Shown piece after piece: positions 1 through 41,277 of a stretch of 41,277 nt of DNA (the first letter of the stretch is position 1; every line of letters begins with the position of its first letter). Source of the stretch: a virus; IMG/VR virus record IMGVR_UViG_3300037587_000430, positions 1 to 41,277 of that record; one strand, 5' to 3'. Under the pieces are notes generated by a model. That model saw nothing but the letters and a program-made list of their open reading frames with translations, was not told where the DNA came from and ran no database searches. The position numbers and the translations under genes were made by a program.

Positions 1-127
1 AGACGTGCAAGATCACATTAAAGCGCTGAAGCAGTCCATAGAGTCAATCCTCGCTATTAGGTTAGAGGAGAAAGTTAATAAGGCTCTTGAGTATCAATTA
101 AATTGTAAATTATCATCATTGCCATTT
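1..127. repeat. terminal overlap, copy 1 (same as 41151-41277)
   Basis: These 127 bases are identical to the last 127 bases of the window. The reading frame entering from the left is the direct continuation of the gene that begins at 41137. This shows the sequence closes into a circle of 41,150 bp. The length 127 is a common assembler word size, so the overlap is more likely an assembly overlap than a biological terminal repeat. Confidence 0.95.
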
Positions 128-376
128 ACAGAGAAAAATGTAATGGATTCTGATATCTCCTATGGCCTTCATTTATATATCGGATCGATAACGGTCCTTG
201 ATAGGATGACCGGCTATAGTGGCGGGATTAGAGATATTGAGACTGGCTTCCGTGATCCATATGGTAAATTCTGGTTAGCTTCTGGCAATTTCGATATTAG
301 AACTTTTGAAAATATCACAATTAGAGAAGCAATCGAGTTGATCAAGAAAAATTCAAACACATGTCAAGGAATTTAG
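2..376 (+). CDS. hypothetical early protein, 3' part of gene split by the window ends
   Basis: This is the remainder of the gene whose ATG is at 41137. Joined across the circle it gives about 129 residues starting MSLISDVQDHIKALKQ. The N-terminal part is an amphipathic helix (DHIKALKQSIESILAIRLEEK). The middle is mixed, with a hydrophobic patch (YGLHLYIGSITVLDRM) and a Gly/Arg-rich turn. I recognise no family. It is second in the rightward early operon and overlaps the 62-residue gene before it by ATGA. The first in-frame start inside the window (GTG at 5) is not the real start. Confidence 0.8.
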   Translation, partial: DVQDHIKALKQSIESILAIRLEEKVNKALEYQLNCKLSSLPFTEKNVMDSDISYGLHLYIGSITVLDRMTGYSGGIRDIETGFRDPYGKFWLASGNFDIRTFENITIREAIELIKKNSNTCQGI

Positions 377-378
377 AA

Positions 379-600
379 ATGAAAGCATCGCAAATCAACC
401 ACTGTGCCAAGAACCGCAACGGAGCTGCTGAGATGAAACCAGAAGAAATAGTATTAATTAGACGCGCACTGACTTACAGCGTTACATGCCTAGAAATAAG
501 AAAGGCAGATTTAGTTATGAGTGGTTGTGATACTGCTCTAACTCAAAACAACCTAGACACCGCTAAAAAAGCCCTACAAGCCGCGTTGAGGTTAGTTTGA
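379..600 (+). CDS. small hypothetical early protein
   Basis: About 73 residues. The ATG at 379 has an AGGA 8 bases upstream and follows the previous stop by two bases; an in-frame ATG at 361 has no good ribosome site. The C-terminal half (from MKPEEIVLIRRAL) looks like two helices ending in KKALQAALRLV. I recognise no family. Its stop is followed at once by the ATG of the next gene, so translation is probably coupled. Confidence 0.65.
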   Translation: MKASQINHCAKNRNGAAEMKPEEIVLIRRALTYSVTCLEIRKADLVMSGCDTALTQNNLDTAKKALQAALRLV

Positions 601-749
601 TGAGCAAAGAAGAGATAGCACAGAAGGCCGCCGATACTGAGAGAGCAAAGAAGATCATGTCTGTGCCGGTGAACATCCGTAAAACACAAGCTTATTGGAT
701 GCTGCTCAACTCAAATAAACAAAAAGCAAAGGAGCTAGGATTGAGATGA
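600..749 (+). CDS. 49-residue basic helical protein
   Basis: This short frame fills the gap between two early genes. It starts with the ATG at 600, which shares its A with the preceding TGA, and ends with a TGA overlapping the ATG at 746. The product (MSKEEIAQKAADTERAKK...) is mostly charged helix with many Lys and Ala. Function unknown. The tight overlaps on both sides are the main reason to accept it as real. Confidence 0.6.
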   Translation: MSKEEIAQKAADTERAKKIMSVPVNIRKTQAYWMLLNSNKQKAKELGLR

Positions 750-1006
750 GTGATATATGCAAACAATGCGGATATGAATTTAATAGTCTAAGCCACTATT
801 TTTGTGAATACTGCCGAACGGATTATGGAGTGCAAAAAGCTAGATATGCTCAATCAGAGAAAAAGAAAGTCTTTTCTGATGATGAATTGGAGAATATGAC
901 CGATGGCGATTTTATTAATGAATTTGGGCATACTCATTTCCGACCAATTGAAGAAGAAACAAAGCCGATTAAACCGCAAATTAGCACCAGACAAGGCAGA
1001 AGATAA
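746..1006 (+). CDS. small zinc-ribbon protein
   Basis: 86 residues. The N-terminus has a CxxC pair (ICKQCGYEF, C5 and C8) and a second CxxC (FCEYCRTDYG), the layout of a small zinc ribbon. The rest is acidic and then basic (QISTRQGRR). Its role is unknown; such proteins often bind nucleic acid or a host enzyme. It overlaps the genes on both sides (ATGA at 746, TAATG at 1006). Confidence 0.7.
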   Translation: MSDICKQCGYEFNSLSHYFCEYCRTDYGVQKARYAQSEKKKVFSDDELENMTDGDFINEFGHTHFRPIEEETKPIKPQISTRQGRR

Positions 1007-1191
1007 TGAAAGATCTAGATAGGTACCTAGGCATAGGCATGGAGGTCACTTTGAGAGATGGCCCCACGGGGATAGTGGAAGATATAAACGCGGAGAAGAG
1101 GTCTTTAACTCTCGGGTGCTCAAGAGTTGTTTCTTTCATTGAGGTAGAGGCGATTTTCAAGCCAAAAGCTTTAATTTGGAGAAGGAAGTAA
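1006..1191 (+). CDS. small hypothetical protein, probable beta fold
   Basis: 61 residues. Alternating hydrophobic strands and turns (GMEVTLRDGPTGIVEDI, RSLTLGCSRVVSFIEVEAIF) suggest a small beta barrel of the kind that binds ligand or nucleic acid, but no family is recognised. It overlaps the next gene by TAATG. Confidence 0.65.
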   Translation: MKDLDRYLGIGMEVTLRDGPTGIVEDINAEKRSLTLGCSRVVSFIEVEAIFKPKALIWRRK

Positions 1192-1373
1192 TGGATAGAA
1201 TATTTAGAATGTTTGGCCAGTATAATTACAATTCTGCGGATCCATTGAAGCCGCCAATGTGGAATGATGGTGAAGATAAGTATGCAACTGGCGCAAAATG
1301 GAGAAAGAAGCCATCGCGGAAAATAGAGTCCAAATCAGAAAAAAAGAAACGCAGAAAAAAAGGCAGAAGATAA
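1191..1373 (+). CDS. small basic hypothetical protein
   Basis: 60 residues from the ATG at 1191, chosen because it overlaps the preceding TAA as TAATG; an in-frame ATG at 1176 lies inside the previous gene. The last third is almost all Lys and Arg (KSEKKKRRKKGRR), consistent with nucleic-acid binding. Function unknown. Confidence 0.6.
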   Translation: MDRIFRMFGQYNYNSADPLKPPMWNDGEDKYATGAKWRKKPSRKIESKSEKKKRRKKGRR

Positions 1374-1720
1374 TGAGCAAAAGCGATGCTGGCAAAACCG
1401 ACAAAGTAGCCAACAACTTCAGGACTCCGCAGTGGGAAGATTCTAAGCTCTGGAAAAAGAAAGCCAAAAACCAGCGCATATTCGAGGAGGGTGAACACTT
1501 GATAGAGGGCAGTAATGTGAAGGTAGTTGAGGATGAAATAAAGTGTTTGAACTGCATGGATACAGGCGTTATGAGGTGCAGCAATCCAGACCATGGATTT
1601 ATTCAGTCGCTGTCTTTTACTGACATGGGCCGCCTTGGCTGCCCCGGGTGTGACGGCACCGGCAAAATGGCTGTGGATGAAGTTTGCGATGAGTGTGATA
1701 AGGCAAAGGAGAAGGTATGA
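1373..1720 (+). CDS. protein with DnaJ-like Cys repeats
   Basis: 115 residues from the ATG at 1373, which overlaps the previous stop as TAATG. After a basic N-terminal stretch it carries CLNCMDTG, then CPGCDGTGK and CDEC. This CxxCxGxG-like pattern resembles part of the DnaJ zinc-binding region. There is no J domain, so it is a free zinc-binding module. It overlaps the next gene by ATGA. A nucleic-acid or chaperone-related role is possible but unproven. Confidence 0.7.
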   Translation: MSKSDAGKTDKVANNFRTPQWEDSKLWKKKAKNQRIFEEGEHLIEGSNVKVVEDEIKCLNCMDTGVMRCSNPDHGFIQSLSFTDMGRLGCPGCDGTGKMAVDEVCDECDKAKEKV

Positions 1721-2010
1721 GCGAGATAGAGAATACATTAGTGAATTTATATGATAATTTTTTGAGGGTTGGCAGTATCGTGGCTAGCACAACTGAATTA
1801 TCTGGATCTGGCAGGAAGATAATAACCCTAAGAGCCCCTAATTATGGATCAATTAAGGGCGACTCTATATCAATAAATAGACATGAATTTTTTGAAATAT
1901 ATGAAATAGACGATAGAGGTTGCTTTAATTTATTTCAAATGAAAGTGGAGTATCAGAAAAAAGCGCAGAAGTATAAAAGGTGTATAGCGATAATGAACGA
2001 AGACAGTTGA
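1717..2010 (+). CDS. hypothetical early protein
   Basis: 97 residues. The middle has strand-like segments (IITLRAPNYGSIKGDSISI) and the C-terminus is charged. No family recognised. It is the last gene before a structured 181-bp gap. Confidence 0.65.
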   Translation: MSEIENTLVNLYDNFLRVGSIVASTTELSGSGRKIITLRAPNYGSIKGDSISINRHEFFEIYEIDDRGCFNLFQMKVEYQKKAQKYKRCIAIMNEDS

Positions 2011-2191
2011 AATAAGCCCCGAGCGGGGTATGGTGATATTCTCTATTATGGGGCATCGGATAAAAAGGTTTAGCGGCCTTCCGGTGGCGAAAGCAAAGGT
2101 TTCTCTCACTGTACCTTCCCCAGTCCTTTTTACAGTGAACACAGTGAGAAGCGCAATAAATCCCCTGCCTTCTCTTTTATGGAGAAATTAA
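2011..2191 (+). promoter_or_regulatory. structured leader before the replication block
   Basis: This gene-free stretch holds several complementary segments. CCCC/GGGG lie close together near 2016-2028. TCTCACTGT at 2104-2112 can pair with ACAGTGAGA at 2141-2149 (9 bp). A second copy of ACAGTGA at 2132-2138 offers a competing 7-bp pairing. Mutually exclusive stems suggest an attenuator or protein-binding leader for the genes at 2192 and 2452. I matched no known riboswitch and see no convincing promoter here. Confidence 0.4.
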
Positions 2192-2452
2192 ATGAAAATC
2201 CGTGATCTAGGTCGAGTCTACAATGAAGAAATTGACGAAGCTTTTGATGGTACAGACTTTGGCGAGATTGATAGACGTAAATATTTAGCCGCCTCAATCC
2301 TTGAGATCCAAGCGGGATACCATACAGGCTACACAATAACATGTATCTTGCAAGAGATTGGTTTATTGTCCCAAAAAAAGAGAGTTACCAAGAGAGGCAG
2401 AGCTTTTCTGTGGTTTGAGTATTCTAAAGCCTTACCAAAGTGGAAGAGATAA
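2192..2452 (+). CDS. hypothetical protein upstream of replication initiator
   Basis: 86 residues. A mixed fold with LAASILEIQAGYHTGYTITCILQEIGLLS followed by a basic tail (KKRVTKRGRAFLWFEYSKALPKWKR). The end resembles the helix-turn and wing of small DNA-binding proteins, but no family is certain. A GGAG lies upstream of the ATG. Its TAA overlaps the initiator's ATG (TAATG), so the two are probably translated together and may work together. Confidence 0.6.
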   Translation: MKIRDLGRVYNEEIDEAFDGTDFGEIDRRKYLAASILEIQAGYHTGYTITCILQEIGLLSQKKRVTKRGRAFLWFEYSKALPKWKR

Positions 2453-3489
2453 TGGCTAAGACTCACCCTTACTTTAAATTCTATTGCTCAGAGTGGAACG
2501 ACGGCGATATAACCCTTGAGGACTTCGAGACTCAAGGCGTGTTTATTGGCCTTTGTTCCTTATACTGGTCAAGGGAATGTATCCTTCCAAAAAAGACAGT
2601 TGACAAAAGATTCCGAAATAACCTAAAAAATATCCTAACTCTTGAGAAAGAAGGCATAATTAAAATATTAGGTTCTGGTTTGGTTAAAATTAGCTTCCTT
2701 GATGAACAGTGGGGCACAAAAGACGGAAGGTCATCAACATCAAAGACTAATGGCTCGAAAGGTGGTCGCCCCAAGAAACCTAATAAACCTAACGAAGAAC
2801 CTAACAATAACCTAAACGATAACCTAACTAAACCCAATATAGAGAAGAGTATAGAAGATAAGAAAAGAGAAGAAGAAAAAACTAAAGCAAAAAAAGCGTG
2901 CGAGCTATTTGATCTGACATTACCTCTATTTGAAAAACAAGGAGCCAAAAATCTACATCAAGAATTTTGCGAGTATTGGTGTGCTGTCAATGAGTTGACC
3001 GATACCGAGCGATGGAAAGAAGACCCGTATTTCAAAAATAGTTTATCGTTGAAAGTATCTGGCTGGATTGATCGAGCAAAAAACAAAGCCGGACAAAATA
3101 ACCCCGTTTCAAATCATCCTCATCAAGAATTTTTAGAACAATGGATAATCAAGGCAAAACCACCACATGCACAGATCGAAGCGGGCAAGAGCATTTTATT
3201 GCAAAATCACCAAGACTTAGAAAATAAGCATCTACTCAAATCGCTAGCGTCCGATCCTATGGCCAATTTAGATGCGCTAATCACAAGGGCGATGGGTTTG
3301 CAGGTTAGGGCCGACAAAAGAAAACTAAGGCCGCCTAAGACACCTAAAAACGATTTGCCAGAAAAGATAATTACGATAAAAGAAATGATAGAAATGGATA
3401 AGCTAATGCCAGAAGGGCGGCTTGAGTCGAGTTTCCCTGAATTGTTTGAGAGGCTAGAAAAGTATAAAAAGGAAAGGAAAAGTTTATGA
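2452..3489 (+). CDS. replication initiator-like protein (O-type / DUF1376- or DUF4373-like N-terminus)
   Basis: 345 residues from the ATG at 2452 (TAATG overlap with the gene before). The N-terminal ~95 residues (AKTHPYFKFYCSEW, then EDFETQGVFIGLCSLYWSRE) resemble the winged-helix start of phage replication-organiser proteins. A low-complexity Asn/Pro/Lys linker (residues ~105-145) follows, then a helical C-terminal part. The linker is encoded by repeated AACCTAA units and a purine-rich tract, so the gene probably contains the origin, as in lambda O. With no polymerase or helicase gene in the genome, it would have to recruit the host replisome. Family assignment is by pattern only. Confidence 0.6.
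   Translation: MAKTHPYFKFYCSEWNDGDITLEDFETQGVFIGLCSLYWSRECILPKKTVDKRFRNNLKNILTLEKEGIIKILGSGLVKISFLDEQWGTKDGRSSTSKTNGSKGGRPKKPNKPNEEPNNNLNDNLTKPNIEKSIEDKKREEEKTKAKKACELFDLTLPLFEKQGAKNLHQEFCEYWCAVNELTDTERWKEDPYFKNSLSLKVSGWIDRAKNKAGQNNPVSNHPHQEFLEQWIIKAKPPHAQIEAGKSILLQNHQDLENKHLLKSLASDPMANLDALITRAMGLQVRADKRKLRPPKTPKNDLPEKIITIKEMIEMDKLMPEGRLESSFPELFERLEKYKKERKSL
2777..2905 (+). other. putative replication origin: iterons plus purine-rich tract
   Basis: Five copies of AACCTAA-like units begin (CC of CCTAA) at 2779, 2788, 2800, 2811 and 2823, spaced 9-12 bp, close to one helical turn. They are followed at about 2838-2900 by a strongly A/G-rich top strand. Iterons inside the initiator gene next to an asymmetric AT-rich stretch is the lambda ori layout. 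Related units occur upstream near 2620 and 2633. Binding by the encoded protein is inference. Confidence 0.5.
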
Positions 3490-3499
3490 GCTCAATTTT

Positions 3500-3507
3500 A
3501 AGGAGGT
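3500..3507 (+). promoter_or_regulatory. strong Shine-Dalgarno site
   Basis: AAGGAGGT lies seven bases before the ATG at 3514. It is among the closest matches to the 16S anti-SD in the window. It restarts translation after the only non-overlapping junction in this part of the operon. Confidence 0.7.
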
Positions 3508-3513
3508 TAAGAA

Positions 3514-3792
3514 ATGAAAACGCATAATTTAAAAATATGGGCTGAGTTTTACAAGCATGTCATTAGCGGATTAAAGACATTTGAGATTAGAAAAAGTGAT
3601 AGGGATTTTAGTTGTGGTGATATCGTAGTACTCAGACAATTTTGTATGAGTAATGGATACACAGGCAGCGAGGTCAAAGTAAAAATTAATTACATACTTA
3701 GGGATATTAATGGTATTGAAGATGGTTATTGCATCTTCGGTTTTAAGATGTGCGAGTGTGTCAACGCAACAGGGAAGGATTTGAGGTTATGA
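3514..3792 (+). CDS. DUF3850-like (ASCH/PUA-type) protein
   Basis: 92 residues. The pattern HNLKIWAEFYKHVISGLKTFEIRK, then a GD turn (FSCGDIVVLRQ) and a final strand (DGYCIFGFKM), is that of DUF3850, a small ASCH/PUA-like fold common in phages and thought to bind RNA or modified bases. The last nine residues (NATGKDLRL) come from a 28-bp repeat also found at the end of the PAPS-reductase-like gene, so the tail may have been added by recombination. It overlaps the next small gene by ATGA. Confidence 0.7.
   Translation: MKTHNLKIWAEFYKHVISGLKTFEIRKSDRDFSCGDIVVLRQFCMSNGYTGSEVKVKINYILRDINGIEDGYCIFGFKMCECVNATGKDLRL
3762..3789 (+). repeat. 28-bp gene-end repeat, copy 1
   Basis: This segment matches 4789-4816 at 27 of 28 positions. 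In both places it encodes NATGKDLRL at the C-terminus of a gene and includes a purine-rich ribosome-site-like stretch just before the next start. A partial third copy (AAGACCAACGC) lies near 5211. Confidence 0.85.
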
Positions 3793-3884
3793 AAACTAAC
3801 CAAAGTATTGACGCCATATTAATAGTATTAATTATAATCTTGGTGTGCCTTTTACTGGCTATAGTGGAGATAAGTATATTATGA
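3789..3884 (+). CDS. 31-residue single-span membrane peptide
   Basis: The frame starts at the ATG overlapping the DUF3850-like stop and ends with a TGA overlapping the next start at 3881 (ATGA on both sides). The product is MKTNQSIDA followed by about 20 hydrophobic residues (ILIVLIIILVCLLLAIVEIS), a clear membrane helix with a short N-terminal head. Overlap coupling on both sides and the clean hydrophobic design argue that it is expressed. Function unknown; single-span phage miniproteins can act in lysis timing, exclusion or modulation of membrane enzymes. Confidence 0.6.
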   Translation: MKTNQSIDAILIVLIIILVCLLLAIVEISIL

Positions 3885-4840
3885 TAATTCATTTTTCATG
3901 CGGTGCAGCTTCGGCGGTATCGGCTCTTATTTGTATGATGGAGAAGCCCGATAAAATAGAGCTTATCTATACGGACCCCGGATCAGAGCATAAAGATAAT
4001 CAGAGATTCTTACGGGACTTTGAAAACCTTGCGGGGCAGAAGGTGACATATTTAAAATCAAAGAAGTATAACAGTCCTATGGATGTATTTGAAGAGAGAA
4101 GATTTCTCGCAGGGCCTAAGGGAGCCCCATGTACAACAGAATTGAAAAAGAAGGTTGCTAGAGATTATCTGGGAAATAGGCTTTTAGAAGAGGTTAACAT
4201 TTGGGGTTTTGATCCAAAAGAGTCCGGTAGAGCTAAAACTTTTAATAATAATAACCCGGAGTTAAGAAGCAGATACCCTTTAATGGAGCACTCAATAAGT
4301 AAAAGCGACTGTTATTATATTATTGATTCTCTTGGTTTGGATCTTCCATATATGTATAAACTTGGCTATAAAAACGCCAACTGCACCGGTTGTGTAAAAG
4401 CTGAAAACCTCGGATACTGGGCGGCTATTCGTGAAGACTTCCCAAAGGTTTATAAATGGTACGCGAAGTTTGAACGGAAAATAGGCGCGATAGATCCAGA
4501 CACAGGTAAACCAAGAGGTGCGGCAATTAATAAGCGGTATAAAAAATGCACTAATTGCGCTGATGCTACTTGTGGAAAGTGTGGCGATGATAATAAAGTT
4601 AGGCATCGTGTTTTTCTTGATGAGTTGCCGAAAGACCAGAAACCGACAAGGAATATTAGCTTCACTTGTGGCTACTCTTGCGGCGCTCAAGATATGGAGA
4701 TTGAAGCGGTTAAGGAATTAACAAAAGAGCCAACTTTAACTGGCTATATAATGTCCCAAGATATAAAGGATTTTCTAATGACCAAGACCAACGCGACAGG
4801 GAAGGATTTGAGGTTAAATAACAATGAGGTGAAGAGATGA
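3881..4840 (+). CDS. PAPS reductase-like ATP-pyrophosphatase family protein
   Basis: 319 residues from the ATG at 3881 (ATGA overlap); an ATG at 3845 lies inside the peptide gene. It has the PP-loop variant HFSCGAASAVSA (residues 4-15), the TDPGSEH segment of the family, a conserved Cys in GAPCTTELKKK (C84) and NCTGC (C168, C171), a layout like the Fe-S or thiol sites of PAPS reductase and DndC relatives. A further Cys cluster (CTNCADATCGKCGDD) near residues 220-236 may bind zinc. In phages this family is widespread and may act in sulfur transfer to nucleic acid or nucleotides; the substrate here is unknown. No dnd partner genes are present. Confidence 0.75.
   Translation: MIIHFSCGAASAVSALICMMEKPDKIELIYTDPGSEHKDNQRFLRDFENLAGQKVTYLKSKKYNSPMDVFEERRFLAGPKGAPCTTELKKKVARDYLGNRLLEEVNIWGFDPKESGRAKTFNNNNPELRSRYPLMEHSISKSDCYYIIDSLGLDLPYMYKLGYKNANCTGCVKAENLGYWAAIREDFPKVYKWYAKFERKIGAIDPDTGKPRGAAINKRYKKCTNCADATCGKCGDDNKVRHRVFLDELPKDQKPTRNISFTCGYSCGAQDMEIEAVKELTKEPTLTGYIMSQDIKDFLMTKTNATGKDLRLNNNEVKR
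4789..4816 (+). repeat. 28-bp gene-end repeat, copy 2
   Basis: Second copy of the 3762-3789 repeat with one base different, placed at the end of the PAPS-reductase-like gene. It again encodes NATGKDLRL, here followed by eight more residues (NNNEVKR and stop). Confidence 0.85.
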
Positions 4841-5208
4841 GAGAGATTAGATTTCGAGGAATGAGAGTAGATGGCAAGGGCGTTGCTTATGGAAGTTACC
4901 ATTTTAGCCATTTAGAAGAGATGCACTGTATTAGTTTTGTAAATGATCTAAATGATGATGATTGGCATTTTGTGGCAGGTAAAACCGTCGGCCAATTCAC
5001 TGGCCTAAAAGACAAAAACGGCACAGATATCTATGAGGGGGATATATTTATGAACGGCGAAAGCGTTCGGGTAATTGAAATCAACGGCGGCAATACCCAC
5101 GCAATCACACTGGATAGAAAGCAGGCTATTCTATTGTCATTCATTGTCGGCGGGAAGAAAAACACAGTCATCGGCAACATCCACGAAAATCCGGAGCTAT
5201 TAAAATGA
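4837..5208 (+). CDS. YopX-like protein
   Basis: 123 residues with the YopX pattern from end to end: REIRFRGMRVDGKG at the start, VGQFTGLKDKNGTDIYEGDI in the middle and VIGNIHENPELL at the end. YopX proteins are small beta-rich phage proteins of unknown function, frequent in early regions. It overlaps the previous gene by ATGA. Confidence 0.9.
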   Translation: MREIRFRGMRVDGKGVAYGSYHFSHLEEMHCISFVNDLNDDDWHFVAGKTVGQFTGLKDKNGTDIYEGDIFMNGESVRVIEINGGNTHAITLDRKQAILLSFIVGGKKNTVIGNIHENPELLK

Positions 5209-5233
5209 GCAAGACCAACGCAGGGAGTAGAGG

Positions 5234-5659
5234 GTGAGTGAGTTAAAAGATTTCAGCAAAATGAGAGCGAAGATAAGCCGTATAGTTTCAGATACTGGGC
5301 ACCGCATTAATTCTTGGGATATGAATATTGAGGATATTGAACGCCTCCAAAAAGAGAGTAAAGCGGAAGATGGAGGCAAAGAAATGAGCTATACAGATAT
5401 ATGCGATCAATGTGGCTTAGCTGCGGTATCACCCTCAAGAGGGATTCCAAGTATTGCAACATGCCCCAATGGTCATAAAGTAATTAGAATGACTTCGGTT
5501 GATTTTTTTAAGCAGCTTAAGGATAAGGACGAGGAGATAAAGCGGCTCAGGGCTATTATTGATACGGCGCACACAAAATTATGTGAAATGCATGGTCACG
5601 AATGGGAAGAAGTCACAAGCGAATTGATGGATTTATTGGAGGTGAAAAATGAGCGATAA
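5234..5659 (+). CDS. hypothetical protein with Cys motif and coiled coil
   Basis: 141 residues from a GTG start. The middle has CDQCGLAAVSP and CPNGHK, which could form a zinc knuckle. It is followed by a heptad-like helix (FFKQLKDKDEEIKRLRAIIDTAHTKL). Function unknown. Its end overlaps the next gene by 11 bp. Confidence 0.65.
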   Translation: MSELKDFSKMRAKISRIVSDTGHRINSWDMNIEDIERLQKESKAEDGGKEMSYTDICDQCGLAAVSPSRGIPSIATCPNGHKVIRMTSVDFFKQLKDKDEEIKRLRAIIDTAHTKLCEMHGHEWEEVTSELMDLLEVKNER

Positions 5660-5855
5660 ACTATATTGGTATTCACTTTGCTTTATACATGGAACGAATC
5701 AAACAAACTCCTATCTCGGCGCTCCTCTTAAGTGTGTAAATATAGAAAGTATCCGAAATTCTAAAAAAGCCGCAAAGATGCCACCAGAAAGCCTGATGAC
5801 TTCATGTTGCTATTTGGGATATATGACTAAAGAAGAGTTCGAGGGGAAATTATGA
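5649..5855 (+). CDS. small hypothetical protein
   Basis: 68 residues, aromatic-rich N-terminus (SDKLYWYSLCFIHG) with strand-like segments. The preceding ATTGGAGGTG gives a strong ribosome site. It overlaps the resolvase gene by ATGA. No family recognised. Confidence 0.65.
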   Translation: MSDKLYWYSLCFIHGTNQTNSYLGAPLKCVNIESIRNSKKAAKMPPESLMTSCCYLGYMTKEEFEGKL

Positions 5856-6331
5856 TACTAGCAATTGATCCAGGCAATACAGAAAGCGGTTGGTGCCTTA
5901 TTGATGGTGAATACAAAGTTATCGCAAAAGGCAAAGATGATAATGATGCGGTATTAGATATGATTGATACTTTTGATGAAGTTTACGGCCTAAGCCATGT
6001 AGTGATTGAAATGATTGCCTCATACGGCATGGCAGTAGGTCAGACTGTATTCGATACATGTGTTTGGGTTGGCCGTTTTATGCAAGAGGCTGATCATTTA
6101 AGTATTTCATATTCCCAGATGTATCGGAAAGATATCAAAATGAACCTATGTGGGCAGACAAGGGCCAAGGATTCGAATATACGTCAGGCACTTGTAGACC
6201 GGTTTAGTTATGAGCGACACGCGGCGAAGGGTGGTAAAGGTGTAAAGGCTGATCCGGGGTTCTTCTTTGGGTTCAGTAAAGACATGTGGGCGGCTTATGC
6301 TGTTGGTGTGACTTACTTAGATATGAGATAA
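5852..6331 (+). CDS. RuvC-like Holliday-junction resolvase
   Basis: 159 residues, close to the usual RuvC length. Acidic residues expected for a two-metal RNase H-fold nuclease are visible: D6 in MILAIDPGNTESGW, E53 in HVVIEMIASYG and D144 in KDMWAAYAVG. The enzyme would cut branched DNA made during replication and recombination, clearing it before packaging. It is the last gene of the early block and is followed directly by an intrinsic terminator. Confidence 0.8.
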   Translation: MILAIDPGNTESGWCLIDGEYKVIAKGKDDNDAVLDMIDTFDEVYGLSHVVIEMIASYGMAVGQTVFDTCVWVGRFMQEADHLSISYSQMYRKDIKMNLCGQTRAKDSNIRQALVDRFSYERHAAKGGKGVKADPGFFFGFSKDMWAAYAVGVTYLDMR

Positions 6332-6341
6332 CCCCAAGCCG

Positions 6342-6371
6342 AGAGCGCGGATAAAACCGCGCTTTTCTTTT
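6342..6371 (+). terminator. intrinsic terminator of the early operon
   Basis: GCGCGG (6345-6350), loop ATAAAA, CCGCGC (6357-6362), then TTTTCTTTT. A few flanking A/T pairs lengthen the stem. It sits just past the RuvC-like stop. Confidence 0.85.
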
Positions 6372-6380
6372 ATCCACCAC

Positions 6381-6409
6381 TTGTGTAGGCGCATACACAC
6401 ATGTATAGT
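6381..6409 (+). promoter_or_regulatory. sigma70-type promoter with palindrome in the spacer
   Basis: TTGTGT (6381-6386), 17-bp spacer, TATAGT (6404-6409). An inverted repeat, TGTGTA (6382-6387) / TACACA (6394-6399) with a 6-base gap, covers the -35 box and much of the spacer and could be an operator. Start is expected near 6416, serving the genes from 6445. Confidence 0.6.
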
Positions 6410-6444
6410 TAATTAAGTTAAATAAACAAAAAGGAGAATGAAGA

Positions 6445-6783
6445 ATGTTAGATATCGTTAAGTTTTTAGATAGTAAATGGCAAGAAATACCAGAACAAGA
6501 CAATCCGGCCATGCGTTGCAATATGATTGAAGATCCAGAAAATTTTGGAGCACTGATTAACCAAGAGTGCATTATGATATGCAAAGGAAGCCGGGATTCC
6601 TATAAAATTACTGATGGGGGCTTTGTTGTTATTAGAGTTCCCAAAAATGGCGATATTATTAAGCTGGGTGTTTTTTGGCGGCCTGAGAATGCTGAGCTAT
6701 TTGCCGAAATTGCTGCGGAAGAAGAGGCTCCTGAATTGTTCGAAGGCACTCTCGACGCTTTGAATAAATTAAAAATAAACTAA
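6445..6783 (+). CDS. hypothetical protein, first gene of second block
   Basis: 112 residues, well-placed AGGAG before the ATG. Mixed fold with a strand-rich centre (SYKITDGGFVVIRVPKNGDIIKLGVFW) and an acidic C-terminal helix (AELFAEIAAEEEAPELFEG). Not recognised. As the first product from its own promoter it may be abundant early. Confidence 0.7.
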   Translation: MLDIVKFLDSKWQEIPEQDNPAMRCNMIEDPENFGALINQECIMICKGSRDSYKITDGGFVVIRVPKNGDIIKLGVFWRPENAELFAEIAAEEEAPELFEGTLDALNKLKIN

Positions 6784-6799
6784 AAAAGAAAAGAAAATC

Positions 6800-6934
6800 A
6801 TGAGAAAGAATATCTGGATACCAGACGCAGAAGTGAAAGAGATAGTTAAGGCTTCGAAGGCGGCCACAGAGACAGGCGGTATCGGTGCTTATCTCGTTAA
6901 GTTGCATAAAGAAAAAAAGGCGGGTAAGGCATGA
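6800..6934 (+). CDS. 44-residue hypothetical protein
   Basis: ATG at 6800 after a purine-rich stretch; the stop overlaps the next ATG (ATGA at 6931). The product (MRKNIWIPDAEVKEIVKASKAA..., ending KEKKAGKA) is short, basic and probably helical. Possibly a small ribbon-helix-helix-like protein, but too short to be sure. Confidence 0.55.
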   Translation: MRKNIWIPDAEVKEIVKASKAATETGGIGAYLVKLHKEKKAGKA

Positions 6935-7476
6935 GTGATATAGCCGAAATGATATTAGAGGGTTTTCTTTGTGATAAGTGCGGAGGTGTCGTTGATGGTA
7001 AAGAAACAGGATATTCAAGACCGTGCTATGACTGCAAACCTAAGAAGAAGAAAAAAGAAAAAGGCGGGGGCGAAATCGTGAGTGAGTATAAAAGCGGGTG
7101 CGGGTGGATTGTTAACGGTATTTTTTGTAAGCAAGACCACTTATGTGAACATTGTCAAGAGAAGTATACCCTCGAAAAAGAGCGCGACGTGTTGAAGCTT
7201 AGGAATTCATATCTTGAGCAGTTGGAAAAATCAATCACTGAAGACGTAAAGAAAGCCGCGCAAATAAAATTCGAGGAGGAGAAAGGTCAGGCTGTAGCTA
7301 ATGGATGGTCTATTTTAGGAAAGGAAAACGCCGAGCTAAAGGCTAATTGGGAAGATGCAAAAAAATGGTTAGAAGATAAGGCTAATTGGGAGGAGTCACA
7401 AGTTGGCGAAGATGCCTTTTTTAAGGTCGATGATATGCAGAAGATAATGAAAGATATAGAAGGCGGCAAATCGTGA
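6931..7476 (+). CDS. zinc-binding coiled-coil protein
   Basis: 181 residues. Two Cys pairs at the N-terminus (CDKCGG, CYDCK), a Lys run (KKKKKEKGGG) and another Cys set (CGWIVNGIFC, CEHC). Then a long charged helix with an internal near-repeat (LKANWEDAKKWLEDKANWEE). The segment LEKERDVLKL is shared with the gene at 8870 through a 28-bp DNA repeat. Function unknown; a nucleic-acid-binding or scaffolding role is a guess. Confidence 0.65.
   Translation: MSDIAEMILEGFLCDKCGGVVDGKETGYSRPCYDCKPKKKKKEKGGGEIVSEYKSGCGWIVNGIFCKQDHLCEHCQEKYTLEKERDVLKLRNSYLEQLEKSITEDVKKAAQIKFEEEKGQAVANGWSILGKENAELKANWEDAKKWLEDKANWEESQVGEDAFFKVDDMQKIMKDIEGGKS
7170..7197 (+). repeat. 28-bp coding repeat, copy 1
   Basis: Matches 9007-9034 at 27 of 28 bases, in the same frame, encoding LEKERD(V/E)LK in two otherwise different proteins. 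Confidence 0.8.
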
Positions 7477-7730
7477 GTGAATTTCATTTAGAGAAGGTCG
7501 AGGCTGAAGCTGTCGCCTATATGGAAGATGGTAAAAACGCAGTTATGCTTTTGTGTGAAAAACTCAGAGAAAGAGATGAACACAACGCCATCCTCAGAAC
7601 CGAGCTAAACACCCTTGCCGAAGCCGCCGAACTTATGCTGGAGCTATTAGTGGATAATAAGCCTATCGAGGGGCTGTTTTTAAGTAACATAGAAGAATGG
7701 CAGAACTTAATCGATGAGGCTAAATCATGA
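7473..7730 (+). CDS. small helical hypothetical protein
   Basis: 85 residues from a GTG that overlaps the previous TGA. Almost all helix, with Leu- and Glu-rich heptads (LCEKLRERDEHNAILRTELN). Probably an oligomeric coiled coil. Function unknown. It overlaps the next gene by ATGA. Confidence 0.6.
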   Translation: MSEFHLEKVEAEAVAYMEDGKNAVMLLCEKLRERDEHNAILRTELNTLAEAAELMLELLVDNKPIEGLFLSNIEEWQNLIDEAKS

Positions 7731-8314
7731 ACCAAGTCACCAACACAACCCAATATAAAAACATACCCGAAGAAGAGCAGGCGGGGTTCGATTTTGAGGG
7801 GTATAGATATGAGATCCAAAATAGCTTCAATGGCGTTGCCTTCAGTAGTCCATCACTAGCAGTAGTGCCATTTCCTAATGGTGTTTACAGGTTGGCTATC
7901 CAGCCGGATAAGTATTATTATATTGAATGGCCATGTGACGAGCCAGAAATTCGGTCAGGCAATGACATAATGGCTGAATTGGCTATTGATAATGCTACTC
8001 TAGTTCGCCCGGCCACTGAAGCCGAGTTGCCAGAGCCTAAGCCAGAAACCCTAGAAGACCGCGTTAAGGCCGAGTATCCAGACTATGACGTGGTGATGCT
8101 GGAGTGGGGAAAAGGTGAGGATAGTGATTTACTTCTAATGGTATCAAGCAAAAGAAGTGACTGGGTGCATGTCATGGCTCAAGGTATGAAGGGGTTTTAT
8201 AGATATGCATACTTTGAGGATGGGAGATTTTCAACATATATAGGGCCAAGTGATGTAAAAACCGGCCAAACTGTATTACCAATAGCAGCCCTATTCGCTC
8301 GGGGTGAGGGGTGA
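7727..8314 (+). CDS. hypothetical protein, two-part
   Basis: 195 residues. The first half is strand-rich (YRYEIQNSFNGVAFSSPSLA). After a Pro/Glu linker (ELPEPKPETLEDRVK) a second strand-rich part follows (DVVMLEWGKGEDSDLLLMVS, WVHVMAQGMKGFYRYAYFED). No family recognised. The linker suggests two small domains. Overlaps the next gene by 4 bp. Confidence 0.65.
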   Translation: MNQVTNTTQYKNIPEEEQAGFDFEGYRYEIQNSFNGVAFSSPSLAVVPFPNGVYRLAIQPDKYYYIEWPCDEPEIRSGNDIMAELAIDNATLVRPATEAELPEPKPETLEDRVKAEYPDYDVVMLEWGKGEDSDLLLMVSSKRSDWVHVMAQGMKGFYRYAYFEDGRFSTYIGPSDVKTGQTVLPIAALFARGEG

Positions 8315-8541
8315 ATAAGATAACCAAAATCAAAGCGGACGATATAGAGATTGGCGTTGATAGCACATGCAAAGCTCAGAGTTTTTATATAGTCCCTTCT
8401 ATTGACCCAATGACTGGCCAATATTCGGTTTATCTAAATACTTACTCAGATCGTAATGAGGCTATGGTTATGGCTGAGTGTATGAATTGTAGGATATATC
8501 AATTAGATTTGCCAACTATAAAAAAAGAGGCCCAAAAATGA
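8311..8541 (+). CDS. small hypothetical protein
   Basis: 76 residues from a GTG start; strand-rich (FYIVPSIDPMTGQYSVYLNT) then a helix (RNEAMVMAECMNCRIYQ). Not recognised. It overlaps the next start by 4 bp. Confidence 0.6.
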   Translation: MNKITKIKADDIEIGVDSTCKAQSFYIVPSIDPMTGQYSVYLNTYSDRNEAMVMAECMNCRIYQLDLPTIKKEAQK

Positions 8542-8873
8542 ACCAAGCCGAGTTATTGAGATTGGCCGAGGTGGGAAAGGTTAATTGCACCTTAAAATCT
8601 TTCGCAGATGGAAGCAGCAAATTAACTATTCCCGATTCAAGCAACCCCTTTGCGGGTAGAGGGTCAAAGATTTGGAACCCATACGAAGACCTAAACCAAG
8701 CGCTCTTGTGCTTAGAGGGGTTGAAGAGGGATTATACAGTGGATAGAGACCACATACTGGAGCTTTTTGAGGTTTGCATTGAGTTACCTCATCTCAATAG
8801 TATGCGTGTAATAAGCGTAGAATCCGACCTAAAGACAGCTATTTGCAAGGCAGTTCTGGAGGCCGCTAAATGA
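8538..8873 (+). CDS. hypothetical protein
   Basis: 111 residues. Starts with a helix (AELLRLAEVGKVN), then strands and a second helical part (LNQALLCLEGLKRDY). Not recognised. ATGA overlaps join it to both neighbours. Confidence 0.6.
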   Translation: MNQAELLRLAEVGKVNCTLKSFADGSSKLTIPDSSNPFAGRGSKIWNPYEDLNQALLCLEGLKRDYTVDRDHILELFEVCIELPHLNSMRVISVESDLKTAICKAVLEAAK

Positions 8874-9160
8874 GCTTAATCGACTACGGGCCGCATTGGC
8901 TATGCACTAAACACAAGCATAAAATTCCAGAGCTAATAAATTGCGTATACTGTGAGCTCGAAGATATATCAACTCTTGATTTAGCTGATCAGTTAAAGAT
9001 TATTAACCTCGAAAAAGAGCGCGACGAGTTGAAGGCCTTTAAGGAATCTGTGTATGACTTTACTTTGTTGGCCCTTGGTGATCATATAACAAAGCATGAC
9101 TTTTTTGCTAAAGTTGCCGAAAAAATAAGAGAGATGAGTAAGAGAGAAGGCGGTGAGTAG
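8870..9160 (+). CDS. hypothetical protein with Cys/His N-terminus and coiled coil
   Basis: 96 residues. N-terminal WLCTKHKHKIPELINCVYCE has Cys and His placed as in a small zinc site. A helix follows that contains LEKERDELKA, shared with the gene at 6931. The two genes look like recombined relatives (metal site plus coiled coil). Function unknown. Confidence 0.6.
   Translation: MSLIDYGPHWLCTKHKHKIPELINCVYCELEDISTLDLADQLKIINLEKERDELKAFKESVYDFTLLALGDHITKHDFFAKVAEKIREMSKREGGE
9007..9034 (+). repeat. 28-bp coding repeat, copy 2
   Basis: Second copy of 7170-7197, one base different, same reading frame. Confidence 0.8.
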
Positions 9161-9346
9161 ATGGGGATAGATACAAGTTCAATGAAGCGCTTTTGCCCAC
9201 CAATGCCGGAACCAATCGAAGCCAAAAGGAAAAGATGGGCTGATATATTACTCAGCGAAGGTGATTGTGAGAGATCAACCAATTGCCGGAATTGTGCTGC
9301 TCCGGTTGATCAAGCTACAAATAAGTGTAATTATTGCGGGAGTTGA
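9161..9346 (+). CDS. small Cys-rich (zinc ribbon-like) protein
   Basis: 61 residues. The C-terminus CRNCAAPVDQATNKCNYCGS is a compact CxxC...CxxC zinc ribbon. The start directly follows the previous stop. Function unknown. Confidence 0.6.
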   Translation: MGIDTSSMKRFCPPMPEPIEAKRKRWADILLSEGDCERSTNCRNCAAPVDQATNKCNYCGS

Positions 9347-9348
9347 GG

Positions 9349-9579
9349 ATGAAGAAATTATTAAAGAAAATGATCAGATCTGCGCCTAATGTGATCCCGA
9401 TGATTATGTTGGTTTTTGTTTTGGTTGGATTACCAATACTACAGCTTTATAATGAGGGTTTTTGGATAACATTTCTAACAATATTATTAGTTATTTTGGT
9501 TCTAATCGCATATTTTATAGTTATTCATTGGATTATTCAGTCTGGTGATTATTTAATGAAATGGGCAAAAGAAGATTAA
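9349..9579 (+). CDS. two-span small membrane protein
   Basis: 76 residues from the ATG at 9349, chosen over an in-frame start at 9334 because GGGAG and GAGG lie just upstream. A basic N-terminus (MKKLLKKMIRSA) precedes two hydrophobic spans (VIPMIMLVFVLVGLPILQLY and ITFLTILLVILVLIAYFIVI). The shape fits a holin or another small membrane effector, but it lies far from the lysis genes and its role is open. Confidence 0.6.
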   Translation: MKKLLKKMIRSAPNVIPMIMLVFVLVGLPILQLYNEGFWITFLTILLVILVLIAYFIVIHWIIQSGDYLMKWAKED

Positions 9580-9621
9580 ACCCGCATAATTACAAAAATG
9601 TAAACCATAAGGAATAATACC

Positions 9622-9888
9622 ATGCCAAAAAGAAGAAGAACGAGACTGACCAGGAAGAATAGCTCAACAGAGCAGACGCTAGATATTAGCTTTAAACCAA
9701 AAAACTCAGGTGTCAATGTCGTCGCAAAGTATCAGAATAAAGCGGTCATTAAGACTAGGTTCAATAAGGTTTTAGAATTGGAAGATATGGGGCAGATCAA
9801 TGATGCTTTTTTCTTGGGTTATACATTTCGCCAGTTTAAGGTTGATTGCCCAGAGTTGAGTGAGAGTTGTACCGGTTGGACGAGATAA
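9622..9888 (+). CDS. small basic hypothetical protein
   Basis: 88 residues. Very basic start (MPKRRRTRLTRKNSST) that could bind nucleic acid. The leader AACCATAAGGA is shared with the gene at 13954. Function unknown. Confidence 0.6.
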   Translation: MPKRRRTRLTRKNSSTEQTLDISFKPKNSGVNVVAKYQNKAVIKTRFNKVLELEDMGQINDAFFLGYTFRQFKVDCPELSESCTGWTR

Positions 9889-9908
9889 ATTTAAACTTGG
9901 AGGAAGTT

Positions 9909-10142
9909 ATGAAATATTTGAATTTAAAAATAGGTGATACGGTTTTATTAAAAGAGCATCCAGGAAAGTGGGAAATAAATATGATATTTACGGATGATTT
10001 TGATGAAAAACATGAGGGTAAATATGCAGCCGTACTTATACCCAATACAGGAGGCTCCGACAAGCCACTTATGAGCGCAATAAAACTAAGAGACGAAAAT
10101 ATCAAAGAGAATTTAGGTAAATTGAAAAACCGCACCAACTAG
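9909..10142 (+). CDS. small hypothetical protein
   Basis: 77 residues from the ATG at 9909, which follows a strong GGAGGAAG; an upstream in-frame start at 9867 lies in the previous gene. Strand-rich (LKIGDTVLLKEHPGKWEINM), like a small SH3- or KOW-type barrel, but not assigned. The late promoter overlaps its last codons. Confidence 0.6.
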   Translation: MKYLNLKIGDTVLLKEHPGKWEINMIFTDDFDEKHEGKYAAVLIPNTGGSDKPLMSAIKLRDENIKENLGKLKNRTN

Positions 10143-10150
10143 GCTATACT
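10122..10150 (+). promoter_or_regulatory. strong sigma70-type promoter for packaging/head genes
   Basis: TTGAAA (10122-10127), 17-bp spacer, TATACT (10145-10150): each box is one base from consensus. The predicted start near 10157 gives a short leader ahead of the gene at 10176 and the terminase genes. It lies inside the end of the previous gene. Confidence 0.75.
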
Positions 10151-10175
10151 ATATAAAACATAAGAGGCGAGTAAG

Positions 10176-10361
10176 ATGAACGAAATTACACACGAAGAAC
10201 TCAATAATGCACAAAAGATTTTAGATGGTGTCATCAATAAAGATTCCATAACAAATATGATTCAATGCACACTTATAGGTATTGTCGATTTTATGGGCTT
10301 AGAGAATGCAAAGAAGCTCTCTCCAGACCAGTTACAAAATATGATAATGGTGACGAGGTAG
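10176..10361 (+). CDS. small hypothetical protein before terminase
   Basis: 61 residues, helical (EITHEELNNAQKILDGVI, LENAKKLSPDQLQNMIMV). First gene after the late promoter, ribosome site AGAGGCGA. The same AGAGGCGA-like context precedes the genes at 10746, 11026 and 16234. Function unknown. Confidence 0.6.
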   Translation: MNEITHEELNNAQKILDGVINKDSITNMIQCTLIGIVDFMGLENAKKLSPDQLQNMIMVTR

Positions 10362-10362
10362 T

Positions 10363-10746
10363 ATGGCGACAAAACCAACCGGCAAACCAGACGGTCAACC
10401 AACTAAATACAAACCAGAATATTGTGACGCTATAGTTGCATATTTCCTTGAGTCCGTGGGGTATCCGACTCTTGAGGGGTTTTGTATTCCTTATAAATTC
10501 TCATCAGCTTCATTACATACTTGGGCAAAAGAACACCCCGAGTTCTTCAAGTCTAAAGAAAAAGCAATCGAAATTCAGAAGCACAGGACTATAGAAGGTG
10601 CTATGAATGGAAGCTTAAATACTGCCTACTCAATCTTCATTGGAAAGAACTGTCACGGCATGAAAGATAAAGTCGAGCAGGAGATTTCAGGGCTAGATGC
10701 AATAAATATTAATATCGTTAAACCAAGACAGAAGAGAGGCGAGTGA
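10363..10746 (+). CDS. terminase small subunit
   Basis: 127 residues. A helix-turn-helix region is visible: YCDAIVAYFLESVGYPTLEGF, then FSSASLHTWAKEHPEFFKSKEKA, the pattern of small-terminase DNA-binding domains (P22 gp3-like packaging family). The C-terminal part has NTAYSIFIGKNCHGMKDK. It would recognise phage DNA and hand it to the large subunit at 11891. Four small genes separate the two, which is unusual but seen in phages. Assigned by pattern and position. Confidence 0.7.
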   Translation: MATKPTGKPDGQPTKYKPEYCDAIVAYFLESVGYPTLEGFCIPYKFSSASLHTWAKEHPEFFKSKEKAIEIQKHRTIEGAMNGSLNTAYSIFIGKNCHGMKDKVEQEISGLDAININIVKPRQKRGE

Positions 10747-11042
10747 TGGTTAAAAGACTTAAATTTGCGACAGTCCCCAATGAGCATAGTAAAGCTATTT
10801 ATGGGTATTGGGATAAAGCCGGGAAGTATGTAAGTTATGAGGATTTTGAGAAATTGTTAAAATTGTCAGAGAGTATGCTTGAGGATCTTATCGGCGAGGG
10901 AATGCACACTCAAAAACATGAAGATGAAATGAAGCTAATTAGGGGTGACTACTCTTTGGCTGATCTTCATGCTAGTATAATGCAGCCAGTAATTGAACGA
11001 TGTAAAAAAGCACTAGAGGCGACAAATGAACCCAGAATCTAA
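10746..11042 (+). CDS. hypothetical protein
   Basis: 98 residues from the ATG overlapping the terminase stop (TGATG); a GTG one codon earlier is also possible. Helical, with YEDFEKLLKLSESMLEDL and a charged middle. Not recognised. Confidence 0.6.
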   Translation: MVKRLKFATVPNEHSKAIYGYWDKAGKYVSYEDFEKLLKLSESMLEDLIGEGMHTQKHEDEMKLIRGDYSLADLHASIMQPVIERCKKALEATNEPRI

Positions 11043-11229
11043 AGAATGGGGCGTTTGTGTCGTCTGTGAAAGGGAGAATAAAGATTATAATGAGATGTCT
11101 AAGCCAATCGTTAAAATATCCACAATGTCAGTAGAAATGAATACTAATTTTTGTTGCAGCGAATGTATCGAAATGCTTAAAATAGCTTTAGATAATCAAA
11201 TGATTAAAATGGAAGTGAGAAGAAAATGA
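11026..11229 (+). CDS. small zinc-binding protein
   Basis: 67 residues with CVVCERE and a later FCCSECIEML: two Cys pairs about 35 residues apart, typical of a zinc finger. Preceded by GAGGCGA and overlapping both neighbours. Function unknown. Confidence 0.6.
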   Translation: MNPESKEWGVCVVCERENKDYNEMSKPIVKISTMSVEMNTNFCCSECIEMLKIALDNQMIKMEVRRK

Positions 11230-11681
11230 AAACAGAATTTAAAGATTTCCCAATATGCGTTAACTGTAAGTATTTTATGAAAGGTCCTTGTGGTTTAACT
11301 ATGATTGATCCTGTTACTGGTGAACTTCAGCCCCGTAGACATAGACAAGCCGCTGCTTATCGTAAAGAGTCTAATCCTTGTGGCCCATCTGGTTTATTCT
11401 TTAAGCCTAAAGCTGGCGAGAATAAAGTCGAGCCCGAGGAGAAGCCTGTTGTTGTTGAGCCAGCGAAAGAGTCCACGGCTAAGGTTATGAAGGTTGAAGT
11501 GCCGGAGATGGTTGTTCCCAAAAATGTACGGGATGACGTAGCTAAAGCAGCCAAGGAAGATACAAAAGCGGCTCAGGCTGATTATGGTCAAGACTCCCAT
11601 AATTTATTAAAGCAAGAAGAGCTATACGCAGAAGCTGAAAAGCCCAAGAAGCGCAGGAGTAGGTCGAAGTCGTGTTTGTAA
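11226..11681 (+). CDS. hypothetical Cys-containing protein with charged tail
   Basis: 151 residues. The N-terminal ~60 residues carry four Cys (CVNCKYFMKGPCG and NPCGPSG), as in small Fe-S or zinc modules. The remainder is low complexity, rich in Val, Glu, Lys and Ala, and ends in a basic KKRRSRSKS tail. Likely a binding module on a flexible arm. Function unknown. Confidence 0.6.
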   Translation: MKTEFKDFPICVNCKYFMKGPCGLTMIDPVTGELQPRRHRQAAAYRKESNPCGPSGLFFKPKAGENKVEPEEKPVVVEPAKESTAKVMKVEVPEMVVPKNVRDDVAKAAKEDTKAAQADYGQDSHNLLKQEELYAEAEKPKKRRSRSKSCL

Positions 11682-11890
11682 AAATAAAGCATATAGCTAT
11701 TTCATTCGATCATATCGGGGTCGGCGATTTTGTAGAGTATGAATTAATTATAAATACTCTTGAAATTGAATCTATACAGCCTTCAACATTCGGTGATGAG
11801 GAATCATATATGCAAATGAGGTCAGGGGCTAATTATACGATAAGAGAATCTACTCATGAGCAACTGCGTAAAGTCTTATTGGGGACGTAA
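11672..11890 (+). CDS. small hypothetical protein before large terminase
   Basis: 72 residues from a GTG start that overlaps the previous gene. Strand-rich (HIAISFDHIGVGDFVEYELI). Not recognised. Its stop abuts the large-terminase ATG. Confidence 0.55.
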   Translation: MFVKIKHIAISFDHIGVGDFVEYELIINTLEIESIQPSTFGDEESYMQMRSGANYTIRESTHEQLRKVLLGT

Positions 11891-13231
11891 ATGCCCGACG
11901 TAATTGGAACAAAGACACTTGAGTTCTTATTAGATCTGCCCGAAGGTATCCGCTATGTGGTTATCGAGGGCAGTACGCGTTCAGGGAAGACAGTTGCGAC
12001 GTTTCAATTCCTTAATTTAGAAGCAATTGAGGCGCCTAATACTACGATTCGAGTGTTTAGGCATGACGGAGCAACGCACAAAGATACAACAGTAGATACA
12101 TTTGACTTCACTATGGGTGATCAGATGTTTAATTTATATGACGGTGCCGGAACTTATAATAAATCTGATCGAATTTATAGGTTTAAGAATAGGTCACAGA
12201 TAAGCTTTGACGCAGCTAATGAACCTCAGAAGCTCCAAGGCAAAGAATCTAATATTGCTTTTCTCAATGAGGCAATGGAAATAACCTTCGACGCGTTCAC
12301 ACAAATAGATTACCGATGTACTGATTTGGTTATATTTGACTTTAATCCATCATTAAACCAGCACTGGATATTCGACAAGATACTCTCAAGAGCTAAGAAG
12401 GTTGCAAAGCCTGGTGCAGCTTGGTATTGCCTAGAGTCTGGAGTTGCTTACATTCATAGTACTTATGAAGATAATCCATGCTTAACTGATGGGCAAATTG
12501 GTGCTATTGAATCTTATGATCCTAGCAATCCAGAGAATATGCGCAACAAAACCGCGAATGCTTATAAATGGGACGTTTACGGCTTAGGCAAGCGCGGTAA
12601 AGTCGAGGGTCAAATATTCACAGCTTATCAAGTTACCGAAGAGTGGCCGGATCGTCATATTTGTCAGAAGTGGGGTTTAGCTTTAGATTTTGGCTCAGTA
12701 GACCCAATGGCCTTATCAGAGTGTAGATATTATAATAATAAGCTTTATGTGAAAGAATTGGTTTATGAAACTGGGTTATTGACAACAAAGAATATTTCCA
12801 AACCACATATTCCTTCATTAGTTCATGAATTAGAGCGTTTAGGTGTTGATAAGAATACTGAGATCGTTGCCGATTGCGCAAGACCGGACCTCATTAAGGA
12901 CTTGGTTACATGTGGATATAATGTTATTCCTTGCGATAAGTCCAAAGTGAACAACATCGGATCGATCAAAGCCGGTATCGATTTATTACGCGGCTTTATG
13001 ATTATGCTTCATGTCGATTCAAACAATCTATTGATGGAGTTTGAGCAGTACCAGAACAAGAAACATGCAAACGGTCATTGGCTAGAAGAACCATTAGATA
13101 AGCACAACCACTTAATCGACGGTCTCAGATATTGGGCACGACGCAACCTATCAAACCCCAAGAAGTACATGAGCCAGAAGCCAGGCAGAAAGGTTACAGT
13201 TAAAAATAGAGCGAGGGACAGAAGGCGATGA
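11891..13231 (+). CDS. terL: terminase large subunit
   Basis: 446 residues. Walker A GSTRSGKT at 27-34, Walker B IAFLNEA at 122-128 with E127, and a C-terminal RNase H-type nuclease with acidic residues D266 (LALDFGSVDP), D328 (IVADCARPDL) and D410 (HNHLIDGLRYW). This is the PBSX/Terminase_3-like pattern. The enzyme pumps DNA into proheads and cuts the concatemer. The basic C-terminal tail (NRARDRRR) may contact DNA or the connector. It overlaps the next gene by 4 bp. Confidence 0.93.
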   Translation: MPDVIGTKTLEFLLDLPEGIRYVVIEGSTRSGKTVATFQFLNLEAIEAPNTTIRVFRHDGATHKDTTVDTFDFTMGDQMFNLYDGAGTYNKSDRIYRFKNRSQISFDAANEPQKLQGKESNIAFLNEAMEITFDAFTQIDYRCTDLVIFDFNPSLNQHWIFDKILSRAKKVAKPGAAWYCLESGVAYIHSTYEDNPCLTDGQIGAIESYDPSNPENMRNKTANAYKWDVYGLGKRGKVEGQIFTAYQVTEEWPDRHICQKWGLALDFGSVDPMALSECRYYNNKLYVKELVYETGLLTTKNISKPHIPSLVHELERLGVDKNTEIVADCARPDLIKDLVTCGYNVIPCDKSKVNNIGSIKAGIDLLRGFMIMLHVDSNNLLMEFEQYQNKKHANGHWLEEPLDKHNHLIDGLRYWARRNLSNPKKYMSQKPGRKVTVKNRARDRRR

Positions 13232-13494
13232 ATGCTAAAACTATAGAAGAGGGCGGAACCTTAAGATATAACTATGATAAAGATTTAGGGGGCCGGGTTG
13301 TTTTTAATATTCGTGACATAAGGGAAGCCCCATATAAGAAGCCTATTGATGGGTTGTCTTGCATACGTTTATGGGATGGCAACGAGTCAGGCATTGGCAG
13401 TATATCTTTATCTTTCCTTGAGTTTGAGGCACTCATTGGCGCTTACGAAGCTTTTGTAGATAAGAGTGGTATTGCAGATTGGAATAAACCTTAA
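13228..13494 (+). CDS. small hypothetical protein
   Basis: 88 residues, strand-rich (LRYNYDKDLGGRVVFNIRDI, SGIGSISLSFLEFEALIGAY). Overlaps both the large terminase and the GNAT-like gene. Not recognised; possibly a head-assembly accessory by position. Confidence 0.6.
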   Translation: MNAKTIEEGGTLRYNYDKDLGGRVVFNIRDIREAPYKKPIDGLSCIRLWDGNESGIGSISLSFLEFEALIGAYEAFVDKSGIADWNKP

Positions 13495-13910
13495 TGTTCT
13501 ACTGGGAAGAGGATTCAGCACGAGTTGAAGAGTTATTGAGGTTTTCACAGCGTGCACAGCGCAACAAAAACTTTTTAAAGGGCTATGAAGATATTGAGGA
13601 TTTAGTTAAATACGTCGATGAAGAATGCACAATGGGCTACTATGAAGATGAAAACAATTCAATCCACGGCTTCATCTTACTCGAATGGATAGCCGAGGGA
13701 ATAGCAAGTTTACACGTTTGTACTTTTACCAATGAGTTTGATTGGGTTAAGGCTTGGAATGAGCAAATAGAGCAGGAAGTATCCGAAATGGTACACCAAT
13801 TACACGCGGTAATCCCACGCGAGAAAATAGCGATGGTTAGGCTCTGCAAACGTATCGGGTTTGAATTTAATAAGGTCGGCAATTACTATAAAGGTTTGAA
13901 AGACTTATAA
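13494..13910 (+). CDS. GNAT-like N-acetyltransferase fold protein (T7 gp13-like position)
   Basis: 138 residues. The C-terminal MVRLCKRIGFEFNKVGNYYKG and the central strand GFILLEWIAEGIASLHVCTF match the acetyltransferase fold seen in podovirus morphogenesis genes. T7 gp13 has a similar length but a different gene position. It may help assembly rather than acetylate a substrate; catalytic activity cannot be read from the sequence. Starts with TAATG overlap. Confidence 0.6.
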   Translation: MFYWEEDSARVEELLRFSQRAQRNKNFLKGYEDIEDLVKYVDEECTMGYYEDENNSIHGFILLEWIAEGIASLHVCTFTNEFDWVKAWNEQIEQEVSEMVHQLHAVIPREKIAMVRLCKRIGFEFNKVGNYYKGLKDL

Positions 13911-13953
13911 ACTATTGTTATTATTTAACTATCAACCATAAGGAGAAGTTATC

Positions 13954-14145
13954 ATGGGCGGTTCTAAACCCAAGAAGCAAAAGGCACCACCAAAGCCAGC
14001 AGCACCAGTAAAGAAAGAATCCGAAGAAGTCCGATCAGCTCAAGAGGGCGAGATTAGGCGCGGCATAAGTCAGAAAGGCCGACAATCTACAAATCTACTT
14101 AAATCTAGCTATGGCAGCACAGATAAGAAAAACCTACTGGGGTAA
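13954..14145 (+). CDS. small basic protein upstream of connector
   Basis: 63 residues, Pro/Lys/Ala-rich start (GGSKPKKQKAPPKPAAP) and a basic tail. Short proteins of this kind precede the connector gene in many podoviruses. Ribosome site AAGGAGAAG. Structural or DNA-contact role likely but unproven. Confidence 0.65.
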   Translation: MGGSKPKKQKAPPKPAAPVKKESEEVRSAQEGEIRRGISQKGRQSTNLLKSSYGSTDKKNLLG

Positions 14146-14148
14146 ACC

Positions 14149-15795
14149 ATGGCTTATAAGAAAAGTGCGACTAATCCCCAAGAGTTAGTAAAGCAGTATG
14201 ATACCTTAAAAGTTGACCGCCAGAATATGTATTCACTTTGGGAGGAGTGCCGCTTTTATTATAACTCTGAAAAGCAATCAATGCAGCCAGAGAATACCGG
14301 CAGCAAGAATATCCACCAATCAACGCCACTGAATCCAGTTGGCTATGATTCTTCAATGCGTTTGGCTTCTGGTCTATTCTCAAATACATGGTCATCTGGA
14401 GAGCAATCTTTTTCTTTCAAAGTTTCACAGGCTCAATTAGGTGAAAATGAAGACGAGATGAAAGATTGGGCTATGGATGCGGCTAAGGCTTGCATGGATA
14501 GAATCACAAGCACGAACTTTTCCATTACCGCTTATGATATGATGCTTAGTTATTCCCGACTTTGTACAGGTGTGCTCTATTTTGAATGGCAGCAGAATAA
14601 GGGATTAGTTTTTAAAGAGATCCCTATCACTGATTGTTGCATTGCCGAAGATTCCGACGGCTATGTCAATACTGTTATCCGTGAGTTCCAGTTCACAAAT
14701 AAGCAAGCCTTTCAGAAGTGGGGCGATTCGTGTCATCAATCAGTCAAAGATGACGCTATGGACGCTCAGAAATCCAACGAGAAAGTAACCTATTTACATT
14801 TTGTCATGCCGCGCAGAGAGTATAAGAAAGACTCTAAGCATAAAATGGAGCTTCCCTTTAAAAGCTGCTATGTCAATCTGGAGAAAAAGCATTTAGTTGA
14901 CGAAGGTGGATATTCATATTTCCCTTACGCGACGCCAAGGTTTTTGCACAATAAGCAGATGCCATATGGACGTGGGCAAGCCTTTGCCGCTCTTGATGTC
15001 ATGCGAGTATTGACTAAGATGGGCGAAAATATCGACGATGGTGTTGAGATGGGCATCAACCCGCCGACTTTCTTTTTCGGTAATATTGAAGAGGAAGACA
15101 TTGATCTTGAGCCAGCCGGGGTAAGTCACTTATCCACAGATTCAAGCGTCACACAATATCAAACTAACTTAGATTTGCCAAATGCCATCGCACGGGAGCA
15201 AGCCAAAGAAGAGGAAATCAGGCGCCTATTCTTCAATGATGTCTTTATCACCATCGATGGTGAAACAGCTTTAAAGAATGTTACGGCCACGGCTATTGAC
15301 TTCATACGAGCTGAGCGCATTTCGGCCTTATTGCCAATCGTTAACCGCTTGTATGATGAGTTCTACAGCCCAATGCTTAAAGGAGTCTTGCAAATTCTTG
15401 TCGAGAATGGAGAGATAGAGCCACCGCCATCGATTGATATCAGGAATTTACGCGTTGAATACTCAACTAAGCTTGACCAGAAGCTAAAGCTTCAAGAGAG
15501 CAATCAGATTCTTACCGGTATCATGGAGGTTCAGCAGGTTATTGCGGCAATGGAAGAGTCGCCAGGCTTAAAGCATCTTGTTAAATTTGATGAAGTTGCT
15601 CGGGATCTATTTAGAAATAAGAATGTGCCTTCTAAATATATCCTCTCAGAAGAAGAAACTGAAGAGTCGAGAGCAGAAGAAGCGACGGCAATCGCTGAAC
15701 AGAAGAAACAAGAGATGATTGCTGAGAAGATAAAACCAATCGACCCATTAAAAACACCTGAACCTGGATCAATGGCAACTGAGGGAAATATGTAA
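14149..15795 (+). CDS. head-to-tail connector (portal) protein
   Basis: 548 residues, close to T7 gp8 (536). T7-family features are visible: an early KQYDTLKVDRQNMYSLWEEC helix, the segment SMRLASGLFSNTWSSGEQSF, the central PYGRGQAFAALDVMRVLTKM, and the late helices with TATAIDFIRAERISALLPIV. It forms the ring through which DNA enters and leaves and on which the tail is built. The last 60 residues are charged and flexible. Position right after packaging genes and before scaffold fits. Confidence 0.9.
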   Translation: MAYKKSATNPQELVKQYDTLKVDRQNMYSLWEECRFYYNSEKQSMQPENTGSKNIHQSTPLNPVGYDSSMRLASGLFSNTWSSGEQSFSFKVSQAQLGENEDEMKDWAMDAAKACMDRITSTNFSITAYDMMLSYSRLCTGVLYFEWQQNKGLVFKEIPITDCCIAEDSDGYVNTVIREFQFTNKQAFQKWGDSCHQSVKDDAMDAQKSNEKVTYLHFVMPRREYKKDSKHKMELPFKSCYVNLEKKHLVDEGGYSYFPYATPRFLHNKQMPYGRGQAFAALDVMRVLTKMGENIDDGVEMGINPPTFFFGNIEEEDIDLEPAGVSHLSTDSSVTQYQTNLDLPNAIAREQAKEEEIRRLFFNDVFITIDGETALKNVTATAIDFIRAERISALLPIVNRLYDEFYSPMLKGVLQILVENGEIEPPPSIDIRNLRVEYSTKLDQKLKLQESNQILTGIMEVQQVIAAMEESPGLKHLVKFDEVARDLFRNKNVPSKYILSEEETEESRAEEATAIAEQKKQEMIAEKIKPIDPLKTPEPGSMATEGNM

Positions 15796-16038
15796 ATGAC
15801 CAAAGACGAGCTAAATAAAATGCAGGACGATATCAAAGTCCAAGATGAGTTAAAGGCGTGGATCAAGAACCCAAGAGGTTTTGATTTTCATCATGGTAGT
15901 TCTGTCAATGATTATAAAGGAGATATGCACAGGTTTTCTATCCATGCAAAACATATGCTCCGAGATATGCTTGTGGCTCATGCTGAGTATTTAGTTCAGA
16001 AGATTGATGATGATCTTAAAGCGAAAGGTGTCGATTAA
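15796..16038 (+). CDS. small hypothetical head-region protein
   Basis: 80 residues, helical ends (TKDELNKMQDDIKVQDELKA, ARD-like HAEYLVQKIDDDLKAKG). No family. Lies between connector and scaffold and overlaps the next start. Confidence 0.6.
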   Translation: MTKDELNKMQDDIKVQDELKAWIKNPRGFDFHHGSSVNDYKGDMHRFSIHAKHMLRDMLVAHAEYLVQKIDDDLKAKGVD

Positions 16039-16232
16039 TGAACAAAGACGAGAGGCGAGAGCTTTACCATGCAGTGTTTAAGACTCCTCAAGGAATCAAG
16101 GTCCTTGAAGACTTATCACGGATGTGTGAATTCAAACACACTTCATTTGATCCAGAACCCATGAAGATGGCCAATAAGGAAGGAAAGAAAGAACTTTACC
16201 GATACATACAAAAACAACTAGAGGCGAAATAA
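16038..16232 (+). CDS. small hypothetical head-region protein
   Basis: 64 residues, charged and helical (NKDERRELYHAVFKTPQGIK, VLEDLSRMCEF). Resembles the short proteins found between connector and scaffold in several marine podoviruses. Function unknown. Confidence 0.6.
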   Translation: MNKDERRELYHAVFKTPQGIKVLEDLSRMCEFKHTSFDPEPMKMANKEGKKELYRYIQKQLEAK

Positions 16233-16233
16233 T

Positions 16234-17109
16234 ATGGACGAACCAGCACCAGCACCCACAGAACCGGCAGCACCAATTGATACACCGTCAACTGAACCAT
16301 CAACACCAGCACCAGAACCAACAGCCAATTTACTTGGTTCAGTTGATGACGGTGGGGGTATTCAGCCAGATACGAGCAATGAGCCGTGGTTCAATCAGCT
16401 TGACGAGGAATACCGAACTAATCCAAACGTAACAAAATACGATTCAATGAATGAGATGGCTAAAGGCTTAATCAATCAATCGGCTTTAATTGGCAAAAAA
16501 GGCATCATCAGACCTGGCGAAGATGCAACACCGGAAGAAATGGGCGAATATTTCAACTCTATTGGCCGACCTGCTGAATCCAGCGGCTATAAATATGAAC
16601 CAATCGAAGGCGCGCCAGAGGTAGATTCAGATGCAATGGCTAGCTTTACGGAGTTTGCCCATCAAAAGGGATTTACTCAGGAACAATATCAGAGTGTAAT
16701 TGAACTTGATCTGCAAAGGCAGCAAGAAAGCCAAGTGCTATTTGAACAGGAAAAAGTTGATGAAATCGCCCAAACTCGTATGGCTATTTATGATGAGTTA
16801 GGCGAGGCAGAAGGAAACGCCTTAATTCAAGATGCCGATTCAGCAGCAGTGTCACTGGGTTTAATCGATGTATTAAGGGACGCTGGTGTCATTAATAACT
16901 TAGGCTTAATTAAAGCCCTTGCCAATGCCCGTAAAGATCTTGGCTCAAGCTCAATGGTTGGTGGTGAGCAGATAAGTACCGAGAGCTTTGAAACACAAGT
17001 GGCAGCGATCAGAGCGAATCCAGCATTTAAAGATCATACCCATCCTGACTTCAAGGGTTTAGAAGCTAAAATGGATTCGTTATTTAAAGTGAGATTTCCT
17101 GGTAAGTAA
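16234..17109 (+). CDS. capsid scaffold (assembly) protein
   Basis: 291 residues, acidic. A Pro/Ala/Thr-rich start (EPAPAPTEPAAPIDTPSTEP) is followed by a helical, Gln/Glu-rich body (FAHQKGFTQEQYQSVIELDL) and a C-terminal helix with basic residues (LEAKMDSLFKVRFPGK) that can bind the capsid protein. This matches T7 gp9-type scaffolds. It lies just before the capsid gene, separated only by the RNA unit. Its stop is followed at once by the -35 box of that unit's promoter. Confidence 0.8.
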   Translation: MDEPAPAPTEPAAPIDTPSTEPSTPAPEPTANLLGSVDDGGGIQPDTSNEPWFNQLDEEYRTNPNVTKYDSMNEMAKGLINQSALIGKKGIIRPGEDATPEEMGEYFNSIGRPAESSGYKYEPIEGAPEVDSDAMASFTEFAHQKGFTQEQYQSVIELDLQRQQESQVLFEQEKVDEIAQTRMAIYDELGEAEGNALIQDADSAAVSLGLIDVLRDAGVINNLGLIKALANARKDLGSSSMVGGEQISTESFETQVAAIRANPAFKDHTHPDFKGLEAKMDSLFKVRFPGK

Positions 17110-17138
17110 TAGACAATTAAGCTACAAAGAGGTATAAT
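17110..17138 (+). promoter_or_regulatory. near-consensus sigma70 promoter of the structured RNA
   Basis: TAGACA (17110-17115), 17-bp spacer, TATAAT (17133-17138). One mismatch in the -35 and none in the -10 make it the best promoter in the window. Start is expected at about 17145. Confidence 0.8.
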
Positions 17139-17144
17139 ATTAAA

Positions 17145-17428
17145 TGATTTTAACCCTCTACATAACGGTGGCTCTATTGAGCACACCACCGGCATTTAGT
17201 CAACGTGCCGGACCTGTAGTAATGAGAGTAGAAGCGGTTCTGGAGAGTAGGGAGGTTTTACAGCCGACTATTATAATTACCAGACCAGAACTGCTGCAAA
17301 TCTACTTAGCTATAATCCCTCTTAACGGAATAGCAAACAATTCAATCTGGTTACGGCGCAGAGTTAAGGGCTCTGTCTGCTGTTGACTACGAAGATTTGC
17401 CCCGACTAAGTAAAGTCGGGGCTTTTTT
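17145..17428 (+). ncRNA. putative structured non-coding RNA, no known family
   Basis: About 284 nt between its own promoter and terminator. Complementary segments seen directly: GGTG+GCTC / GAGC+CACC hairpin (17167-17174 with 17179-17187, one bulged A, loop TATT); CCGGCA/TGCCGG (17189-17194 with 17206-17211); an 11-bp helix with one G-U pair, 17233-17243 with 17285-17295; immediately next to it GCAAATCT/AGATTTGC, 17296-17303 with 17393-17400; and CAGAG/CTCTG, 17359-17363 with 17371-17375, whose loop TTAAGGG could pair with 17317-17325. The one long frame here starts at 17144, at the transcript's own 5' end with no ribosome site, so coding is unlikely. I matched no tRNA, tmRNA or known phage RNA class. 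Possible roles: regulation of capsid/scaffold ratio, antisense to host RNA, or packaging. Confidence 0.65.
17399..17428 (+). terminator. intrinsic terminator of the structured RNA
   Basis: GCCCCGACT (17399-17407), loop AAGTAA, AGTCGGGGC (17414-17422), then TTTTTT. Nine perfect base pairs. The first two bases can alternatively join the 17296-17303 helix. Confidence 0.92.
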
Positions 17429-17449
17429 GTGCTATAAAATTAATACAGT

Positions 17450-17478
17450 TTGCATAATCCATAAATAATATTTATATT
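17450..17478 (+). promoter_or_regulatory. sigma70-type promoter for the capsid gene
   Basis: TTGCAT (17450-17455), 17-bp spacer, TATATT (17473-17478). A second promoter is needed here because the terminator just upstream would stop transcripts from the scaffold side. Start expected near 17485. Confidence 0.55.
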
Positions 17479-17484
17479 AGAGTT

Positions 17485-17597
17485 AAGGACACCCCGTTTC
17501 TACGGCCCTTGTTTTATCCAAAACATCGGCCCCTTCCAACATTTAGAAGACAAGGCCATAACAACAAATGGTTTTAATCTAAATACAGGAGTGCCTC
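17485..17597 (+). promoter_or_regulatory. structured 5' leader of the capsid mRNA
   Basis: About 113 nt. GGCC-C-TTGT (17504-17512) can pair with ACAAGGCC (17550-17557) with one bulged C, forming a stem over the middle of the leader. AGGAG at 17587-17591 is the ribosome site. A stable leader may raise capsid mRNA life. Confidence 0.45.
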
Positions 17598-18596
17598 ATG
17601 GCCCTAACATTCGATGAACATAATAAGGTAAGATACCGCAATTCAATCCTCCACTTAGCTGGTGAGCTAAGAAAATCCATGCTGGAGGAATATGTTGAAA
17701 AAGATAACCAACAGGGTGAAATCATTTTCCTTGACTCGGTTGTTGCTGATGACGAAGCAAACTCAGGCTTGGTAACTAGCCTTGATGCGAACTACCGCAA
17801 AGGTTACGAGCAGGGAACAGCCAACCATGCTAATTTCATGCTTACCCAGACGCCGCACCATGAAATCCTCAGAACCAGAACTCAACTTGTTCCGATTCTG
17901 AACGACACTGGCCACACCTTCCGATCACTTGATAAAGCTTTGGCTAATCAAAATGAATCATCTAAGGTTCTGATTGAATTGACTGGTCGTATGGCGAAGA
18001 AGAAAGAGCGAATTATCCTTGATGCTCTTTTTGCCAACTCAGTAACTCGCGGTAAGAATGAAGGTGTAGGCGCACCGGTTATTTTTCCAACGGCTCAAGA
18101 GATTCCTGTTGCTAGTGGCGAGCTTGATAAAGATGTCTGTAACGACATTAAAACCAAGTTTGAAGAGAATTACATCGGCTCAGTTGGTGTTGATGAGGCA
18201 ATTATGATGCTCATCTCTCCACAGCAGAAAAACTTCCTAATCGCTAATAGTGGTGGAGTCCTTCACAGTAGAGACTTTATTGCTGCAAGTGGTCACTTCG
18301 AAGGTGGAACACTCCCTGACGTTTACGGCGTGCATATGATCGTTCACCCTGAATTAACTCAAGGCCGTGGCTATGAAGTTGATGGCGACGGTAACGGCAC
18401 TTGGTCAGGTGGCCGTGCGGTTGCCTTCACCAAAAAGTGGGGCTGCTTCAACCAGTTCGAAGGTCTTGATTCAAACATCGACCGTGATCCTGGCGAAAGA
18501 TTCCAGATGAAATTGTACATCAGCGAAATGATCAACGCAGCCCGCGAAGATGATAAGCGTGTTGTCCATGTTCAGTTCGGTACGCAAGCGCCGTAA
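17598..18596 (+). CDS. major capsid protein
   Basis: 332 residues. The body matches podovirus capsid proteins of the T7/related HK97-fold type: a helical start (VRYRNSILHLAGELRKSMLE), the segment RKGYEQGTANHANFMLTQTP, the ISPQQKNFLIANSGGVLHSRD region and a conserved C-terminal domain (DPGERFQMKLYISEMINAAR). It builds the icosahedral shell. It has its own promoter and leader, fitting high demand. A stem-loop without a T-run follows it. Confidence 0.88.
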   Translation: MALTFDEHNKVRYRNSILHLAGELRKSMLEEYVEKDNQQGEIIFLDSVVADDEANSGLVTSLDANYRKGYEQGTANHANFMLTQTPHHEILRTRTQLVPILNDTGHTFRSLDKALANQNESSKVLIELTGRMAKKKERIILDALFANSVTRGKNEGVGAPVIFPTAQEIPVASGELDKDVCNDIKTKFEENYIGSVGVDEAIMMLISPQQKNFLIANSGGVLHSRDFIAASGHFEGGTLPDVYGVHMIVHPELTQGRGYEVDGDGNGTWSGGRAVAFTKKWGCFNQFEGLDSNIDRDPGERFQMKLYISEMINAAREDDKRVVHVQFGTQAP

Positions 18597-18613
18597 TATA
18601 ACTGCATAACTCA

Positions 18614-18645
18614 GCCTCAGACTGTACTCGCCTCCAGTCTGGGGC
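18614..18645 (+). promoter_or_regulatory. stem-loop after the capsid gene
   Basis: GCCTCAGACT (18614-18623) pairs with AGTCTGGGGC (18636-18645), ten pairs including one wobble, loop of 12. No T-run follows, so it is more likely an mRNA-stability or partial attenuation element than a full terminator. Confidence 0.65.
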
Positions 18646-18668
18646 TGCCTAATATAAGGATCATATCA

Positions 18669-19295
18669 ATGTCACTTGCCACAACTTTTACCGATGTCGC
18701 CAACTTAGCCTTAAAGAGTCTTGGAGCTAAAGTAATCCAAAGCCTTGACGCGAACGATACACACTCACAGAGAATCAACGGCGTTATCGATGAAGTAGTT
18801 CGACAAGTACAGAGCGAGATATCATGGCCGGAACTATTAAATGTTGAGCTCCTGGTAAAACTCCCGGATAATTTTGGAGATAGTGCAGCTATTTTTCGCT
18901 ATCAATTGCCGGAAGACTTTTTATCAGTTGTTGAAACTGATGGTAACCTAGATTGGGAAATATTCGACGGGGCTTTTGTCACAATAGCGACAGAGGTAAA
19001 ATTAATATATAAATCTTATAGGCCAGATGTCACCAAATGGTCAGCAGAAATGACCGAAATGATTTATAAGAAGTTGGCCTCAGAAATAGCAATGCCGACT
19101 ACTCAAGATTTAAACACCGCTCAAATGGCCACACAACGCTTTGAAGTGTGCCGCGACAGGCTATTGCCCCAGATGAAAAACCGCTGTAGAAAAAGGCAGC
19201 AGGTCTTAAGGCGATTTACTTATTTGCAGGTGCGGGATTATCACCGTAATAATACTTTTGGAGAAAGGCCGCTAGTTCTTGAGAATACCCCGTGA
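18669..19295 (+). CDS. tail tubular protein A-like
   Basis: 208 residues (T7 gp11 is 196). Pattern FTDVANLALKSLGAKVIQSL, then DEVVRQVQSEISWPEL, and a C-terminal MIYKKLASEIAMPTTQDLN region, as in gp11-type adaptors. It forms the ring between connector and nozzle. It overlaps the next gene by 4 bp. Confidence 0.85.
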   Translation: MSLATTFTDVANLALKSLGAKVIQSLDANDTHSQRINGVIDEVVRQVQSEISWPELLNVELLVKLPDNFGDSAAIFRYQLPEDFLSVVETDGNLDWEIFDGAFVTIATEVKLIYKSYRPDVTKWSAEMTEMIYKKLASEIAMPTTQDLNTAQMATQRFEVCRDRLLPQMKNRCRKRQQVLRRFTYLQVRDYHRNNTFGERPLVLENTP

Positions 19296-21985
19296 GCGAT
19301 AAAATACCGATTATTAAATTTAACTCCGGTGAGATAAGCCCTGAGTTATGGTGGCGCTCTGATATTGATAAATATATGGGCTCAAGCAGAAGGCTAGAAA
19401 ACTTCATAGTCCAGCCCCAGGGATCAATTAAAAGACGCTTTGGCTCTCGCGTTATTGCTCGATTAGGTGATAAGGGTGAGTTTGTTGATGCCCGCATTAT
19501 TCCTTGGGTTATCACTCGCGATGATTACTTTCAATTAATATTTACACCAGGTGGCATACTTTCAATTTATAGCCGTCTCGGTGTATTAGTCGATAGCTTA
19601 ACACATCCTTATTCAGCGATAGAACTGGCACAGATGGACTTTCAGCAGGTATTCGACGTGATGTACATTGCACATGAGAACCACCCATTGCAGGATTTGA
19701 GCAGGCCATCGCAATTTACCTTCAGCTTATCCGATCACCTTTTTGCCGGTGGCCCATTCAACACTCAAAATGTGGACACTTCCCAGACCCTAGGATTAAC
19801 CGTCACCGCAAACCAAGACGAATTCACCCTTGATTATGTCGGGGCAACTCCTCCTTTTGTATCAACTGATGTGGGTCGCTTGGTTAAGATCCTTTATGAT
19901 GCTAATCGTAGTTTAACGGATAAGTTTGATTTTGATTCTACTGGTGTTTCTTCTGCATCATTGCCAGGATTTGGCGCGGTAACGATGAGGACTGAAGGCG
20001 GCATCTGGGGCGGCAAATTAGATTTAGAGAAGAGTGTTGATGGTGGCGTTACTTGGCAGGTCATCGGAACAGTTCAAAGTAATACCGATGCGACAGATCA
20101 GCGAAACGGAGAATTGACCCGCGATGTTGAAGAATTTAATGCTCTGGTTAGAGTTACGATGTCAGTATCTGGAAATCCAACTGATGAGAGCGGCTGTGTT
20201 TGGTACTTAGAGGTATCTAATGATCAGTTTAACTATGTCGAGATATCCCAGTTTAACTCATCTTCTCAGGTTTTGGCTACACTTGTTGCTGGGGAATGGG
20301 CGAATACTGCAGCCACCTACAATTATTCACTGGGCGCATTCTCAGAAACCACAGGTTACCCACGAACAGTCACAGTTTTTGAAGAAAGGTTAATGTTAGG
20401 CGGCACAAAATCAAAGCCCGCAACTATTTACGGCTCCCAAACTAATAACTGGGAAGCATTTGCAGCCGGCACTTTTGAAACAAGCCCGATTATCTTTAGC
20501 CTTTCCAGTGATACACGAAACACAATCAATTGGTTGGTTCCCGAAAAGCAGTTAATTATAGGAACGGACTCAAGTGAGTGGACAATAGGCACACGCGACA
20601 ATGATAAAGTTTTGTCAGGCTCCAATGTTACAGCACGGCGTCACTCTCAATATGGCAGCGCTCAAACACAGCCAGTCCAGGCCGGTGATATGACTTTGTA
20701 CATTGAGTCAGGCGGCAAGAGGCTTAGGACGTCTAGCTACAGCTTTCAAGATGACGGCTATATCTCGGATGACATGAATTTATTGGCCAGACAAATTACC
20801 GAAACGGTTGATTTGATGGAATTGGCCTATACCAGAACACCGGACAAATTAGTTTGGGCTATACTTACAGATGGATCTCTTGCTAGTTTCACCTTTGAGC
20901 GCGCTCACAATGTTCTAGCATGGGCACGCCATCCGATGCCAGGCGCAACAATCTTGTCAATTGATTCAGTCATTGGCCCGTCTAATGATGAAGTCGGGCT
21001 GATAGTCGAGAGAAGCGACGGCATTTACTACGAAGTGATTAACAGCACAAACCTTTGTTTAGATTGGCAGCAGCAATTTACAGTTGAGAGCTTCAAAGAG
21101 ATTGTTACTCTTGCCGGTGAAGAGGACGATTTGCTTTATCACGATCATTTATTAAGACGAGAAGAGGCGCCGTTCATTGGAATTGGTTCTTTTATTCGGC
21201 CTATTGCACCATTAACCACACCGATTATTAAATATGCTGGTTTGCCAATGACTGAGGGGGATGATTATTTAAAGTTTTCCGACACTTTGTTTTGGGTTGA
21301 TAAAATCCCAAATCCTGATTTATTAACTTTATTTGATGGGTTCACAGAGATATTGACTCATGATAAATTCAAAGGTGAGCATAGTTTCACGATAACAGTC
21401 AATACAAATAATGTAACAATGTCCACAGCGGTAATAAAATACAATGCTGGTACGCTTACAAGAGATGTAGATTTTTATGAAATGTCGGGAGTTGGCCAGT
21501 TCCTTATTATCGGCCAAGAGGGTTTGAATATTAATCTTTACACGGTTGAAGATGGGGCGGCGAGTCCATTGCCCGTAGACGACTGGAAGATTCAAGTCCC
21601 TAGAGTAATGGTTTCAATTGATGGCGAAGACGAGCCCGAATTTACGATAGGTTTGGCCGAGGAAAGCTTTATTGAGATCAACGACCCCGCGCCAATGCAA
21701 GGCCCGGGTATGCGACGAAATACTCCCGAAGTTGAGATATATTTGCATAACGCTATTGGCGGGGAAATCTCCACTAATGGAAATGACTTTGATGATATAT
21801 TTATGATAGCCGTTAATATTGTTCCAAGTTCTTTAATTGAACCATTCACGGGAAAAAAGAGATTAGCTGTAAATCACGGTTACAGTAATGATGAAGAAGA
21901 TAGTATAATGATAAGAAACAACTCAGTCCACGGCATGACAATTTGTGCCTTAAGCCTACTTGGCAGAGTCACGGGGAAAAAATAA
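19292..21985 (+). CDS. tail tubular protein B-like (nozzle)
   Basis: 897 residues (T7 gp12 is 794). The start IIKFNSGEISPELWWRSDID and RRLENFIVQPQGSIKRRFGS is the signature of gp12-type nozzle proteins; VTVFEERLMLGGTKSKPATI and the segment around SEWTIGTRDNDKVLS are also typical. It makes the tail nozzle that holds the fibres. The extra length lies mostly in the middle and C-terminal beta-rich parts. Confidence 0.88.
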   Translation: MSDKIPIIKFNSGEISPELWWRSDIDKYMGSSRRLENFIVQPQGSIKRRFGSRVIARLGDKGEFVDARIIPWVITRDDYFQLIFTPGGILSIYSRLGVLVDSLTHPYSAIELAQMDFQQVFDVMYIAHENHPLQDLSRPSQFTFSLSDHLFAGGPFNTQNVDTSQTLGLTVTANQDEFTLDYVGATPPFVSTDVGRLVKILYDANRSLTDKFDFDSTGVSSASLPGFGAVTMRTEGGIWGGKLDLEKSVDGGVTWQVIGTVQSNTDATDQRNGELTRDVEEFNALVRVTMSVSGNPTDESGCVWYLEVSNDQFNYVEISQFNSSSQVLATLVAGEWANTAATYNYSLGAFSETTGYPRTVTVFEERLMLGGTKSKPATIYGSQTNNWEAFAAGTFETSPIIFSLSSDTRNTINWLVPEKQLIIGTDSSEWTIGTRDNDKVLSGSNVTARRHSQYGSAQTQPVQAGDMTLYIESGGKRLRTSSYSFQDDGYISDDMNLLARQITETVDLMELAYTRTPDKLVWAILTDGSLASFTFERAHNVLAWARHPMPGATILSIDSVIGPSNDEVGLIVERSDGIYYEVINSTNLCLDWQQQFTVESFKEIVTLAGEEDDLLYHDHLLRREEAPFIGIGSFIRPIAPLTTPIIKYAGLPMTEGDDYLKFSDTLFWVDKIPNPDLLTLFDGFTEILTHDKFKGEHSFTITVNTNNVTMSTAVIKYNAGTLTRDVDFYEMSGVGQFLIIGQEGLNINLYTVEDGAASPLPVDDWKIQVPRVMVSIDGEDEPEFTIGLAEESFIEINDPAPMQGPGMRRNTPEVEIYLHNAIGGEISTNGNDFDDIFMIAVNIVPSSLIEPFTGKKRLAVNHGYSNDEEDSIMIRNNSVHGMTICALSLLGRVTGKK

Positions 21986-21986
21986 T

Positions 21987-22556
21987 ATGACACGGTACAA
22001 ATTTTTGCTACTCTTAAATTTTGTGAGTGAGGAGTGTGTTGTTACAGCCGCTGCGGTCGGCATTGGATTGGCGATATTTTCGGCAGCAGCTAGCGCCTAT
22101 GGCGTTTATAGCCAACACGAAGCCCAGAGTGCCGCAGCCAAACAGGCCGAATATGATGCAGAGTACCAAGCTGAGGTAGCCGAGAATAAAGCCGAGCAAG
22201 AGAAGCTTAACAGAGCCGAAAAAGAAAAGATTGATCGTTCTGAAACGGCCCGACGCAGAGCAGCACAGAGGGCTAGTTATGCCAAGTCTGGTGTATTGCT
22301 CGAAGGCACACCGCTTACAATGCTATCAGAGCAGGCCGGTGTTGATGAGCAGAATATTCAACAAGGCAATTTAGAGAGCCGCCAAAAACAGGCCAATCTT
22401 AGAGCTGGTGGTCAAGCTGCTTTACAATCTGGGAAGAACATCTCAAGCGCCTATAAATCCAAAGCAAAGACAAATCTAATTGGTGGGCTTGGTAAAACAG
22501 CGGCATCAGCTTATGAGAGTTATAATTGGTGGGATAAAAAAGGACCTAAAAAATAA
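21987..22556 (+). CDS. internal virion protein (T7 gp14-like)
   Basis: 189 residues from the ATG at 21987, two bases after the nozzle gene. A hydrophobic segment near the N-terminus (VTAAAVGIGLAIFSAAASAY) is followed by a long Ala/Glu/Lys-rich helix and a Gly/Ser-rich end. Size and order match T7 gp14 (196), which forms the outer-membrane pore during DNA entry. A GTG at 22022, closer to the hydrophobic segment, is an alternative start. Confidence 0.7.
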   Translation: MTRYKFLLLLNFVSEECVVTAAAVGIGLAIFSAAASAYGVYSQHEAQSAAAKQAEYDAEYQAEVAENKAEQEKLNRAEKEKIDRSETARRRAAQRASYAKSGVLLEGTPLTMLSEQAGVDEQNIQQGNLESRQKQANLRAGGQAALQSGKNISSAYKSKAKTNLIGGLGKTAASAYESYNWWDKKGPKK

Positions 22557-24151
22557 TGCCTCAATTTGATTTTAGACTAAAGTCCCCACAAGGCCAAGTT
22601 CAAGCCGGTGGCCCACTCGACCAAGGCACAGGAATAAACGCCAACGCAGGTGCTAGCCTTGCGCAAGGGTTAGCTGGTGTTGAGCAGATGGCACGGCAGA
22701 GAGTTGGCGAGCAAGCAGACTCTGATATGTCAGCGTTCCAAGCTGAGCGCATAAGGAGAGAGCAAGTTTTCCGCGAAAAATCCGCGAGCATTACCAACGC
22801 CGGAGAATACAAAAAGGCTGTTGATAAGTATGTGACCGACCTCAATAAATATGCTGCCGGTAAGCGTGAAGATGGCACAAAAGTTTTCCGTAATGGTATG
22901 GGCTCACAATCATATAAAGAGTTCAGCCGTACCTATAATGCAAAGTTTCAGGCCGCAGGTTCAGAGCATTCTTTTCAGTTAGACCGTAAGCGCGACAAGC
23001 TTAATTATAGAATGTCTATTAATTCAGGCATTGAAAATAATAACCCTGACGCAATAACACAAAGCTTTGACGGCCTACAAAACACCGGCCATCTTACACC
23101 AGAAGAAAGACAGATTGAGCAGAAGGGTGCCATTAAGAAGATGACTCTTAATCATTTTCAGCAATCTATAGCTACAATGACTTTGGGCGCCGAAGAACTT
23201 CTAATCCAGAGCACGGACTTAAAGCAGACCACTGAAACAATCACAAGCCGTCTTGAGGCATTTAAAGCTGAAGTTTATGCAAATAAGAATCTAGAAGAGA
23301 CTGAAAGAGTACATCTACTTAATAGCGCGAAATCCAGCTTAAGTAACACCCAAAAAGCCACTCAAGCAGACAAAAAAGCGCGCGGGATTCAGATAGAGAA
23401 GGAACAGCTTGAGTATCAGACTAATGCTATGATTGAAGTCCATGAAGGCAAAAGAGAGATTTCATCTATTTTCCATGACCCTAATATATCGCAAAAATAT
23501 AAAGAGGGAAAGTTAAGCATTTATGCTAAGGGAATTGAGAAGCATAAGAGTATTATGGAAAAAGAGAATAAGACCTTAAAGGATAAAACAAAAGCTAATG
23601 AGCTTCAGCTTGGGTATGATATAGAGAATTCAGCGACTATGAATATTGCTCTAGGCTATGACCCGGCTATGGACACTCCACAAGGAACCCACAAGGCGGC
23701 TTTGCTTGATAGAATTAATACATCTCTGGGGATGAACGCCCAAACCAAGAGTGACCTTCGTCAAATGGTCAAAGATGCAAATAGTATGCCAGCACATATT
23801 AAAGCTAGTAAAGATAATCATATCAAAGATTTTAATAGAATTCTTGGATTGACTGATGAGACATTCAAGGCCTATCAGGACATTGAGATAAGAGAGGACG
23901 AAACTTATTTTGATGCTAAAAAAGCTGTAATTGACACCAGTACTGGCGTAAAAACTGTTGATGGACTTGATGAGTACAAGCGGGTTGATGTTGTTAATCA
24001 AGCTATGATGCAGTACGGCTCTTTAATGAGGGCAGGAAAAGAAAAAGAAGCGGAAGAATACATGACTGAAGTCAAGATGAAGTATGAAAAAAGCGAAGAC
24101 GACGCAAAATTATATAATAGTTTTTTCACTGAAAAGATAAAGTATAAATAA
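22556..24151 (+). CDS. internal virion protein (T7 gp15-like position)
   Basis: 531 residues (T7 gp15 is 747). A Gly-rich start (KSPQGQVQAGGPLDQGTGIN) is followed by a long helical body. No enzymatic motif seen. By order it is the second ejection protein. It overlaps the previous stop. Confidence 0.7.
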   Translation: MPQFDFRLKSPQGQVQAGGPLDQGTGINANAGASLAQGLAGVEQMARQRVGEQADSDMSAFQAERIRREQVFREKSASITNAGEYKKAVDKYVTDLNKYAAGKREDGTKVFRNGMGSQSYKEFSRTYNAKFQAAGSEHSFQLDRKRDKLNYRMSINSGIENNNPDAITQSFDGLQNTGHLTPEERQIEQKGAIKKMTLNHFQQSIATMTLGAEELLIQSTDLKQTTETITSRLEAFKAEVYANKNLEETERVHLLNSAKSSLSNTQKATQADKKARGIQIEKEQLEYQTNAMIEVHEGKREISSIFHDPNISQKYKEGKLSIYAKGIEKHKSIMEKENKTLKDKTKANELQLGYDIENSATMNIALGYDPAMDTPQGTHKAALLDRINTSLGMNAQTKSDLRQMVKDANSMPAHIKASKDNHIKDFNRILGLTDETFKAYQDIEIREDETYFDAKKAVIDTSTGVKTVDGLDEYKRVDVVNQAMMQYGSLMRAGKEKEAEEYMTEVKMKYEKSEDDAKLYNSFFTEKIKYK

Positions 24152-24159
24152 GGGTTCTC

Positions 24160-27100
24160 ATGCCTCCAGAAATTACAGAAGTCGATATCAACCAACCTTT
24201 ACAAGATCAGCATGATTTCACTCAGCCAGCAACTCTTGAAACTGAGGCTGTTCGCGAATTTAATATGCCTAAGATTAGAGAGGCTATTATAGGTGGTTCT
24301 GATACAAATGACGACGATAAGCGGCGTTTGACTATGTTGCACATCGCATCATTGACAGATCAGAACCCTAATGAGATGAATTATGATGCCGCTGTTAGTT
24401 CTTATTTTGGCGAGTTTGCTAAGGGTGCTCCAGTTGCTCAGACTTTCGAAAGATTACAGGGCAAGATTAAGCCTGAGATTGATGATAACTATACATCACT
24501 TCAAGAGTTCACCGGGATGTCAGAGGAAGAACAGATAAAACTTGCTGTTACTGTCCCCGAGGCTGATGAAGGATATATGGATATGTCAATGATGATGTCT
24601 TCTGTATCTTCAGAAGATGTTGAGGGTATGAAAACTAGCGCTCTTGATAGTCAAATTAACGCGATGAGTTCCGATGAGAAGCGCCAGGCTATAATTAAAC
24701 ATCAGAAAGAGATCTTCGACAAGAGTCCAAGGGCAATTATTGAGAATGGCGAAAAAGTCTTAAGCGATAAGGCCCGTCGAATGGCTGATAAAATGTCATT
24801 CGGGCATGATCCTGGATTGGCTGCTTATAATGATTTGAGTCAGACTGATAGGAATTATATGCTTCAGTATGTCCGTGCGATTAATCCGAAAGTGGATAGC
24901 AGCTCATGGGATTATTTATCTACTCGCTTTGCCCAAACTAAGGAAGATATAGGCGAGAGCTTAGTGAAAACTGGTCAGAGATTCGTTACTGGACCTGGAA
25001 CGCCGACTTATTTATATGAGAAGTTTTCAACCAGTTTAGATAAAGAGGCAATTAATACTTTTGCTGAGACTGGAGAATGGACCGCTGAAAGCAAAGCCAA
25101 ATCTGAAGAGTTAATCTATGAGATAGCCGGACAGTCGCCAGCTGTTAAAGAGGCTGAGATGTCTATGATGTTTTCTTCAATGTCTTCTGAAGAGGTTGAT
25201 GAGCTTACTGAAAGAATCAAAGAAGAAGAAGCTGATAAGATTAGAGGGACTTTGCGCGATAAAATTTATGAAGGCCGCGAACATATTAATCAAAGAAAAT
25301 TTGACAAGGCGGTAAAAGGCGCGACTCGAAAACTATTTAAAACTGGTATAGCTGAGAAGATGCTAGTCGAAGGCACTGTAGTCATGGCTGATATGGCTGT
25401 TGCTCTTGCGGCCGGCATACCTACTGCCGGCGCCGGCACAGTTGCTTATTCTGGTGGCCGTGTATTCGGTGACTTTGTAGAAACTTTAATTGACGATCAC
25501 AATGTGGACCCCGACAAAGCAATGGTTATTGGTGGGGTTGGGGCGGTTGTTTACTCTGCTATTGAAAGGTTGCAGGTCGGTCAAGTAGTTAAGCCATTTA
25601 TGAAGGGTGCCACAAAAGCTCAAACGGCATTCATGAAGAGTTTCAAAGATGGACTTCCCGCATTTGTTAAGAAGATTGCCGACTCTAAAAATCCTGTTAT
25701 GGTTGGACTTCTGGAAACTGCCAAGACCTGGACAGTAGAGACGGCTGAAGAATCTGCACAGGCTTTTACTGAGCAGTTAATGAAAGCGTATGCTAAAGAA
25801 TATGCTGATGCTGAAGGTGTTGAGTATTCTGATTTAGTCGGCGATTGGTGGACCCAGACAACGGAAGCTGTTACCGGCATGGCTTTAATTTCTATGGGCC
25901 GTGGTGCTCGTCGTGCTCAAAAACAATTCAGTGGTGGATTCGATAATCTTACCGGAAAAGAAAACATACTGGCTGAGCCTGGCGGCTTAGAGCTAGATGT
26001 AGCGGCTAAGAGTTTTGATGAGCTTTCACCAGCCATTCAAGAGGATCTTCATGAAGCTGTGAGCGTCAACGATATCACTGAGATTTTGGAAGAAAACAAT
26101 ATCGAAATGACCGCTATGGACTATTTGAGAGTCCAAGATATTGGAGCTGCGGTTGAATCAGATGTAGAGGTACAACGCGAAGAACTCCAGAAAGATATTG
26201 CAACAAAATCTGAAGCTGTTGATATTGATTACATTGATGTGAACCGAGACATTGAAAGAATGTCACTCAAGGCAGATGCAAAACAGTTTATCGCACCAAT
26301 GGCCGAGCATGTTGATTTGGTTGAGAGTGCCCCGGGCAAGTTCACGATTAAATCCAAGACTAATAATAATTCTATTGAACTGGAATTTGCGCCGGCCGGA
26401 TCTGGTGAGGCTGGACGGTATCAAGGCGGTAAGATCACATTGCCTGAGAATGCCAAAGACTTTACTTTTCACCATGAAGATTTTCACGCCCTTTTCGATA
26501 TGGGTGTTATTACTAAAGATGAGCAAAGTACTCTTATTGATTCAGCCATTCGCCGGATTGATACTGATGCGATTGACCAGCGATACAAAGAGAAATATGC
26601 TTCACTGGTAGATAGCGGGGACTTTACTGCTGCCATCCGTGATGAAGAGTTCATGGCTCACTTGGTTGAAACTGCTGCCAAAGATCCAAACTTCACTAAA
26701 GACTTTACACCAGAAGAAAGAACAATTTGGCAGAAGGTTATTGAATTCTTCAAGTCACTTTATTCTACTAAGATTCGAGCAGAAGCAAAGGCCCGTAAGA
26801 ATGGGGAGGCTAAAGCAATTGACAGCAGCAGAGAAGAGGCTAAGGCTAATTTAATACTTCAGGATATTCTTAGCGGCAAGATGCTTACCCGTGATGTTCC
26901 CGGACAGAAGGCTAAAGCAGATCCAATTGATACAAGATTTGCGCTCAAAGATAACTCAGGCCTTGCAGCAATGGCCTTGGCTGGTCATCAATTCGAGAAA
27001 GGCAAGCAACTTACTGAAGCGCAAATTAACAAAGCCTTGGATGGTTACGGCGTTATAGATGAGACAGCCAGACTTGAGACAGTTCAACGGGCTGATAAGA

Positions 27101-30100
27101 TTCTTAATGAGCTCAATGAGTCTAAGGCAGACTTGAAAGATCATCGCGGAATAACTCAGGCACTTGTTGCTGCTAATCTTAATATTGAATATCGTGAAGG
27201 CTTAGACCGGATCGAGACTGAAAGCTTTAAAGGTGGCAAGACATACCAAAAGGCCGTAACCACTTTAAAAGCAAGAGAGAAGGCTGCAAGATTAAAGGAT
27301 ACTCAAGATCTAGACGATGGCACAATTGCTTATTTGATTGCTCAGTACCACGAGAACATCACCAATGAAGAATCTGATATAGAAATTTCCCGACTATTGC
27401 CAAGTATTGATAAGGCCATTCGTGAGAACATGATTAAGAATGAGCTGATCACTGCCAAGAATAAGAAGGGCTATAAGTCAATGCCGGAATATCGGGCAAC
27501 TTTGGCTAAGACCTTGGAAGCAATATCAATGAATCTTATCCGGCAGATTACTCCGGGCAGAAGAAAGACAGCTTTATATGCTGATTCTCGGAACCTCAAG
27601 AACCTGACCACCACAAAAGCTATTGAGAATAACTTTAACAAGCTCATTGCCAAGATACACGAATCAAGAATAATTGACGATAAGGCAACTTTGCTGAAGA
27701 GATTCAATAAGATATTTAAATCAGCTGCTGTTAAGGACCGCGAGAAGTCAACGCAAGAGCTCATTCATAGTAAAGTCAAGAAAGATGAAGATGGCAATAT
27801 TATTGCTATGTCTGTTCATCCTATGGTCAAGCGCGAATTGAATTTGATTAAGCAGATTGCCAAGCTCTCAAAGGTTGAAGCTGATAAGATCCGTGATGAT
27901 ATGCTCAAGTTTTATAATGATCCTTCAGACTTAGAAGGGAAAGATACTGCTACTTTATTCGAGGATTTAGAGAAGAGATTTCCAGCGTTCAAGAAATATA
28001 AACATCTGGAGCCGGTTGATCGTGCTGCAATAATGGCGGGTATTGCTTTCGAGTATGGCGGGATTAAAGAAAAGACTGCCACAGAACTAAGCGATTCAAT
28101 AGATTCTATTACTGACATGATTGAGGGTTCTAAGAAAAACCTTGAAGATCTTATTAATAAAAAGAATGAGCGAGTTAACCCAATTCGCAAAGCTGCTGCC
28201 AATACTAAAGGCAAGAGGCGTAGTGAGTTCGGGCAAAAGACTGACCGTTTTATAGCTAGTTCTTTCGGGATGCGTTCATGGTTTAAAGATATCATAAGAC
28301 AGGCATCGCCCGAGGACGCTAAAGAAGCTCAAAAGCATTTTGATAAGATGATTGAGAATTGGAACCGTGGTATCCATGCCCGTGATGTTGCTAAGATGCA
28401 CGATCATGAAAAGTTTGGTGTAGCTATTCAGGATATATATAATTCTAAAGATGCTTGGGCTACTGAAAAAGATCTGAACACAAAGAAAGAAATATATTCT
28501 CACCTATCCAAGCATGGCGATAAGATGAGTAAATTTCAGGTTATGCAGCTTTATGCCTCAGCGGTTCAGCAGGACTATTTAGATAATGCAGAGAAGAACG
28601 ACAGGCAAGCTGGCAAATATGCAAAGGTATTAACGCCTCAAGACATGAAAATGATTCAGTGGTTTAGAGATTACTATGCTAATGAGCGCACGGCCTTATC
28701 TGCACAAATGGTAAAGATGACCGGCATACCAATTGAAATGCTTGATCCTTTCTATGTTCCAGTTAAGATTGAAAGTAATCTAGCAGGTTTAGGCACTGAG
28801 ATAAATGCGACCTCAATCATTCCCCCTGGTATGACAACGCGTGTAAACCACACTGTAGATTTTGATGAAAGTGTCGGGATCTTTGAGATTTGGGCGCGTA
28901 AGGTTGAAGAGAATAACCATTTTAAATACATGGCTGATGCGGCTGTTGATATGCGTTCAGTGTTCAGTACCAAACCAGTACATGAAGCAATTGAACATAA
29001 TTTTGGCAAGTCTTATAAAAATGCTTTCCTGACAATGATCAAAGATAATATCAATGATGGTGGCCCGTCCACTTATGATAATAAGTTATTGGATAAAGTT
29101 CGCGGAATTTGGACAGCTTTAAAATTTACCCTGAATGCTAGAATAGGCATTAAGCAGCTGACTTCGATACCGGCTTTCGGTTTAGAAATTGGGCTTATGA
29201 ATACGGGCAAATATATGTCTAATTTTATGTCTGAAGATGGACGGGCGGCAATGTCTGAACTTTGGAAATCTGACCTAAGAAAAGAGCGTTGGGGTTCTGG
29301 TGATACTGAAGCCGTTCAAAATGCCATTGGTGGAATAAGTTCTCACACTACTGCGAGTAAGTGGTTTAGACGTGCAGGTATATTTAATAGTCTCGGCGAT
29401 ATGGGGCCGGTTCTTGTGATTGGTCAAGGTATTTACAGAAGCTATACAGAGACATACTTTCAGCAAGGCGCGACTATGGAAGAGGCCAAAGCTAGGGCAA
29501 TATCCAAGACTTTTGAAATTGTTGAATCTACTCAGCAGTCGCCAAAGATGAAAGATCAATCAGAGTGGCAACGTCGCGGCGGGGCACTTGGTAAGATGGC
29601 CGCACAATTCACGAACACAACACGACAATTTCTAGAGAAAGACTTCACCAATATAAGACCATATATTCAAGAGGTTATATCAACCGGCAAGCTGGTCAAT
29701 CCTAAATTAAACAGTGCAGCAAATACATTCTTTATCAATCACGTTCTCTTGCCTGGTGCTTATAACGGCATGAATATGCTGATTAATACTCTCATGGGTG
29801 ATGACATCGATGAGGATGATTGGTGGTTAATGTTCGCCTCAATGGTTTCTGGCCCGTTTTCTGGTTTTATTGTATTCGGTTCTATGTTGAACGGTGCGAT
29901 TGAAACAGGAATAACTGGCAAAGCTCCATGGGGAGGTAAGTCACTTACTCCATTCGCAGGCATTAAGGACGATATCAATAATGCGGTCTTGGCTACTGAG
30001 GGGGTATTGACTACAGACTGGGATCAGTTCGATAAGGCATTCACAAAGCTAATGAAATCATTATTCGCGCCTTACAGAGAAGCCGACAAATTTAATAAAA

Positions 30101-30108
30101 ACAATTAA
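24160..30108 (+). CDS. giant internal virion protein with HExxH motif (T7 gp16-like position)
   Basis: 1982 residues; T7 gp16 is 1318. Probable DNA-ejection protein. It lacks a visible lytic transglycosylase at its start, unlike T7 gp16. Instead, residues 772-776 are HEDFH in the context FHHEDFHALFDMG, a zinc metallopeptidase (HExxH) motif, with E829/E830 (RDEEFMAHL) about 55 residues later as a possible third ligand. A hydrophobic, glycine-rich stretch lies near residues 408-450. Near-identical units (SMMMSSVSSEDVE and SMMFSSMSSEEVD) occur around 142 and 334. The C-terminal ~350 residues (QLTSIPAFGLEIGLMN, GALGKMAAQFTNTTRQFLEK) resemble LPD38-type ends of large phage polyproteins. Confidence 0.75.
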   Translation: MPPEITEVDINQPLQDQHDFTQPATLETEAVREFNMPKIREAIIGGSDTNDDDKRRLTMLHIASLTDQNPNEMNYDAAVSSYFGEFAKGAPVAQTFERLQGKIKPEIDDNYTSLQEFTGMSEEEQIKLAVTVPEADEGYMDMSMMMSSVSSEDVEGMKTSALDSQINAMSSDEKRQAIIKHQKEIFDKSPRAIIENGEKVLSDKARRMADKMSFGHDPGLAAYNDLSQTDRNYMLQYVRAINPKVDSSSWDYLSTRFAQTKEDIGESLVKTGQRFVTGPGTPTYLYEKFSTSLDKEAINTFAETGEWTAESKAKSEELIYEIAGQSPAVKEAEMSMMFSSMSSEEVDELTERIKEEEADKIRGTLRDKIYEGREHINQRKFDKAVKGATRKLFKTGIAEKMLVEGTVVMADMAVALAAGIPTAGAGTVAYSGGRVFGDFVETLIDDHNVDPDKAMVIGGVGAVVYSAIERLQVGQVVKPFMKGATKAQTAFMKSFKDGLPAFVKKIADSKNPVMVGLLETAKTWTVETAEESAQAFTEQLMKAYAKEYADAEGVEYSDLVGDWWTQTTEAVTGMALISMGRGARRAQKQFSGGFDNLTGKENILAEPGGLELDVAAKSFDELSPAIQEDLHEAVSVNDITEILEENNIEMTAMDYLRVQDIGAAVESDVEVQREELQKDIATKSEAVDIDYIDVNRDIERMSLKADAKQFIAPMAEHVDLVESAPGKFTIKSKTNNNSIELEFAPAGSGEAGRYQGGKITLPENAKDFTFHHEDFHALFDMGVITKDEQSTLIDSAIRRIDTDAIDQRYKEKYASLVDSGDFTAAIRDEEFMAHLVETAAKDPNFTKDFTPEERTIWQKVIEFFKSLYSTKIRAEAKARKNGEAKAIDSSREEAKANLILQDILSGKMLTRDVPGQKAKADPIDTRFALKDNSGLAAMALAGHQFEKGKQLTEAQINKALDGYGVIDETARLETVQRADKILNELNESKADLKDHRGITQALVAANLNIEYREGLDRIETESFKGGKTYQKAVTTLKAREKAARLKDTQDLDDGTIAYLIAQYHENITNEESDIEISRLLPSIDKAIRENMIKNELITAKNKKGYKSMPEYRATLAKTLEAISMNLIRQITPGRRKTALYADSRNLKNLTTTKAIENNFNKLIAKIHESRIIDDKATLLKRFNKIFKSAAVKDREKSTQELIHSKVKKDEDGNIIAMSVHPMVKRELNLIKQIAKLSKVEADKIRDDMLKFYNDPSDLEGKDTATLFEDLEKRFPAFKKYKHLEPVDRAAIMAGIAFEYGGIKEKTATELSDSIDSITDMIEGSKKNLEDLINKKNERVNPIRKAAANTKGKRRSEFGQKTDRFIASSFGMRSWFKDIIRQASPEDAKEAQKHFDKMIENWNRGIHARDVAKMHDHEKFGVAIQDIYNSKDAWATEKDLNTKKEIYSHLSKHGDKMSKFQVMQLYASAVQQDYLDNAEKNDRQAGKYAKVLTPQDMKMIQWFRDYYANERTALSAQMVKMTGIPIEMLDPFYVPVKIESNLAGLGTEINATSIIPPGMTTRVNHTVDFDESVGIFEIWARKVEENNHFKYMADAAVDMRSVFSTKPVHEAIEHNFGKSYKNAFLTMIKDNINDGGPSTYDNKLLDKVRGIWTALKFTLNARIGIKQLTSIPAFGLEIGLMNTGKYMSNFMSEDGRAAMSELWKSDLRKERWGSGDTEAVQNAIGGISSHTTASKWFRRAGIFNSLGDMGPVLVIGQGIYRSYTETYFQQGATMEEAKARAISKTFEIVESTQQSPKMKDQSEWQRRGGALGKMAAQFTNTTRQFLEKDFTNIRPYIQEVISTGKLVNPKLNSAANTFFINHVLLPGAYNGMNMLINTLMGDDIDEDDWWLMFASMVSGPFSGFIVFGSMLNGAIETGITGKAPWGGKSLTPFAGIKDDINNAVLATEGVLTTDWDQFDKAFTKLMKSLFAPYREADKFNKNN

Positions 30109-30137
30109 TAGAAAAATAACACTTTTAAAAGTACAAT
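30109..30137 (+). promoter_or_regulatory. possible promoter for the fibre genes
   Basis: TAGAAA (30109-30114), 17-bp spacer, TACAAT (30132-30137). The palindrome ACTTTTAAAAGT (30121-30132) sits in the spacer. The -35 is weak, so this is tentative. Confidence 0.4.
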
Positions 30138-30160
30138 AAACAAACGGAGAACTTAGTCAA

Positions 30161-32098
30161 ATGGGACAAGCAGACAATTATATACCGCAAAGCGTCATAG
30201 GTACAACCGCGACAATAGACGTTGTATTGCCTTGGACATTTGACGGAATTAGTGAATTAATAATTACTCAAACAGATGGAGTTACGACAGGCGAGCATTC
30301 ACAAAATGATTTTGATGCGTTCGTTGTTGGCCAAACCGTAACTGTAGAAAACTTTTTTGGTGATGGAAATACTACTAATGTAACCGTTTCCAGAGACACG
30401 AAGAAGACCAACGAATTTACGCAAATTGAAACCAATCCCCTCGACGCCAACGCGCTTAATGAATCGCTTAATAAGATAGTCAGGATGATTCAAGATTGGG
30501 CCTATAAAACTGGCCTTATTGTAGATGATAGCCTAACTGGTGATATTGCAAATTTATTAGCAACAGCCATAACGTCAGACGACCCTTTTGATATTCCCAC
30601 GAAAGAAAATAGAGAGAATGTTTATTTCGCATTTGATAAAAATGGTAATATACTGCTAACAGTCCCGCCAGGAATAGCGCCTCCTGATGGCCCCGTTGAT
30701 CCGGATACTTTTTTAACTGTAGTGACAGATATTAAAATCGTCACAGGAACTAGTTACACGCTACTTGATGCGGATACCGGTAAATTTATAATATTTACCA
30801 ATGTGGCTGACGTCACAGTAACCAGCCCAAATAATCTAATTCTCGGCCATCAAGTAATGTATCTTAAGACGGCTGCGGATAATGAAATAATTCACGTTGC
30901 TGATTCTGGTGCTACTCATGTCAATGCATCGCCAGTGGTCGCAAGCAAACAATATGCGTGGTATTCTCATGTAGTTTTTGAAAACGTCGGCGGTGTTGCG
31001 GCTAAATACCGATTCATTGGCGAAGTTGATGAAACAGATATTGACAATATTGAAGTAGTGTCAAGGACTATATTAATTGAAAATGGAACTACAGGACCAG
31101 AGGCACAAGCCTTAATTGACGCCGCAGGTAAATATCTTAATGCTGGTGTGGAGCTCAAGATACTTTTCGAGAATATGACATTAATCGTAACTGAAGCCAT
31201 TGTCATAGCAGACTTTACCGGCCCTGGCATACTTACTATAGAATCATTAACGCCAGCTCCACAAGACACCACCACGGCCCGACCAGTTATAATAACAAAC
31301 TCAAACACTCCATTGGTTTCAGAATATGCCGATCCGGTTGACGATGAGAATGAGGTGAACTGGGCAGCTTATTTAGCTAACTCTTGTATGTTTATATCTG
31401 GCAACACATGCTCACAGGTTAACGTTAGCGGATTTTCACTTAGTGCCAAAGTTTTCCCATTAGTTATGACGGCTAATTCAGCTGCAATGGATGTTCGCTT
31501 TAATTTCTTCAATCAAATCAATGCATTTACATTAGCAGAATATGAAGTTGCGGCAGGATTAAAAATAAATGGCGGCATGGTATATACTTTTCAAAATAAA
31601 TACACCACCGACACCGACACAAATGGACTTCTCTTACATGGGTGTCAGATCCACTTAAGTCAGCCTGCTGGTAATGGTGGCCGTTTAGTAGTCGGTGGAA
31701 GCGGTGTAGCAGTATCATATGATGCTGGAGCCTTCACTCATTCAGTTGCTCTTTTTAAGATAAACGGCTTTTGGTCTCAGGGTGAACAAGACAGTGGCCT
31801 TAATGTTCTTTCACTTTTAAGCAGCGGCCTTAATGGTAATGGATACTTTAGAAAAGTCTCTGATGGCTATATTGAGCAATGGATCACAACTCCTTTAACA
31901 ATATCGGCGGGCGCAGGTCTCGCCGTAACTTTTCCGATACCTTTCACGGCAATACCTAAGATAGAGATGATGGACGCCGACAGAGCAGACCCGCAGATAA
32001 ATGTTGGTTACACGGCTGTGAGTACCTTGGGATTCACCGCGAGCAACAGCGGCAGTGGATCTATAAAAGACTTTACATGGTCAGCTAAAGGGTACTAA
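30161..32098 (+). CDS. tail fibre protein
   Basis: 645 residues. The first ~120 residues (DVVLPWTFDGISELIITQ, NVTVSRDTKKTNEFTQIETN, LNESLNKIVRMIQDWAYK) match the N-terminal tail-attachment module of podovirus fibres (T7 gp17-like). A beta-rich body follows, then a C-terminal domain with AGLAVTFPIPFTAIPKIEMM, typical of a receptor-binding tip. It is the first gene of the adhesin region and the one most likely to anchor the others to the tail. Confidence 0.75.
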   Translation: MGQADNYIPQSVIGTTATIDVVLPWTFDGISELIITQTDGVTTGEHSQNDFDAFVVGQTVTVENFFGDGNTTNVTVSRDTKKTNEFTQIETNPLDANALNESLNKIVRMIQDWAYKTGLIVDDSLTGDIANLLATAITSDDPFDIPTKENRENVYFAFDKNGNILLTVPPGIAPPDGPVDPDTFLTVVTDIKIVTGTSYTLLDADTGKFIIFTNVADVTVTSPNNLILGHQVMYLKTAADNEIIHVADSGATHVNASPVVASKQYAWYSHVVFENVGGVAAKYRFIGEVDETDIDNIEVVSRTILIENGTTGPEAQALIDAAGKYLNAGVELKILFENMTLIVTEAIVIADFTGPGILTIESLTPAPQDTTTARPVIITNSNTPLVSEYADPVDDENEVNWAAYLANSCMFISGNTCSQVNVSGFSLSAKVFPLVMTANSAAMDVRFNFFNQINAFTLAEYEVAAGLKINGGMVYTFQNKYTTDTDTNGLLLHGCQIHLSQPAGNGGRLVVGGSGVAVSYDAGAFTHSVALFKINGFWSQGEQDSGLNVLSLLSSGLNGNGYFRKVSDGYIEQWITTPLTISAGAGLAVTFPIPFTAIPKIEMMDADRADPQINVGYTAVSTLGFTASNSGSGSIKDFTWSAKGY

Positions 32099-32121
32099 AA
32101 CCTAAAGGAGTTGTTTTAATT

Positions 32122-33993
32122 ATGTTTTACCCACACACTATAAAAGGCAAGGTGAATCTAAGGCGTGATATCATCAGTGAAATTATCCCCCCTGACAGGC
32201 CTGGGCCAATTTGCACTATAAATACGACCGTTCTTGGGCCTAGCACTTCTAATGTTTTCCAGTTTCAGCTACCTCTTATAGAAACTGAAGGATACTTCTT
32301 TGAGATAGATTGGGGCGACGGACAGACAGATAATATAGCAGACCCATTAGCGCCAGAGGCTCTACACACTTACAGCACTCCCGGACAATATGATATAGGA
32401 ATCACAGGCGTATTCCCTACTATGGCATTTGATGGGGGTGGCGACGCTATAAAAATGGTAGACTGGAAGGAGTGGAACGAGATCAAGCTAAGTGAGGCCA
32501 TGTTCGATGGTTGCATAAATATTACTTTCTCCTCCACTGACACTTTTGAAGTCTTAGGCACATCATTAGCGCGCGCTTTCAGGGATTGCGCCTCAGTTGT
32601 ATCGATAACAAATCTTGACCTGTTAGACACATCTTTGGTGACTGACATCTCATCCATGTTTAGAGATGCTACATTATTTAATCAGGGATTAAATTTATGG
32701 AATGTCTCTTCTGTGATTAATGCCGCCTTCTCATTTGCTAATGCAGTAGCCTTCAACGGTAATGTTGCCTCTTGGAGTACCGGCAATATGACAGATATGG
32801 CCGCGATGTTCTTGGGTGCATCTTCATTTAATAGAAATATAAGTTTTTGGAACGTGGAGAAAGTGATCAGTATCGGTGGCATGTTCTTGGGTGCAACTAT
32901 ATTTAATCAACCTATTGGATCTTGGACGACCCCAGAATTTGCCACTCTAGAGTTTATTTTCCAAGATGCAATCGCCTTCAACCAAGACCTTAGCCATTGG
33001 GATGTGAGTAAAGTCTTAGAAATGCAGAGCGCATTCCAAGGAGCGACAGCATTCAATCAAGATATTAGCGGTTGGCTTGTTCCTTTGGTCGCTGATATGG
33101 AAAATATGCTTGATGATTGCGGAATGGATCAAACTAATTATGACCTATGGTTAATTGCCCTAGATGCACAAACCTTACAAGTGGGCATACCAATGGGCGC
33201 GGCTGGACGTATATATACACGTCTTGGCGCTGGTGGAATAGCTAGAGATGCATTATTACTCGCACCAGCCTTGATGGAAATAACAGGTGATTTGGCAGAC
33301 AAAGTAGATTACAATATGTCGAACTTTGACAACTCAAGAGGCGTTTCTGTTCCGGACCATGCAACCCTCGATATGACTAATGATTTCGCGGCTTGTGCTT
33401 TTGTTTATCCACATAATAGGAATAAAGCACAATTTATAATAGGTAAATACCATAATGCGGGTAACCAAACTTCATGGCTTTTAGGGATTACCATTTCGGG
33501 AGTTGTGAACTTCTGGCATTCGGTTGATGGCGCGGCTGAAACTATATTCACTTCAACTATGGCTGTTCCATTAAACACATTATCATTAGTTCATTTTAGG
33601 TTAACTGGCGGGACATTATATCTAGGTTTAAACGGGGCCTTGGAACAATCAATTGCTAGGGGTGCTTGTTTTTCTGGAAGCGCCAACGTGGAGGTCGGAA
33701 TGACGGGCCAAGGAGGCATTTTTAATGACGACTTCGACATAACCAAAGCAATGATACTTGATTCTGGGTCATCTCTTGCGGAAATGCTTACTATTTATAA
33801 TGGTGGTTTTCCTCTTGAACACAATCTATTAGAAATTGTTGACTCGGATATTACCGACGCTGCTGTACTAGAATTAGAGATGAGCAGCAACGACACGTCA
33901 TTGATAGATAAATCGAGCGCTGGCAATGATGGTTCATTCGCTATCGGATCATTCACAAACGGTCAATCTATCCCATGGCAAACTCAACTTTAA
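32122..33993 (+). CDS. adhesin-like protein 1: PKD-like, DUF285 (BspA-type) repeats and LamG-like domain
   Basis: 623 residues. Near the start is a PKD-like domain (FFEIDWGDGQTDN, HTYSTPGQYDIGITG). About six to seven repeats of ~25 residues follow, of the DUF285/BspA-type pattern (FNQDLSHWDVSKV, FNQDISGWLVPLVADMENML). Then a conserved cap (DDCGMDQTNYDLW) and a C-terminal LamG/concanavalin-like beta sandwich (from DKVDYNMSNFDNSRG). All parts suit binding to surface sugars or proteins, so it is a likely receptor-binding or decoration protein. It has a shorter paralogue at 34285. Confidence 0.75.
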   Translation: MFYPHTIKGKVNLRRDIISEIIPPDRPGPICTINTTVLGPSTSNVFQFQLPLIETEGYFFEIDWGDGQTDNIADPLAPEALHTYSTPGQYDIGITGVFPTMAFDGGGDAIKMVDWKEWNEIKLSEAMFDGCINITFSSTDTFEVLGTSLARAFRDCASVVSITNLDLLDTSLVTDISSMFRDATLFNQGLNLWNVSSVINAAFSFANAVAFNGNVASWSTGNMTDMAAMFLGASSFNRNISFWNVEKVISIGGMFLGATIFNQPIGSWTTPEFATLEFIFQDAIAFNQDLSHWDVSKVLEMQSAFQGATAFNQDISGWLVPLVADMENMLDDCGMDQTNYDLWLIALDAQTLQVGIPMGAAGRIYTRLGAGGIARDALLLAPALMEITGDLADKVDYNMSNFDNSRGVSVPDHATLDMTNDFAACAFVYPHNRNKAQFIIGKYHNAGNQTSWLLGITISGVVNFWHSVDGAAETIFTSTMAVPLNTLSLVHFRLTGGTLYLGLNGALEQSIARGACFSGSANVEVGMTGQGGIFNDDFDITKAMILDSGSSLAEMLTIYNGGFPLEHNLLEIVDSDITDAAVLELEMSSNDTSLIDKSSAGNDGSFAIGSFTNGQSIPWQTQL

Positions 33994-34016
33994 ACAAAAC
34001 TAACGAGGAATAAAAA

Positions 34017-34283
34017 ATGTCAAAGTTTAAGCTTACACCCGGGAAAGATAGCGTCGTACATAACATGCATGGTACGATTTATGAGAAAGTAGTTGCGGCG
34101 CCTTATACTTATCACATGCACGCGGCAGTTACAGATCAAGCCCTTCTAGCCAAACCAGTCTGGACAATATGGCGTGAACATGATGATGGTCAAATAGTTC
34201 CACCGGTTGTCGATGATGCTCCACATCCAGACGGCAATATAGCCACAGATCCAACCGTATTAGTTTACTGGGCTACGACATAA
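34017..34283 (+). CDS. small partner protein, paralogue 1
   Basis: 88 residues. LTPGKDSVVHNMHGTIYEKV, then YHMHAAVTDQA and PVWTIWREHDDG. The protein at 35857 has the same signature (LTPGK, HNLHGTIY, YHCHAAVT, NPVWTIWRED). Each copy follows a DUF285 adhesin gene. The two may be adaptors, chaperones or capping subunits for their adhesin. Not otherwise recognised. Confidence 0.65.
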   Translation: MSKFKLTPGKDSVVHNMHGTIYEKVVAAPYTYHMHAAVTDQALLAKPVWTIWREHDDGQIVPPVVDDAPHPDGNIATDPTVLVYWATT

Positions 34284-34284
34284 A

Positions 34285-35535
34285 ATGAGTATATATAACC
34301 TTCGGCCATATATAGGTGGTATACCTCTGATCGGAGGCTATAGCCTAGAGCCTTATATTAATACTGACGGTGGGGTTCCTCTATTTATTAGCACTTGGAA
34401 TACAGAGCTCACTGACGCCACAGCAAGTGCTACCAAGACTATTGTGTTGCCAATGACCGCCGGACCTTTAGTAGATTGGGGTGATGGAACAACTCCAGAT
34501 AATTTAAATTCTCACGTCTATGCGCTCACAGGTACTTACGAAATAATCATCGACAATACCAACAGTGACTTTAGGTTCAATAACTTAGGGGACAAGGTAA
34601 AAATTACAGACGTTAGTCAATGTAATGGGTTGAATGTAACCAACGACAGCGTTTTCGAAAGATGTGTTAATATGACTTGGTCAGCAACTGACGCTCCGGT
34701 CATAGCATCTACGAGCCTCAATAATATGTTTGAAGGTTGTGAAGCATTGAACGGCAGTGGTAGTTTTAGTAAATGGGACTTAAGTCTATGTACTAGCCTA
34801 ACTAACATGTTCTTCGGTTGTTTCGATTTCTTAGGATCTGGATTAGAAGATTGGGACGTAGGAAGCTGCTCCAACTTCGCTCAGATGTTCTTTGCAGCCA
34901 ACGTATTCGCTGCACCTATAGGCGTTTGGAATATGATCAGCGCCACTACCATCAGTGGAATGTTCAGAAGCGCGAGTAATTTTAATGTCGATGTTAATGC
35001 TTGGGACACTAGTAATATACAGACAATGAATCATGTGTTTAATGGAACCTCCTTCACTCACGATCTAGATAATTGGGATATGGGTTCAGCCGTCACCATT
35101 CATGCGATGTTCGGCTCCACGGCCTACAATGGAGACATTACCGGTTGGGTATTCACTTCAACAATAAGCGATATATCTTGGATCTTTGCAGGTGCCACGT
35201 CATTTAACCGTGACATTAGTGGATGGAATGTAGCTTCTGCTACTAATTTAAGTAATATGTTCGGTGGTGCTTCAGCGTTCGATCAGGATCTGACTGGATG
35301 GCTCATACCAAATGCTACAAACCTGGCAACTATGTTAGATAACTGTGGCATGAGCACTGCCAACTACGATGCGTTCTTAATTATGTTAGAAGCTCAAGAA
35401 GCATCAATAAATTCTGGCCTGACTCTTGGCGCTCAATCGCTCACTTATACTAGCGCGGGTGCCGGTGGTACTGCAAGAACTGGATTACTAGGATCTCCCG
35501 CCTTAATGTCATTCGTAGGAGATAGCGGAGTATGA
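34285..35535 (+). CDS. adhesin-like protein 2: PKD-like and DUF285 repeats
   Basis: 416 residues. PKD-like start (LVDWGDGTTPDNL, HVYALTGTYEIII), then about eight to nine DUF285 repeats (FNVDVNAWDTSNIQTM, FNRDISGWNVASATNLSNMF) and the same cap as protein 1 (DNCGMSTANYDAF, AGAGGTARTGLL). It stops at the point where protein 1 continues into its LamG-like domain; the gene at 35532 follows with a 4-bp overlap. A diverged duplicate of the 32122 gene. Confidence 0.75.
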   Translation: MSIYNLRPYIGGIPLIGGYSLEPYINTDGGVPLFISTWNTELTDATASATKTIVLPMTAGPLVDWGDGTTPDNLNSHVYALTGTYEIIIDNTNSDFRFNNLGDKVKITDVSQCNGLNVTNDSVFERCVNMTWSATDAPVIASTSLNNMFEGCEALNGSGSFSKWDLSLCTSLTNMFFGCFDFLGSGLEDWDVGSCSNFAQMFFAANVFAAPIGVWNMISATTISGMFRSASNFNVDVNAWDTSNIQTMNHVFNGTSFTHDLDNWDMGSAVTIHAMFGSTAYNGDITGWVFTSTISDISWIFAGATSFNRDISGWNVASATNLSNMFGGASAFDQDLTGWLIPNATNLATMLDNCGMSTANYDAFLIMLEAQEASINSGLTLGAQSLTYTSAGAGGTARTGLLGSPALMSFVGDSGV

Positions 35536-35840
35536 TAACAGATATAGTAGTAGATAATAAGTATGTACTTCTTTATGATGGAACTACACTAAAATCCAGT
35601 ACACTTACTACGGGCAACGTAACAAGCCCGTTCACAGTAGAAACCTTTACCGATCCTCAAGCCCACATGAATAGGGGGTTGGCCTTGGAGCTTACCTTCT
35701 CAACGGAGCATTTAATAAAGGCCATGGAGCGTGGAGTTACTCTTCCTCAAGAAGCAATCGATGGCCCGCTTGGCGGTGTATGGGAAGACGATATTGGCTA
35801 TCAACAAAGAATGGAAGCTCTAGGCTACACTAAACCTTAA
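35532..35840 (+). CDS. small protein following adhesin 2
   Basis: 102 residues overlapping the adhesin 2 stop (ATGA). Beta-rich start (ITDIVVDNKYVLLYDGTTLK) and a C-terminal helix (STEHLIKAMERGVTLPQEAI). It takes the place of the LamG-like domain in module 1, so it may be a split-off tip or a chaperone. Not recognised. Confidence 0.6.
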   Translation: MITDIVVDNKYVLLYDGTTLKSSTLTTGNVTSPFTVETFTDPQAHMNRGLALELTFSTEHLIKAMERGVTLPQEAIDGPLGGVWEDDIGYQQRMEALGYTKP

Positions 35841-35856
35841 AAAGGGGACAACAGAG

Positions 35857-36201
35857 ATGCTAACACCAGGAAAACACAGGGCCATACATAATTTACACGG
35901 GACTATTTACGATCCTATTGTCGATTCTGGCGACCCCAATATTATTTACCATTGCCATGCAGCAGTTACAAAAGAGGCGAAAGCAATTAACCCCGTCTGG
36001 ACTATTTGGCGGGAAGATTTAACGACGGGGAAACTAGTAAATCCGATTGATCCGGTAACGGGCAATCCAAAACCGGACAATAACGCATGCGATGACGTTG
36101 AGAATTTAACCTACTGGCAAACTTTCGAGGTCCTAACTTTAGTGCTAAATAGTAGCGGCGACCCTATTGAGAACTCTAACAATGATGAAATTTTCACTTA
36201 A
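35857..36201 (+). CDS. small partner protein, paralogue 2
   Basis: 114 residues; shares LTPGK, HNLHGTIY, YHCHAAVT and PVWTIWRE with the 34017 protein but has a longer C-terminal part (NLTYWQTFEVLTLVLN). It closes the second adhesin module. Confidence 0.65.
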   Translation: MLTPGKHRAIHNLHGTIYDPIVDSGDPNIIYHCHAAVTKEAKAINPVWTIWREDLTTGKLVNPIDPVTGNPKPDNNACDDVENLTYWQTFEVLTLVLNSSGDPIENSNNDEIFT

Positions 36202-36221
36202 TTTAAAAAAAGGTAAATATA

Positions 36222-37013
36222 ATGTCAGTCTTAGTTAATGGCACAGATACACAAGCAACAGGACCAGCGCAAGTCGACTCTATTGTTCCTGGTGCAGACT
36301 TAACCGCTGCGGTAATAAATCTAGTAGCTGGAGTTCATAGAAGCCGTAGATATGACCCTACCGCTAATGATATTGTCTTGACGTTACCCGCGCCCGTCGA
36401 CGGTGTGGCGTTCCTTGTTAAGCGAGTTGCTAACGGCGGGAACGTTGTGAAGATCACCGGCCAAAGCATTGATGGCATTGCCGGAGATTATGTACTAGGG
36501 TTAGAGAACTCATATATATGGCTCGTCGCCAGTGCGGCCAGAAGCACCTATGATATAATCTCTGTTTTTAATCCAGCAGTGGGACAGCTGACAAGATCTA
36601 CGCCAAGCACTTCTTTTGCCCTCTCCACTAGTTTTGCAAAATACACAGATTGGGAGATGCCTGGCTTTTCTACCCCTCAGTCAATTGTCGCTGATTTAGC
36701 GAATGATGACATCGATCTTCAAAACGTCAGAATTGGCGCAGCGGGTCAGGCGGGCTTTCGGGTTAATATATTATATTCTTTCGAATATGACAATAACAGG
36801 ACGGTTGAGCTTCGGGTTGTGCACTCTGTTGATGGCGTCATCGGTGGGCCTATAGCAGTTAATGGACTGGGATCGGGAAAGCCTATAAATCTCTCTTTTA
36901 GCGGCCCAGTGGGTGTGTCGGCGGCGGGCGATCTATCAGTTGAAATAAAATCAGAAATAAATGGTGGCACATTTAATGTTTTGGCCGCTAATTTTATTAC
37001 AGAAAACTTCTAA
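36222..37013 (+). CDS. tail-associated beta-sandwich protein
   Basis: 263 residues. The first ~120 residues (NLVAGVHRSRRYDPTANDIV, LENSYIWLVASAARSTYDII) resemble small beta-sandwich modules used in phage fibres; a similar segment occurs in the 30161 fibre. The C-terminal half is also beta-rich (DNNRTVELRVVHSVDG, GDLSVEIKSEINGGTF). Probably a minor fibre, spike or decoration protein. Not firmly assigned. Confidence 0.6.
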   Translation: MSVLVNGTDTQATGPAQVDSIVPGADLTAAVINLVAGVHRSRRYDPTANDIVLTLPAPVDGVAFLVKRVANGGNVVKITGQSIDGIAGDYVLGLENSYIWLVASAARSTYDIISVFNPAVGQLTRSTPSTSFALSTSFAKYTDWEMPGFSTPQSIVADLANDDIDLQNVRIGAAGQAGFRVNILYSFEYDNNRTVELRVVHSVDGVIGGPIAVNGLGSGKPINLSFSGPVGVSAAGDLSVEIKSEINGGTFNVLAANFITENF

Positions 37014-37045
37014 CGGTGGACTTCCACGAAACAGGCAGGATTAAT

Positions 37046-37405
37046 ATGTTACCTTATGATCCAAGAGTTAATTATTTCGGCGCAGAGAATACCAAATTAG
37101 CTGATATTTTGGGTGAAATTCTGAAGCTTATGCCGGCATTAAGAGACGGCTGGAATTATGCCGCCTATAATCATGATAAAGCTTATTCAGGCAAAAAGAA
37201 AACTGGTTTCTTTGCGCGTATCATAAACTTCTATAAGCGGAAAGCTGCTGACAGGAATTTTCGAGCCGCCCTGGAAGAGGCCGTCACCATCGCGGAGGTT
37301 GAGAGAAAGATTTCATATCATCGCGCTGACAGGGCAATGACTTTAGCAAAATACTCATACAAGGCAGTCAGAGCGCTTGGCTGGAAGTTCTATCGTACAG
37401 CATAA
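37046..37405 (+). CDS. phospholipase A2-like protein in the lysis position
   Basis: 119 residues from the ATG at 37046 (AGGA five bases upstream); a GTG at 37016 has no ribosome site. Motifs match the viral/secreted PLA2 plan: a possible calcium loop NYFGAENTKL (residues 9-18), AAYNHDKAY with H43-D44 and Y47, and AADRNF with D69 as the dyad aspartate. The parvovirus PLA2 has the order YxGPGN, HDxxY, ADxxF. A Lys/Arg-rich helical end (YSYKAVRALGWKFYR) may bind membrane. Predicted activity: hydrolysis of membrane phospholipids at the sn-2 position. It lies between the fibre genes and the membrane/lipoprotein pair, where an endolysin is expected; a lysis or entry role is inference. Confidence 0.55.
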   Translation: MLPYDPRVNYFGAENTKLADILGEILKLMPALRDGWNYAAYNHDKAYSGKKKTGFFARIINFYKRKAADRNFRAALEEAVTIAEVERKISYHRADRAMTLAKYSYKAVRALGWKFYRTA

Positions 37406-37438
37406 TTAAAGCGTATATGGTTTAAAAAAAGGTTTATT

Positions 37439-37744
37439 ATGAATGAAATAATTGCTCAGGCAGCGGCATTAGACGCAAAGTGGATCATCACGGGATTAGG
37501 AGGCGCTTTTCTCGTATTTGCAACATGGGTCGGTAAATTCATTAAACAGGTATGGACCGATATTAAAATCATGCATGCAAATCAAATCCAGACACTTGAG
37601 TCGGTCATAGGAAAGCAAGAGATATCTACAGGCGAAATAAAAGATCAGCAGGCCGAAATCCTTACACACACAAAAGAAATTGAGGAGCAAGTAAAAGAAG
37701 TTAAATTCAGCATTAAGGCCTTAGAAGAGGAGTTTCTTAATTGA
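37439..37744 (+). CDS. membrane coiled-coil protein: i-spanin or holin candidate
   Basis: 101 residues. One hydrophobic span near the N-terminus (WIITGLGGAFLVFATWVGKF) followed by a charged helix with heptads (IKDQQAEILTHTKEIEEQVK). This is the topology of inner-membrane spanins (T7 gp18.5, lambda Rz). A class III-type holin is the alternative. It overlaps the lipoprotein gene by TTGA, as Rz and Rz1 partners often do. Confidence 0.6.
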   Translation: MNEIIAQAAALDAKWIITGLGGAFLVFATWVGKFIKQVWTDIKIMHANQIQTLESVIGKQEISTGEIKDQQAEILTHTKEIEEQVKEVKFSIKALEEEFLN

Positions 37745-37905
37745 AAAAACTACTATTAATCCTTATTTTACTCTTAAGCGGCTGCATAATCCAAAAAGAG
37801 ATCCATATTGTCATTCAAGATTCAAGAGATATAAAAGTAGACTCATATATAAAAGGATCGGATTTAGAAGATCTAAGCCCGATCCTTGAGATACCTTTTC
37901 CTTAG
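37741..37905 (+). CDS. small lipoprotein, o-spanin candidate
   Basis: 54 residues from a TTG start with GAGGAG upstream. The N-terminus KKLLLILILLLSGC is a signal peptide ending in a lipobox (LSGC, C15). The mature peptide of about 40 residues begins IIQKEIHIVIQDSRD. This fits an outer-membrane spanin, and the position beside a membrane coiled-coil gene supports it. It is a little shorter than Rz1 (60). Confidence 0.7.
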   Translation: MKKLLLILILLLSGCIIQKEIHIVIQDSRDIKVDSYIKGSDLEDLSPILEIPFP

Positions 37906-37919
37906 ACCTTCCCCCTCCA

Positions 37920-37955
37920 GCGGCGTACAGGCTTCCTACCTATACGCCGCATTTT
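37920..37955 (+). terminator. intrinsic terminator at the convergent junction
   Basis: GCGGCGTA (37920-37927) pairs with TACGCCGC (37943-37950), loop of 15, then ATTTTT. It ends the rightward late transcripts where they meet the leftward genes. The minus strand has no T-run, so it works mainly for the plus strand. Confidence 0.7.
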
Positions 37956-38329
37956 TAATCTTCCTTTAGTTCAATTTTCACTATATTTCTATACCAAGAC
38001 AAAAACGGAACTCTCCACCCGTATACTTTTGCGTAATAGGTTTTGTCTTTTTTTAATTCTCCCTGAATGTCAGAGCTATTAAATTTCCAATGCCAAAGAC
38101 TATCCGAATTCTCAAGCACTTCACCATCACAATAAACCAGAAATTTACTACTTAGTGAATCTCCGCTACCTGTGACAATCCTTTCTTTGTCGCTTATTTT
38201 TATAGTTATATTCTCAACCGTCAAATGTGCATACAAAGCGGATGAACAAAGCAAACATATAAATAAAATGCCCACTCCTATATAAATAATAACACTAGAA
38301 TTCTTTTTCTTTTCTGTACGGTATCCCAT
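37955..38329 (-). CDS. single-span membrane protein (DUF1523-like pattern)
   Basis: 124 residues. A basic start (MGYRTEKKKNSS), one membrane span (VIIYIGVGILFICLLCSSAL) and an outside domain with SKFLVYCDGEVLENSDSLWH and YGWRVPFLSWYRNIVKI. Similar membrane-anchored proteins occur in prophages and plasmids (DUF1523-like); function unknown. A lysogenic or superinfection role would fit, as it is the distal gene of the leftward operon. Confidence 0.6.
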   Translation of the reverse strand: MGYRTEKKKNSSVIIYIGVGILFICLLCSSALYAHLTVENITIKISDKERIVTGSGDSLSSKFLVYCDGEVLENSDSLWHWKFNSSDIQGELKKDKTYYAKVYGWRVPFLSWYRNIVKIELKED

Positions 38330-38484
38330 TATCCTTTTCCTTCTTTTGTTTCTTTTTGTCTGTTAATTTCCTTCAATATGGCTGAATTTAATTCCCATTT
38401 ATTTATTTTAGTAAATGATTCACATTCAAAATCTAATACGTTTTTACCATTTTCGCTGATCTGTATCTTTAGTCGTGTTCTCAT
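38329..38484 (-). CDS. 51-residue hypothetical protein
   Basis: ATG at 38484, stop overlapping the next gene's ATG (TAATG). Preceded by GGAGAGGG. The product (MRTRLKIQISENGKNVLDFE...KGKG) has a strand then a charged helix. Not recognised. Confidence 0.55.
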   Translation of the reverse strand: MRTRLKIQISENGKNVLDFECESFTKINKWELNSAILKEINRQKETKEGKG

Positions 38485-38537
38485 TACACCACCCTCTCCA
38501 TTTTATTTTAAATAGGGGGAATTCTCCCCATTTAGAA

Positions 38538-39056
38538 TTATTTCTTTGGTGGCATCTCATGTGAGCATTTGCCACAAGTCCACAAGTTTGTTTTTTCTAT
38601 AAAAGCTACTTCTTTTTCCTTGCACTTTGGACATGGGAACTTAACTGCTTTAACTGGCTGAGACTTCTTTAAAAATTCAATAGTGACCTTTCTTCGCTTG
38701 CCTCGGGTCACGGCAACGTAAGAGCTCATTCCTTTAGGATCAATATCAGACATGGCTCTTATTCTTAGGCCGCCAATCTCCTGACCAGCCCAACGTACAG
38801 AGCCTTCACCATAAAGCTTTAGTGATTTTCCATGCCAGTTTTCGGACTCTTCGCCCCAAGCCTCACAGATAAGTCGAATCATCCCCTTGCATGGTTTATA
38901 AGGTTTATTTAAATCATCTTTATAATTGATTGATACAGGTTGATCACCAGCAGTAACATTAACTGTAGTAATTTCAAGGATCTTTTCACCGCTGCGGATA
39001 TCATCAAAGTTTAATTGATCACTTTTCGCAATTATTGTGTGGGATACATTAGGCAT
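38538..39056 (-). CDS. zinc-ribbon protein, candidate ssDNA-binding/annealing partner
   Basis: 172 residues, strong GGAGG before the ATG. The first ~130 residues are beta-rich with NKPYKPCKGMIRLICEAWGE and WAGQEIGGLRIRAMSDID. The C-terminus is a zinc ribbon (CPKCKEKEVAFIEKTNLWTC GKC in two parts). It overlaps the exonuclease gene by 8 bp. Exonuclease plus ssDNA-binding protein is the usual phage recombination pair, so that role is proposed; no annealase family is recognised. Confidence 0.6.
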   Translation of the reverse strand: MPNVSHTIIAKSDQLNFDDIRSGEKILEITTVNVTAGDQPVSINYKDDLNKPYKPCKGMIRLICEAWGEESENWHGKSLKLYGEGSVRWAGQEIGGLRIRAMSDIDPKGMSSYVAVTRGKRRKVTIEFLKKSQPVKAVKFPCPKCKEKEVAFIEKTNLWTCGKCSHEMPPKK

Positions 39057-39720
39057 TGTAAATACCTCCTAGTTTTTTGACTGCAGCCATGACTTCTTTG
39101 ATAAACTCATCCAGTAAAATTCTGGCTTGGTCGATGAATTCAGTATAATCACTGCGGTGTATTTTTTTAACAAAAAGATCCTTAATATGGTTGCGATCGT
39201 CATAGTGACCGAAAGCCCACCACTCAACGCAATCATCCATTATCATAGGACAAAGACATTGCCAAAGGTGTTCTGGCGGCACTTCATCAGCAATTATATA
39301 CTCAATATGTTTCTTGCCCATTTTTGATTTAGTTTCATAACCTCCGACGATTACGCCATGCCAATTACAGACCGCATCGGGGCTGAATTTGAACATTTTA
39401 TGCTTATCACTCTGGAGCATTCCGCATGTTTCAAAGGTTACACCGAGTGCTTTTTCAGCTTTTCCCATTGAAATAGGCTCTAAGTCATGGCCCCGCTGCA
39501 TGGTTTCGTTTGAATAATCATCGATTTCTAGCTCACTTTGAAACTCAGATACAAGCTCAAGTAAAAGAGTGCGCTGTATTTTCTTACAGCCCAGAGTCCA
39601 TTTGTCTTTAGCGGCCGAATACTTTGCTCCGATAGCTGATTGAATCTTTGTGCCGGTGATACAGCGAAATCTTTCCTCATGCCAGGCGTCGGAGCCTTGT
39701 TTAGTGTTAATGATTTTCAT
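39049..39720 (-). CDS. YqaJ-type (lambda exonuclease-like) nuclease
   Basis: 223 residues. Family pattern: GSDAWHEERFRCITGTKI at the start, MQRGHDLEP with the conserved Glu, then FSPDAVCNWHGVIVGGYETK with the Asp and the E-x-K of the PD-(D/E)xK core, and PEHLWQCLCPM. It would chew one strand of double-stranded DNA for recombination or repair. Next to the zinc-ribbon partner and the antirepressor. Confidence 0.85.
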   Translation of the reverse strand: MKIINTKQGSDAWHEERFRCITGTKIQSAIGAKYSAAKDKWTLGCKKIQRTLLLELVSEFQSELEIDDYSNETMQRGHDLEPISMGKAEKALGVTFETCGMLQSDKHKMFKFSPDAVCNWHGVIVGGYETKSKMGKKHIEYIIADEVPPEHLWQCLCPMIMDDCVEWWAFGHYDDRNHIKDLFVKKIHRSDYTEFIDQARILLDEFIKEVMAAVKKLGGIYNA

Positions 39721-39924
39721 CTACTTACCTTCCTTTATTTTTTTCAGTGCAATTTGATCATCTTCAGGCATGCCGTTGATAAAGTCATAGCCTTCAGATT
39801 CTTCGACATCAAGAATGTATCGCTTAAATAAGGCCTTTAGCTCGGATATTTCCTCCACGCGTTTATCATATAAATCAACAAGCTCATGAATTTCATATAA
39901 AGCACCCTTTATAAATACTTTCAT
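39721..39924 (-). CDS. small hypothetical protein
   Basis: 67 residues, a charged helix (DKRVEEISELKALFKRYILD) and an acidic end. Start overlaps the antirepressor stop (ATGA). Function unknown; may help the nuclease by position. Confidence 0.6.
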   Translation of the reverse strand: MKVFIKGALYEIHELVDLYDKRVEEISELKALFKRYILDVEESEGYDFINGMPEDDQIALKKIKEGK

Positions 39925-40616
39925 GAATTTACCTTATTAACACAAAACTCTTGAGACTCTTGAAGCTTCTTTGTTATATGGACAATCCCTTTGCCGGTGA
40001 CTTTTACCGTCTTCCAAATCTTGCCGGTTGTTGATCTTTCGATGGCTCCCGAAACCACTTCAAATAAACCCATATCCATATATTTCTGATAAGGAGTTGA
40101 AGAATTTTTCAGATATTTATTGTCGTATAGCCATTTAAATAGGCGGTTTTGGCCGATCTTTATTTTATCTGAGTGGATCATTTTGGCAAAATCACCAATT
40201 TTCACAGAGTCCTGCACATTTGACATTGCTTCAACAAATTCGACTGCCGGCTGTTGTGATTCAATTACCTTATTTAGACTAATGACGGCTTCAGCAAGAA
40301 TGAAAGCTTGAGCTGCTGGGTCGGTGGGCAACCTAGTTACTTCTTTTTCCAAAAACTGAAGTCGCTTAATAACTTCAAATCTTAATTTAACTGAATAGCC
40401 ACTAATTAATGTCCTAGTTAGTAGAGCATCTAATTTATAGCAGGTTGTCTTTTGTCCGGATGGCATTTTATAAGGTGCTGAAAAGTCAGCAGCTTTCAAT
40501 TCTAGCTCGCTCAACATCTTAAGGCAATCAACTACGACATTATTGTGTTGCTTCCCTGTCAATTTAGCAATCTCAATAGTTGACATGGTGACTTTATTAT
40601 TTGGTATCAGTTCCAT
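39921..40616 (-). CDS. Rha-type antirepressor with KilA-C (ANT) domain
   Basis: 231 residues from the ATG at 40616; a TTG four codons earlier is possible. The N-terminal ~90 residues (TMSTIEIAKLTGKQHNNVVV, SGQKTTCYKLDALLTRTLIS) are the phage Rha domain. The C-terminal part (QDSVKIGDFAKMI, IGQNRLFKWLYDNKYLKN, GKIWKTVKVTGKGIVHITKK) is an ANT/KilA-C domain. Such proteins counter a repressor or regulate lysis-lysogeny. It overlaps the small putative repressor upstream by 20 bp. Confidence 0.85.
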   Translation of the reverse strand: MELIPNNKVTMSTIEIAKLTGKQHNNVVVDCLKMLSELELKAADFSAPYKMPSGQKTTCYKLDALLTRTLISGYSVKLRFEVIKRLQFLEKEVTRLPTDPAAQAFILAEAVISLNKVIESQQPAVEFVEAMSNVQDSVKIGDFAKMIHSDKIKIGQNRLFKWLYDNKYLKNSSTPYQKYMDMGLFEVVSGAIERSTTGKIWKTVKVTGKGIVHITKKLQESQEFCVNKVNS

Positions 40617-40779
40617 TATTTCTCTCAAGTCTTTTAGTTAGTGTTGGGAATTCTTTCTCTAATAACGTCTGAATAAGCTCAGTTTGACTCATTTCGTAAA
40701 GATCTGAGCCCTTAACCGCTAATTTCTTATGGAAGCCATCAACCCTGATGACATCGCCTTTGTGCTTGCTTTTAACCAT
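40597..40779 (-). CDS. small putative DNA-binding repressor
   Basis: 60 residues from the ATG at 40779 with GAGG upstream; an in-frame start at 40818 would precede the -10 box's transcript start. A strand-like VIRVDGFHKKLAV followed by a helix (MSQTELIQTLLEKEF) is compatible with a ribbon-helix-helix protein. It is the first leftward gene at a divergent promoter with palindromes, the classic place for a repressor. Function is inferred from position. Confidence 0.5.
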   Translation of the reverse strand: MVKSKHKGDVIRVDGFHKKLAVKGSDLYEMSQTELIQTLLEKEFPTLTKRLERNNGTDTK

Positions 40780-40809
40780 TGTATCCTCGTTTTGTTTGAT
40801 GTTAAGTAA

Positions 40810-40838
40810 ATGATACACTCACTGTTAACATATCGCAA
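40810..40838 (-). promoter_or_regulatory. leftward sigma70-type promoter with operator
   Basis: On the minus strand: TTGCGA (40838-40833), 17-bp spacer, TATCAT (40815-40810). The spacer contains TGTTAACA (40823-40830). Start expected near 40803, about 24 bases before the repressor ATG. Confidence 0.6.
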
Positions 40839-40892
40839 GGAGGGTTTTTGTTTTTGTGCAAGAAAACGAAATTATTAAAATTTATTGTGATA

Positions 40893-40922
40893 ACACTTGA
40901 TAAGTGTAATATGTTAACATAT
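40893..40922. promoter_or_regulatory. operator palindromes of the early promoter
   Basis: Two inverted repeats lie side by side: ACACTT-GAT-AAGTGT (40893-40907) over the -35 box and the 14-bp perfect palindrome ATATGTTAACATAT (40909-40922) in the spacer and -10. The core TGTTAACA recurs in the leftward promoter at 40823-40830, suggesting one regulator for both. Confidence 0.6.
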
Positions 40923-40925
40923 ACT
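40897..40925 (+). promoter_or_regulatory. rightward early promoter
   Basis: TTGATA (40897-40902), 17-bp spacer, TATACT (40920-40925); each box is one base from consensus. Start near 40932, 20 bases before the first early gene. Overlapped by both palindromes. Confidence 0.75.
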
Positions 40926-40951
40926 AACCTCATAACAAAACGGAAATAACG

Positions 40952-41140
40952 ATGATCAAAAAACTAACAAGTCTAAAAAAAGCAGTAAAAGGCCAGACTA
41001 TAATTAACCTTATAGTGGCCCCGGATGATTCGAGCGCTGAGTTCAAACTATCCAACGGTAAGAAGTTAATAATAACCGGCGAACTAATACCACTCTTGGT
41101 TGTTTCGCTTAAATTAGAAATGAAGGTAATACAGAAATGA
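40952..41140 (+). CDS. first early gene, small hypothetical protein
   Basis: 62 residues. A basic start (MIKKLTSLKKAVKG), then strands (TIINLIVAPDDSSAEFKLSN, GKKLIITGELIPLLVVSLKL). Not recognised. First product of the early operon; it ends with an ATGA overlap to the next gene. Confidence 0.65.
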   Translation: MIKKLTSLKKAVKGQTIINLIVAPDDSSAEFKLSNGKKLIITGELIPLLVVSLKLEMKVIQK

Positions 41141-41277
41141 GCCTAATATCAGACGTGCAAGATCACATTAAAGCGCTGAAGCAGTCCATAGAGTCAATCC
41201 TCGCTATTAGGTTAGAGGAGAAAGTTAATAAGGCTCTTGAGTATCAATTAAATTGTAAATTATCATCATTGCCATTT
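41137..41277 (+). CDS. 5' part of the gene continuing at the window start
   Basis: ATG at 41137 overlapping the previous stop. It reads MSLISDVQDHIKALKQ and runs off the window end; the rest is at 2-376. Confidence 0.85.
   Translation, partial: MSLISDVQDHIKALKQSIESILAIRLEEKVNKALEYQLNCKLSSLPF
41151..41277. repeat. terminal overlap, copy 2 (same as 1-127)
   Basis: Identical to bases 1-127; marks closure of the circle. Confidence 0.95.

Follow-up and report, generated by a model that had tools for sequence, protein, structure and literature searches.

A candidate structured RNA gene and a conserved capsid leader at the scaffold-capsid junction of a tailed phage

We analyzed a 41,277-base virus record, here called the window. 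The best single reading of positions 17110-17428, between the scaffold-like gene and the major capsid gene, is a free-standing structured RNA, on a predicted fold whose support is purely thermodynamic. We give an even chance that this unit is a stand-alone RNA gene specific to the lineage of this phage. A separate element lies downstream of it. It consists of the capsid promoter and an undescribed 5' leader of the capsid mRNA, conserved in relatives. The broader proposal, in which a new free-standing phage RNA and this leader both tune the capsid dosage during assembly, is improbable when taken as a whole.

The window shows the gene order terminase, portal, scaffold-like gene, capsid and tail genes. 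Its right end carries an antirepressor (Ant-like) and a RecE-like exonuclease. Among the window proteins examined, none was a large RNA polymerase. Searches of bacterial genomes with the capsid and terminase found no relative and so name no host. Elsewhere in the window, a gene at 3845-4840 resembles phosphoadenosine phosphosulfate reductase (PHROG 424). Two proteins of the tail-end genes (32122-35535) present DUF285 repeats, one of them together with a lectin-like domain.

Table 1. Features of the scaffold-capsid junction. Positions are those of the window, except in the last line.
Feature	Position	Strand	Remarks
Scaffold-like gene	16234-17109	+	PHROG 3742 / 458; 41-60% identical to the scaffold proteins of four relatives
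Sigma70-like promoter TAGACA-17-TATAAT	17110-17138	+	11/12 consensus, 17-bp spacer; first base directly after the scaffold stop
Shine-Dalgarno-like AAAGAGG	17126-17132	+	11 nt upstream of ATG 17144; available only on mRNA that reads through from scaffold
Predicted structured transcript, ~285 nt	17144-17428	+	Fold z -5.2 / -6.2; start inferred
80-codon open frame, probably not coding	17144-17386	+	ATG 17144; end 12 nt before the terminator
Two adjacent RNA hairpins	17166-17211	+	17167-17187 and 17189-17211; pair probabilities ~1
Long-range helix	17225-17308	+	11 bp 17233-17243/17285-17295 (probability ~1) with a 7-bp extension, or an alternative 8-bp helix
Intrinsic terminator	17399-17428	+	9-bp perfect hairpin 17399-17422, then T6
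Conserved capsid promoter TTGCAT-17-TATATT	17449-17478	+	Kept in L001, L010, L017 (L017: TTGACA-17-TATATT)
Conserved capsid 5' leader	17483-17597	+	Boxes GGACACCCC, CGGCCC, CGGCCCC, AGACAAGGCCA; two hairpins
Major capsid gene	17598-18596	+	PHROG 3437 / 267
Leader/promoter counterparts	L001 2838-3000; L010 3857-4000; L017 5665-5826		Also L013, L002, L003

The segment 17144-17428 presents structure beyond chance, as expected of a stand-alone RNA gene. On the plus strand, 17145-17428 folds at -99.6 kcal/mol, against -72.8 in the shuffled sequences (z = -5.2), and none of the 200 shuffles was as low. A second shuffle test of the same strand gave z = -6.2. The value without the terminator was -4.0. 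For the antisense (reverse complement) it was -1.0, so the excess of structure is specific to one strand. Of the 162 tiles of the whole plus strand of the window, no other has a z or an energy as low as the tile at 17145. The second most structured tile of that strand (40767-41020, z = -4.3) is a divergent control region. It carries TGTTAACATAT palindromes near the antirepressor and is operator-like in appearance.

The two hairpins, and the 11-bp helix described by the original prediction, are all recovered with pair probabilities of about 1. The prediction had also stacked an 8-bp helix (17296-17303/17393-17400) directly on the 11-bp one. This part does form when the fold is ended at 17400, with the terminator loop still open. 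In the full transcript, the helix has a probability of about 0.01, with an energy cost of only 2.6 kcal/mol. It is rare there because it needs the two bases with which the terminator stem begins. The fold models thus present this helix as a probable minority form of the complete RNA, in competition with the terminator.

The unit 17110-17428 is also framed by a promoter and an intrinsic terminator. Both had been predicted, and we found them in the expected places: a near-consensus sigma70 promoter after the scaffold stop, and a perfect hairpin followed by T6 at the end. Promoters with at least 11 of the 12 consensus positions occur twice in the window, counting both strands, and the mean in shuffled sequence is 2.0. 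Their frequency is at chance, and only the placement exactly at the scaffold stop is informative. The terminator has a homologue in a relative without the RNA, G009 (L022), with E = 7e-6 and 83%. The homology with 17399-17422 extends to the TTTGCCCC and GGGGCTTTTTTGTGC flanks. From the scaffold stop to the terminator there are 289 nt in the window against 76 nt in G009. Because of this homologue, we assign the terminator to the scaffold operon. It appears to be the ancestral terminator of that operon and not the RNA's own, and the RNA would fill the space between the stop and the terminator.

The 80-codon frame inside the unit raises a second reading, a small protein gene. Its product, of 80 amino acids and hydrophobic at its start, would be made either from the scaffold mRNA, with AAAGAGG as ribosome site, or from a leaderless message, and the structure would be secondary. 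We consider it unlikely, although it is the strongest of the alternatives. An open frame of 80 codons on the plus strand appears in 0.1% of dinucleotide shuffles (P ~0.001), and with an ATG in none of 2000. Moreover, none of the 16 stop triplets falls in this frame, all being in the remaining two (P = 0.0015). The frame was first described as the only long one and as lacking a ribosome site. That is correct if the transcript starts at ~17144-17145, but not on the read-through mRNA, where AAAGAGG precedes the ATG. The same 11-nt spacing is used at genes 30161 and 32122 of the window. The frame also ends close to the terminator, and orphan small genes are numerous in phages.

Nevertheless, codon and amino-acid usage like that of the genes of this phage was not found in 17144-17386. 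The codon score, -0.13, falls below the 0.05 that marks the 1st percentile of true 80-codon stretches. The amino-acid score (-0.12) is close to the random median (-0.14) and under all 34 small frames taken as genes of this phage (lowest value -0.04). The usage is random-like and has a non-coding look. Searches in PHROGs, Pfam, NCBIfam and with tblastn gave no homologue, family or domain for the frame. An AlphaFold model of its product, made with no alignment and weak as evidence, had a pLDDT of 55. Finally, the structure inside the frame (-77.8) exceeds that of synonymous shuffles (-58.9; z = -4.0) and that of random codons for the same protein (z = -3.9). The protein does not account for the RNA structure, since synonymous shuffles fold less well. 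We prefer the RNA reading because the structure exceeds chance on one strand only and goes beyond the demands of the protein, and because the usage of the frame looks non-coding.

Relatives were collected by capsid and portal searches (capsid 35-69% identical, portal 75-78%). The RNA is absent from their scaffold-capsid gaps wherever the gap sequence is present, in collections that may omit very close records. It is missing from nine relative records, with the exception of the terminator. Run against 154 kb of relatives, a covariance model of 17145-17310 recovered no sequence but its own, and four further contigs gave no match. DNA and helix-pattern searches that covered phages, plasmids and viral contigs yielded no match beyond chance. 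Rfam showed no match to the unit at or above the gathering threshold, and ARAGORN reported nothing for it. The RNA is missing from more distant relatives too, and for this reason a gain in the lineage of the window seems more likely than losses elsewhere.

This absence, together with the chance frequency of the promoter, could also suggest incidental DNA, recently acquired, with inverted repeats and functionless. The scaffold-capsid gap is variable, from ~185 to 505 nt in relatives, and in L002 it contains an HNH-like endonuclease frame. However, the structure is strand-specific, is the most extreme in the window and is framed by a promoter and a terminator. So, we hold incidental DNA to be improbable, more than the protein gene. 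These gap lengths also contradict the idea that podoviruses keep a short gap between scaffold and capsid, at least in the group of this phage. A dual-function RNA, both structured regulator and messenger of the small protein, is the least probable reading: chance would rarely give either the frame or the structure, but neither is conserved and the codon usage is random-like. Between RNA and protein, the RNA gene ranks first, the protein gene second and both at once third.

The strand-specific excess fold, the promoter and terminator on both sides, the random-like codons and the absence from relatives speak for the free-standing RNA. Against it are the lack of a homologue, the improbable openness and the ribosome site of the frame, the chance-frequency promoter and the lack of above-chance pairing with the starts of phage genes.

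Most likely, the host RNA polymerase would use the TAGACA/TATAAT promoter, begin this RNA at ~17144-17145 and end it at 17422-17428. The product would be a compact and stable RNA of ~285 nt that acts as RNA, for instance as a trans-acting regulator or a sponge late in infection. The transcription of the scaffold operon would end at the same 17422-17428, with the RNA gene read separately. Antisense pairing of the RNA to the starts of the phage genes, including the capsid leader, was only at chance level and revealed no target. One set of antisense duplex energies permitted long loops and is not informative. Two short matches were rejected as chance-level. One is a 10-nt direct repeat, AGAGTTAAGG, present in both the RNA and the capsid leader. 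The other is a 10-nt complementarity, GTAGAAGCGG/CCGTTTCTAC.

Stand-alone phage RNAs of ~285 nt are an already known kind, because examples exist in ICP1 and phiR1-37, although the RNA of the window has no known relative. Phage ICP1 produces abundant transcripts without orfs, one of them of ~300 bp/nt between gp135 and gp136 (PMC7567579). In Yersinia phage phiR1-37, misc_4 has 296 nt and is listed as trans-acting (PMC12197685). The RNA of the window is similar to these two in length, intergenic position and absence of a confident protein. However, they were seen by RNA-seq, whereas it is predicted only and lies between scaffold and capsid. GOLLD and ROOL, which are large ornate phage RNAs, are likewise structured. 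The RNA of the window is far smaller and has no Rfam match. On the other hand, the C4-type antisense RNAs of P1/P7/N15/P4 are complementary to gene leaders (PMC7567579). The phage of the window has an Ant-like antirepressor, but its RNA shows no Rfam match and no above-chance complementarity to gene starts.

Among phage genes, the capsid is usually one of the most strongly expressed, and the ratio of scaffold to capsid is important in assembly. The RNA had been proposed to insulate the transcription of the capsid. This does not hold, since relatives that lack the RNA still have the terminator, and they also have a separate promoter for the capsid. The transcriptional separation of scaffold and capsid would depend on these two elements, both independent of the RNA.

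Identity to L001, L010 and L017 reaches 76-85% in the region 17441-17597, while in the scaffold and capsid genes it is only 63-68%. The box pattern of the leader has one match in each of seven genomes or contigs, always upstream of the capsid. Conservation upstream of the same gene, as in leaders that mask the Shine-Dalgarno, is thus present in 17483-17597. The phages with the leader include L002, L003 and L013, with a capsid identity of 35-39%. Rfam gave no match for the leader. A search of further viral contigs found two already-known relatives and chance matches only.

Three pairings of the leader were tested. One is a hairpin between the CGGCCC boxes, another is a stem that begins in GGCCA, and the third joins the Shine-Dalgarno to the segment that follows CGGCCCC. 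In an arm-swap permutation with seven related sequences and hand-set arms, uncorrected for relatedness, the own pairs were better than the swapped ones (p = 0.004, 0.005 and 0.018). When only the four close relatives were used, significance was lost for the first two pairings (p = 0.125 and 0.33). The manual choice of the arms, the small number and relatedness of the sequences and this loss of significance make the covariation of the arms and the pairing with the Shine-Dalgarno only suggestive.

By analogy, the closest known kind for 17483-17597 would be cis-regulatory 5' leaders in which the Shine-Dalgarno is hidden. It resembles them in its conservation, its own promoter, its hairpins and a Shine-Dalgarno pairing that seems to co-vary with the Shine-Dalgarno. 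It differs in the lack of an Rfam match and in C-rich boxes unmatched in known families. The leader hairpins probably mask the ribosome site and control the translation of the capsid. We infer that the capsid is transcribed from its own conserved promoter and that the leader sets its translation. If true, the separation of the two genes by a terminator, a structured RNA and a conserved capsid promoter with a controlling leader would illustrate how the scaffold:capsid ratio is set in tailed phages that lack an RNA polymerase of their own. Of the RNA and the leader, the leader lends itself better to testing because it is kept across phages with a capsid identity of only ~35%.

The junction presents other elements in relatives. 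HNH-endonuclease-like frames, identified by eye, flank the capsid gene in distant relatives (L002 1-432 and L003 3325-3858, both on the reverse strand). Their location on either side of this gene suggests that the scaffold-capsid junction is an insertion site. In four relatives, a short lysine/arginine-rich coding pattern (KQKRERKENRVKENKEKKAVS in L001) follows the scaffold terminator, and it is absent from the window. Its sites are L001 ~2650-2720, L022 reverse strand 12-80, L025 ~5440-5510 and L027 ~5890-5950. Because only two of the four have an ATG start, this pattern may act as nucleic acid and not as protein. Finally, nested repeats of the TGATAGTATATGATAGTAGGTGATAG type, which the window also lacks, lie upstream of the capsid promoter in L001 (~2775-2830) and L017 (~5566-5618).
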